Part shown: in pieces, positions 1 to 45,752 of the stretch | Layout: the number at the start of each line of letters is the position of its first letter | Position numbering within the stretch: position 1 is the first letter of the stretch | Program-made: the position numbers and the translations under genes | NCBI GenBank assembly: GCA_020356065.1 | Contig: CP070632.1 | Span: 1,398,357-1,444,108, forward strand | DNA: 45,752 bases | Direction: 5' to 3' | Source: Nitrospiraceae bacterium | GTDB taxonomy: Bacteria > Nitrospirota > Thermodesulfovibrionia > UBA6902 | The notes under the pieces: model-generated | Databases searched by the model: none | Seen by the model: only the letters and a program-made list of their open reading frames with translations | What the model was told of the DNA's origin: nothing

Positions 1-491
1 CTGGCTACAAAAGCGATGAATATATATGAAAGCAGAACAATAAACAGCACAGATAATATAATGGTCAGACCGTTAATCGAAAAACCCTTATACAGGGCCA
101 TCACTTTTCCATGAAAAGAGGCGGTGTTTCCAGAGACCGTATTACGGACTTTTGAACGTGCAAAGTCATGATTTGATTTCAGGTCACTGTCGTCCGGGAT
201 AAGCTTATTTGCTCTTTCGTAATTTACTATGGCCTTTCCAAGCTCACCTTTTTTAAAATAACTGTTTCCAATATTGTAATAGAGGTTGCCGCTTTCGCGC
301 CCCTGATCAATCAAGCTTGTATACACTTCTATTGCTTCATCATATTTCCCGTCTTCATAAAGAGCATTAGCTTTATAAAAGATATACCCCGGATCATCCT
401 CCCGTTCATTTTGAGCATAAGCAGGAGACAACGCCATACATATAAAAAGGGCAATAAATATAACAGTGTATGCAAAAGTACTTTTATACAT
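1..491 (-). CDS. BatE-like TPR membrane protein (partial, 3' end outside window)
   Basis: The reading frame opens at an ATG at 491, preceded by an AGAGGA ribosome site, and runs off the window edge, so only about 163 residues are visible. A signal peptide (residues 1-26, ending near SPAYA) is followed by at least two tetratricopeptide repeats (for example YYNIGNSYFKKGELGKAI) and a hydrophobic segment near residues 143-162. This matches the BatE/BatC type of TPR protein that closes Bat operons. It would be exported, facing the periplasm and anchored by its C-terminal helix, probably as a scaffold for the VWA proteins encoded upstream. It is the last gene of the moxR-bat operon seen here, 113 nt after batD. 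Function is inferred from context; TPR content is seen directly. Confidence 0.8.
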   Translation of the reverse strand, partial: MYKSTFAYTVIFIALFICMALSPAYAQNEREDDPGYIFYKANALYEDGKYDEAIEVYTSLIDQGRESGNLYYNIGNSYFKKGELGKAIVNYERANKLIPDDSDLKSNHDFARSKVRNTVSGNTASFHGKVMALYKGFSINGLTIILSVLFIVLLSYIFIAFVA

Positions 492-544
492 GATATCCTC
501 TGTACCTATTAAGTAAAAATCCCGTTATCCTATGTAAATTAACG

Positions 545-611
545 GTTCCTGTTTTACATTTCTTTGTTCTTACTTCTTTGTTCCTGCTTCTCATTTGTCA
601 CTTGTCAGTCC
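545..611. repeat. Degenerate tandem heptamers between batD and batE-like gene
   Basis: The gap reads as successive 7-nt units such as TTCTTTG, TTCTTAC, TTCCTGC, TTCTCAT and TTGTCAC. There is no coding or terminator signal. It is one of six similar stretches in this window. Confidence 0.6.
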
Positions 612-2434
612 TTGTGCTTTTCAAAATAGTCAATGACCTCTTTCATCTCGTTTAATGTTATATTCATTTTATTTTCATCAATGCCGGAAGGCGCATATCT
701 TGCCATGTCACATTCATTGAAGATCTTTTTCAGTTTCATCAGATAGTCCTTTTCTATCTCCTTTCCGTCAAGAACAGCGTCTAATGCTTCAGCGGTGATA
801 CCTCCTGATGGAAGATGAAAACGGTCGCCAAGGTAATCTCTCAATGTCCTGAAGACTGCATCATAAAAATCCAGGGGTATGTTTTTACATACATATTCCT
901 CTGCCTTTTTTATTCCCTTTCCGGCTTTTCTGGGCGCCGCCAATCTCCTTGCGTAGCGGGGGTCTGAACTTAACCTTTCACGTTTCTTATATAAAACAGC
1001 AGCGATAACAAATAAAACCAGAGGTGCTGTCTGCAGTGCAATAAATACAGGATTATTATAGAGGTAAGCACCCCTGGTCCTTATCTTGCCGGGGGATTCC
1101 TTGATATATATAATGTCGCGTCCCAGGACTTCCTTTTTAAGAGGACGCCCGATTGTACCGGCAGGATCAAGTATGGTAATTTCTTCCTTCTCAACCCTGC
1201 TCACTCTAAGGGGAATGTTCCCTTTTACAATAGTTCGGTACTGACCTATGTCCGTGTCAAAATAACTGAACAGGATATCAGGAATTTTCTCAATGTTATC
1301 ACCAGTAGGAATGACAATCTGTTCAAAGACCTTTCTGTTTGGTTCAAGTTTGACCTGGGGATCATATAATTTAAAACCATCAATATTTTGCAAATCAGGG
1401 CTGTGAACGGCATCAAAGTTTCCGGTGCCTGTCACGGTCATCAGCAGAGTGACCGGGTCACCGGCCTTTACCTCGTCCGGAGATATCGAAACATCCAGTT
1501 GAAAATTACCGATGGCTCCTTTGAAATTTTCCGGCATGTTCTTGACCGGCAATTCATGTGCATCAATGGTCAGAACATCAGACTTCAGTTCAATGGGTGT
1601 TGTTTCATATCCTCCGAAGAAGTCATTGAATAGAGAATCATCAAATAGTGAGTGAGGTCTCCTGCTCCTCGTTTTTGTAAGCAGATTGGCCCTGATCACT
1701 GCCGGTCCCAGATTCCGTGTACCTGCCTGTGTTGCAAATATTTCTGTCTGAAAGTCAAGTACGGAATATATAACCCCCTCCCTGTTGACCTGATATTCCC
1801 GAGGTTTTTCAAAATCATTAACAGAAAATCCTTCATGGCTGTATTGAGGATATTGAACATCGCGTATGCTCATGCTGCTTACAAAGAGTTTAATATGCAG
1901 GTTTGCTATTTCATTAATGTAAAGCCTGTTCTTGTCAATCTCCATTTCTACAAATACTCTGTCTTTCAGTGAAACTTCGGGGATGCTCTGCGTTCCTTCA
2001 GGGTCCTGCCTTTTAGACCCACTGTCCAGGACTTCAATCACGATCTCATTGGATCTGTACTGATTACCGTTGTATGCAATAGAAAACGGGCCTATGGTAT
2101 ATTCCCCGGTTTTTACAGGAACAAGCCGGTAAATATGGGTAATCGATGAAGTCATTCGGCCGTTTACAATGGACATTCTTGTAGACGGACCTGAATAGTG
2201 TGTCTGAAAACCCTCCATATCAGAAAGCGCGGGTGCAGGAACATCTGTTGATCCTTCAAACTGAAGACTGAGCTGGGCGCTCTGGCCAAGATATATGATG
2301 TTCCTGTCCAGTAACGCCTGAAATTTCAATTCCTCTGCAACCGCCGTCACTGGCATTGATAATATTATGATCATCAACAGTAAACAGAGGAACAGCCTCT
2401 TCACATACCTGTTTATATTCTCATCCGTTCTCAC
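605..2434 (-). CDS. batD: BatD-like oxygen-tolerance protein
   Basis: A 609-residue exported protein with a signal peptide (about residues 10-34, ending PVTAVAEE), a long beta-rich periplasmic region, one transmembrane helix near residues 463-481 and a basic cytoplasmic tail. The layout and phrases such as FQALLDRNIIYLGQSAQLSL match the BatD family (PF13584), which partners the BatA/BatB VWA proteins. It starts at GTG, which overlaps the stop of the upstream TPR gene in a 4-nt GTGA, so the two are translationally coupled. In other bacteria Bat operons have been tied to stress tolerance and envelope integrity, and the exact role is unsettled. The C-terminal region resembles the end of the protein at 5414-6361, including the CDMARYAP-type motif. 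Confidence 0.88.
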   Translation of the reverse strand: MRTDENINRYVKRLFLCLLLMIIILSMPVTAVAEELKFQALLDRNIIYLGQSAQLSLQFEGSTDVPAPALSDMEGFQTHYSGPSTRMSIVNGRMTSSITHIYRLVPVKTGEYTIGPFSIAYNGNQYRSNEIVIEVLDSGSKRQDPEGTQSIPEVSLKDRVFVEMEIDKNRLYINEIANLHIKLFVSSMSIRDVQYPQYSHEGFSVNDFEKPREYQVNREGVIYSVLDFQTEIFATQAGTRNLGPAVIRANLLTKTRSRRPHSLFDDSLFNDFFGGYETTPIELKSDVLTIDAHELPVKNMPENFKGAIGNFQLDVSISPDEVKAGDPVTLLMTVTGTGNFDAVHSPDLQNIDGFKLYDPQVKLEPNRKVFEQIVIPTGDNIEKIPDILFSYFDTDIGQYRTIVKGNIPLRVSRVEKEEITILDPAGTIGRPLKKEVLGRDIIYIKESPGKIRTRGAYLYNNPVFIALQTAPLVLFVIAAVLYKKRERLSSDPRYARRLAAPRKAGKGIKKAEEYVCKNIPLDFYDAVFRTLRDYLGDRFHLPSGGITAEALDAVLDGKEIEKDYLMKLKKIFNECDMARYAPSGIDENKMNITLNEMKEVIDYFEKHKD

Positions 2435-3258
2435 CAGTCCTTTAACACCTCACCATATCGGCCTTTCAGCTTTTGCTTTACTTGCTCTCTTGCTTCGTCC
2501 TGACCATAGGCCTCTAATAACATGCGCGCCTCTTCAGGAGACATCTTTTCAGAAGACTCCTCTTCTTTTCCAGATGACTGCATCTGCTGTTCTTCCTGTT
2601 TCTGCCCTGTTCCTGATTCTTTCCTGTCCTCTCTTTCGCCTGACCGGTCCTGTTGTGCAGTCTGCTGTTGCTCATCCCCCTGTTGTTGCTGCTGCTCCCC
2701 TTCACCCTGTCCCTCTTTGTCTTTGTTATTCTGGTCCTGGTTTTGGTTCTGCTGCTGTTGCTGGTCCTTCATTTTATCCATGAGTATCTTCAGTTTTTTC
2801 TCGATAAGTTCATGATTATATTTAGCGTCCCGGTCTGTCTCATCCATTTCCATGGCCCGCTTGTAATAGTCAAGAGATTCTTTATATAGCCCGATGGCAC
2901 TGTTAAGATCACTGTCCGCCTTAAGGCTTCCGATTTTGTACTTGCTGTTCGCAATATTGTAAACCGCCCTTTCTTCGATCTCCGTGTCTTCCGTATTAAG
3001 CGATTTCATAAAAAAATCAACAGCCTTTTCATACTGCCCCTTTCTGTAATATGCAGTACCAAGATTATAATTGGCTACATCTGAGTCAGGGTCTTCTTCC
3101 ACAATTTTCTCATACTTCTCAAGATCGTCTTCAAAAGCCTTTTCAGAAGACAGAGACTCTTTGTTTTCCCCATTCTTTGCTTCCTGCGCAGCAGAAGTAA
3201 CAGAATTCAGCAATATAATAAGTAAACAGCATGGCAAGATTATCAGTTTTGTATTCAT
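2431..3258 (-). CDS. BatC-like TPR protein with Gln-rich linker
   Basis: About 275 residues from the ATG at 3258; a GTG four codons earlier is possible but lies inside the heptamer repeat. A signal peptide (residues 1-24) precedes two or three TPR units (about 45-130, including VANYNLGTAYYRKGQYEKAV), then a highly polar Gln/Glu/Lys-rich low-complexity stretch (about 160-235) and a short C-terminal helix (PEEARMLLEAYGQDE). This TPR plus Gln-rich architecture is typical of BatC-type proteins located between batB and batD. It is likely periplasmic. The gene overlaps batD by 4 nt. The Gln-rich DNA produces large spurious ORFs on the other strand. Confidence 0.83.
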   Translation of the reverse strand: MNTKLIILPCCLLIILLNSVTSAAQEAKNGENKESLSSEKAFEDDLEKYEKIVEEDPDSDVANYNLGTAYYRKGQYEKAVDFFMKSLNTEDTEIEERAVYNIANSKYKIGSLKADSDLNSAIGLYKESLDYYKRAMEMDETDRDAKYNHELIEKKLKILMDKMKDQQQQQNQNQDQNNKDKEGQGEGEQQQQQGDEQQQTAQQDRSGEREDRKESGTGQKQEEQQMQSSGKEEESSEKMSPEEARMLLEAYGQDEAREQVKQKLKGRYGEVLKDW

Positions 3259-3312
3259 AATGTCTTTCACTTCTCACTTCTTAATTCTTAATTCTTACTC
3301 GATATTTCATAC
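3258..3312. repeat. Degenerate tandem heptamers upstream of the batC-like gene
   Basis: The clearest copy of the pattern: units TTTCACT, TCTCACT, TCTTAAT, TCTTAAT, TCTTACT, CGATATT, TCATACT and TCTTACC follow each other with exact 7-nt spacing through the batB-batC gap. Confidence 0.7.
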
Positions 3313-3315
3313 TTC

Positions 3316-4326
3316 TTACCCTGCCTGTCGCCTTTTCCTTTCTGAAATAAACGGCTCAATACATAACAGTATCAGGGCCAGCAAAAGTGGCACCTGAAAC
3401 CTCTCTTCATATCTCCTGACCATTTTATTCTTAATCTCTCTTTTTTCCATCTGAGAAAGCTTCTCTTCATAAAGAAGGTCCAGTCCAAACTCAGTGCCTG
3501 ATGCTTTAACATAGCTGCCTCCGGTAGCAAGTGCCAGGTTTTGAAGAGAAGCCTCATCGAGTCTTGTCTTGACGACGTTACCCTGTATGTCCTTCAGAAA
3601 TGTAACTCCGCCCGATTCATCTTTTATCGGTATAAGTTCACCATCTTTTGTTCCAATGCCAATAGCAAATATTTTAATGCCTTTTTCCTTTGCTTTCTCA
3701 GCCCATTCCATTGACCTGCCTTCGTGGTCCTCTCCGTCTGTGATAATTACAAGCACCTTGTATTTCTTCTTGCCTCCTCCGTAACTGTCAATGGCAACCC
3801 GGACAGCATCTGACAGGGACGTGCCTCCCTTTGGGATCGTGTTTATATCCAAATCATCTAAAGACAGGGCAAATCCGCTGTAATCAACGGTGAGCGGACA
3901 CTGCAGAAAGGCGCTGCCGGCAAATGCTATCAGCCCGATTCTGTCTCCCTGAAGTTTTTTAATCAAGTCCCTGACAGCAAGTTTTGATCTCTCAAGTCTG
4001 TTGGGTTTCACATCTTCTGCAAGCATGCTGTTTGAAGTGTCCAGAGCGATCAGTATATCAAGGCCGCTCCTGGTAACTTCCTTCCACTCAAATCCCCATT
4101 GGGGTCTCATAAGAGATATGATAATGAGAATCAGTGAGACAAGAATGAAATAGTCTTTAAGTTTCTGTCTTTTCCGGTCCAAAGACCCCGACAGATCATC
4201 AAGCAGGTCCTTATTGGCAAAAAGTTCCATCACCCTTCTACGTTTTCTGTATGACCATATAAAAAAGAAAACTATGGCAGCTATGAGCCAGATAAAATGC
4301 ATCGCCTGTACATTTCCGAATTTCAT
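3316..4326 (-). CDS. batB: BatB-like VWA-domain membrane protein
   Basis: 336 residues with an N-terminal transmembrane helix (about 9-24), a second (about 60-73), a VWA domain and a C-terminal helix (about 313-327). The metal-ion-dependent adhesion site is intact: DTSNS at 96-100, the conserved Thr in GGTSLSDA and the Asp of ITDGEDHEGR. This is the usual BatB layout, with the VWA domain displayed on the periplasmic side. It follows batA in the operon after about 89 nt, part of which is heptamer repeat. It is paralogous to the BatA protein just upstream, and such pairs are thought to act together with BatD and the TPR proteins. Confidence 0.9.
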   Translation of the reverse strand: MKFGNVQAMHFIWLIAAIVFFFIWSYRKRRRVMELFANKDLLDDLSGSLDRKRQKLKDYFILVSLILIIISLMRPQWGFEWKEVTRSGLDILIALDTSNSMLAEDVKPNRLERSKLAVRDLIKKLQGDRIGLIAFAGSAFLQCPLTVDYSGFALSLDDLDINTIPKGGTSLSDAVRVAIDSYGGGKKKYKVLVIITDGEDHEGRSMEWAEKAKEKGIKIFAIGIGTKDGELIPIKDESGGVTFLKDIQGNVVKTRLDEASLQNLALATGGSYVKASGTEFGLDLLYEEKLSQMEKREIKNKMVRRYEERFQVPLLLALILLCIEPFISERKRRQAG

Positions 4327-4383
4327 AATAAAAAAAGGATTTTGGAATTCAAGGGGTCAAGGGTATAAGAGAAAAGAACTATA

Positions 4384-4415
4384 TATCCCTATCTCCTGAT
4401 TCCTGACCTCTTTCT
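4384..4415. repeat. Short degenerate heptamer run between batA and batB
   Basis: Units CCTATCT, CCTGATT, CCTGACC and TCTTTCT occur at 7-nt spacing. It is shorter and weaker than the copy at 3258-3312. Confidence 0.45.
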
Positions 4416-5414
4416 TCAAGGTATTCTTCTTAAAAGTGTGTTCCTTAATATTAATTCCAGTATCAACAACACAAGCCCCGGTATCAGGAAAAAATGAAAC
4501 AGCTCCCTGTATTCAGCATAACCCTTTTCCTCGATAACAGTTTTTTCGAATGTATCGATTTCATCATAAATTTTTTGTAATGACTCTGTATCAGTTGCCC
4601 TGAAATACCGTGCGCCTGTTGTCTGGGCAATTTTCTGAAGAGACTCTTCATCAATTTCAATTTTCACCTGTCTGTATACTCTGTTTCCAAAAAAGTCTTC
4701 TGCCGGATATGGAGCAAGGCCTTTTGTACCGGCTCCGATAGTGTAGATCTTTATATTCAATGCCTCGGCAGCCTCGGCGGCTGTAAGAGGTGAGATTTTT
4801 CCTGCATTGTTTCTGCCGTCAGTCAGAAGAATAATCACCTTCTCCTTAGCCTCGGTGTCCTTAAGCCTGTTCAAGGCGGAACTCATTCCTGATCCAATCG
4901 CGGTTCCGTCCTCAATCATCCCTATGTTCACCCTGTCCAGGTTCTGCATCAGCCATCCATAATCAAGGGTAAGAGGTGACACGGTATAAGCCCTTGAAGC
5001 AAATGCCACAATACCTATCCGGTCAGAGTGCCTGTTACCGATGAAGTCCTTCACTACTTTTTTCACCACCTCAAGCCTGTTCGAACGCTCTCTTCCCAGT
5101 TTAAAATCTTCCGCGAGCATACTTGTCGAGGTATCAAGAGCAAGGACAATATCGATCCCCTCACTCGTTATCTTTGACTCCTCAAGAATCTGCTGGGGGC
5201 GGCTCAATGCAGCTGCAATAAGGATCAGTGCAGCAATCCTGAAAAATACCATACCCTTATGAAGGGCAATCCTGACTGTGGGCTTCATCTCTCTGACAAG
5301 TTCAGCAGTAGAAAATCTGAGTGAGGGGATTTCCTGTTTTCGTATCACATTGATTATGGCAATACTTATAACAACAAGTATGACCGCAAATGCCCATGGG
5401 TTATGAAAGTGCAC
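4416..5414 (-). CDS. batA: BatA-like VWA-domain membrane protein
   Basis: 332 residues starting at GTG, whose G is also the last base of the preceding gene's TAG stop (TAGTG), giving tight coupling. Transmembrane helices lie near residues 7-24 and 55-70, followed by a VWA domain and a C-terminal helix near 307-325. MIDAS residues are intact (DTSTS at 94-98, GTAIGSGMSSA, LLTDGRNN). The family sits in the inner membrane and is always paired with BatB. In this order (moxR, DUF58, DUF4381-like, batA, batB, TPR, batD, TPR) it forms a complete Bat locus. MoxR AAA ATPases are known to act on VWA partners in chaperone-like complexes. Confidence 0.9.
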   Translation of the reverse strand: MHFHNPWAFAVILVVISIAIINVIRKQEIPSLRFSTAELVREMKPTVRIALHKGMVFFRIAALILIAAALSRPQQILEESKITSEGIDIVLALDTSTSMLAEDFKLGRERSNRLEVVKKVVKDFIGNRHSDRIGIVAFASRAYTVSPLTLDYGWLMQNLDRVNIGMIEDGTAIGSGMSSALNRLKDTEAKEKVIILLTDGRNNAGKISPLTAAEAAEALNIKIYTIGAGTKGLAPYPAEDFFGNRVYRQVKIEIDEESLQKIAQTTGARYFRATDTESLQKIYDEIDTFEKTVIEEKGYAEYRELFHFFLIPGLVLLILELILRNTLLRRIP

Positions 5415-6361
5415 TATCTGTCCGCTCCCTGCATGAGTGTTTCTTTTGTCTGGTCAACCAGGTTTCTTGCTGAATCATAACTAGCGTCGATTTCGTTTTT
5501 CTCCGGCAGATATTTTGCAAATTTCACCATGTCGCAGTGTGAAAGGAAATCCCTGACAAGACTCTTCTGTTCAGGATTGAGCACAACAGATTCCCTCAAC
5601 GTGAGCAGGAATTCTTCTGTCGTCATTTCAGGGGCCCTGAGCTTAAAGCGGTTCTCAATATAATGTCTCACAATGTTGGACAGCTCAACATAATATGCCT
5701 GTACCCTTCCGGTTGAGAGATAGTCCTTTGCCATTAATAATTTAAGGGCCTCGTATGCTAACTCGTGGGCCGGTACAGCCGGTATGTATACCTCTTTTGT
5801 CTTTCTTCTCTTTTGCAGGAATATAATAATAAACAGCATTAAGGCTATAGCTATAACTATCGATAATAAAACTAAAATATATTTCTTATCCCAGTAACTG
5901 ACCGGCCCCTTAATGTCCTTGATATCGCCCTCCATGGCCTTGTCATCGAGAGAACTCAGGACTTCAATATTCACGGCATCTGCAAGTATCTCTTTCCATT
6001 CCTCTTCACCCCTGGACCTGTACTTGACCGCAATCGCAGGTATCGTAAAGGTCCCGGTATCATAGGTGTCCAGAATGTACCACTGTTTTAATTTTTTTTT
6101 ACCGAAATACCCTCCTTCCTTACTGCCGAAATCCTTAATGGAAAACTCTGCCAGGTTTTCTCCAAACCCGGGCAGACTGACCTCAACGTCTTTCCCTGTC
6201 TCCACCTCAATATAGTACGTGACCTTGTCCCCGATATATATGGTTTCTTTCTCAATCCCGGTCCTGACAGTGACCGGCGCTGCACCTGCAGAAACATCAG
6301 CATCTGTAACAGAGCAATAAAGAAACAGGAAAAACATCGATGTAAATAAAGTCTTTTTTAT
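5414..6361 (-). CDS. DUF4381/BatD-like membrane protein of the bat operon
   Basis: An exported protein with a periplasmic beta-rich region (VTYYIEVETGKDVEVSLPGF), a transmembrane helix about 23 residues long near the middle (KYILVLLSIVIAIALML) and a cytoplasmic helical tail that resembles BatD's tail (LSTGRVQAYYVELSNIVRHY, SHCDMVKFAKYLP). The position between DUF58 and batA is where DUF4381-like proteins occur. The first ATG is at 6337 and gives 307 residues, but it lacks a ribosome site and cuts off the basic start of the signal peptide. Translation from an ATA at 6361 would give a normal KKTLFTS signal start, with GGAG 10 nt upstream inside the end of the DUF58 gene. The start is therefore uncertain. 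Confidence 0.78.
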   Translation of the reverse strand: MKKTLFTSMFFLFLYCSVTDADVSAGAAPVTVRTGIEKETIYIGDKVTYYIEVETGKDVEVSLPGFGENLAEFSIKDFGSKEGGYFGKKKLKQWYILDTYDTGTFTIPAIAVKYRSRGEEEWKEILADAVNIEVLSSLDDKAMEGDIKDIKGPVSYWDKKYILVLLSIVIAIALMLFIIIFLQKRRKTKEVYIPAVPAHELAYEALKLLMAKDYLSTGRVQAYYVELSNIVRHYIENRFKLRAPEMTTEEFLLTLRESVVLNPEQKSLVRDFLSHCDMVKFAKYLPEKNEIDASYDSARNLVDQTKETLMQGADR

Positions 6362-6364
6362 TTC

Positions 6365-7240
6365 TTACATTCTCCTTTCTCTCATCCTGAAGAATTTATA
6401 CAACTCCTGGTTATATGGTCTGTCCGTGCGCAATTCAATGTGATCAATAGGTATCGATCGGAACATCCTTTTCCTTTCATCGAACATCTTCAAAGCCCGT
6501 GCGCTGTAGTCACGCCTCAATGCAAAGCTGGACGTGTCAAGCATGAAGTGCTCTCCGCTTTCTGCATCCTCAATATTTATAATACCCATATCGGGCAGTT
6601 CTAGTTCCCTCGGATCTGTAATCGAAACAGCAACCATGTCATGACCCTTGCCGGTTACTGACAGTGGTTTTTTAAAATCTGCTGCGTAAAAATCAGAGAT
6701 GATAAAGCTTACGGTACTGCGGTTCGTTACCCTGTTCAGGTATTCCAGAACACCTGGGATGTCAGTGCCCTGAAATTCCGGCTTAAAGTACAGCGCCTCC
6801 CTGATGATCCTCATGACATGGCTCAGCCCTTTGCGTGGAGGTAAGAATTTTTCTATTCTGTCCGTAAAAGCTATCAGACCGACCCTGTCATTGTTTTTTA
6901 TGGCAGACATCGCCAGAAGCGAACAGACCTCTGCAGCCAGTTGTCTCTTAAGTTTATTCACCGTGCCAAAGTACGACGAGCCTGACATATCAAGAAGAAG
7001 CATGATAGTCAGTTCCCGTTCCTCAACAAACTTCTTTACAAAGGGATGTCCTGTCCGGGCAGTAACGTTCCAGTCAATCGACCGTATATCATCTCCCGGG
7101 AGATACTCCCTTACCTCATCAAATTCCATACCCTTGCCCTTGAACACACTCTGGTAATGTCCGGCAAAAACATCGGTCACCATACGGGACGTAGTGATCT
7201 GAATCCGTCTGATCTGCTGTAATACTTCTTTTGGTATCAT
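6365..7240 (-). CDS. DUF58 family protein
   Basis: 291 residues, no signal peptide or membrane helix, so cytoplasmic. The DUF58 signature is clear: FKGKGMEFDEVREYLPGDD (33-51), then SIDWNVTART (54-63), followed by a VWA-like fold with a DMSGS metal site at 84-88. DUF58 proteins almost always sit directly after moxR and are thought to be the soluble VWA partner of the MoxR ATPase. Here the gene is 104 nt downstream of moxR, and the gap is filled by heptamer repeats. It ends with a GGAGAATGTAA sequence that may supply the ribosome site for the next gene. Confidence 0.9.
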   Translation of the reverse strand: MIPKEVLQQIRRIQITTSRMVTDVFAGHYQSVFKGKGMEFDEVREYLPGDDIRSIDWNVTARTGHPFVKKFVEERELTIMLLLDMSGSSYFGTVNKLKRQLAAEVCSLLAMSAIKNNDRVGLIAFTDRIEKFLPPRKGLSHVMRIIREALYFKPEFQGTDIPGVLEYLNRVTNRSTVSFIISDFYAADFKKPLSVTGKGHDMVAVSITDPRELELPDMGIINIEDAESGEHFMLDTSSFALRRDYSARALKMFDERKRMFRSIPIDHIELRTDRPYNQELYKFFRMRERRM

Positions 7241-7249
7241 AATGCAAAA

Positions 7250-7345
7250 AACCGGTAGTCAGTAGTTAGTAATCAGTAGCTGATAATTGGGGGAAGAAAC
7301 TCCCTGATTATCACCTCCTGACTCTTGACTCATGACTCCTGTCTT
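7250..7345. repeat. Degenerate tandem heptamers between moxR and DUF58 gene
   Basis: Two runs are visible: AGTAGTT, AGTAATC, AGTAGCT, GATAATT near 7255-7290, and CTCCTGA, CTCTTGA, CTCATGA, CTCCTGT near 7314-7341. Both keep 7-nt spacing. Confidence 0.65.
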
Positions 7346-8340
7346 TACGGTACTTCTATCTCCTCAAATATCTTCTTTATAATGTCATCGGACGTCTTTT
7401 CTTCAGCCTCAGCTTCATAACTCACTATTACTCTGTGTCTCAGTACATCAGGACCAATTGATTTCACGTCCTGGGGAGTTACGTATCCCCTGCCCTGAAT
7501 AAATGCATATGCCTTTGACGCAATGCACATATTGATCGAGGCCCTTGTGGATGCCCCGTACTGGATCAGGTCAGTAAGGTCTCCAAGTTTATATTTATCA
7601 GGTTCTCTTGTTGCAAACACGATATCAAGGATATATTTCTCGATCTTCTCATCCATATAGATCTCATCTACCACCTGCCGTGCCCTTTTAATATCATCAG
7701 GATTTACAACAGCATTCACGCTAATATGCTTGTCTGTAAATGCCATGCTCTTCATTACCTGATGTTCCTCTTCAATGCTTGGGTACGTTATGTTTATCTT
7801 CAGCATAAACCTGTCTACCTGGGCTTCGGGGAGAGGATATGTGCCCTCCTGCTCAATGGGATTCTGGGTAGCAAGGACCAGGAAAGGCTCATCCATCGGG
7901 AACGTGTTTTCCCCTATGGTCACCTGCCTTTCCTGCATTGCCTCCAGAAGTGCGCTCTGCACTTTTGCCGGAGCACGGTTGATCTCATCGGCAAGAATAA
8001 TATTCGAAAATATCGGCCCCTTTTTCGTGGTAAAGTCTCCGTCCTTGGGATTGTACACAAGAGTCCCGATCAGATCGGCAGGCAGCAGGTCGGGCGTGAA
8101 CTGTATCCTCTGAAACCCTGTCCTTATGGCCCCTGAAAGAACCCGTACCGATAATGTCTTGGCCAGTCCGGGAACGCCCTCAATAAGAATATGCCCGTTT
8201 GCAAGCAGGGCCACAAGTAATCTCTCGATAAGATACTTCTGTCCTATAATGGTTTTTCCAAACTCAGACAGTATGTTCTGAACAAAGGCGCTCTCTTCCC
8301 GTACTTTTTCATTTATCGCGGTTATCCCTCCATCAGTCAT
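7345..8340 (-). CDS. MoxR family AAA+ ATPase
   Basis: 331 residues. Walker A is GVPGLAKT at 55-62, Walker B with the MoxR signature is IILADEINRAPAK at about 114-126, sensor 1 is VLATQNPIEQEGTYPLPEAQ (155-174), and the lid region contains YGASTRASI. This is a hallmark MoxR protein, about the family's usual length of 320-340. It starts at ATG after a good ribosome site (AGGAGG, 7-8 nt before) and is the first gene of the eight-gene moxR-bat operon. The upstream 110 bp (8341-8452) would hold the promoter, but I see no convincing -35/-10 pair. MoxR proteins are ATP-driven chaperones for VWA proteins; the targets here are presumably DUF58, BatA and BatB. Confidence 0.95.
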   Translation of the reverse strand: MTDGGITAINEKVREESAFVQNILSEFGKTIIGQKYLIERLLVALLANGHILIEGVPGLAKTLSVRVLSGAIRTGFQRIQFTPDLLPADLIGTLVYNPKDGDFTTKKGPIFSNIILADEINRAPAKVQSALLEAMQERQVTIGENTFPMDEPFLVLATQNPIEQEGTYPLPEAQVDRFMLKINITYPSIEEEHQVMKSMAFTDKHISVNAVVNPDDIKRARQVVDEIYMDEKIEKYILDIVFATREPDKYKLGDLTDLIQYGASTRASINMCIASKAYAFIQGRGYVTPQDVKSIGPDVLRHRVIVSYEAEAEEKTSDDIIKKIFEEIEVP

Positions 8341-8452
8341 GATTTATATCCTCCTTATACTCGAATAGTTCATATTACACATCGGCATGATATCAACTTA
8401 TAAATATATAAAAATCCTGACGGTTCTATCAAGCGTTTTGATTTCAGCAAAA

Positions 8453-9493
8453 GGGGTCAGGCTTGATAATTGAGATTCTTTAATAATTTGATCACCACCT
8501 CCATGTCCTCTTTTAATATTTTTCTAAACTTAAGAGATGTAGATATTATTGCGGGGTCTCTCCTTATATATGCAGCTATTTCTTTTCCCTGGTAACCATA
8601 TTCCCTTGCTACAAGAATATATAGTTTCCTGGCCAATGTAATATGTTTTATCTTATTGTGTTTTCGTATTTGCTTAAGCTTGACTCCTTATACCGTTTCA
8701 ATGCCCCTTGCAATTTCCCTCAACGTATACTCTTTTCCCTTTTTCTCATTTTCAATCTCTCCATCATACTTCTCCAGTACGCTGTCGAGAAATTCTTCAC
8801 TGCCCAGTACTCTCTGGTCAATGGTTGAATAAACGTCGTTTCTCTTTATAACAGTTCCATCTCTCATGAAGTCCTTATAAAGTTTCCTTGATGTCACCTT
8901 ATCTTCTGAAAATATCCTTAGAACAGGGGCTGTATCAACAATGCCGTTCTTTTCTTCTTCATCGGCGTAATACTTGTGACTGCTCCATTTGTAATCCTGC
9001 ACTGCCTTGACCATCTTTGCCCTTACGGGGTTCAAGTGTATATATTTAATGAGTGTAAGCAAATAAGTATCCCTTTCGCATAGAATAGCCTTATATCTGC
9101 CCTGAAACAGATGACCCACTGTTTTATACCTTCGGTTGAAATACATCGTATAGCGCTGGTTTATTCGCTGTGTTTTTGAAAGAGGGGTCTTTGCCGTTTC
9201 CATTAACAGGTGTATATGATTGCTCATCAGTGCATAACTGTAAATATGGAAATGATGTCGCCTTTTATAATCAGAGAGTATCTCAAGATATTTCATGAAG
9301 TCTTTGTTATCCCTGAATATCGTTTCTCTATGATTGCCCCGTGTTATTACGTGATAGAAAGCGCCTTCGTACTCTATTCTCGGTTTCCTCGCCATGTCCC
9401 CACATTTTTCAGCTAATTAGAGATATGATAGCTTACATTCAGTTTATACACTTATTCAAGTTGGTACATTCCTCAATTCTCAAGCCTGACCCC
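8453..9493 (-). mobile_element. IS200/REP-type element with 22-bp inverted ends
   Basis: The left end 8453-8474 begins GGGGTCAGGCTTGA and the right end 9472-9493 is its inverted copy, with 21 of 22 bases identical (a single T/G difference at position 15). The ends bracket the Y1 transposase ORF, whose restored stop lies inside the left end. No target duplication is expected for HUH transposases, and none is seen. Confidence 0.8.
8457..9395 (-). pseudogene. REP-associated tyrosine (Y1/HUH) transposase, interrupted by TAA
   Basis: The ORF from 9395 starts MARKPRIEYEGAFYHVITRG, the standard start of RAYT/Y1_Tnp proteins, and has the HUH motif in ALMSNHIHLLME, followed by INQRYTMYFNRRY with the candidate catalytic tyrosines. 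It meets a TAA at 8688-8690 after 235 residues. The same frame then continues without interruption for another 76 codons to a TGA at 8457, encoding a helical DNA-binding tail (LARKLYILVAREYGYQGKEI, AAYIRRDPAIIS) like the DnaA-C-type domain found at the end of many such transposases. The element therefore looks inactivated by a single nonsense mutation, unless the two parts work as separate polypeptides. TAA rules out selenocysteine. Confidence 0.8.
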
Positions 9494-9615
9494 ATTCTCC
9501 AAGTCACAACGTCTCAAATAGTCAATGTGATGGAAAATTGAATGTTCTGTGATATTTTCGTGAATTCTTAGTGGTATCTTTATTTTATCCAAACAAAGAA
9601 AGGAGGTGAATAAGG

Positions 9616-10074
9616 ATGAAGAATCAACTGTACATAGTCATCCTGACAATACTGGTTGTCTTAACGGGAACTACTGCCCTGTATGCAGGAGGTGCAACGC
9701 GTGTCGCTGAGGCAATATGGGCAAACGACAATCTGTACGATACCATCGTAACTCCAACTACATTTGTTGCTCCAGCAGAACATTCTACAGACAGGATCTA
9801 CAGTTTTATGATGAGCGGCCTTTCCGGGCAGCGATCGGTAGCTGAGAGCGCACCCGGAGATCAGGATTATAATGGAGGGCGTTGGGACTTACAAATGGTA
9901 GTTTTCACAGCGCAGGGCATTAATGCTCATGATCCTGACGGCGATGGTTTTGTGAATTTTGAATTGACAAATTCGGAGGATGTACTGGCACACGAGCAAC
10001 TGGGACACATTATTATCAATGAAGCAAACTTCTACTTTGAATGCCCGCTTCTACCACGGCGTGGCAACCGCTAG
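9616..10074 (+). CDS. Exported hypothetical protein with Ca-loop-like motif
   Basis: 152 residues behind a strong AAAGGAGGTGAAT ribosome site. A clear signal peptide (residues 1-24, ending ALYAGG) points to the periplasm or outside. The mature part includes DPDGDGFVNF (about 112-121), which resembles a calcium-binding EF-hand or dockerin-type loop, and ends in FECPLLPRRGNR. I do not recognise the family. It is a single gene between the transposon and the cassette cluster, transcribed opposite to the cassette genes. The preceding 120 bp likely holds its promoter, but no clear boxes stand out. Confidence 0.75.
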   Translation: MKNQLYIVILTILVVLTGTTALYAGGATRVAEAIWANDNLYDTIVTPTTFVAPAEHSTDRIYSFMMSGLSGQRSVAESAPGDQDYNGGRWDLQMVVFTAQGINAHDPDGDGFVNFELTNSEDVLAHEQLGHIIINEANFYFECPLLPRRGNR

Positions 10075-10176
10075 GATTTATTCTCGACTGGGTCGGCAGT
10101 TACTTCACTGTCCGGCCCGGATGAGAATACTGATTTAAAATTTAAAGACGTTTTTAACTTTATTCATTAATTTGAC

Positions 10177-10307
10177 AGATAACGTGCCGGTGACTGACGA
10201 GGGCCTGTAGGATATCGGCCTGCTGAAAAAACATTTTGCAAACTGAAGTCAAATACACTCCAAAAAGTCACCGCTGGTCCTTGTTCAAGTCCACTGCATG
10301 GTTATAT
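10177..10307 (-). repeat. attC-like recombination site 2 (after polyferredoxin gene)
   Basis: On the minus strand it begins ATATAAC two bases after the polyferredoxin stop and ends GTTATCT. Arms GGTGACT (10189-10195) and AGTCACC (10266-10272) pair. It shares with site 1 the spacing TAAC-N9-ACTGAYGAG on one side and GTTCAAGT on the other, and with site 3 TCACCGCTG. Confidence 0.55.
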
Positions 10308-10308
10308 C

Positions 10309-11031
10309 TTATTTGTATCTCAATAATATCGCGCTTTGACTGCATCCATCTGCACATGTTCCACACAGGATACATTCTGCATTCTCCATCTGGCTTTGAC
10401 TCACCATTTCTTCAACCGGGAGACTCATAGGACAGTTATGAGAGCAGGTATGGCAGTGTATGCATGCTTCACGGTCAGCCACTAACCTAAGGGAAGCCCA
10501 CTGAAATATATTTCTTATTTTTCTGCCAAGAATCATAAATGGAGCCATCCAGCATAAATGATGGCAAAAAGATCTTTTACCAATAATGAACGCTGGCAGA
10601 ACTATGAGGACGATTAGAACGATGAAATATGTTACGAGAGCATTGACATTGCCGATGGACAGTCCATAAATTGTTTCGTAAAAAAAATCTATTTTCTTAT
10701 ATCCGCCAGCCTTCACCGCATGATAAATTATTAAGGCAATCCACGGACACCAGATAACCCATTTTATGTGATCGCCTCCTTGAACTTTCTTATCGCGAGC
10801 CATAACCATACTCTCTTGACAACCAGCACCTGGGCATACCCATCCACAATAAGCACGGCCGACTGATAGAGAACTCAAAAATAATAAAGTAAAAATTACA
10901 AAGCTTCCATTAATAATGCCTTGTGAGCTTGATTGGACTATGAGAACCGGGGAGAGATAATAGAATATAGCCGGGAATAGAAAAAAAGTCGATAGAATTA
11001 TGCCTTTTCGTACTTTCTGCCTTTTTTTCAT
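10309..11031 (-). CDS. Membrane polyferredoxin (NapH/CcoG-like 4Fe-4S protein)
   Basis: 240 residues with four or five transmembrane helices, two polyferredoxin-type membrane motifs (CGWVCPGAGC near 82-91 and CHHLCW near 176-181, typical of NapH/RdxA-like proteins) and two C-terminal 4Fe-4S motifs (CIHCHTCSHNCP and CILCGTCADGC). It would pass electrons between the quinone pool and a periplasmic or cytoplasmic partner, but no partner gene is nearby. The TAA stop at 10309 is followed almost immediately by an attC-like site, and another ends 25 nt before the ATG, so this looks like a cassette gene. That is unusual cargo, since most cassette products are small soluble proteins. Confidence 0.85.
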   Translation of the reverse strand: MKKRQKVRKGIILSTFFLFPAIFYYLSPVLIVQSSSQGIINGSFVIFTLLFLSSLSVGRAYCGWVCPGAGCQESMVMARDKKVQGGDHIKWVIWCPWIALIIYHAVKAGGYKKIDFFYETIYGLSIGNVNALVTYFIVLIVLIVLPAFIIGKRSFCHHLCWMAPFMILGRKIRNIFQWASLRLVADREACIHCHTCSHNCPMSLPVEEMVSQSQMENAECILCGTCADGCSQSAILLRYK

Positions 11032-11055
11032 GATCTGTTCAATTAATCACTTGAA

Positions 11056-11203
11056 ATCTAACAGGGAGCTCACTGATGAGTGCCGCTAAAGCACGTCAGC
11101 ACATCCCCAAACTAATTTGCATAACTCAAAACATTGCGTGCTCAACAAGCCCCAAGCGGCACTCGTTCAAGTGCAGCGACTGGGTTCGGCGAAGCCGTTA
11201 TAA
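11056..11203 (-). repeat. attC-like recombination site 1 (after DUF3592 gene)
   Basis: Minus strand: TTATAAC 11 nt after the DUF3592 stop, ending GTTAGAT. Nested arms pair: CACTTGAA (11048-11055) with TTCAAGTG (11166-11173), GAGTGCCGCT (11078-11087) with AGCGGCACTC (11155-11164), AGCACG (11090-11095) with CGTGCT (11137-11142). Bulges are asymmetric, as in attC sites. Confidence 0.6.
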
Positions 11204-11213
11204 TTTTACTTAC

Positions 11214-11669
11214 TCAAGGTACTTTCAGAAATCCGGTCATAAGCTGAACAATTCCTGCGATAATGGGTATGCAACTTACCGCAAGCGAAAGCAGCGTGCC
11301 TTTCGCTGTGCCTGGTTCCAGAACTGACTCCTCCGCATTGCGAGGGTTGTAATATACGGTTACTTTTTTGCCTTTCTTATAATTATCCACAACTCGCTGA
11401 GATGCCTCCCTTGAACCTGACATATGAACGTTTCCCCAAAAAATGCGATCACTCTTATAGGTTTCCCCCAGTATAGAATACTCATAATGAACAATGGGGC
11501 ACGTTCCACGACCTTTCCGAACGGATGATTCGTAAACATAGGACATGGTAATAATGCCTGTGGTCATAGTCCAGTCTTCTGATTTGCGGCCTTTCCTCAG
11601 GCTATATAGCGACCAAAATAACCATATGGACCCAGCAAAAATGAGTGCAACTCCAAAAAATGTTTCCAT
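11214..11669 (-). CDS. DUF3592 domain membrane protein
   Basis: 151 residues, with a transmembrane helix at each end (about 4-22 and 127-147) and a central soluble region. The central region carries the DUF3592 features: W-T-x-TGIIT near the start, Y-E-Y-S-I-x-G-x-x-Y-x-S in the middle and KKVTVYYNPRNAEESVLEPG toward the end. Function of the family is unknown. It begins 47 nt after the attC-like site 3 boundary and stops 11 nt before site 1, so it has the compact gene-plus-attC layout of an integron cassette. DUF3592 genes are, from memory, common cargo in environmental cassettes; that recollection is not checked here. Confidence 0.85.
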   Translation of the reverse strand: METFFGVALIFAGSIWLFWSLYSLRKGRKSEDWTMTTGIITMSYVYESSVRKGRGTCPIVHYEYSILGETYKSDRIFWGNVHMSGSREASQRVVDNYKKGKKVTVYYNPRNAEESVLEPGTAKGTLLSLAVSCIPIIAGIVQLMTGFLKVP

Positions 11670-11715
11670 TATGAGAACCTTATTTCGTCATAAGAGGTCA
11701 TGAATATTCTTAATC

Positions 11716-11838
11716 TCAGAACGCTGAAACTACCGCTGCATGACATGTAGTGTATAATCATGCATGGCGATCGTTTGCATCATGCAAACTATTTAAAGTC
11801 AATTTCTCACCGCTGTCATGCATTCGAGTGCGTTGACT
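11716..11838 (-). repeat. attC-like recombination site 3 (after 11838-12253 gene)
   Basis: Minus strand: AGTCAAC directly at the restored stop, ending GTTCTGA. The arms AACGC plus TGCATGACA (11721-11745) pair with TGTCATGCA plus GCGTT (11815-11834). An apical palindrome GTTTGCAT-C-ATGCAAAC sits at 11773-11789. Confidence 0.55.
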
Positions 11839-12253
11839 TAGACTTTTTGATCATACTCTACCAATAGTTTTGCAATATACACTGCAAGCTGCCAGCCTAG
11901 AAACGACATCACTCCTGCAATAGTACAAGATATCCAATAATATATTTTTCACTTTTTATAAACGGGAGGCCTCTAAATTCATATTGCCAGAATACAGCTA
12001 TTAAATATCTCCAAATCGCCACTGAGCTAAACGCAATGATACTGCCTATGATCCAGTGATCTGATTTATTAAATAAGAATTGGAATGCAGCAAGGATTAG
12101 AATCCAACTCAAATATGTAAACCATGAAGGAACAAATTTGAGTGCCATCCTATCAACTGACAGTATCCAACCATATTCTGTATCTTTCTTTTTAAGATCA
12201 ACTATGATGGGCTCAGGTTCTTTAGGATGCCTTTTCTTATGTGATTTATTCAT
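11838..12253 (-). pseudogene. Small membrane protein, probably frameshifted near 11915
   Basis: The ATG at 12253 opens a 114-codon frame with two or three hydrophobic helices (PSWFTYLSWILILAAF, WIIGSIIAFSSVAIW) that stops at a TGA at 11909. Shifting frame just before that stop gives a continuous hydrophobic extension, AGVMSFLGWQLAVYIAKLL followed by VEYDQKV, ending at TAA 11838. The extension completes a further membrane helix, and its stop abuts the attC-like site, as expected for a cassette gene. I therefore favour a single-base frameshift (mutation or assembly error) over a natural stop at 11909. The family is not recognised. Upstream, ATCTAAC at 12266-12272 matches the cassette boundary of site 1. 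Confidence 0.55.
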
Positions 12254-12563
12254 TATTTATTTCTGTATCTAACAGTATATTGTATCGAAACGGCCATTAT
12301 TCATTACCAATCCGTCAGTATAGTACAGTAATTAATGCTGCAGTATAGTTTTTGTACTTATTCTTAAGTTAATTGTATGTATTATGAGTTTGGCAGTATT
12401 CCCCTTGTTTTCAGCGCCCATAGTGGAGTGTTTTAACTTCCTGCTCGATTTTCAAGATATTAAACCACTACCTGTTAAAAAATCAATAATACTCTGCTAT
12501 TATGCAGAGGCCCTTAACAACTTAATCGGGGACAGGAAGTAGATAATCAATAAGGGGGACTCT

Positions 12564-12686
12564 ATGAAGCAACAATCCAAAGGAGACAGCTATGTATTTT
12601 CGAATGTACAGAAGGTTTTCTCGGCATTGCACACTCAAGCAGTGAAGAATGGCATATCTGATAAAAAATGCTCACTGGCATGTTAA
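12564..12686 (+). CDS. Possible 40-residue small protein
   Basis: ATG at 12564 follows AAGGGGG by about 6 nt and opens a 40-codon frame ending in TAA. The product is polar and basic and ends KKCSLAC, with its only two cysteines in the last five residues. There is no signal peptide or membrane helix. A second ATG at 12592 in another frame also follows a GGAG sequence. The function is unknown and the frame may be fortuitous; the good ribosome site is the main support. Confidence 0.3.
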   Translation: MKQQSKGDSYVFSNVQKVFSALHTQAVKNGISDKKCSLAC

Positions 12687-13011
12687 CTGGGCACGACAGT
12701 TCTTGCAATATGTAAAAGGAAATTGTTTAATCAATGTTCAATAACGGATATGACTTCCTTTATTTCTCACCTGCAGTGTAAAAAAACAGTGGCCCCGTGA
12801 CAGTTAAGGTGAAAGATGTTCTCCTCATTATATTTAAGAATTTGCTTCATATGCAGAAGGCATGTGAAATAGAGAAATTGCCTGCAGATAAAAACAATCA
12901 TACCATCAATACTCCAAAACAGATTGCAGAACGTCGTCTCTCTGACGGGCATTTTGAACATCCAGGGAACCGGCGTCTTCTCTCTACTTGCAAAGAGTAT
13001 TCGAAAGGATA

Positions 13012-13050
13012 AAGGATGGATTCCGGCTTAAAGATTGCCGGAATGACGGT
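13012..13050. repeat. Interspersed hairpin repeat
   Basis: ATTCCGGC (13020-13027) and GCCGGAAT (13037-13044) form a perfect 8-bp stem around TTAAAGATT, followed by GACGG. The shape, GGATTC-stem-GAATGACGG, resembles dispersed intergenic repeats seen in many environmental bacteria. A single copy in this window. Confidence 0.5.
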
Positions 13051-13193
13051 GAGGAGACACTGGCCATTCATTCTTTGTAGAACTTCGGAGAATGGAAGAC
13101 GGTATAAAAGGAGACCACACCTTGACTTACATGATACGTCTTATCTAAAATTTCCATGTCTTAAAAAATCACCCTTACCTTAATTAATACATC

Positions 13194-13988
13194 ATGAGCA
13201 TACTTGATCAAATTCTTGATAACAAAAGAAGAGAGCTGGCGAATGCAAAAAGGAACGTTCCTCTTACTGACCTGAAAGCCAGAACAGAAGATATGGACCC
13301 TGTCAGGTCGTTCAGGTCTGCGATTAAAAGGGACAATGGAGGGCCTGTCAAATTAATAGCTGAACTGAAAAAGGCATCACCGTCAAAAGGTCTGATAAGA
13401 GAAGACTTTAAACTCCCGGACATAATTTCCGTATATGACAGAAAACAGGTTTCTGCCATATCCGTTCTCACCGAAGAGCGCTACTTTGCAGGCAGCCTCA
13501 AGAACCTGCAGGAGACAAGAAAGAGAACAGAGAAGCCCCTGCTCAGAAAAGACTTTATATTTGATCCGTATCAGGTATACGAAGCAAGGGCAAACGGTGC
13601 TGACGCAGTGCTGTTGATAGCCGCGTCCCTTGAAAAGTCACAGATATCTGATCTCTATGGCCTGGCCAAAGAACTGTCACTTGACTGTCTCATTGAAGTG
13701 CATAACCTCAAGGAATTGGATGTAACTCTTGACTGCGGGGCAGAGATAGTCGGGATAAATAACAGAAACCTCAAGACCCTTGAGATCAGCCTGAACATGA
13801 CGTTTGAAATGCTTAAAGACATCCCTGAAGACCGGACTGTAGTAAGTGAAAGCGGCATAAATTCCAGAGAACATGTTGAATCAATAGAAGCATCACGGAC
13901 AGATGCCATTCTTGTGGGAACTGCCATTATGAAATCTGAAGACATCGGGGCAAAGATAGACGAGTTAATGGGGATTGGAACTGACTAG
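13194..13988 (+). CDS. trpC: Indole-3-glycerol phosphate synthase
   Basis: 264 residues, the usual length for a stand-alone TrpC (TIM barrel), which makes indole-3-glycerol phosphate from CdRP in tryptophan synthesis. Diagnostic segments are present in order: LIAELKKASPSKGLIREDF (about 53-71, with the catalytic Lys and the KxSPS phosphate motif), PLLRKDFIFDPYQVYEARA (about 109-127), LIEVHNLKEL, the IVGINNRNLKTLE strand and VVSESGI. The other trp genes are not in the window, so the pathway is split. The ATG at 13194 has no strong ribosome site. Cytoplasmic. Confidence 0.95.
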   Translation: MSILDQILDNKRRELANAKRNVPLTDLKARTEDMDPVRSFRSAIKRDNGGPVKLIAELKKASPSKGLIREDFKLPDIISVYDRKQVSAISVLTEERYFAGSLKNLQETRKRTEKPLLRKDFIFDPYQVYEARANGADAVLLIAASLEKSQISDLYGLAKELSLDCLIEVHNLKELDVTLDCGAEIVGINNRNLKTLEISLNMTFEMLKDIPEDRTVVSESGINSREHVESIEASRTDAILVGTAIMKSEDIGAKIDELMGIGTD

Positions 13989-14014
13989 GTTCAAGATTTA
14001 AAGTGAAACAGAAA

Positions 14015-14070
14015 AGAAATTATTCGTTATTCGATACCCCTGACTTGATACTGCTTCCCTGTAACTTCCT
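14015..14070. repeat. Degenerate tandem heptamers between trpC and argB
   Basis: Units TTCGTTA, TTCGATA, CCCCTGA, CTTGATA and CTGCTTC follow at 7-nt spacing in the trpC-argB gap. It is weaker than the copies in the bat operon. Confidence 0.45.
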
Positions 14071-14122
14071 ACTTATATTTATGTTTAATCATGTATAATT
14101 GAATCTGAAACTGGATACGTAT

Positions 14123-15004
14123 ATGAAAACGAATATTGAAAAAGCCGGCATTCTCATTGAGTCTTTGCCATACATACGCAAGTTCTCCGGAAAGACGTTT
14201 GTCATCAAATATGGCGGCGCTGCCATGGTTGATGAGAAGTTGAAGGACGCTTTTGCACAGGACATTGTACTGCTGAATTTTATAGGCATCAAACCTGTCA
14301 TCGTTCACGGCGGAGGTCCGAAGATAAACAGCATAATGGAAAAAATGGGCAAGACGCCCACGTTTGTTCAGGGCCAGAGGATCACTGACGAGGAAACTGT
14401 TGACATCGTGGAAATGGTACTGGGCGGACTCATCAATAAACAGATAGTCTCACTCATTAACAGCCATGGCGGACTGGCCATAGGGCTGAGCGGCAAGGAT
14501 GGAAACCTGATTAAGGCAAAGAAAAAAGTAATCCGTAAACTCTCACCCGAAACCGGCGTTCCTGAAATTATCGATCTTGGCCTTGTTGGTGAAGTTGAGA
14601 AGATAAACCCGAAGATCCTGGACACCATAGATGAAAGCGGGTTTATTCCTGTCATCGCCCCGATAAGCGCAGGCACAAATACAGAGACGTTAAATATTAA
14701 TGCTGATTATGTTGCCGGTGAAATAGCATCTGCCCTGAAGGCTGAAAAACTGATTCTTCTTACAGACACAGAAGGGATACTCGATAAGAAGAACAAATTA
14801 ATATCAACAATGAATTCAAGGAAAATAAAGTCCCTTGTTTCAAAAGGCACCATTTCAGGTGGGATGCTGCCAAAAGTCCAAGCGTGTCAGAACGCTATCA
14901 GCAACAATGTCGGTAAGACCCACATAATAGACGGACGCACTCCCCATGCCCTTCTGCTTGAAATCTTTACCGAAGAAGGTATCGGTACGGAGATAATTAA
15001 ATAA
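14123..15004 (+). CDS. argB: Acetylglutamate kinase
   Basis: 293 residues from the ATG at 14123; a TTG 24 nt earlier extends the frame but overlaps a consensus TATAAT (14094-14099) that could be the -10 box, so the ATG is preferred. The product phosphorylates N-acetylglutamate, the second step of arginine synthesis. Seen directly: ESLPYIRKFSGKTFVIKYGG with the nucleotide-binding Lys, VIVHGGGPKINSIMEKMG, the substrate loop NINADYVAGEIASALKAEKL and LLTDTEGIL, with the ending GISGGM-type motif SGGMLPKVQACQNAI. It is a typical cyclic ArgB without fusion. Other arginine genes are not nearby. Confidence 0.95.
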   Translation: MKTNIEKAGILIESLPYIRKFSGKTFVIKYGGAAMVDEKLKDAFAQDIVLLNFIGIKPVIVHGGGPKINSIMEKMGKTPTFVQGQRITDEETVDIVEMVLGGLINKQIVSLINSHGGLAIGLSGKDGNLIKAKKKVIRKLSPETGVPEIIDLGLVGEVEKINPKILDTIDESGFIPVIAPISAGTNTETLNINADYVAGEIASALKAEKLILLTDTEGILDKKNKLISTMNSRKIKSLVSKGTISGGMLPKVQACQNAISNNVGKTHIIDGRTPHALLLEIFTEEGIGTEIIK

Positions 15005-15188
15005 GCATCTCGTGCTATCGTTCCGGTTTCATACTCATTAATCCCCCTTCAAGATCAAACATTTGTTATGTTGTTACACCATAACATACAGGATGAAAAT
15101 TATTATCTTAAAATATATTGCCTGTATGACAATTATCATGGTAACACTCTGCTGTACGTATTATTGACATATATGGAGAAAAAACGAG

Positions 15189-16177
15189 ATGATTTCAGGG
15201 ATGATGCATAAAATTTTAATTGTTGCAGCTTTTCTTGCGCTTTTCAGATGCGCTCATCATATGAAATTGGCTGAAGAGCCAGTCAGGACTATTTACATGG
15301 TTGAAAGCACAGACAATGACCCTGTATCGCAGCATGCTCCGGTATTCATGACATATAACCATCAAGAGAAGCATAACCGTATCGGAAGACCTTCGGCTGT
15401 GCATAAAGAAAATGGCGATGAGAAAATCTTCATAGATGTTGATGACCCCATCATGTACTTCATGGTCAGAAATTTCACGACAGAGAAGGATTCTTACACA
15501 AATTATATTTACCGTGTCCACTTTCCCGGTGTTCCCTTCAGCCTGATCCCTTATCACCTGACTGCCGGTAAAAATACCGGCCTTATTACCGTTGTTACCG
15601 TGGATTCCGAAAACAGAACGGTTCTAATTACTACCGTTCATACATGCGGCTGTTATCTCGCAGTTATTCCGACAACTAACCTGTCAGACGATGCATTCCC
15701 TGATACCTGGACAGGGAAGAAGTTAAAAGTATACGGTGAAAGACTGCCGCCCAGACTTGAATATACTGATATTACCCGTCACAGGCTGCTCATTCACCTA
15801 CGTCCGGAAGTACACAGGGTTATGGACCTGCATGTTATTGAAGATCAGAATATTGCCATGAACGACAGGCTCATCAGCATCGATACTCGTTTGGCTCATA
15901 TGGATGATTTAATGAAAATCCCGATTGACGGCAGCTTCACAAGTTTCTATTATTCTGAGGGGCCCATGAAAGGATTTGTCAAGGGATCCGTAAAAGTATG
16001 GGAATCCCTTTTTCTCAGTCTGATCAGCCTTGATTTATTTGTGGGCACAGATAAGATATACGTGATCCGGCTATCACCGGCAATACTTTCTATACAAGTC
16101 TGAAACCCTGGAACCGGACCAGGTTGGAGATGTGGGATTTCAAGAGATTCCTTGAATTCCGGGGATGGAAATTGTAA
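15189..16177 (+). pseudogene. Exported hypothetical protein, frameshifted near its C-terminus
   Basis: The first frame runs 304 codons to a TGA at 16101-16103. It starts with a signal peptide (HKILIVAAFLALFRC, a weak lipobox) and contains long conserved-looking stretches (FVRNFTTEKDSYTNYIYRVHFP-like region near 97-118, then FTSFYYSEGPMKGFVKG near 255-271). After GTDKIY near 16058 the frame turns into non-descript sequence, while the neighbouring frame reads GDPAITGNTFYTSLKPWNR and continues to an aromatic-rich end (MWDFKRFLEFRGWKL) with TAA at 16175-16177. Loss of one base (GGT to GT) explains this. The restored protein would be about 329 residues, probably in the envelope, of unknown function. 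Confidence 0.65.
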
Positions 16178-16258
16178 GTAGTTATTTTGAAAATATGATA
16201 ATCTGATAGTACCAGGTATTTAAATTCAGGAATATAAACATTACTTGGAGACGTGTAT

Positions 16259-16552
16259 ATGAAAAAAATAATTGTCGTAATTATCCTTACCATTTGTCTT
16301 ACTCCACTCAGTTTTTCTCTTGCATTGCATGACGATGAATCAGTCGGAAAGGGTGGAGCCTGGAAAAGCAATGATGTTTCGTCAGATCCAACTGCTTCAG
16401 AAAACAGTGAAAAATCTATCGATGATAAAATAGATAAGGCTTTTCAAAAATCCGATATTATAATTCCATCGATCGATAAGGAATCAGATGATCTGGATTC
16501 CGACAGCGAACAAAGCGGAGAGACAGCAAATCCAGACTCACAGGATCAATAA
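16259..16552 (+). CDS. Small acidic exported protein
   Basis: 97 residues from ATG 16259, which sits 8 nt after GGAG; a GTG at 16253 is only 2 nt from it and less likely. A good signal peptide (KKIIVVIILTICLTPLSFSLA) precedes a short mature chain very rich in Asp, Glu and Ser, predicted disordered, with no Cys. The family is unknown. Composition suggests a secreted or periplasmic cation-binding or spacer peptide, but that is only an inference. Confidence 0.6.
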   Translation: MKKIIVVIILTICLTPLSFSLALHDDESVGKGGAWKSNDVSSDPTASENSEKSIDDKIDKAFQKSDIIIPSIDKESDDLDSDSEQSGETANPDSQDQ

Positions 16553-16692
16553 CACAACATAATCTGCGATTAATCCCGCCGGGTCAAAAAGGGAATATTT
16601 TACATCCTGTACGTTAATTTCTTATATTATTTAATATGTTAACCAAAACTCGCCAATATTGCCTTTATTGATAACAAATGAATCATTAAATT

Positions 16693-16708
16693 TGTGATGT
16701 ACGTCACA
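16693..16708 (+). promoter_or_regulatory. Crp/Fnr-family operator (TGTGA-N6-TCACA)
   Basis: A perfect dyad TGTGATGTACGTCACA stands about 70 bp before the DUF6982-type gene. Its centre (16700.5) is about 42 bp before a start point inferred from an AATAAT (16731-16736), the usual class II activator position. HcpR-type regulators of anaerobes recognise this same half-site. Confidence 0.6.
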
Positions 16709-16778
16709 TCCTCAATTTTTTCCCATAATAAATAATAAAACAAGTAGAGAGCACTATTCGTTTATAGTGAAGTATATT

Positions 16779-17192
16779 ATGAATGTAAACAAAATGGTCA
16801 TAAGGTTCAAGGACAAAACCCTTCTAAAGGGAGAGAGTCATGACTTTCATCCAAATAACAGGACCTTTCATCTTCGTCTCTTAGAGGGTGATGAAATAGA
16901 GATCGATCTTGAACATCTCAAGGCGGTGTTCTGGGTCAAATCTTTTGAAGGCAACAGGGACTATACCTATACATATGAGGACAGCATCCCATGGGGTGTG
17001 AATAAGGTCAGGATCCAGTTTGCAGACGGTGAATCCATGATTGGTTATGCCCAGTATCTTAACTGCAAGAGTCATCACATTTATCACAGCGATTACGGAT
17101 TTTTCGTAACCCCCGCTGATTTTAGAGGAAACAATGAACGAGTGTTCATATTGAAATCTGCTACTGAAGAAGTTAAATATCTTGATGCGTAG
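16779..17192 (+). CDS. DUF6982-like cytoplasmic protein
   Basis: 137 residues from ATG 16779 (GTG 16767 and ATG 16794 are alternatives; none has a strong ribosome site). No signal or membrane segment. The pattern VIRFKDKTLLKGESHDFHPN, FHLRLLEGDEIEIDLEHLKAVF, a central beta strand KVRIQFADGESMIGYA and the closing FFVTPADFRGNNERVF matches the DUF6982 family as I remember it, which often accompanies PilZ or chemotaxis proteins. No function is established. It is preceded by a Crp/Fnr-type operator and followed after 12 nt by a small Cys-rich ORF, so it probably heads a two-gene unit controlled by an environmental signal. Confidence 0.7.
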   Translation: MNVNKMVIRFKDKTLLKGESHDFHPNNRTFHLRLLEGDEIEIDLEHLKAVFWVKSFEGNRDYTYTYEDSIPWGVNKVRIQFADGESMIGYAQYLNCKSHHIYHSDYGFFVTPADFRGNNERVFILKSATEEVKYLDA

Positions 17193-17204
17193 AAAGGAGA
17201 AACC

Positions 17205-17393
17205 ATGTCCATACAGACCCTTATCACAAAAATCTGTCCTTATGTTGAATTCCCCGCAGGTGACTGTTTCTGTACAAGAGATGGAAGCCAGAATATCATC
17301 AAAGCTGTGAAATACTGCAGCAACAATTATGAAGAATGTCCCATTTTCAACGAAAGAAGTTCCGGATTAGAAAAAATAGTAACCGAAAATTAA
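17205..17393 (+). CDS. Small cysteine-containing protein
   Basis: 62 residues with a very good ribosome site (AAAGGAG, 6 nt spacing). It has five cysteines (C11, C21, C23, C38, C45) in the pattern CPYVEFPAGDCFC-x14-C-x6-CP, which could bind zinc or a cluster. No signal peptide, so cytoplasmic. It follows the DUF6982-like gene by 12 nt and is probably co-transcribed. Family unknown to me. Confidence 0.65.
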   Translation: MSIQTLITKICPYVEFPAGDCFCTRDGSQNIIKAVKYCSNNYEECPIFNERSSGLEKIVTEN

Positions 17394-17467
17394 CAACTCA
17401 TATCCTGCCATCAACCCTGCCGACATATATCCTGAGCAAATAAAACACCTGTTCAGGCGTTATGTGA

Positions 17468-18826
17468 TCACTCAAACCTGTCTTTCAGACCTGCTTTATC
17501 CTGGTTTGCAACAACTACAAGAATAAATTGCCCCAGGTCAAGATACTTTTTTGCAACTCTTAATACATCTTCTTTTAACACGTTATTTATAAAAACAGGA
17601 TAATCATCAATATAGCCGACTCCGAGATCGTAAAATTCCACGGCAACAAGAAAATTCGCAATCCGGCTGCTTGTCTCTATTCTCATGGGAAAGCTGCCTG
17701 TCAGAAAGGCCTTTGCGTCAGCTAACTCCCGATCAGTAACAGGATTGTTTCTTATTTTTTTAATCTCTTCCAGGACTTCCTCTATCGCAACATTTGCTGA
17801 TTCATTCTTTGTCTGAAACGTTACCTGAAAGCTGCCTCCCTGTCTGTCAGCATTAAAATAGCTGCTAATATCGTATACGAGCCCTTTTTCCTCCCTGACA
17901 TTCTGCATAAGTCTTGAAGCAAAACCACCACCACCCAGGATATAATTCATAACCGAAATGGCATAATAGTCAGGATTGTCGCGGCTTACTCCGACATGAC
18001 CAAGTCGGACAGTTGCCTGTGTCAGGTCTTTATCGATCTTTATGGTTTGCTTTTTCCTGTTCGCTTCCAATTGAGGCAGAGAAGTATTCATGGATGTTTT
18101 AGTATCCCATTTTGAAAAATACGTATCGAACAATTTCTCCACTTCTTCAGGTTCAATATCACCGACAACCGACATAACAGAGTTTTCAGGGACGTAGTAG
18201 GTAGAATGAAATTCAATAAGGTCTTCTCTCTTTATATTGTCAATCGTCTCGGCTGTACCGGAAATTAACCGACCATACGGATGATCGCCGAACAGGGTCT
18301 TCGTGAATTCACGAGAGGCCAGAAAATCCGGGTCCTCTTCCCTTGCTTTTAAGCTGCCCTTCACCCTCTGCTTTTTCTTTTCGAATTCATCCTCAGGGAA
18401 CACAGGATGTAAAATTATATCGGAAAGCAGTTCAAAACCAAGAGCAATGTCCTTTTTTAAAACAGAGAGACTTGCAGAATTATAGTCTCCTCCGCCAGAA
18501 GCCCCAATACTTCCTCCGACAAACTCTATACTTTCGCTGATCTGCTCTGCAGTCCTGCTGGCTGTCCCATCAGTGAGAAGTGATGCGACAAGGCTCGACA
18601 GTCCCGCCTTTTCCGCAGGTTCCATGAGGTTGCCCGCGTTGATACCCAGCGATACCTTGACTACCGGCAGGTTATGTCTTTCAGATATTAAAAGTATGAG
18701 ACCGTTATCAAGGACCTTTCTTTTAACATCAAGGGGAAAGGTTTGATGAGGAGAAAGAATAAAAAACAGATTAATAATTACTGTTGCAAAGATTATTTTC
18801 TTAAGCAATATGTTCTTTATATTCAT
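17468..18826 (-). CDS. M16 family peptidase, inactive-type subunit
   Basis: 452 residues with a signal peptide (about 1-32). It is a two-domain M16 (insulinase/processing peptidase) fold: VKRKVLDNGLILLISERHNL start, then AGLSSLVASLLTDGT where active members have HxxEH, and a C-terminal domain with the GGGGFASRLMQNVREEKGLVY motif that contacts substrate. The zinc-binding His/Glu residues are absent, so this is the regulatory (beta-like) subunit. The catalytic partner is encoded 86 nt upstream on the same strand, as in two-gene M16 pairs such as PqqL/YmxG-like or mitochondrial processing peptidase-like systems. It likely acts in the periplasm on unfolded peptides. The substrate is unknown. Confidence 0.9.
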   Translation of the reverse strand: MNIKNILLKKIIFATVIINLFFILSPHQTFPLDVKRKVLDNGLILLISERHNLPVVKVSLGINAGNLMEPAEKAGLSSLVASLLTDGTASRTAEQISESIEFVGGSIGASGGGDYNSASLSVLKKDIALGFELLSDIILHPVFPEDEFEKKKQRVKGSLKAREEDPDFLASREFTKTLFGDHPYGRLISGTAETIDNIKREDLIEFHSTYYVPENSVMSVVGDIEPEEVEKLFDTYFSKWDTKTSMNTSLPQLEANRKKQTIKIDKDLTQATVRLGHVGVSRDNPDYYAISVMNYILGGGGFASRLMQNVREEKGLVYDISSYFNADRQGGSFQVTFQTKNESANVAIEEVLEEIKKIRNNPVTDRELADAKAFLTGSFPMRIETSSRIANFLVAVEFYDLGVGYIDDYPVFINNVLKEDVLRVAKKYLDLGQFILVVVANQDKAGLKDRFE

Positions 18827-18912
18827 GATATAATTAACAAATATCTGCGCTCAATGGTCATCATCCCAGTGACATGCCCCAAAGAATCCGCTGTGCTTTC
18901 AATAGACCGCAT

Positions 18913-20292
18913 TTAATGGCCAGCAATAGATTCCGTTACCCGTGGAACGGCTTTGCTATCCGTATTCTTTAAAGGTATTAACGTTCCCACTGTTCTTTTG
19001 TCTTTAATAAGATACTTCTTTGCCACACGCTGAAGATCTTCCGGCGTTACGGCCCTGATCCCGTCGAGGTACCTGTCCTTGAGACGCCAGTCACCTATCA
19101 TTTCAAATTCAGCTATCAACATGGCCTGATAATAAATTGAATCCTGGCTCATGATAAAGTCTGCCTCGATCTGGTTCTTTGCCTTCAGGACCTCTCTCTC
19201 TGAAGGGGGTTCCTTCTTTATCCTGTCGATTTCAGCATAGAGAGCATTTTCAACATCTTCAATTTTTTTGCCGGGTAATGCCGTTCCATAAAAATAGAAT
19301 ACAAACGGATAGCGGTACGTACTGCTGTATCCAGCACCAGCAGATAGCGCTATGTGCTGCTCATCAATGAGGCTCTTGTAGATCCTAGCACTCTTGCCCC
19401 CTGAAAGCACCATCGAGAGAACATCCAGTGCATAACTGTCTTCATTAAAAATATTGGGCGTTTTATACACGCTGAGAACATAGGGAAGCTCAGCTTCTTT
19501 TTTTACGAACACCCTCCTCTCACCCAGTTGTTCAGGCTCTTCGATGTCAAGCTTTTTTATTTCAGGTCCAATCGGTATGGCGCCAAATGAATTCCGTATC
19601 TTTTCCATAACAGACTCAACATCTATGTTTCCTCCTACCACGATGAAGGCATTGTTAGGAACATACCTGGATTTGTAATACTTCAACAGGTCATCTCTTG
19701 TAATAGCTTTCAGGTCAGACATCCAGCCTATCACAGGCCATCGGTACGGATGGTTCTTAAATGCCGCGGCAATGACCTCTTCATAGACAAGCCGCTGGGG
19801 GTCATCTTCATAACGCATCCTCCGCTCCTCCATCACTACATCTCTTTCAGATATCGTATCATCGGGACGTAATATCAGATTACGCATCCTGTCAGATTCA
19901 AGCTCTATGGAAAGATGCAGCCTGTCAGGGGCAAGTTTCTGAAAATAATAAACATAGTCTTTGCTCGTGCCTGCGTTATCTATGCCGCCTGCCCTTTTTA
20001 TGATTCTGGAGAATTCCTTCGGACCATACTGAGGCGTGCCCTTAAACATCATGTGCTCAAGAAGATGACTTAACCCGGTCTTGCCGATCTGCTCATGAAT
20101 CGACCCGGCATTATACCAGATCTGAAAGACCGCGAGTGTTGCTGCAGGATCTTTTAAAGCAAATACTTTTAGCCCATTGGACAGTGTTTCCTCATGTAAT
20201 GCGTTTCCCTTTGATGCGTATGCTTCAACACGAATTACCGAAATTCCTGTCAGGGTATATATGATTAACAAAAATAGAATTGTTTTCTTCAT
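18913..20292 (-). CDS. M16 family zinc peptidase, active subunit
   Basis: 459 residues with a signal peptide (about 1-24). The inverted zinc motif HLLEH (76-80) is present, as is the third ligand in VMEERRMR (Glu 156 or 157, about 76 residues on), so this member is catalytically competent. The second M16_C domain contains LSGGKSARIYKSL-type features for substrate closure. It precedes the inactive M16 paralog by 86 nt, and together they should form a heterodimeric chamber in the periplasm that degrades peptides. The ATG at 20292 is followed by a normal n-region (KK). No terminator is visible between the two genes. Confidence 0.93.
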   Translation of the reverse strand: MKKTILFLLIIYTLTGISVIRVEAYASKGNALHEETLSNGLKVFALKDPAATLAVFQIWYNAGSIHEQIGKTGLSHLLEHMMFKGTPQYGPKEFSRIIKRAGGIDNAGTSKDYVYYFQKLAPDRLHLSIELESDRMRNLILRPDDTISERDVVMEERRMRYEDDPQRLVYEEVIAAAFKNHPYRWPVIGWMSDLKAITRDDLLKYYKSRYVPNNAFIVVGGNIDVESVMEKIRNSFGAIPIGPEIKKLDIEEPEQLGERRVFVKKEAELPYVLSVYKTPNIFNEDSYALDVLSMVLSGGKSARIYKSLIDEQHIALSAGAGYSSTYRYPFVFYFYGTALPGKKIEDVENALYAEIDRIKKEPPSEREVLKAKNQIEADFIMSQDSIYYQAMLIAEFEMIGDWRLKDRYLDGIRAVTPEDLQRVAKKYLIKDKRTVGTLIPLKNTDSKAVPRVTESIAGH

Positions 20293-20413
20293 AACTCGAA
20301 TATTAACAAAGTTGAAATTTATAGGTCAATGAACAGATGAAGGAGGCCAGGGGAGGTTGTCTTTCTTCCTAGCACATGAAACCTCGACTTTTTGAGTCAT
20401 TGCCCCCTTCTTC

Positions 20414-20445
20414 AAAAAAACAGCCAGGGGTTATGCCACTGGCTG
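20414..20445 (-). terminator. Rho-independent terminator after the Spy-like gene
   Basis: On the minus strand CAGCCAG (20445-20439) pairs with CTGGCTG (20427-20421) around a short loop and is followed by seven T residues (20420-20414). It lies 30 nt after the stop codon. Confidence 0.9.
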
Positions 20446-20474
20446 CAATATGAAGTATGAATCACTGCTGTATG

Positions 20475-20876
20475 TTACCAGCAATATCCGTAACCTGCTC
20501 TTCCCATAGCGGTTCTTGGGGCTTTTTCTCTGATTTTGTCCTCCAGTTCAATGATCTCCTTATCGAGTTTGGACAGAGCCTCTTCAGACGTATCAGAATT
20601 GCGGCTCAGTTCCATGTACTCAAACCGTTTGCTGTGTAAATCTTTTCTCAGGTCTCTTGTTTCATCCAGAAACTTCTGATTGTCCTCATATCCGGCGCCT
20701 TCACGGGCCATCATGTGCCGACCATATCCCGGACCCATCATATGTCCTCCATATACATAGCCCTTCATATGACCACCACCCCATCCATCATACCCGGGAC
20801 CATGAGCGTATGCTATTGCACCGACAGCAAGAATAAATACAACTGCTACTGCAATAATCAATCTGTTCATTTTCAT
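20475..20876 (-). CDS. Spy/ZraP-like periplasmic protein
   Basis: 133 residues: a signal peptide (1-24, ending AIAYA), a Gly/His/Met/Tyr-rich region (about 25-62, with three HMM/HM pairs) and an amphipathic helical region (about 65-120, NQKFLDETRDLRKDLHSKRF) as in the Spy/CpxP/ZraP superfamily of envelope chaperones and metal binders. The His/Met content suggests copper or zinc binding. In Escherichia coli such proteins are induced by CpxR, BaeR or ZraR; here 11-bp-period repeats matching the local response regulator promoter lie about 145-175 bp upstream in the matching orientation. A good terminator follows. The last residues are GYGYCW, with a single Cys. Confidence 0.82.
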   Translation of the reverse strand: MKMNRLIIAVAVVFILAVGAIAYAHGPGYDGWGGGHMKGYVYGGHMMGPGYGRHMMAREGAGYEDNQKFLDETRDLRKDLHSKRFEYMELSRNSDTSEEALSKLDKEIIELEDKIREKAPRTAMGRAGYGYCW

Positions 20877-20934
20877 TCTCCTTAATAATTGTAAATGTTA
20901 ATATGGCAGAGTTATCTCTCTTTTTATAGTGAAC

Positions 20935-20977
20935 ATGATCCTGCAATATTTTCCTCCTTTCTGTAAGTCAGGATCAT
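20935..20977. repeat. Spaced inverted repeat in the Spy-like gene leader
   Basis: ATGATCCTG (20935-20943) and CAGGATCAT (20969-20977) are perfect 9-bp arms 25 bp apart. On the minus (sense) strand the intervening loop contains AAAGGAGG. It may be a leader hairpin. Confidence 0.45.
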
Positions 20978-21016
20978 TTTAATTCTGTCTATAGATTATT
21001 TGAGTTGTTTGAAGAA

Positions 21017-21047
21017 ATAATGAATAAATTATGAAAACATTATGAAA
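21017..21047. promoter_or_regulatory. Response-regulator boxes, three 11-bp-period repeats
   Basis: ATAATGAAT (21017-21025), ATTATGAAA (21028-21036) and ATTATGAAA (21039-21047) repeat with exact 11-bp spacing, as PhoB/OmpR-type regulators require. Read toward the Spy-like gene the repeats appear as TTTCATAAT, the same orientation relative to the gene as in the response regulator's own promoter. Confidence 0.6.
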
Positions 21048-21261
21048 GTGCAGCTATGTGATTAATGTGTTAAAGGTGGGAGTGTTGGAGCAGATAATTC
21101 GTCTCCTGACATTGAACCACAAGTGAGCATAGTCAGAAAAATCACATCCGACAGAATAGCAGTTATTGTGTATGCATCTCATTATGAAGGATTCGTATTT
21201 TTATTTTTTTTCCTATAAAATATACTTATCACTATGTGAATTCTATACGAAAGGACTTCAT

Positions 21262-21873
21262 GTGATTCAGATCAGGAAACATGTTTTATTTTTTGCCATT
21301 CTCATATCCGTCCTCGCCGGTGGTACGTACTCTTGCCAGACAGACAAGACAGAGAAAGCCGACAGGAGCGCTTCTGCGGAGACCGGACTCGAACCCAATA
21401 TAGCTGATATGGTTGCATCAATGAACCTTTATGCATTCAACGAGATAGTCAAGGCCCCGGATTTTGAGCTGATGTCAGTAACGGGTGAAAGAGTCAGTCT
21501 GAGCCAGCATCGCGGACAGGTCATACTGCTTAGTTTCTGGGCCACGTGGTGACCATGGTGCAGGAAGGAGTTTCCTTCCCTGGAGAATCTGCACCAGCAG
21601 TATAAGGATGATCCTTTTGTCATCCTAGCTATAGACATTAAGGAAAGCAAAGACGCAGTATTAAAATCCGTTAAAAAAAACGGGCTCTCTTATGCAAACT
21701 TGCTGGATCCTGACGGTCGCGTAAGCGCCCTGTACGGTGTAAGCTCAACCCCGATGAAATTCCTGATTGACAGGCAGGGAAATCTCGTAACAGCTGCCAT
21801 GGGTTACAGAAACTGGGACAAAGATGACTTTAAATCGTTAATTCAATCGTTAATTAATTCAGAACAGCAATAG
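21262..21873 (+). CDS. TlpA/ResA-like thioredoxin-fold lipoprotein, selenocysteine-containing (U-P-W-C)
   Basis: 203 residues if the TGA at 21550-21552 is read as selenocysteine (U97). Upstream: signal segment with possible lipid Cys (LAGGTYSC), then APDFELMSVTGERVSLSQHR and VILLSFWATW. Directly after the TGA, in frame, comes PWCRKEFPSLENLHQQY, then VILAIDIKES, LLDPDGRVSALYGVSSTPMK with the cis-proline, and FLIDRQGNLV, ending in TAG. This is a complete TlpA/ResA fold with U-P-W-C in place of C-P-W-C. A hairpin with arms GGTGCAG/CTGCACC (21557-21563, 21589-21595) and an inner stem with loop AGTTT starts 4 nt after the TGA, as a bacterial SECIS would. The GTG start 21262 is chosen for its AAGGA site; it would act as an envelope thiol/selenol reductase or peroxidase. 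Confidence 0.92.
21557..21595 (+). promoter_or_regulatory. Candidate bacterial SECIS hairpin
   Basis: The outer stem GGTGCAG/CTGCACC (7 bp, perfect) encloses an inner stem GAAGG/CCTTC with apical loop AGTTT, which contains the GU typical of SelB-binding loops. The apical loop begins 17 nt after the TGA codon, inside the usual distance. Confidence 0.7.
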
Positions 21874-21888
21874 AAGCATATCCAGCAT

Positions 21889-22356
21889 TTATTTGAGGTC
21901 CGGGTAACCCCTTCTTTTGTAATTAATTTCCCCTACCAGTTTGTTGTACTGTGTGTTAGCATGATGTAACACAGACTGATTATCACTGCTGATATGAACA
22001 TTACTCCATCCTTCGCCATGCTTATACATCCTGATATTGACCTTATCCAGGTTCGTATCTCCATCATCATCAACATACTCGGTACACCTGTACGATGTCG
22101 GAAGCTGATCCTTTGTAACAACAATAACATCCCCTTTCGCATCGCTGTCATACGTTCTGAAATAGGTCACCCACGTGCCTCCTATTTCTCCTTCCCATAA
22201 TTTATGTGATGCACCATCGACATGTTCAAAAGGCGTGTTCATAAGATTGCGGATTAAAGATGAAGACTTTGCAGATCTGTTGTCAGATGCACTGCAGCTT
22301 AAAATCAGTACTGCCGATACGCTGAACATGATTGACCTCAATACTGTCCTTTGCAT
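21889..22356 (-). CDS. Hypothetical lipoprotein
   Basis: 155 residues starting with a lipoprotein signal (VLILSC, lipid Cys near 21), after a GGAAGGTG ribosome site and a consensus promoter about 40 bp upstream. The mature part has alternating polar strands (WVTYFRTYDSDAKGDVIVV, DDDGDTNLDKVNIRMYKHGEGW) with an aspartate-rich DDDGDTNLD turn that could bind calcium. The family is not recognised. It converges with the TlpA-like selenoprotein gene: the stop codons are only 15 bp apart. Confidence 0.75.
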   Translation of the reverse strand: MQRTVLRSIMFSVSAVLILSCSASDNRSAKSSSLIRNLMNTPFEHVDGASHKLWEGEIGGTWVTYFRTYDSDAKGDVIVVTKDQLPTSYRCTEYVDDDGDTNLDKVNIRMYKHGEGWSNVHISSDNQSVLHHANTQYNKLVGEINYKRRGYPDLK

Positions 22357-22394
22357 ACACCTTCCTTCTGTCTACAAGACCGCAGTGTGTGCAA

Positions 22395-22423
22395 ATTATA
22401 CCACTACCCCATATTGCCGTCAA
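22395..22423 (-). promoter_or_regulatory. Sigma-70-type promoter of the lipoprotein gene
   Basis: On the minus strand TTGACG (22423-22418), a 17-bp spacer and a perfect TATAAT (22400-22395) precede the lipoprotein ATG by about 39 nt. The best housekeeping promoter in the window. Confidence 0.8.
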
Positions 22424-22519
22424 TATAAAAACTATGCAATTTTGCAATGAACATCAGTGCCTGAGCGCTATCAGCACTCTTCCTGATTCAACCGGGATAC
22501 GTGCCGCCTCATGCATGAA

Positions 22520-22835
22520 CTACCCATTCTGCCCTTTATATTTAATCTGGGTCCTGGTCCAGTCCACGGATATCTTTGCTTTTCCCTGTACAAGGAATCC
22601 AACAAGTTCCCAAAGTTTGTCCCTGTTCTGTCTGTTCATACATATAATCGAATTCATCTGCCCCCTATTAACCCTGAAACCTGATCTGCGTCCGGGTTCT
22701 GGCAACAGACATTCTTGTTTTTCCTGTGACAAGAAACCCTATCCTGTTTCCGTAATAGTCGAATTCTGAAATTTCATCAATAAAATGACTATCAATGCAG
22801 AAACTGACTAGATTTCCCCGTTTTTCTTTTCTCAT
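22520..22835 (-). CDS. Tandem pair of related small ORFs (55 and about 45 codons)
   Basis: Two short minus-strand frames follow each other. The first (22835-22668) ends GFLVTGKTRMSVARTRTQIR plus FQG; the second (about 22657-22520) ends GFLVQGKAKISVDWTRTQIK plus YKGQNG. Over 23 aligned residues 14 are identical, and the DNA before them also matches (GAATTCGA-TAT in both), so this is a duplication with later indels. The second has a GGGGG site close to its ATG. Whether they are translated small proteins or the remains of one larger gene is not clear; the pattern of substitutions (K/R, I/M, Y/F) suggests protein-level constraint. They lie after the terminator at 22908-22938. Confidence 0.45.
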
Positions 22836-22907
22836 TGACTTTTGAGTTTCCCCGCTGATAAAGATCTTATCTATCTGTATTCTCCATACACAAGCTCTGT
22901 CAGTGGC

Positions 22908-22938
22908 AAAAAAAAGCCGGGGTAATGAATACCCCGGC
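22908..22938 (-). terminator. Rho-independent terminator of the two-component/selenoprotein operon
   Basis: The minus-strand stem GCCGGGGTA / TACCCCGGC (9 bp, loop TTCAT) is followed by eight T residues (22915-22908), 16 nt after the selenoprotein stop. Confidence 0.93.
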
Positions 22939-22954
22939 GTGAACATTTTTAATT

Positions 22955-23407
22955 CTATGAGCCGAATTCTTTATCTATTGCCTTCTTTATGTCTTTTACT
23001 GATTTTCCCTGTTCATAAAGCTGGGCGACCCTCAAGGCCTCCTTCTGACAGAGCTGTCAGCCGGCTCCATGTCTGTCAACAAAACAGCTGAGCAGAGATT
23101 TATGATTAAATGGCTGCTGATCACAATAACAGTAGCAATATACTTCATTGAGCATATCAGGATATTTTTGGGCCGCTGCATATGCTAAACGCGTCTGGCC
23201 GGTAAACATTGCAGGATCCAGGACAGGTCTGGTCTCCTTGCCAGTCAGGTTAAAGGATTTACCTGTTTCTTTGGCATCACCTAAAAAAGGCAGATTGCCG
23301 GATATGGCCAGTGCTGCTATGGCAATTACGGCAACGGAAACAACTATCATTGCCGTAGAGCTGCTCTTGTTGCGGGCTCCGCTTTTTTTCTGTTTCATAT
23401 TTCCCAT
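22955..23407 (-). CDS. PCYCGC-like exported protein, selenocysteine-containing (U-Q-L-C)
   Basis: 150 residues if the TGA at 23059-23057 is selenocysteine (U117); the frame then reads QLCQKEALRVAQLYEQGKS and VKDIKKAIDKEFGS to TAG at 22957-22955. ATG 23407 follows GGAGG. A signal anchor lies at about 18-38. The core, YPDMLNEVYCYCYCDQQP, HKSLLSCFVDRHGAG and then U-x-x-C, follows the PCYCGC-motif family (PF13798), in which the last motif is normally C-x-x-C, so U replaces its first Cys. It is the last gene of an operon with a response regulator, kinase and PepSY-like gene. Probably a metal- or redox-active envelope protein. A hairpin after the TGA is less clear than for the TlpA-like gene. Confidence 0.88.
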
Positions 23408-23450
23408 AAAGTCCTCCGGGTGTTATTGGATTTCTGTCTCTATTCCCCGA

Positions 23451-23780
23451 CTAATATATTGATCGCAATCTTCCGGTACGCCGGTCGAATATGATTATAT
23501 CAACTACTTTATTTTTATCTTTAACCTTTGCCTTGATAAACCTCCCTCTCTTATGAATAAGTTCAACGATATACCCCTTTTTATCATAGTAGTCCATTAT
23601 GGCCCTCCTGGCGTCCTCATGACTGAGCGTATATTTGCATGTTCCATACGTGGAACATCTGGTACATGAGTCACCATACGGTGTTATCGGCTTACCGCCA
23701 CGAAATGCCTGCACTGATACTAAGGGCATTAATAAGAGGATGGAAGTTATTGTTAATATAGGGGCATATCTTACTTTCAT
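23451..23780 (-). CDS. PepSY-like exported small protein
   Basis: 109 residues with a signal peptide (1-25, ending SVQA). The mature N-terminus has CTRCSTYGTC (three cysteines), followed by an alpha/beta unit with the helix SHEDARRAIMDYYDKKGYIV and the strand pair FIKAKVKDKNKVVDIIIFDR then RTGRLRSIY, closely similar in shape to PepSY domains (helix followed by a hairpin ending in DxxTGxI). It lies 43 nt before the PCYCGC-like selenoprotein and 74 nt after the sensor kinase, on the same strand. It may be a small periplasmic modulator of the kinase or of the redox protein; that role is inferred only. Confidence 0.78.
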   Translation of the reverse strand: MKVRYAPILTITSILLLMPLVSVQAFRGGKPITPYGDSCTRCSTYGTCKYTLSHEDARRAIMDYYDKKGYIVELIHKRGRFIKAKVKDKNKVVDIIIFDRRTGRLRSIY

Positions 23781-23854
23781 AACGTACTATAAAAATAATA
23801 AAGAATAGTGAAGAAAATATGAATACATCCCAATGAAATCATCATTCTTTTACC

Positions 23855-25210
23855 TTACATGGTAATCCTTATACTTAACCCGCCTTCAGAACCGCGCTCA
23901 ACTTCTATTTGCCCACCAATTGCTTCAACAATTTCCTTAACAATGGCTAGTCCCAGCCCTTTCCCCTGCGAGTCCTTACCTTTATAAAACCTGTCGAAAA
24001 TTTTAGGGAGCTCATCATCTTCTATGCCCTTTCCCGTGTCACTGACAGCAAGGAAAAACAGATCCGGATCCTTATCGTCTGCATTTCCCCAGTGAATGGT
24101 TATTCCTCCTGTATCCGTAAACTTAACTGCATTGGTTACCAGATTTTTCAAAATAATATGGAGCTTTTCAGGATCTGCCTTCACAAGAATATCAGGACCG
24201 TTTATTCTCAGATAAAGGCCCTTGTCAATGACCATACTGTTCATACTTTCCGAAACAGACTGGACAAATTCTTTCAGGTTTATTTCCTCCTGATCACCTC
24301 TTTTAAAAAAACTTGCTTCTGCCCTTGTCAGGTCTTCAATGCCCTCCACGAGTGAAACGAGCCTCTCGATTTCTGTCCTTATGCTGTCGATAACTACTTT
24401 TGGATCAGAGATTATTCCATCCTCAATTGCTTCAAGATTTCCTTTCATAATAGTCAGCGGGGTCCTCAATTCATGGGCGATATTTGAAGTCAGGTGTTTT
24501 CTCAGTGCATCTTCTCTTCTCAGCGCCTCAGCCATATAATTGAAACTCTGGGTCAGTTTGTCCAGCTCATCTTTCCTTTTCCGGTTTGAAACCGGTTCAT
24601 TAACAGAGAAATCGCCACCGGCAATTTTTTCTGCTGAAACTGTCAGCCGTCTGATTGGATTTGAAAGAAATATCGTGAACAGTATCGACATCAGCAATGC
24701 ACCACCACCGGCAATAAGAAATGAAATAATTAAAAACTCCCTGCCCCTGTTTCTGAATATTTCCTCTTTCTGGGGGGTCATCCCCAGCCGTTCAATAGGC
24801 CTTACATACAATTTGCCGATTTCTTCTCCCTTGAGATATAAGGGATACCAGATAAATTCTCCTAAACCTGAGGATAGATTTAAAAAAGAGGTCATTCTCT
24901 CCATCATGTTCGGTGTCATCTCTGACAACACATCGGATGAAGACAGGACCCGCTGTCCGGTGCCATCTTCCACATACGTCTCAAGTCCCAGCATAAGACC
25001 CCAGTGAAGCGCTTCTTTCAGCATGGACATGTCCCATTCTTTATCATCATAACAGCCCTCAACAGATGCCATGATCCAATAGATGTTGTCCTCTTCATGC
25101 CCCATGACAAAGTCATTAAAATCTTCAATAATGAGTCTTTCAAAGATAATATTGGATAAGAGGGCAAGAAAGATGATGAAGATGAATGCGAGAAATAACT
25201 TAGTCCTCAT
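23855..25210 (-). CDS. Sensor histidine kinase (BaeS/CpxA-like)
   Basis: 451 residues from ATG 25210, which overlaps the response regulator stop by 11 nt. Transmembrane helices at about 3-21 and 159-182 flank a periplasmic sensor region of some 135 residues. Then come HAMP (to about 220), the HisKA motif NIAHELRTPLTIMKGNLEAI with phosphorylated His 246, an N box (IILKNLVTNAVKFTD) and the G boxes VSDTGKGIEDDEL and GKGLGLAIVKEIVEA. All catalytic motifs are intact. The periplasmic part carries one Cys (EGCYDDKEW) and several acidic clusters (HEEDN), compatible with redox or metal sensing, but no known sensor domain is recognised. Confidence 0.93.
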   Translation of the reverse strand: MRTKLFLAFIFIIFLALLSNIIFERLIIEDFNDFVMGHEEDNIYWIMASVEGCYDDKEWDMSMLKEALHWGLMLGLETYVEDGTGQRVLSSSDVLSEMTPNMMERMTSFLNLSSGLGEFIWYPLYLKGEEIGKLYVRPIERLGMTPQKEEIFRNRGREFLIISFLIAGGGALLMSILFTIFLSNPIRRLTVSAEKIAGGDFSVNEPVSNRKRKDELDKLTQSFNYMAEALRREDALRKHLTSNIAHELRTPLTIMKGNLEAIEDGIISDPKVVIDSIRTEIERLVSLVEGIEDLTRAEASFFKRGDQEEINLKEFVQSVSESMNSMVIDKGLYLRINGPDILVKADPEKLHIILKNLVTNAVKFTDTGGITIHWGNADDKDPDLFFLAVSDTGKGIEDDELPKIFDRFYKGKDSQGKGLGLAIVKEIVEAIGGQIEVERGSEGGLSIRITM

Positions 25211-25892
25211 CAGGCTGACCGATAAACTTATATCCCACTCCATACACCGTTTTTAAGTAGGTGGGCTGTCTCTGGTTGTCTTCGATCTTATGACGGATAT
25301 TCTTTATATGGGCATCTATGGTCCTGTCATACCCCTCAAAATCATACCCGAGAATTACGTTTACCAGCTGGAGCCTGGTAAAAACCTGTCCGGGATGGTC
25401 TGCAAAGCACTGAAGGAGTTTGAATTCTGTTGGAGTGAGAGTGACCGGTAATTTCTTTTTCCAGACCTCAAAACGGGATGAGTCCATGATGAGATCTCCT
25501 TCATTAAATGAGATCCTTTCCTTCGTACCCTTTACCCTTCGCAGTAAGGCCTTGACCCGTGCAACAAGCTCTCTGGGACTGAAGGGCTTTATCACGTAAT
25601 CGTCAGCACCGATGCCAAGCCCCTTTATCCTGTCTTCCTCTTCACTCTTGGCAGTCAGCATGATGATAGGGACCGTTGAGTCATTACGGATGGTTTCACA
25701 TATGTCCTCCCCGTCCATGTCAGGGAGCATAAGGTCCAGAATAATCAGGTCAAACCCTTCCTTGAGAACAGAAATGGCCTTCTGACCGGTACCGGCAACA
25801 GTCACGCTGAAATTGTCCTTTTCCAGATAAGCCTTGACCAGATCAGCTATTTTGCCCTCGTCCTCAACCACAAGAATTCTGCCGCTGCTCAT
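25200..25892 (-). CDS. OmpR/PhoB-family response regulator
   Basis: 230 residues from ATG 25892 (MSSGRILVVEDE). The longer frame to 25919 would run through the promoter repeats and is rejected. The receiver domain has the phosphorylation site Asp 53 in LIILDLMLPD, acidic residues ED at its start, the Thr of IIMLTAKSEEED and the Lys of YVIKPFSPREL. A C-terminal winged helix (PTEFKLLQCFADHPGQVF to TVYGVGYKF) binds DNA. It overlaps the kinase gene. Direct repeats with 11-bp period lie 23-42 bp before the ATG, suggesting autoregulation, and recur near the Spy-like and TlpA-like genes. Confidence 0.95.
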   Translation of the reverse strand: MSSGRILVVEDEGKIADLVKAYLEKDNFSVTVAGTGQKAISVLKEGFDLIILDLMLPDMDGEDICETIRNDSTVPIIMLTAKSEEEDRIKGLGIGADDYVIKPFSPRELVARVKALLRRVKGTKERISFNEGDLIMDSSRFEVWKKKLPVTLTPTEFKLLQCFADHPGQVFTRLQLVNVILGYDFEGYDRTIDAHIKNIRHKIEDNQRQPTYLKTVYGVGYKFIGQPDED

Positions 25893-25914
25893 AGTTATCA
25901 ATAATAACATAAGT

Positions 25915-25934
25915 ATCATGAAATATTTATGAAA
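25915..25934 (-). promoter_or_regulatory. Response-regulator boxes at its own promoter
   Basis: On the plus strand ATCATGAAA (25915-25923) and TTTATGAAA (25926-25934) are 11 bp apart, the same core and period as the repeats at 21017-21047. They sit 23 bp before the regulator ATG. Confidence 0.55.
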
Positions 25935-25988
25935 TTGGACTGTTTCATCTTGCCAACTAAAAATAAAAAATGCTAAGCTTCTTTAACA

Positions 25989-26684
25989 ATGGCTATAGCA
26001 GAGGCCCTGAAAACTGTGAAGGATAATATTGAACAGTCTGCTTTGAAGGCAGGCAGAAATCCTGATATTGTTAAACTGATAGCGGTCTCCAAAACAGTAG
26101 ATATAGAGCGTATTATCATTGCAATCCGTGCAGGAGCGGCCATTCTTGGAGAAAACAGGGTCCAGGAAGCCAGAGAAAAGATCACAGAACTCAAAACACT
26201 GAGTCCAGACCTGAAGGTTGAATGGCACCTGATCGGCAGTCTCCAGAAGAACAAGGCAAAGACGGCAGTCCAGCTGTTTGACGTTATACATTCTGTTGAT
26301 TCTGCAGCACTGGCAGATGAAATTAACAGACATGCCGGGCTTATGGGTAAGAACCAGCGTATCCTTGTCCAGGTGAAACTGGCAGATGAAGCAGCAAAAC
26401 ACGGTGTGCAGCTAGGTGAAATTATGGATCTGCTCAGCAGGGTTATGAAACTAGACAATGTTTTGCTTGAAGGACTTATGACCATGCCTCCTTTTGCTGA
26501 CGACCCTGAAGAGGCCCGTCCTTATTTTATAAGGCTCAGGGAGATCGCTGATACAGCTCTGGCAAAAGGATTTCCTGTAAGTGAGCTGTCAATGGGAATG
26601 TCAAACGATTATAAAGTGGCTGTTGAGGAAGGAGCAACCATGGTCAGGGTCGGGACTTTTATCTTCGGTGAAAGGAGCTATTAA
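25989..26684 (+). CDS. yggS: YggS family PLP-binding protein (PLP homeostasis)
   Basis: 231 residues, the normal YggS/PLPBP length, a single-domain TIM barrel like the N-terminal domain of alanine racemase. The PLP Lys lies in IAVSKTVDIERI (Lys 35), with ILGENRVQEAREK, VEWHLIGSLQKNKAK, IHSVDSAALADEI and ELSMGMSNDYKVAVEEGA all in the expected order. The family controls pyridoxal phosphate levels rather than catalysing a reaction. It starts the plus-strand housekeeping cluster and diverges from the response regulator gene. The ATG has little ribosome site. Confidence 0.93.
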   Translation: MAIAEALKTVKDNIEQSALKAGRNPDIVKLIAVSKTVDIERIIIAIRAGAAILGENRVQEAREKITELKTLSPDLKVEWHLIGSLQKNKAKTAVQLFDVIHSVDSAALADEINRHAGLMGKNQRILVQVKLADEAAKHGVQLGEIMDLLSRVMKLDNVLLEGLMTMPPFADDPEEARPYFIRLREIADTALAKGFPVSELSMGMSNDYKVAVEEGATMVRVGTFIFGERSY

Positions 26685-26882
26685 TCCCAATTATGCAGGC
26701 GTTGGAATAAAATTAAGATTTCAGTATTTTAAATGCAATTATCACTTACGAGCGAGCATGTTTTTTTATAAAGACATATGCATAATTTAATCATAAATTC
26801 ATCGAGTTAACCAAATAATATTTCAATATCTGCATAATGGAATTACATACATTGTGTTAATCGACGGCATGTGAGGAATGAC

Positions 26883-27677
26883 ATGAAAATCGGATTTATT
26901 GGCGGCGGAAACATGGCAGAGGCCATGATAAAGGGAATGACGTCACACGGCTTGAAGGATATCATCGTCTCAGAACCGACACAGGAACGGAGACAATATC
27001 TTAACAAGACCTATGACACGGCAACAACAGCGTCCAACAGAGAAGTTGTCGAATCTGCCGAAATTATTATTCTTGCTGTCAAACCCCAGAACATGGATAC
27101 AGTGATTAATGAAATCAGTTTTGCGGTAACTGAAAACAAGACGATTGTGTCTATTGCTGCAGGTATTAAACTGGATTATTTGACCTCAAAATTAAACTCG
27201 AAAAAAATCATACGTGTCATGCCGAACACTCCTGCACTAGTGCAGGAAGGGATGTCCGTGATGTCATTGTGCGAATGTTTCTCGGATCATGCTGTTTCGG
27301 TTGTGAGAGAAATCCTCATGTCCATAGGAAAAGTCATCACCCTGCCCGAAAAGTATATGGATGCCGTTACTGCGGTCTCAGGCAGCGGTCCCGGATTTAT
27401 CGCGTTCTTTATTGAAGCAATAATAGACAGTGCAATAAAGATGGGGCTCTCTGAAGATGACGCGCGCATGCTGTCTGTCCAGACAGCAATAGGTACTGCC
27501 AGACTTCTTGATACGGGCATGAGTCCTTCCAGGCTCAGGGAAATGGTGACTTCGCCCGGCGGCACAACAGAAGCCGGTCTCAGGACATTAAAACATAAAG
27601 GATTGAATGATACAGTGCTGGCGGCAATGAGTGCAGCGCGGGACAGGTCTTATGAACTGGGAAGAAAATCAGATTAA
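26883..27677 (+). CDS. proC: Pyrroline-5-carboxylate reductase
   Basis: 264 residues from ATG 26883, which has GAGGA 5 nt upstream; the frame also has a GTG at 26871. Last step of proline synthesis: reduction of pyrroline-5-carboxylate with NAD(P)H. The Rossmann motif IGFIGGGNMAEAMIKGM is at 3-19, followed by ILAVKPQNMDTVI, IIRVMPNTPALV and the C-terminal catalytic region VSGSGPGFIAFFIEAI and SPGGTTEAGLRTL. No internal problems. Gene order yggS-proC-yggT-divIVA is widespread in bacteria. Confidence 0.96.
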   Translation: MKIGFIGGGNMAEAMIKGMTSHGLKDIIVSEPTQERRQYLNKTYDTATTASNREVVESAEIIILAVKPQNMDTVINEISFAVTENKTIVSIAAGIKLDYLTSKLNSKKIIRVMPNTPALVQEGMSVMSLCECFSDHAVSVVREILMSIGKVITLPEKYMDAVTAVSGSGPGFIAFFIEAIIDSAIKMGLSEDDARMLSVQTAIGTARLLDTGMSPSRLREMVTSPGGTTEAGLRTLKHKGLNDTVLAAMSAARDRSYELGRKSD

Positions 27678-27744
27678 TGAAAACTGATTCGGGTCGAAAA
27701 CATATGAAATCAGGTATAATGTCCATTGTAACAGGAGGGATGTA

Positions 27745-28041
27745 ATGTTCATTTTCGGGAATCTGATACATGCTATAGCATACATTTTTGATACAGTGCT
27801 GACATTATATATGTGGGTAATCATCATCTCAGCTTTAATCAGCTGGGTCAATCCCGATCCGTATAACCCTATTGTAAGGTTTCTGTATTCAGTTACCGAC
27901 CCTGTATTGCGACCAATACGTCGAAGGATTGGATTTGCCATGGGTCTCGATATTTCACCCATGATAGTAATATTAATAATCATATTCATTAAGCATTTTC
28001 TGGTAGCTTCATTGTTTGGAATAGCTGCGAGAATGCGATGA
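27745..28041 (+). CDS. yggT: YggT family membrane protein
   Basis: 98 residues with two hydrophobic helices (about 4-32 and 72-92) flanking the family motif WVNPDPYNPIVRFLYSVTDP and RPIRR. A very good GGAGGGATGTA ribosome site precedes the ATG. YggT proteins are inner-membrane proteins next to proC/yggS whose precise function is not settled; roles in osmotic response and division have been proposed. Heptamer repeats fill the gap to divIVA. Confidence 0.92.
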   Translation: MFIFGNLIHAIAYIFDTVLTLYMWVIIISALISWVNPDPYNPIVRFLYSVTDPVLRPIRRRIGFAMGLDISPMIVILIIIFIKHFLVASLFGIAARMR

Positions 28042-28143
28042 AGATAAGAAGTGTGAAGAAAGAACATAGAGCTGAGAGCTAACAACGAATAACTTTTAGG
28101 TTCTCACTTATAACTGCTTACTAATAACAAATAACGATTTCTT
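28035..28143. repeat. Degenerate tandem heptamers between yggT and divIVA
   Basis: Units GAAGTGT, GAAGAAA, GAACATA, GAGCTGA and GAGCTAA lead into TTATAAC, TAATAAC and AAATAAC, all in 7-nt register. This is the longest run in the window. Confidence 0.6.
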
Positions 28144-28159
28144 TTTGAAGGGGGTACTG

Positions 28160-28633
28160 ATGAGAATTACACCGCTTGATATTCAGCAGAAACAGTTTTC
28201 TTCGAGATTAAAAGGCTTTGATATGGAAGAAGTTGACTCTTTTCTCGAACTAATCAGAGAAGAAATGGAAGAGCTGCTCAGGGAAAACGCAAACCTCAGG
28301 GAAGAATCCAAAAGATTTGAAAAACAGTTAAAGGACTATAAAAATCTGGAGACAACATTGAAGGACACGCTGATCGGCACCCAGCAGATGGTTGAAGATT
28401 ACAAGAAGACAGCTCAGAAGGATGCTGAGCTGCTCAGGAAGGAAGCTGAGCTGAGAGCTGACGAGATTTTGAAAAGCGCCCAGGAACAGGTTGTAAAGAT
28501 ACATGAGGACATTACTGACCTGAAAGGCATCAGGCGCCATTTTAAAGAGGAGCTGAAAAGACTGATAGAGAGCCATTTAAGAATGATGGAATTTGACAAG
28601 GAACGCGAGGAAGAATCACCGAATGAGGTATAG
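28160..28633 (+). CDS. divIVA: DivIVA domain protein
   Basis: 157 residues from ATG 28160, which has AAGGGGG 5 nt upstream. The N-terminal DivIVA signature is clear: RITPLDIQQKQFSSRLKGFD then EEVDSFLELIREE, followed by a long coiled coil (about 30-135). DivIVA proteins bind curved membrane, and in Gram-negative anaerobes this version is a conserved neighbour of yggT. The stop overlaps the hisS start by 11 nt, so the two are coupled. The role in this organism is not shown. Confidence 0.92.
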   Translation: MRITPLDIQQKQFSSRLKGFDMEEVDSFLELIREEMEELLRENANLREESKRFEKQLKDYKNLETTLKDTLIGTQQMVEDYKKTAQKDAELLRKEAELRADEILKSAQEQVVKIHEDITDLKGIRRHFKEELKRLIESHLRMMEFDKEREEESPNEV

Positions 28634-29894
28634 GACCCTTAAAGGCCTTCAGGATATCCTCCCCCCTGACATATCTGTCTGGCAGCACATTGAATCAACC
28701 GCAGGAAATATTTTCAGAACGTACGGTTATCAGGAAATCAGGCTTCCGATTATGGAGTCAACCGATATTTTCATCAGAAGCATAGGCGAGACATCGGACA
28801 TTGTGGAAAAAGAGATGTACACCTTCCAGGACAAAGGTGGCCGTAGCGTAACATTAAGACCCGAGGGAACAGCGTCATTTGTACGAGCCTATGTGCAGCA
28901 TCATCTGTATAACAACCCCGCCCCTCAGAAATTTTACTATTCCGGCCCCATGTTCCGTTATGAGAGGCCCCAGGCCTACCGCTACCGACAGTTTTACCAG
29001 ATCGGGGCCGAGGCAATGGGGATTGAAGATCCAAAGCTTGATGCCGAGATAATATCCATGCTTGGCAGATTGTTACACAGCATCGGTCTTGAGGGTCTTA
29101 ATTTTCAGATCACATCAATCGGATGCAAAAAGTGCAGACCTGATTACAGGGAGGCATTGAAACAATTCTTAAAAGACAAACTGGAAAATTTTTGCAGTGA
29201 CTGTCAGAGACGATATGACCTGAATCCCATGAGGATACTTGACTGCAAGGTGCCAGGCTGCATTGAGTCAAGAAAAGGTTCTCCTCCGCTCATCGATTAT
29301 CTCTGTGATGAATGTGAAGTGCATTTTGATGGCCTGAAAAAAAATCTCAGTAAACTTCATGTTTCCCATACGATTAATCCCAACCTGGTACGGGGACTTG
29401 ATTACTATACAAAAACCGCCTTTGAAGTGACAAGTGACAATCTCGGCAGTCAGAGTGCGGTTGCTGCAGGAGGACGGTATGATAGCATGGTAGATGAATT
29501 CGGAGGCCCGCCTACCCCAGGGATCGGTTTTGCATTGGGTATGGAAAGGATTATTCCTCTTATCAAGGAGTCATTGAATATTACGGAAGGTCCGGAGATA
29601 TTCCTGTGCCCTATTGGAGAAAAGGCAGCGGAAAAGGCCCTTGTTCTGACCGAGCAGTTACGTTCAGAGGGTCTATGGGCAGAGATGAACTTTGACGGCA
29701 CTTCGCTTCGCAGCCAGATGCGCAAAGCTAATAAGATTGCTGCAAAAAGGGTCGTGGTCATTGGTGATGATGAGCTTGAGAAGAATAAGGCTGTAATGAA
29801 GAATATGGTTGAAAAGGAGGAAGTAGCGATAGGCCTGGATGTTTCAGAATTTATAAAGACGATTCAAAACAGTGATGTTAACACACATAATTAA
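28623..29894 (+). CDS. hisS: Histidyl-tRNA synthetase
   Basis: 423 residues from the ATG at 28623 (MRYRTLKGLQDILPPD); a longer frame from 28593 inside divIVA is unlikely. Class II motifs: motif 2 FYYSGPMFRYERPQAYRYRQ, the HisA/HisB boxes LVRGLDYYTKTAFEV and AAGGRYDSMV, motif 3 PGIGFALGMERI, and the anticodon-binding domain with VVVIGDDELEKN. An insertion with four cysteines (CKKC, CSDC) plus CKVPGC looks like the zinc-ribbon-like insert of some bacterial HisRS. Essential cytoplasmic enzyme. Confidence 0.97.
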   Translation: MRYRTLKGLQDILPPDISVWQHIESTAGNIFRTYGYQEIRLPIMESTDIFIRSIGETSDIVEKEMYTFQDKGGRSVTLRPEGTASFVRAYVQHHLYNNPAPQKFYYSGPMFRYERPQAYRYRQFYQIGAEAMGIEDPKLDAEIISMLGRLLHSIGLEGLNFQITSIGCKKCRPDYREALKQFLKDKLENFCSDCQRRYDLNPMRILDCKVPGCIESRKGSPPLIDYLCDECEVHFDGLKKNLSKLHVSHTINPNLVRGLDYYTKTAFEVTSDNLGSQSAVAAGGRYDSMVDEFGGPPTPGIGFALGMERIIPLIKESLNITEGPEIFLCPIGEKAAEKALVLTEQLRSEGLWAEMNFDGTSLRSQMRKANKIAAKRVVVIGDDELEKNKAVMKNMVEKEEVAIGLDVSEFIKTIQNSDVNTHN

Positions 29895-30523
29895 TGAACA
29901 CCTTCATAACACACTGCACAGGCGTGATTCTTGCCGGAGGTGAAAACTCCAGAATGCCTGAGCCAAAGGCCTTTATTAAAGTCAATGGCACGTCTATAAT
30001 CGAGCGGGCACTCAGGACGTACGGTCAACTGTTCAGCAACTCCCTTATCGTAACAAACCAGCCGGAACATTATTCTCATTTTGGCATCAGGATGTGTGGT
30101 GATGTGTATAACATCAGGGGCCCTATGACAGGCATTCTCACATCTCTCATGAACGCATCAGATCCCTGGGTCTTTGTATCCGCATGTGATATGCCCTTTC
30201 TTAACAAAAACCTTATCGAATTCATGGCGTCCTACAGAAGAACGTATGAAGCGGTTGTTCCTCTTTACAAAGGCAGGCCCGAACCACTGCACGCATATTA
30301 CTCATCACGACTCACAAAATCCATGGAAAAGGCTCTGCTAAGCGGAAACAGGGCGATGAAAGATTTTTTACGTTCCAAAAGGGTAAAATATCTTTCATTC
30401 AGGGAACTGAGAAAGTTTGATCCTGGGGGAAAGTCAATCGTTAATATAAATACACCCCGGGATTTAAAGGCTGCATTAATGCCTGAAGATATAGTAACAT
30501 CAAAGATACAATCGAGGAGGTAA
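29894..30523 (+). CDS. mobA: MobA-like molybdenum cofactor guanylyltransferase
   Basis: 209 residues; its ATG overlaps the hisS stop by one base (TAATG). Nucleotidyltransferase signature [12 protein letters not shown] (10-21), the Lys in PKAFIKVNG, a RGPMTGIL turn and [13 protein letters not shown] with the metal-binding Asp. It attaches GMP to molybdopterin, making the cofactor used by, for example, formate dehydrogenases or nitrate reductases. In Sec-decoding anaerobes the typical client is a selenocysteine formate dehydrogenase, although none is in this window. Closely similar MobA-like transferases with other substrates exist. Confidence 0.88.
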
Positions 30524-30525
30524 TA

Positions 30526-30729
30526 ATGTTTGGTCTTGGAGCAACTGAGTTAATCATAATCCTGGTTATAGTAGTAATCCTCTTCGGTGCGCGAAGATTA
30601 CCTGAAATTGGCAAAGGGATCGGCGAAGCTATCAAGAATTTCAAAAAATCCACAAGCGAGCCCGATGAGATTGATATTACCCCTGATAAAAAGGCCGAAG
30701 AATCTGGTGACTCAAAGGGAAATCAGTAA
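30526..30729 (+). CDS. tatA: Twin-arginine translocase subunit TatA
   Basis: 67 residues: [20 protein letters not shown] (single N-terminal helix) then [20 protein letters not shown] (amphipathic helix with the FGxxxLPEIGK motif) and an acidic-polar tail. Excellent ribosome site (GAGGAGG, 6 nt). It forms the protein-conducting pore of the Tat pathway with TatC, which is not in the window. A Tat-type signal is present on the M15 peptidase at 42970-43857. Confidence 0.95.
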
Positions 30730-30732
30730 TAC

Positions 30733-31827
30733 GTGAAACTGCATAAGGCCATTGCAGATATCAATCTCAAGGCACTCTCTCATAATCTCAGGGTCGTACG
30801 AAAAAAAACAGGGAATAAAAATATACTGGCAGTAGTGAAGGCTGATGCATATGGCCATGGTGCACAAAGGGTTTCAGAAAGCCTGATCAGAAATGGCGTA
30901 TCCATGCTTGGCGTTGCGTTTACTCATGAGGGTATCGCCCTCCGTGAATCAGGGATCAAGACTCCCATTCTTGTTTTTTTTGACAGAAACAATGCTGATG
31001 CCTGTATTGAATACAACCTCACTCCGGTAATTTATGATTTCAATGAAGCAAAAAAAATACAAGCACTGTCAAAGAAACAGAAAATATCAATGCCGGTGCA
31101 CATTAAGGTTGACACCGGCATGGGTCGTGTCGGTATCGTCAAGGAACGGGCATTTAATGAGATATTGAAAATTTCCAAACTGGCCAATCTGGAACCTGAA
31201 GGTATAATGAGCCACTTTTCAGATGCCGATCTTCAGAGCAAGAATTTTGCCATTCATCAGCAGGAGGTCTTCAGGAGTCTCATCTCAGCTTTAAAAAAAG
31301 AAGGCATTACGTTCAAATTTATTCATATGGCAAACAGTGCCGCTGTTCTGACAATGCCTGACGCTCACTTTAATATGGTAAGGCCCGGGATCATGCTGTA
31401 TGGTTACGGCTGCTGTGAAAAAGAAGAACTCAGACCTGTCATGACGTTAAAAAGCAGGATCATACTGCTGAAGAACGTACCGAAAGGTACGTCAATCAGC
31501 TATGGACGGACGTTTATTACCAGACGTAAAAGCACCATAGCTACCATACCGGTCGGTTATGCTGACGGCTATAACAGGAAACTTTCCAATAACGCTGAAG
31601 TCCTTATCAAGGGAAGAAGGGCACCTGTTGCAGGGAGGGTATGCATGGACACAATAATGGCAGATGTTACTGATATTCCCGGTGTAAATTACAGATCTGA
31701 GGTGGTGCTTATCGGCACACAGGGAAATGAGAAGATTACAGCCGACGATATTGCGGAAAAAATTGGCACGATTCCATACGAAATCCTTACATCCGTAGGC
31801 ACAAGAGTTAAGCGTGTCTATACATAA
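30733..31827 (+). CDS. alr: Alanine racemase
   Basis: 364 residues starting at GTG, 4 nt after tatA. It interconverts L- and D-alanine for peptidoglycan. The PLP Lys lies in ILAVVKADAYGHGAQRV, the phosphate- and ring-binding residues in VHIKVDTGMGRVGI and ISYGRTFITRRKSTIATIPV, and the second catalytic Tyr in VGYADGYNRKLS; VCMDTIMADVTDIP and PYEILTSVGTRVKRVY close the domain. Complete and normal. Last gene of the plus-strand cluster. Confidence 0.95.
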   Translation: MKLHKAIADINLKALSHNLRVVRKKTGNKNILAVVKADAYGHGAQRVSESLIRNGVSMLGVAFTHEGIALRESGIKTPILVFFDRNNADACIEYNLTPVIYDFNEAKKIQALSKKQKISMPVHIKVDTGMGRVGIVKERAFNEILKISKLANLEPEGIMSHFSDADLQSKNFAIHQQEVFRSLISALKKEGITFKFIHMANSAAVLTMPDAHFNMVRPGIMLYGYGCCEKEELRPVMTLKSRIILLKNVPKGTSISYGRTFITRRKSTIATIPVGYADGYNRKLSNNAEVLIKGRRAPVAGRVCMDTIMADVTDIPGVNYRSEVVLIGTQGNEKITADDIAEKIGTIPYEILTSVGTRVKRVYT

Positions 31828-31865
31828 ACGGCAACATGTTATGAAATGAATTACAGCAAAGCGGA

Positions 31866-33500
31866 TTAATCTTTCCCGATATTTTTCGTCAACGTTATTC
31901 TTGAGCTGTTCATGATCCGTTCAATCTTAATATCATCCACGTAATATCTCATCATCTTAAAAACCTGATCATTATCAGGAGAGGCGTAATCATATCCTGA
32001 AGGGGGTGTCTTTACTTCGATAGCAAACATATTATCAGTTACCCTGAAGCTTAAATGATAATTATCATCTGAAATATTATCTTTAGCAATAATGTTGGTA
32101 AACAGCTCAACAAGGGCTATCTGAAGCTGTCCAACAACAGTCATCGGTACCTTATGATGAAGTGCAACCTGTTCAAGCGATTTAACCGCTATAAGCTCTG
32201 CATTTGGATCAGAAGGAATGGTCACATCAAAAGAGGGGGCCCTTTTCTGTTGTTTACTTTTATATTTATGCCCGATAATCTCATCCCGGATTTCATCAAC
32301 AGACTCTCTCCTGACTTCATTTAAATACAGTCCTTTGATTACATCAGACAGGACGCGGTCATCCATAATCTCAAGCGTACTGAACCCGGTCTCTACGGCA
32401 CCGGAGGCGTTCAGGTTTCTGATAATCCTGTCCAGATCATTCTGATTCTTCGCAAGGTCTTCAGTGAGATTTGATAATGCAATATCATTGTCATTCGTTA
32501 ACAAAAACCATAAAAATATCAGGGTCGGTCGCCTCAGCTCAAACTGGGGGATGTACGACTCCAGAAGGGATGTCCAGTAGGTCTTTAACTTGCCCTTTAT
32601 AACCTCTCTGAAGTATATCTCCCATGCGTCCTCTCTGCTGAGAGACTTACCTGTCTGTCGAGCTGACTGGATGAAGCTCTTGATATAGAGTGGATTTCCA
32701 TTAAATATGCTGAAGAATTCCGACAGATCGCCTTCAAATCTAAGAGCATATTTGTCACACAACGCGTTAAAGAATCTGCCCGAGTTTTCCCTGTTCAGAC
32801 CCATCAGATTTACAACATCAAGAAGATCTCCCATCGCGGATTCCTCAAAAAACATCCTGTTCAGATCAGCCTGATTGCCTGAGATAACATGAGGGACATG
32901 GCCGGAATGCATCATATTTTCAATGAGCATCCAGAAGTCCCTGCCATCTTCATCTGCATTAAGTTCAGAAAACTTTCTTAATTTATGAAAATCATCAATC
33001 AGCACGACAACAGGATTTCCGGTGAGTGCATAGGACGTATACGGTACTGACATGACATATGAGAACAGCTTGATGGATTCACCGCTGTCCAGAACCTTTT
33101 TATAACCATCGATCAAATCTGTTATCCATGGAGCTTCTGACTTTTCTGCAATTTCCCTGAGATCCTCAAGGGAATATAATGTACCCGCCTGCAGGGACGG
33201 TTCAATCCTGTGAAAGGCAAGGTTCTGAATTATGAAAGATATGAGATAATCTTTTGAGAATTTTTCGATTGATGTAAATGCAGTCTTAATTGTATACAAG
33301 AAGGGTGCCGGCCCGCTGCGATCATTAAACAGTTCCTGCGCCAGATGCATAATAAGAGACGTCTTCCCTATCCCCCTTCTCCCGGAAAGAAATACACTGC
33401 TTGCATCTCCCGATTTTGCTTCCGATATAATGCCTTTAATGACTTCCATTTCATTGCTGCGACCAATGAACGTTTTGTCAGACATATCTTTTAAAAACAT
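31866..33500 (-). CDS. AAA ATPase fused to an anti-sigma-like HATPase domain
   Basis: 544 residues, cytoplasmic. The N-terminal ATPase has Walker A SGRRGIGKTS (39-48) and Walker B VVVLIDDFHKL (164-174), followed by a helical region. The last ~120 residues (LEQVALHHKVPMTVVGQLQI, ALVELFTNIIAKDN) look like an RsbW/SpoIIAB-type ATP-binding domain, with the N box ELFTNI, although the G boxes are weak. Such a fusion would couple a STAND-like switch to a partner-switching output. It lies 30 nt after the diguanylate cyclase gene and is probably co-transcribed with it, suggesting a common signalling pathway. Kinase activity of the C-terminal domain is not supported by clear motifs. Confidence 0.72.
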   Translation of the reverse strand: MFLKDMSDKTFIGRSNEMEVIKGIISEAKSGDASSVFLSGRRGIGKTSLIMHLAQELFNDRSGPAPFLYTIKTAFTSIEKFSKDYLISFIIQNLAFHRIEPSLQAGTLYSLEDLREIAEKSEAPWITDLIDGYKKVLDSGESIKLFSYVMSVPYTSYALTGNPVVVLIDDFHKLRKFSELNADEDGRDFWMLIENMMHSGHVPHVISGNQADLNRMFFEESAMGDLLDVVNLMGLNRENSGRFFNALCDKYALRFEGDLSEFFSIFNGNPLYIKSFIQSARQTGKSLSREDAWEIYFREVIKGKLKTYWTSLLESYIPQFELRRPTLIFLWFLLTNDNDIALSNLTEDLAKNQNDLDRIIRNLNASGAVETGFSTLEIMDDRVLSDVIKGLYLNEVRRESVDEIRDEIIGHKYKSKQQKRAPSFDVTIPSDPNAELIAVKSLEQVALHHKVPMTVVGQLQIALVELFTNIIAKDNISDDNYHLSFRVTDNMFAIEVKTPPSGYDYASPDNDQVFKMMRYYVDDIKIERIMNSSRITLTKNIGKD

Positions 33501-33530
33501 AATGATATGGGGAACAGCAAATGGCTAACC

Positions 33531-35579
33531 TCAGAGGTAAACTACCCTGTTCCCTCCCCCCTTCTTCGCAAGATAAAGCGCCTGATCTGTTTTTTCGATA
33601 AGTTCCATTATGGATGACGCATCATCAGGATACGTGGCCAGCCCCATGCTCACACTTAGCGGAAGTTCCAGACTCTGCTCTCTGAGTGTTTCATCTATTT
33701 TTTCCTTGAGACGGTTAGTGATCTGGATTGCATCAACTTTAGGAGTCTGGGGAAATATCGCTACAAATTCATCCCCGCCAAATCTGGCAGCTATGTCGAT
33801 AGTCCTGAGTGATCTGGCAATCCTCTGGGCAAGTGCTTTTATAAGGTTATCACCTGCAATATGCCCAAATGTGTCGTTATACTCCTTAAACTTGTCCATA
33901 TCGAGCATCATAAAACTAAAGGGGTGCTTATATCTGTTATATCTCGTAATCTCTTCTGACAGTCTCTTATTAAGATACCGTCGATTGTATATCCCTGTAA
34001 GCGGATCTGTAATTGAGAGTTTTTTCAGATGCTCGGCCTTTTTAAACAACAGACTTCTTTCAATAGCAACGGATACGCTGCTTATAAATGACTGGATCTG
34101 CTTCAGGTCGTTATCATCGAAGGCTTCTCCCTCGATCTTATCAGCAACATTCAGTACTCCGGCTACGCGGTCCTGTAATTTAATGAGCACGCTTATAAAA
34201 GACTTTGTTCTGTAATGCGATCTGTTCTCCTGCCTTACTCTGGGGTCATTTTCTATATCTGCCACAACGAGAGAGCCCCCGCTGTTAAAAACCTTGCCCG
34301 CTATTCCTTCTCCTATTTTTACGCGCATTTTCTCCTGTATTATGTGGCCGGTTCCCTTATGCGCTTCAACCACCAGCTCGGACGTCTCATCATCAAGCAG
34401 CATCAGCGAGCCCTTCTCGGCATTGAGCATTTTCAAGCATTTTTCCAATAGCATTATTGACAGCATATCTATATCAACCGCAGATATTATTTTATCGTCA
34501 ACATCAAAGACATGATCCATTTTCCGGTCCGGCTCCTTTTTACTTTCATCTGCACGCATTCGCAGACCATAATTCTCAAGGTTTAACTGAATGTAATCAC
34601 TAAACGCGTTCAGTATTTTCATATCTTCACGGGAAAGCTGTTTGTCAATGACCCCGATCAACCCTTCTACTGAATTGTTCAAAAGTATCGGGATTAAATA
34701 TAATGAATGTGCATCATGCAAGCTATTCCCTGAAATTATACTCGCCGGATTATCAGAGAAATAGGCGGAACCGGTATTTATTATTTCTCTTACTGCTGGA
34801 CTATCAGAGCTGATCTCAACATTCATTGCAGCATCCTGAAACCTTCCCGTACTGCACACTGTCCTGAATACCGCGCTGTCCCTGTCAAGGGACAGGAACA
34901 TTGATGAGACGTGACCGAGAACAAATCCTATTGTGTCAAGAATATATCTGTACATGAGGTCAGGATTACGGGACAGAGTCCTGAATGTCTGGCCATCAAA
35001 CAACGAAGTCATTCTGATCAACTTCTCTTCCAGCCTGTATTTTTTTTCATGACTACTGAGCATTCGCACAACAGTCAGATATACATATTGAAGGATTCCT
35101 CTGGCATTGTCTTCTCCCTTAAATTCAAAAGGCAGGGACACAGGGATCTCTGGAAGGCGGTTTTCTTTAATGATGCGTAAAAAAGCGAGCATATCTTCAT
35201 ACTCTGCAAAGCTGTTGCGGCCGATGATAAAAACCCTGTCTGCATAACGCTCCAGGGGAATAACAAAGCATGTTATCATCGAAGAACATTTCATCACAGC
35301 AGGTTCATTCATACGTGTAAGCTTGAGACATGAACCGGGACAGTCAAGACTTCCTGAACAACTGTGCTTTATAAAATGGCAAACTGGCTTCTCTTTTGTA
35401 TTAAACAGGAGATTGCCGTCAGAATCATAAAGGCTCAACTCAAAATTAATTACATCAGAAAGACTGTTAAGATATTCAACCCATTCAGATGAGGTGATCA
35501 GCTCCTCAAGGGGCATCTCGTCTTTATCACGATCAGGTTCTGATGAATTTAGATTGTCACTATTCTCTATGAAGGACAT
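33531..35579 (-). CDS. PocR-GAF-GAF diguanylate cyclase
   Basis: 682 residues without membrane helices. The N-terminal region (about 27-160) has a Cys cluster (67, 74, 80, 84, 98, 104) and the layout of a PocR sensory domain. Two GAF-like modules follow (about 190-335 and 360-505; the second has KIGEGIAGKVFNSGGSLVVA), then GGDEF. The catalytic GGDEF is intact (RFGGDEF, 601-605), and the RxxD inhibitory site is present just before it (RTID). It should make cyclic-di-GMP in response to a small ligand or redox state sensed by the PocR cysteines. An operon with the ATPase fusion gene downstream is likely. A strong AT-rich dyad lies upstream. Confidence 0.9.
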   Translation of the reverse strand: MSFIENSDNLNSSEPDRDKDEMPLEELITSSEWVEYLNSLSDVINFELSLYDSDGNLLFNTKEKPVCHFIKHSCSGSLDCPGSCLKLTRMNEPAVMKCSSMITCFVIPLERYADRVFIIGRNSFAEYEDMLAFLRIIKENRLPEIPVSLPFEFKGEDNARGILQYVYLTVVRMLSSHEKKYRLEEKLIRMTSLFDGQTFRTLSRNPDLMYRYILDTIGFVLGHVSSMFLSLDRDSAVFRTVCSTGRFQDAAMNVEISSDSPAVREIINTGSAYFSDNPASIISGNSLHDAHSLYLIPILLNNSVEGLIGVIDKQLSREDMKILNAFSDYIQLNLENYGLRMRADESKKEPDRKMDHVFDVDDKIISAVDIDMLSIMLLEKCLKMLNAEKGSLMLLDDETSELVVEAHKGTGHIIQEKMRVKIGEGIAGKVFNSGGSLVVADIENDPRVRQENRSHYRTKSFISVLIKLQDRVAGVLNVADKIEGEAFDDNDLKQIQSFISSVSVAIERSLLFKKAEHLKKLSITDPLTGIYNRRYLNKRLSEEITRYNRYKHPFSFMMLDMDKFKEYNDTFGHIAGDNLIKALAQRIARSLRTIDIAARFGGDEFVAIFPQTPKVDAIQITNRLKEKIDETLREQSLELPLSVSMGLATYPDDASSIMELIEKTDQALYLAKKGGGNRVVYL

Positions 35580-35780
35580 TGTTCTTCCATTCTAAATTAT
35601 TAAAGAGTTATGAGTAGTTATGTCAGGACACACGGCTACTCATGCTGTACATGCAATAATACGGCCAGCTTATAACCGGTTGAATTAATGAGAATTTGTA
35701 TTTAATTGTCACAACGACGTGTATATTATTTTAACACAGTACCGATAAAATAATACTGATTTCGCATTTTCTTTTATTTT

Positions 35781-35810
35781 AAAAGAACTTAATATATGTT
35801 AAGTTCTTTT
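35781..35810. terminator. AT-rich 12-bp dyad, bidirectional terminator or operator
   Basis: AAAAGAACTTAA and TTAAGTTCTTTT are perfect 12-bp arms around TATATG. Each strand ends in a T-run, so it could end the fumarase transcript (107 nt after its stop) or act as an operator for the cyclase gene. The remaining 35580-35916 gap shows no gene. Confidence 0.6.
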
Positions 35811-35916
35811 ACAACATATGAAAATTATTGAGATGCCTGAGATTACTAAATACTACTCCTGGCAATGAGCATAGCATTTAGCAAAAAATGAAATCAATGG
35901 AATAAAATTAAGAGAG

Positions 35917-37296
35917 CTATTTACCTGTAAGCCTGCGGGGATCAAGTACTTTTTTTGCTTCTCTTTCACTGAGAAGCCCTTTTTCCACAGAAACCTGTTT
36001 TACTGTTTTACCGGAACGATAAGATTCCTTGGCAATTTCAGCTGCTGATGAATATCCAATTACAGGATTTAATGCTGTGGCCATTGCAAGTGTTGCATCA
36101 GCATACGCATTGCATCTGGAACGGTCTGCTTTTATTCTTTTCAGACATTTATCTGTAAAGGCCTTGATTCCATTTGAAAGGATCTCGATCGAAAATAAAA
36201 TGTTATGCGCTATGACAGGCATCATGACATTCAACTCAAGCTGTGATGCCTGAGTAGCGTACGCGATAGTTGTGTCATTCCCCATTACCTGATAACAGAC
36301 CATATTGAGCATTTCTGCCATGACCGGATTGACTTTTCCGGGCATGATAGATGAACCAGGCTGCACTGCAGGAAGCTGAATCTCTGCAAACCCTGTCCTT
36401 GGCCCTGAACTCAATAAGCGAATATCATTTGCTATTTTTGTTAATGTTACGGCAACGCCTCTTAAGGATGCACTCAACTCAAGCGCAGGATTGACATTCT
36501 GGATACCTTCAAAAAGATTTTCACAACTTCTGAATTTAATTCCGGTAATCTTCCGTATTTCCCTTACCACTGTATTTCTGAATCCCGGAACAGCATTGAT
36601 TCCTGTTCCGAGCGCATTACCGCCAATAGGAAGCGACAACAGGGATTCGGAAGCCCTCCTGATACGTTCTATGTCCCTTCCGACGGCCTCGGCATACCCG
36701 CTGAATTCCTGACCAAGGCGTATCGGCACAGCATCCTGCATATGCGTCCTGCCGGACTTGACAATATCGTCAAATTCTCCTGCCTTTTCATTCAGTGCAT
36801 TCTGTATGAGTAAAAGAGCCGGCACCAGATCATCTCTTACCGCTTCATAGGAAGAAATATATATGGATGTAGGGATTGTATCGTTTGTTGACTGGGCCAT
36901 GTTTACGTGGTCATTCGGATGGACAACACGGTAATCACCTCTTGTTCCGCCAAGAATTTCTATGGCCCGGTTGGCTATGATTTCATTGGAATTCATATTC
37001 TGGGAAGTCCCTGCTCCCGCCTGATACACATCAACCACAAACTGGTCATCATACATGCCCTTGATCACCTCTGAAGCTGCCTTTTCAATCGCTCTGACCA
37101 GTTTTTTACTGATTTGCCCCAATGACCCGTTCGCTCTTACAGCAGCACATTTCACAATACCCTGTGCCCTGATAAACCGTCTTGGCAATCTGAGCCCGCT
37201 TATGGGGAAATTGCCAACCGCCCTTTGTGTCTGTGCACCGTAGTATGCATTATCAGGAAGTTTTACTTTTCCAAGAGTGTCTTTTTCAATTCTCAC
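35917..37296 (-). CDS. Class II fumarase / aspartate ammonia-lyase family enzyme
   Basis: 459 residues, the length of this lyase family. The active-site signature GSSIMPGKVNP is present together with SGRTHMQDAVPIRLGQEFSG, the NMAQSTNDTIPTS loop and SSGPRTGFAEIQLPAVQPGS. It would form a tetramer that adds or removes water (fumarase) or ammonia (aspartase) from fumarate. Features are mixed: THMQDAVP and the LLSSGPR context recall aspartases, while MPGKVNP and the shorter length recall FumC, so I leave the specificity open. The gene is alone, with a dyad 107 nt downstream. The ATG at 37296 fits the family N-terminus (MRIEKDTLGKVKLPDNAYYG). Confidence 0.9.
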   Translation of the reverse strand: MRIEKDTLGKVKLPDNAYYGAQTQRAVGNFPISGLRLPRRFIRAQGIVKCAAVRANGSLGQISKKLVRAIEKAASEVIKGMYDDQFVVDVYQAGAGTSQNMNSNEIIANRAIEILGGTRGDYRVVHPNDHVNMAQSTNDTIPTSIYISSYEAVRDDLVPALLLIQNALNEKAGEFDDIVKSGRTHMQDAVPIRLGQEFSGYAEAVGRDIERIRRASESLLSLPIGGNALGTGINAVPGFRNTVVREIRKITGIKFRSCENLFEGIQNVNPALELSASLRGVAVTLTKIANDIRLLSSGPRTGFAEIQLPAVQPGSSIMPGKVNPVMAEMLNMVCYQVMGNDTTIAYATQASQLELNVMMPVIAHNILFSIEILSNGIKAFTDKCLKRIKADRSRCNAYADATLAMATALNPVIGYSSAAEIAKESYRSGKTVKQVSVEKGLLSEREAKKVLDPRRLTGK

Positions 37297-37463
37297 CGGC
37301 CAACTCCTCTCACCACATAATTATCAGAAATCTGGATTAGTTTACCACAACCATGTCAGAATTTATAACTCAGAAAGTAAAATGCAGTCTATTTATATCG
37401 TGAAACCGGGAAGGGACGGAATATATATTTTTATGCTGGAACTGAACGGTCATTTCTATTATA

Positions 37464-38147
37464 ATGTTGACCATGATTCCTGCTTCTGAGATAATTATTC
37501 GGTTGCTTCTTGCTGCTGTAATCGGCGGAATAATAGGGTTTGAACGAGAAGTTCATGGACGGGCTGCAGGCTTTAGGACGCAGCTTATTGTGTGTGTAGC
37601 GGCAGTGCTTATCATGATCGTTTCTGAAAATTACTATCACTACATGCATAGTATTGATCAGTCACTCAGAATCGATCCCGCACGAATATCAGCAGGGGCA
37701 CTTATAGGTATCGGTTTCCTTGGAGCAGGAGTGATCATAAAGAGCGGCTTTGCGGTCAGGGGCTTGACTACAGCAGCTTCCATATGGATCGTCTCTGCCA
37801 TTGGACTTGCAATCGGGGGAGGTCTTTACCTGGAGGCCGTTCTCACCGCAACAATTACCATCATAGCACTGATGGTCCTCAGAATACTTGAAAACAGGAT
37901 CAGGACGCTTCGTTTCAAGAACATCATTATTTCATCATCTGTTGATGATAATGTTGAAGATCAGGTGCTGACCCGGTTTGCTGAAACAGGGTTTCATGTT
38001 CACTCCGTTGATTATGAAAAAAACAGGGATTCCGGTGAACTCAAGTATCATTTTACTGTTTCGGTGAGAGACAAAAATGCCATAAAAGAAATCTTTCTTC
38101 AGCTCAGCTCTATTGACTCAATTACATATGTCAAAGTCTTCGGTTGA
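37464..38147 (+). CDS. MgtC/SapB family membrane protein
   Basis: 227 residues with four or five transmembrane helices in the first ~150 (LLLAAVIGGIIGFEREVHGR with the family's charged ER loop, GALIGIGFLGAGVIIKSG, GLTTAASIWIVSAIGLAIGG) and a cytoplasmic ACT-like domain of ~75 residues. MgtC proteins are involved in magnesium limitation and envelope stress; the biochemical role is debated. ATG 37473 is an alternative start. It is a single gene converging on the LysR gene. No Mg riboswitch-like structure is apparent in the short leader. Confidence 0.9.
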   Translation: MLTMIPASEIIIRLLLAAVIGGIIGFEREVHGRAAGFRTQLIVCVAAVLIMIVSENYYHYMHSIDQSLRIDPARISAGALIGIGFLGAGVIIKSGFAVRGLTTAASIWIVSAIGLAIGGGLYLEAVLTATITIIALMVLRILENRIRTLRFKNIIISSSVDDNVEDQVLTRFAETGFHVHSVDYEKNRDSGELKYHFTVSVRDKNAIKEIFLQLSSIDSITYVKVFG

Positions 38148-38233
38148 TAGATATGAAGGGACACTGCCTTCGGGATGATTGCCTGATTGGAATATGGTGT
38201 GTAAGAAGTTGATAAAAATCCTAATGCCGCAAA

Positions 38234-39145
38234 TCAGGAAGCAAGCAGTTTATTAAAAGGATAACGTCTTAAGAATCCCGTGAATTGTTCAATCGTATGT
38301 GAAGGTTCCTTGGACTTCTTGGACACCAGTGAAAAATCTCTCACAAATTTGTCTTCTTTGAAAGTAGCAGTCTTAAGGCTTCCATATCTGAGCTCTTTTC
38401 TTGCAGCCCATCTGGAGAGAATAGAGGTACCCAGACCTTCTTCAACCGCTGTCTTAATCGATTCTGTGCTGCCCATGATAAGGGATATCTTGAGATTCTG
38501 CTGTGAGATTCCATGCTTTGAAAGATATTTTTCAATGGCCTGTCTCGTGCCCGATCCTTCTTCCCTGAAAATCAGCGGCTCCTTGGAAAGCTCCATTATG
38601 GATACGCTGGCCTTCTTTGCAAGCCCATGATATGGGGACATGATAAAGACCATCTCATCAGCAATCAGTTTTTCAACAATAAGTTTCTGTTTATTAACTT
38701 CTCCCTCTACAAGTCCGACATCAACACTCCCCGAATTAATAAAATCAATTACGTTTTTACTGTTGCCTACATGAAGATGAACACCGACTTTAGGGAACTT
38801 TCTCTTGAAATCAGCAATTACCGATGGAAGAACATAGTTACCTATTGTGGAACTCGCACCCACTGAGATAACTCCCTTGACAAGACCGGTTACCCCGCCA
38901 ATCTCCTTTTCAGCAGCCGAGTACAGTGTGCTTATTTCTTTCGCGTATTTATAAAGCATTTCCCCGGCCTGGGTAAGCGTAATGACACAGCCTGAACGGT
39001 TAAACAGCTTGGTTCCATACATTTCTTCAAGTGCCTGGATCTGTAAACTGACAGCAGGTTGGGTAAGACGGATTATTTCAGATGCCCGGGAGAAACTTTT
39101 TGTTTCTGCAACGATACAGAAGACTTTTAACTTATGATCATCCAT
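38234..39145 (-). CDS. LysR-family regulator, possibly selenium-metabolism type
   Basis: 303 residues: N-terminal helix-turn-helix (MDDHKLKVFCIVAETKSFSR then ASEIIRLTQPAVSLQIQALE) and a C-terminal effector-binding domain (VISVGASSTIGNYVLPSVIA, DVGLVEGEV, REEGSGTRQAIEKYL). It resembles CysL/YeiE-type regulators. I recall a named LysR subfamily associated with selenium metabolism that fits this layout; membership cannot be verified here. It diverges from the selenocysteine cytochrome gene across a 335-bp region containing a consensus promoter and a 16-bp palindrome, so it probably controls that gene. Confidence 0.85.
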   Translation of the reverse strand: MDDHKLKVFCIVAETKSFSRASEIIRLTQPAVSLQIQALEEMYGTKLFNRSGCVITLTQAGEMLYKYAKEISTLYSAAEKEIGGVTGLVKGVISVGASSTIGNYVLPSVIADFKRKFPKVGVHLHVGNSKNVIDFINSGSVDVGLVEGEVNKQKLIVEKLIADEMVFIMSPYHGLAKKASVSIMELSKEPLIFREEGSGTRQAIEKYLSKHGISQQNLKISLIMGSTESIKTAVEEGLGTSILSRWAARKELRYGSLKTATFKEDKFVRDFSLVSKKSKEPSHTIEQFTGFLRRYPFNKLLAS

Positions 39146-39300
39146 TGATAGTAATTTTAATTAAATTAAATTGTAAAAGTCAATTAATATGACCCGATAC
39201 CGATGAATGCTCTCAGGCCCTGAAACCATACTAACTGCTATTCTGATAAAATCCATATCAGCTACATGAACAGTATCATCAACTCACATCGTGTTATCTG

Positions 39301-39316
39301 TAATTAACGTTAATTA
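39301..39316. promoter_or_regulatory. Palindromic operator candidate
   Basis: TAATTAACGTTAATTA is a perfect 16-bp palindrome 33 bp before the -35 box of the cytochrome promoter, within an AT-rich region between the LysR and cytochrome genes. Confidence 0.5.
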
Positions 39317-39348
39317 ACTTAATTAATCGAGATATTATTAATATTGCC

Positions 39349-39379
39349 TTGACATTCAGCTCTCCTGTTAGTTTATAAT
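39349..39379 (+). promoter_or_regulatory. Sigma-70-type promoter of the cytochrome gene
   Basis: TTGACA (39349-39354) and TATAAT (39374-39379), both perfect, are 19 bp apart (18 if TTATAA is used). They precede the ATG by about 100 nt. Confidence 0.75.
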
Positions 39380-39380
39380 C

Positions 39381-39402
39381 ATTGAAGTTTTTTGACTTCA
39401 AT
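39381..39402 (+). promoter_or_regulatory. Leader hairpin at the cytochrome transcript start
   Basis: ATTGAAGT and ACTTCAAT (8-bp perfect arms) surround TTTTTG, at or just after the predicted start point. It may stabilise the mRNA or be an operator dyad. Confidence 0.5.
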
Positions 39403-39480
39403 TCCAACTCCCGTTAATTATAGTTTAGTGCTCTCTAAGGTTATTAAACGTAGAGTGCAAATAAAACAAAAGGAGGTAAT

Positions 39481-40701
39481 ATGAGATTATTTATCACACT
39501 GGTAATACTCATCTTTGCAGCAGCTGTTCCTCATATAGTGTCCGCTGAACCGGCTACTACAATAGATGAGTTAGTCGCACCTTACGATTCATCGAAATGC
39601 TCAGAATGCCATGAAGATGCTCATGAGAGCTGGGTAGAATCATGGCACTCAAAATCCATTACTGATTCCAGAGTATTAAGAGCATGGAGGACCTTTATAC
39701 TGAGCGGGCTTGATGCTTCTGAACAGGCCAAGAGAAGAGACCTGAAAGACATCTGTATGCCCTGTCATGCCCCTGTAGTAAAGAAAGTTTCCATGACTGA
39801 TGAGTTAGCCGTAGAAATTTCAAACCTCGTAGTCACTGCAGTAGATGATAAGGATGCGGCAAAGAGAGATGCAGCCAAAAAAGAACTTAGCAAGCTTAAT
39901 GTTAACTGTCTGAGTTGTCATAATATTGAAGGCTCTCCAGACCACAATCCTCAGGCAAACACAATTTACGGACCGGGTAGTTCTGAAGACCCTCCCCATA
40001 AGGACGAATTCGGTTATGAGACTGTTAAATCACCATTCATGAAAACTTCAGAGTTCTGTAAGAGCTGTCATCATGGCTGTCCTCCGGACATGCCTTCTTC
40101 GATCTGTCCTACTTTGTGGACAAGTTATGAAGAAGCATACCTGGCGCATGGCGGTGACAAGACATGTCAGGAGTGCCACATGCAGGGAGAACCGAATGGT
40201 ACGAATCACCGTTTCCCCGGCATATATGAGAAGGATTTTGCAGCGACAGGTGTGGATCTGAAAGTCAGTGCGAGTCCAACCGAAGTTGTTGATTTTATGA
40301 ATAATGTAACGCATCCTGCTGTGGTCATGAATATTCAGTTGAAAAATACATCCGGCCACGGCATTCCCCATGGCTGAATGTACATTCCTCAAGCGTCACT
40401 GGATGTGACCGTAAAAGATCAGGATGGAAAAGTTCTACTTACCAAGAAAAAAGTATTTGCCGTATATGACGTTCATTTAGAGTCTGATAAAGAAGGTTAT
40501 CTGGGAATGAGTAACTATGACATAACCGCCCAGCACCATATAGACCTCGGACTTGAGCCTCATCACACTGAGTCGATTACTGATGTATTGCCTTTACCTG
40601 TAGGAACGAAATCTGCAACTGTTGAAGCAAATTTTAATTATGATTATGAAGCCACTCATTCAGAAGTAATTAAAACAGTAAGCAAAACAGTGAATTTCTA
40701 A
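39481..40701 (+). CDS. Pentaheme cytochrome c, selenocysteine-containing
   Basis: 406 residues if the TGA at 40375-40377 is selenocysteine (U299). A signal peptide (1-22) and five CxxCH heme motifs (40-44, 92-96, 143-147, 193-197, 229-233) indicate a periplasmic or extracellular electron carrier. Before the TGA the frame reads LKNTSGHGIPHG, a GHxxPxG motif known from large multiheme cytochromes, and after it MYIPQASLDVTVKDQDGKVL and a beta-rich domain to TAA, in the same frame with no gap. A GTCAC/GTGAC hairpin with loop TGGAT lies 17 nt after the TGA. The ribosome site AAAAGGAGGTAAT is excellent. Divergent from the LysR gene; a strong terminator follows. Confidence 0.9.
40395..40409 (+). promoter_or_regulatory. 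Candidate SECIS hairpin of the cytochrome gene
   Basis: GTCAC/GTGAC (5 bp) with loop TGGAT begins 17 nt after the TGA, a distance within the bacterial range. The stem is short and the loop lacks a clear GGU, so support is moderate. Confidence 0.4.
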
Positions 40702-40722
40702 TTCTTTATTAAAGTGTCTAAA

Positions 40723-40759
40723 GGCATCATTCCTGTGAACAGGAATGATGCCTTTTTTT
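40723..40759 (+). terminator. Rho-independent terminator of the cytochrome gene
   Basis: GGCATCATTCCTG and CAGGAATGATGCC form a perfect 13-bp stem with loop TGAA, followed by seven T residues, 21 nt after the TAA stop. Its position supports the TAA at 40701, not the TGA at 40377, as the gene end. Confidence 0.95.
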
Positions 40760-40872
40760 ATACAATGTAATATCTTACACATTGTCATCTTAACAGCAGT
40801 CTTAAAGATTGAAAAACCTCAGGAAACATAGTAAAATGCTTCTTCATACAATGCAATTGATTCTCTTATAAC

Positions 40873-41838
40873 ATGAAAACATTTTTTATAATTTTATTCA
40901 CAGGTGCGTTACTGTTCCCCGGATGCGGCAAGGATAAGGTCAAGCCTTCTGCTGACTTTTTATTGTCACAGGAGGCAGCTGAAAAGATTGATATGATCAA
41001 GACTGCTTATGTGTCAAGAAGTAATTCAAACCTGAGGGCCTTGATAGACCCCCCGTTATCAGACAGTATTATCAATGCCCTGTCATTCAGTAAAGCTGAA
41101 CTGTCTTTTCATCAGAGGCTGGTAAGAATAGCAGCTGATGTTATTCATGTCAGTGTCAGCTGGCAAGGATCCTGGTGGTCATCAGATGACAGGGAATTCA
41201 GTCACAGGGGCGTGGCCGATCTCATTTTTCAAAGGGAAACAATGAAACTTTCTAATATTACCGGAGACAATCCATTTATCCCTCATTATAGAGGAGTCCC
41301 GGGGCATTCAGAGGTGACAGACATGGGGTCACCACCTGAACCACCAATAAAAACAGATACAGATGTAACGAAACAATCTCTACCGACAAAAGAAGACAAA
41401 GAAACTTCGCCCGAGCTCAAACCGTTTAATCAGGACAGGGAGAAAACTGCTGAGGTGAATACTCCCGGGGATGTAGCGAAACAGTCACTATCGGAGACAG
41501 CTGGTGAGCAGCCGTTTACAGATACCGAACCGCTGAGTCAGACATGGGAGGATAATGCTGAAATTTATACTATCCAGACCGGGAGTTTCCTCGATCTCGA
41601 GAGTGCCCGGGTACAGTATGATTTAATAGCTAATCTGCTTGAGAAAAAAAAATATGACAACCTGAGAATAGAGAAAATTGGAGACTTTTATGCAGTGAGA
41701 CTTGGGATATATGACAGTTCCCTTTCCGCTGACAATATGCTCCAGGAACTGATACATGAGATTGATTCACCTGTTGTGATGAAATCATTTATTAAAAAAG
41801 ACAGGATCATTGAGCAACAGAGCAGGCAAGCTCAATAG
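40873..41838 (+). CDS. SPOR-domain lipoprotein
   Basis: 321 residues. Lipoprotein signal with lipobox LFPGC, a conserved N-terminal region (about 35-125; EAAEKIDMIKTAYVSRSNSN), a polar Pro/Thr/Glu-rich linker (about 140-225) with a repeated TDVTKQSL / GDVAKQSL motif, and a C-terminal SPOR domain (about 233-310; EIYTIQTGSFLDLESARVQY). SPOR domains bind denuded peptidoglycan at division sites. The C-terminal part is closely related to that of the protein at 44373-45572, so the two arose by duplication of the SPOR module. It converges on the M14 gene. Confidence 0.87.
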   Translation: MKTFFIILFTGALLFPGCGKDKVKPSADFLLSQEAAEKIDMIKTAYVSRSNSNLRALIDPPLSDSIINALSFSKAELSFHQRLVRIAADVIHVSVSWQGSWWSSDDREFSHRGVADLIFQRETMKLSNITGDNPFIPHYRGVPGHSEVTDMGSPPEPPIKTDTDVTKQSLPTKEDKETSPELKPFNQDREKTAEVNTPGDVAKQSLSETAGEQPFTDTEPLSQTWEDNAEIYTIQTGSFLDLESARVQYDLIANLLEKKKYDNLRIEKIGDFYAVRLGIYDSSLSADNMLQELIHEIDSPVVMKSFIKKDRIIEQQSRQAQ

Positions 41839-41888
41839 ACTTCTATTCCGGATTTATACAAACGGCATTGTATATTCCGACCGGCATG

Positions 41889-42890
41889 CTAATACGCATT
41901 CTTACTCAGGGATCCGCTTATATTTTGAGACACTTTTATACGATAAATTTCTTCATCATCATAAATTTCATATCTCATGGCTTTTAGAAGGGCATACCGC
42001 AAAATACTCCAGTATTCGTGAGCCTTTGATGTCTGAACAGATGGCAGTTCCACAGTATAGGTCGGTATTTTTCTCTCGTTTCCGGCATAGTTGCCCAGTG
42101 AACCGGGATAGAATCTGAAATCTATAAATTTCAAAAACCGGTTCGTGTTCTTTTGAATCCTGAGCCCCACATGCCTTGCGCGACGTTCCACACGCAGGAG
42201 ATTGTACATTTTCTGGTCTCCCGGTCCATCAAAATCGAGAAATCCCAGCGGTGCATGAAAGGAAAGGATTTTATCCGGTCTGTACTTGTCGATCAGGAAT
42301 GTCTGCATTCTCGTCTCTACTTCTGAACCCGCACTCTTGCCGGGATATTTCCGGGGGTCTTTTTTCCCCACCCACAGTTTAAGCGCTTTTTCTTCCCAGT
42401 CCTTTGTCGGCAGGTTTCTGTTTGTGTCTACGCCGTTGACGTTGACCCTTGTATTCATGAAGAAACCATCGGGGTTAACTATCGGGGCCACTACGAGTTT
42501 AAAATTTCCAGCGACCTGTGGATTATCAAAGATAACTTCTCTCACCAGGTGAAAGCATTGATAAATTCCGGTCGGTTCATCACCATGAACGCCGCAGAGC
42601 ACAAGATTAACAGGGAGCTTCGAGTCATGATCTTCAAAACCGAATTCCTGGTAAATAAGCGGATTGCCCCTGGCAGTGTAATCATATGTCTCCCACCGGT
42701 CCGGATTACATATGATTCTGTCCCACCCGAATGTCTGGAATTTGTCGTTGACCTCAGAACAGAACTCTTTAGTGGTTTTGGTGACTGCCTGTGCAGGCAT
42801 GACAGTGCCCGCCCATCCACTAAAAAACAGCATGATACAAAACAGGAATGCGATAACCATAATCATGGGTGTCTGACAATTACCTGTCAT
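41889..42890 (-). CDS. M14 zinc carboxypeptidase (MpaA-like murein peptide amidase)
   Basis: 333 residues from the ATG at 42890, which has AGGAG 8 nt upstream; a GTG at 42926 extends the frame by 12 residues without a ribosome site. A signal/anchor helix (about 8-33) precedes the catalytic domain. Zinc ligands are seen in CGVHGDEPTG (HxxE) and LSFHAPLG, the substrate residues in NTRVNVNGVDTNRN, and the general-base Glu in YTVELPSV. The DTNRN and EL motifs fit the subfamily that cuts gamma-D-Glu-diaminopimelate bonds. It is 79 nt after the M15 peptidase gene on the same strand, so the two likely work together in peptidoglycan turnover. Confidence 0.85.
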   Translation of the reverse strand: MTGNCQTPMIMVIAFLFCIMLFFSGWAGTVMPAQAVTKTTKEFCSEVNDKFQTFGWDRIICNPDRWETYDYTARGNPLIYQEFGFEDHDSKLPVNLVLCGVHGDEPTGIYQCFHLVREVIFDNPQVAGNFKLVVAPIVNPDGFFMNTRVNVNGVDTNRNLPTKDWEEKALKLWVGKKDPRKYPGKSAGSEVETRMQTFLIDKYRPDKILSFHAPLGFLDFDGPGDQKMYNLLRVERRARHVGLRIQKNTNRFLKFIDFRFYPGSLGNYAGNERKIPTYTVELPSVQTSKAHEYWSILRYALLKAMRYEIYDDEEIYRIKVSQNISGSLSKNAY

Positions 42891-42969
42891 CCCTTCGTCT
42901 CCTGATAATCCTCGTCTGTAGTACACACATCTGATATTTCCATAATGATTATTTTATACGCCCTGCTCT

Positions 42970-43857
42970 CTAGGTTATCCTTATGTGCCATGGTTCAAAT
43001 CGCACTCCAAAGGGATTGTCGATTTCATAGCGAAGCTTGAGATAACCGAGTTCGCAGAGGCTGTGATATGCGTCTGTTGTAGTAAATCTGTCAGTAAAGT
43101 TCCACACGCCGAATCCAGCCTGGCCAACATCAAAATCACCATTTGCATGAAACGAGTATCCTGGAGGCGCGAGTGAGCGTGAGGCAAGAGAAAGGTTTCC
43201 TTCATTATCATAGGCCTTATTTAAGAAAAGCAGAAACTGTTTCATTATCCCGCGTACACCTGAAGTGAGCGTCACAGTCTTGCCAACCTGCTGTCTGATT
43301 TTGTTAAACGTTTCAAGAGGACGGCCCCGGTAAAGATAATTGCCCTGCTGGGCAAGATACGTTACATCGCCCTTTTCAATTCTGTCAGTGAGCCTCAGTA
43401 GTGACTTTTCTCCAAGAAAACCATATAACTTTGCATCTTTATAAAAAAGCTCCTCCAGGAAATCAAGTTCTTTCCGGGAAAACTCTCCGATAATAGGATA
43501 ATGCCTTGCTAAACCTAATGCATCATCGAAACCCAGTATATGGTAGTTGCCGTGTCCGACCATTTCCTGAAGCCGTTTCAGTCGCCCGACCGTTGACTTA
43601 AATGTTTGGTACACTTTTCTGTCTATCCATATGTCATCCCTGTGTGGAGAGTCAAAATGCCTCATTTTATACAGATAATCCCTGATGTGATCATCAATCG
43701 GGTTTGCCCTCGACGCCGTATATACAGTAATTTTTTTCGCCGATGCTTCAGAACTCAAGCCACTTCCTAAAGCACTCAGGAAAATGATCTTGAGGACGTC
43801 CCTGCGCCTTATATTCTTATCTGGGGAGTTAAAGTAATCCAATAATTTTCCGATCAT
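42970..43857 (-). CDS. M15 D-Ala-D-Ala carboxypeptidase-like protein with Tat-type signal
   Basis: 295 residues. The N-terminus contains RRRDVLKIIFLSALGSG, a twin-arginine signal (the hydrophobic stretch ends at about SSEASA). The catalytic M15 (VanY/DdcP) domain is in the C-terminal half: SGVRG, then SFHANGDFDVG (H and D ligands), and RFEPWHIRI (the ExxH motif with the third ligand). It would remove D-amino acids or cross-link remnants in the periplasm. Tat export is consistent with a folded zinc enzyme, and tatA is encoded at 30526. The M14 peptidase follows it. Confidence 0.85.
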   Translation of the reverse strand: MIGKLLDYFNSPDKNIRRRDVLKIIFLSALGSGLSSEASAKKITVYTASRANPIDDHIRDYLYKMRHFDSPHRDDIWIDRKVYQTFKSTVGRLKRLQEMVGHGNYHILGFDDALGLARHYPIIGEFSRKELDFLEELFYKDAKLYGFLGEKSLLRLTDRIEKGDVTYLAQQGNYLYRGRPLETFNKIRQQVGKTVTLTSGVRGIMKQFLLFLNKAYDNEGNLSLASRSLAPPGYSFHANGDFDVGQAGFGVWNFTDRFTTTDAYHSLCELGYLKLRYEIDNPFGVRFEPWHIRIT

Positions 43858-44067
43858 ACGTCATTATCGGTAATTTTTAAAAATCCCTTGAGGAAATCTT
43901 TAATACCAGGCAGTTCACCATGCTTTCAGATGAAGGAAAGTCAACGTCATAATATGGTAATTATTAATGCCTAAGGTTCAACAAATGCATCTTCAGAGTT
44001 TAAGAACATGTCTTATCAGGTTGTTTTTAATGTTTTCTCCGGGATAGTTGAATATAAACTTCAAATA

Positions 44068-44154
44068 TGGTGCCGAAGGGGGGATTCGAACCCCCACAGG
44101 ATTGCTCCCACTAGACCCTGAACCTAGCGCGTCTGCCAGTTCCGCCACTTCGGC
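44068..44154 (-). tRNA. tRNA-Leu (anticodon CAG)
   Basis: On the minus strand GCCGAAG at the 5' end pairs with CTTCGGC at the 3' end, followed by A and an encoded CCA (44070-44068). The anticodon stem CTAGG/TCTAG holds the loop TTCAGGG, giving CAG. The long variable arm, about 84 nt without the CCA, and the T-loop GGTTCGAATCC agree with a class II leucine tRNA. Confidence 0.97.
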
Positions 44155-44372
44155 ACAATAGAATGCATTACATATCTTAAAATAAGGAGGCAATTTATTT
44201 TACTCCGATACATAGTAAAATTCAATTTCAGGAATAAAAGCAGTTAAAAAGGTTGTTGAGCAGGATGCCGGAGGCCTGGATACCTGCAAATCAATATACT
44301 GAGCCTTTCTTTAAGTCATGGTATAAAGGTATCTTAATGAACGTGTGAACGTTTTTATTGAGATTGCTGACT

Positions 44373-45572
44373 CTATGGTTTAATGATCCTGTCTTCTTTA
44401 ATGTACGCTTTTAAGACAACCGGTGATTTAATATCATGGATCAGTTTCCTGAGCATGCGTTCCGCTGAAGAGTCATTGTTGTATTTTCCAAGTCTCACAG
44501 CGTAATATTTGCCTATTTTTTCTATTCTGAGATTACTGTAATTCTTTGAATGCAGATGGTCAGCTATAAAATTAAACTGCTCCATGGCCCGATTAATATC
44601 AAGAAAACTCCCTGTCTGGACAGTATAAATCTCAGGGATGTCCTCCGTTTTTTGCCTCAATGGTCGGGACGCAATAGTACTTTTTTTATTTGCTTTTTCC
44701 GGTACTGATTGTGCTGTGTCATCATTATCATACGTTCTGGTTTTATCAGACGCGGTATCTGCGTCTGACAGTTCCGCTTCTCCTGCATATATGTTATTGT
44801 TTTCGCATTTATTTCCACTTTTTAGTGCTGTTAACTCATTGCTGAGTTTATCGATCTCCTGTATTGCGTTCTCATATTTCACCATAATATTTTTCAGTTC
44901 TGTTTCCGGAGTCAGACCGGTCCCTGGTTCACCGGCACCTTTATTATTACTATCCTGAGATTCCAGAACATGATCTGCAGAAATTTCCCCGGGTTCTTTA
45001 ATCATATCATATTCCTGTAGAGGGCCGAGGCCTTCTTTTGAATAGGGTTTCTGAATTTGAGCCCACAAATTATCCACAAATGACTGTTCAACATACCCCC
45101 TTGATCTGCAGTTTACCCACCCCTTAAAGCTTTTCCCCAACCATAAAGATGCGCGGTAATCAGGAATAATTCTTACTGATGTTCTGTTTTCATCCAGTTC
45201 AGAAATAAATATTTCATAATGCCCGATGATTTCATGGTAAACATACAGGCTACCCAGTTTTCCACAGTCAGTATATTCTGATGCATATTGAAAGCCGTAG
45301 TATGGCACCTTGAACTCTCTTGACTCTAATAATCCAGATTTTTTATCAGCAATTTTAACAGGAGAAACATTTTTTTCCAGAAAATTGCTGCTCAATGTCC
45401 AGACTTGATCAAAAGGCAAGGGAAAAATCTCCCGGGATTTGTATTCATGCTTCATGGGAAGTGCTGATACACACCCTGTAACTAGTAATGTGATAACAAT
45501 AAATAGCACTTTTTTTATACATTGAGCTATCATATTCAACACATTAATATGCAGTCCCGTAATTAACTTCAT
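44373..45572 (-). CDS. SPOR-domain lipoprotein with N-terminal START-like region
   Basis: 399 residues; ATG 45533 is an alternative start and places the lipobox VTGC closer to the N-terminus. After the lipid Cys there is a domain of about 170 residues (FDQVWTLSSNFLEKNVSPVK, ESREFKVPYYGFQYASEYTD, the latter ending in Cys), then a coiled coil (about 225-250), a Ser/Thr-rich linker and a C-terminal SPOR domain (IYTVQTGSFLDINRAMEQFN). The SPOR part is paralogous to that of 40873-41838 (LRIEKIGKYYAVRLGKYN). It should be an outer-membrane or inner-membrane lipoprotein touching the cell wall at division sites. The last 180 bp of the window upstream hold no recognisable gene. Confidence 0.85.
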   Translation of the reverse strand: MKLITGLHINVLNMIAQCIKKVLFIVITLLVTGCVSALPMKHEYKSREIFPLPFDQVWTLSSNFLEKNVSPVKIADKKSGLLESREFKVPYYGFQYASEYTDCGKLGSLYVYHEIIGHYEIFISELDENRTSVRIIPDYRASLWLGKSFKGWVNCRSRGYVEQSFVDNLWAQIQKPYSKEGLGPLQEYDMIKEPGEISADHVLESQDSNNKGAGEPGTGLTPETELKNIMVKYENAIQEIDKLSNELTALKSGNKCENNNIYAGEAELSDADTASDKTRTYDNDDTAQSVPEKANKKSTIASRPLRQKTEDIPEIYTVQTGSFLDINRAMEQFNFIADHLHSKNYSNLRIEKIGKYYAVRLGKYNNDSSAERMLRKLIHDIKSPVVLKAYIKEDRIIKP

Positions 45573-45752
45573 AACAGTTCATGTCCTTTATATATAAGGT
45601 AACGGATTTTTTGTCATAAATCTGAAACAGTATATCCCTTAATAATCAATGAGATTACTCTCTTTGAGATAGCAGGCATACGATGGAGGATCATGCCAGA
45701 CAAAGATGTAACGAAATAATTAAGGAGATTGGACAGAATTGAACATAATGAG

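Follow-up and report, generated by a model that had tools for sequence, protein, structure and literature searches.

A selenocysteine-containing pentahaem cytochrome of the ExtKL/MccSep family in a Nitrospirota genome

A known selenoprotein family and its Nitrospirota branch

Selenocysteine (Sec) is unusual in an electron-transfer cytochrome. It was proposed in 2007 for the product of GSU2937 and GSU2936 of Geobacter, read together as a Sec cytochrome (PMC1914089). This product, ExtKL, is described as a five-haem protein of the extHIJKLMNOPQS cluster (PMC5877670, PMC6148476), and its family is listed in a 2026 selenoproteome review (PMC13188914). Close relatives are MccSep, represented by the structures 9WT8-9WTC (Sec at U325, and the mutant U325A), and sPHC, an ExtKL-like pentahaem cytochrome of cable bacteria, where the homologue was treated as a two-gene structure (PMC11976967). 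A literature search for MccSep returned no paper, and no settled function for the ExtKL/MccSep family was found in the literature examined, though the family has been known since 2007.

The gene described here lies in a 45,752-nt stretch of a Nitrospiraceae genome (GCA_020356065.1, contig CP070632.1), hereafter the window; its features are listed in Table 1. The product matches NF040886, the model for "multiheme c-type cytochrome (seleno)protein ExtKL", with 297.2 bits (curated cut-off 250) over residues 6-405. It carries five CXXCH motifs, and the residue after GHxxPxG, in the column of MccSep U325, is Sec or, in some relatives, Cys. Residues 22-402 align with the MccSep structures (E 2.8e-37 in a single-sequence search, 9.5e-91 in a profile search), U325 (Ala in U325A) falling exactly in the column of U299. 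The window protein belongs to an already known selenoprotein family, here in a little-studied Nitrospirota branch. A distant match to cytochrome c552 of Thermochromatium tepidum (5ZE8; E 1e-6 with a single sequence, 3.7e-24 with a profile) is far weaker than that to MccSep, and its alignment is partial.

Like ExtKL of Geobacter sulfurreducens, the window gene has five CXXCH motifs and an in-frame TGA between its cytochrome and beta parts, and both are read as single genes. It differs in falling into a separate Nitrospirota clade, in having PHGU instead of PDGU, and in being 28-32% identical to members of the canonical clade found in Nitrospirota genomes. It also differs in its surroundings, a matter of context outside the family model: the gene is not part of an extHIJKLMNOPQS cluster of the Geobacter type, it adjoins a divergent selenium-associated LysR gene, and no extHIJ-MNOPQS gene was recognised among its scanned neighbours. 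MccSep is of another clade type, with GHSIPDGU. The cable-bacterium sPHC shares the family and differs in its sub-clade; at the corresponding locus of Ca. Electrothrix aarhusensis (L151), where Sec stands in GHRIPDGU, the ExtKL homologue has an in-frame TGA as in the window gene.

A quick maximum-likelihood tree of 95 sequences separates three clades. The first comprises canonical ExtKL with GHxIPDGUP, and the second, of the GHRIPDGULWSGKV type, contains sequences from Desulfobulbia, Thermodesulfobacteria and Nitrospirota. The third, with 100% SH-aLRT support, is mainly from Nitrospirota, combines GHxxPHGU and PNGU types, and holds the window gene together with a paralogue from the same genome. 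Cys forms occur in this sample only in the mainly Nitrospirota clade, and the tree calls for at least three label changes. Of the named relatives of the window gene, the nearest are in Thermodesulfovibrionia metagenome genomes. The paralogue (G000:C1:1739083-1740619, L048) is 43-44% identical and is likewise a Sec pentahaem cytochrome with its TGA at the same place; in its neighbourhood (L071) it adjoins a flavin reductase-like protein and methionine sulfoxide reductase B. In one Cys homologue (L068, G010:C114:11900-13900) about 190 residues are inserted after haem motif 2 and before motif 3; a Sec copy (G010:C114:10545-11753) lies in tandem with it.

Table 1. Features of the seleno-cytochrome gene and its immediate surroundings, in window coordinates
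Feature	Position	Strand	Basis or remark
Divergent LysR regulator, selenium metabolism-associated	38234..39145	-	NF040786, 280.6 bits (cut-off 250)
Ribosome-binding site AAGGAGG	39470..39476	+	Sequence
Seleno-cytochrome gene (ExtKL/MccSep family), 406 aa with U299	39481..40701	+	NF040886 match and translation
Putative signal peptide, residues 1-22	39481..39546	+	Hydrophobic N-terminus; translation
Haem-binding motif 1, CSECH, residues 40-44	39598..39612	+	Invariant in 62 homologues
Haem-binding motif 2, CMPCH, residues 92-96	39754..39768	+	Cys and His invariant in 62 homologues
Haem-binding motif 3, CLSCH, residues 143-147	39907..39921	+	Cys and His invariant in 62 homologues
Haem-binding motif 4, CKSCH, residues 193-197	40057..40071	+	Cys invariant; His in 59/62, alignment gap in 3
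Haem-binding motif 5, CQECH, residues 229-233	40165..40179	+	Cys and His invariant in 62 homologues
C-terminal beta domain, about residues 257-405	40249..40695	+	AlphaFold2 model, strands 258-405
GHGIPHG motif before Sec	40354..40374	+	H293, P296 and G298 invariant in 62 homologues
UGA codon, selenocysteine 299	40375..40377	+	Sec 53/62 and Cys 9/62 homologues; U325 column of MccSep
SECIS hairpin within the coding sequence, GGA loop 40401-40403	40393..40412	+	Codon freeze, hairpin z, pair counts, independent genes
Intrinsic terminator	40720..40755	+	16-pair stem and T run, just past the distal TAA
Small lipoprotein-like gene	40873..41838	+	Relatives near the cytochrome elsewhere (cluster 1 in 11 loci)

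Decoding of the internal UGA

The gene forms a single frame from an ATG 3' of AAGGAGG to a TAA at 40699-40701, interrupted only by the TGA at residue 299. The preliminary description had pictured a pentahaem cytochrome c with Sec after GHGIPHG, its two same-frame parts split by the TGA, a beta domain downstream and a terminator beyond the distal TAA. All of this was borne out: five CXXCH motifs are present, GHGIPHG directly precedes the TGA, the AlphaFold2 model consists mainly of beta strands from about residue 257, and the terminator lies where it had been placed. That the TGA is not there by chance follows from the NF040886 profile, which aligns continuously across it, and from the paralogue with its TGA at the same place.

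Among 62 aligned homologues the U299 column contains Sec in 53 and Cys in nine and nothing else; Gly and Trp, which had been named as residues that would tell against Sec, occur in none. What is looked for in a bacterial selenoprotein gene, an in-frame UGA with conserved sequence on both flanks and homologues with Cys, is thus found here. The check on a downstream gene with a start of its own likewise went against that reading: the codon after the TGA, ATG in the window gene, is mostly GTA, ATA, CCN or CTN in relatives, in most cases no start. A separate downstream gene and a nonsense mutation are both rejected in view of the Cys homologues that read through, these non-start codons and the sharing of the TGA among relatives. 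The conserved-operon reading of 2007, a true stop after a five-haem ExtK followed by a separate ExtL gene, could appeal to the ATG directly 3' of the TGA and to the SECIS and Cys homologues that the 2007 study did not find (PMC1914089), but it is scarcely credible in view of the nine homologues reading straight through with Cys, the post-TGA codons of relatives, the synonymous freeze 3' of the TGA described below, the Sec machinery encoded in the genome and the presence of U325 in the solved MccSep structures.

The freeze concerns codons +6 to +11 after the TGA, which are synonymously near-frozen in 54 Sec genes: Ala is GCG in 30/30, Thr ACG in 9/9 and ACC in 52/53, Leu CTG in 52/52 and Val GTG in 52/53. 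Homozygosity over these codons is 0.86-1.0, against 0.21-0.28 expected, from the remainder of the same genes, at four of the six. The freeze is absent from the nine Cys homologues, only one of which retains GTGACC. Since the constraint holds in Sec genes and is relaxed in Cys genes, we conclude that a SECIS element lies inside the coding sequence, just 3' of the UGA, in the form of a short hairpin whose apical loop, some 25 nt past the TGA, contains GGA. In a seven-pair model of the hairpin 89.7% of cells pair, compared with 23-44% when the partner is slid, and the window hairpin, GCGTCAC[TGGAT]GTGACCGT, has a z of -1.82 on 26 nt. Forty-four further loci from two sister clades repeat the pattern: 41 of them have GGA where the loop lies, and 37 have GTGACC. 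True compensatory changes are few and the helix shows weak covariation, since its pairs are for the most part conserved and do not co-vary; RNAalifold on the alignment gave three pairs only, and a single-sequence fold of the 51 nt from the TGA gave no significant structure. Two of the exceptions to this pattern, L163 and L165, group near canonical sequences of the Desulfuromonadales type, a placement that may explain why the Geobacter-based analysis of 2007 missed the SECIS.

The genome, a single contig of 3.17 Mb, encodes SelA, SelB and a Sec-type SelD. A BLAST search with the tRNA-Sec of a relative recovered the first 52 nt of a tRNA-Sec gene (92% identical), among them GGACTTCAAATCC, which contains the TCA anticodon; beyond nt 52 the gene continues as a run of about 100 N (L181 1501-1700; G000:C1:2032116 onward). 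The set of SelA, SelB, SelD and tRNA-Sec that a Sec-decoding host needs is therefore present, the tRNA being visible as its 5' 52 nt only. An Rfam covariance search and two pattern searches missed tRNA-Sec in this genome, and automatic annotation would label it tRNA-Sec negative on account of the N run. The SelD gene itself (G000:C1:1606201-1607112, L088) has an in-frame TGA and probably encodes a selenoprotein. A second likely selenoprotein gene occurs in the window at 21166-21873 (+), with a TGA at 21550-21552; its TlpA/redoxin-like product (AhpC-TSA, E 2.7e-25) has Sec where the first active-site Cys would stand in WATWUPWC, and a strong hairpin follows the TGA immediately (MFE -18.6, z -1.88).

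Taken on their own, membership of the ExtKL/MccSep family and decoding of the TGA as Sec are, in our judgement, practically certain. Decoding would proceed by SelB and tRNA-Sec, directed by the in-gene SECIS hairpin 15-35 nt downstream of the UGA.

The protein and its neighbours

The encoded product is, as read from its sequence, predicted to be an exported (periplasmic) pentahaem c-type cytochrome. The AlphaFold2 model has a mean pLDDT of 89 and a pTM of 0.85, with a helix of low confidence at residues 2-14 of the N-terminus. A Foldseek search of the PDB returned only weak matches to beta sandwiches and spurious ones to helicases; the MccSep entries were absent from its list. GHGIPHGU corresponds to residues 292-299. 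Outside the CXXCH motifs the only invariant His residues in the 62 homologues are H173, H243 and H293; position 56 is occupied by His, Met or Lys. C209 is the sole invariant Cys outside these motifs; C200 is kept in 53 homologues.

The neighbours of the seleno-cytochrome comprise the LysR regulator, an MgtC-like protein and the lipoprotein-like gene, for which a weak SPOR match was the only one found. The regulator exceeds the membership cut-off of NF040786, "selenium metabolism-associated LysR family transcriptional regulator", and in six other loci a LysR gene with 81-97% identity to it adjoins a seleno-cytochrome; five of these loci repeat the divergent arrangement. Across loci including L108, L110, L111, L118 and L122, where LysR identity is 81-97%, the adjoining cytochromes are only about 50-75% identical, so that conservation is much stronger in the regulator than in the gene it presumably controls.

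Possible roles of Sec299

We put the probability of the explanation as a whole, its identity part discounted for mechanism, at roughly 0.85. In the mechanism that we favour, the five haems would form a short electron wire supplied by the periplasmic cytochrome pool. Sec299, in a haem-site geometry that we infer, would lie at the beta domain's edge within the invariant H-x-x-P-x-G-U loop, and together with an incompletely ligated haem it would make up a redox-active site whose selenolate binds or reduces a small substrate. Because H173, H243, H293 and position 56 have to serve five haems, one haem appears to lack an invariant His partner. This agrees with the pentacoordinated haem that was assigned from models in the cable-bacterium homologue (PMC11976967). 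Sec299 would lie at this site or close to it, as a ligand of the haem or as the residue that handles a substrate. A catalytic site is what we tentatively propose for Sec299, at somewhat less than even odds.

The substrate would most likely be a chalcogen species (selenite, tellurite or a sulfur compound, for instance). This is considered probable because the adjoining regulator is selenium-associated and because of the ext literature: in Geobacter, the reduction of selenite and tellurite is impaired when the porin ExtI, whose gene shares a cluster with extKL, is lost (PMC5877670). Since that phenotype is ExtI's, and since ext genes were not recognised beside the window gene, the function of the window protein may differ from that of Geobacter ExtKL. 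Its expression is probably controlled by the divergent LysR.

Sec299 might instead be non-catalytic, its selenolate serving as a fixed axial haem ligand that tunes electron transfer only. H293 and U299 share one loop and are invariant as His and Sec/Cys, and the haem left over by the count of invariant His would gain its partner. Thiolate-ligated haems are established, and Cys, which can act as a haem ligand, could take this place in the nine Cys forms. Thiolate ligation alone would not, however, explain the retention of Sec in 53/62 genes, and we think this role unlikely.

Invariant Cys209 is a possible partner of Sec299 on conservation grounds, and the two could form a selenenylsulfide redox switch that is coupled to the haems and makes no direct substrate contact at a haem; it might serve, for instance, repair or the reduction of peroxides. 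The singular invariance of C209 and the frequent retention of C200 would suit such a switch, as would the methionine sulfoxide reductase B and flavin reductase beside the paralogue; C200 and C209 may, however, just pair with each other, and the neighbours of the paralogue are unlike those of the window gene. We regard the switch as distinctly unlikely.

The catalytic reading could be extended to the PHGU clade as a functionally separate seleno-cytochrome, in which the Sec299 selenolate would be an axial ligand or direct substrate-binding partner of the catalytic haem, and chalcogen reduction would be under the control of the clade's own selenium-responsive LysR. In this full form the proposal is improbable.

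The novel elements for the family are the Cys homologues and the SECIS, both reported missing in 2007 (PMC1914089), and a Nitrospirota PHGU clade that is well supported and has a context and a regulator of its own. The objections of 2007 are answered by nine Cys homologues in Nitrospirota and by a clear in-gene SECIS in more than 90 genes; where annotations list the gene as two, these entries should be merged. The conserved association of these cytochromes with a LysR of the selenium-associated family offers a route towards their substrate.
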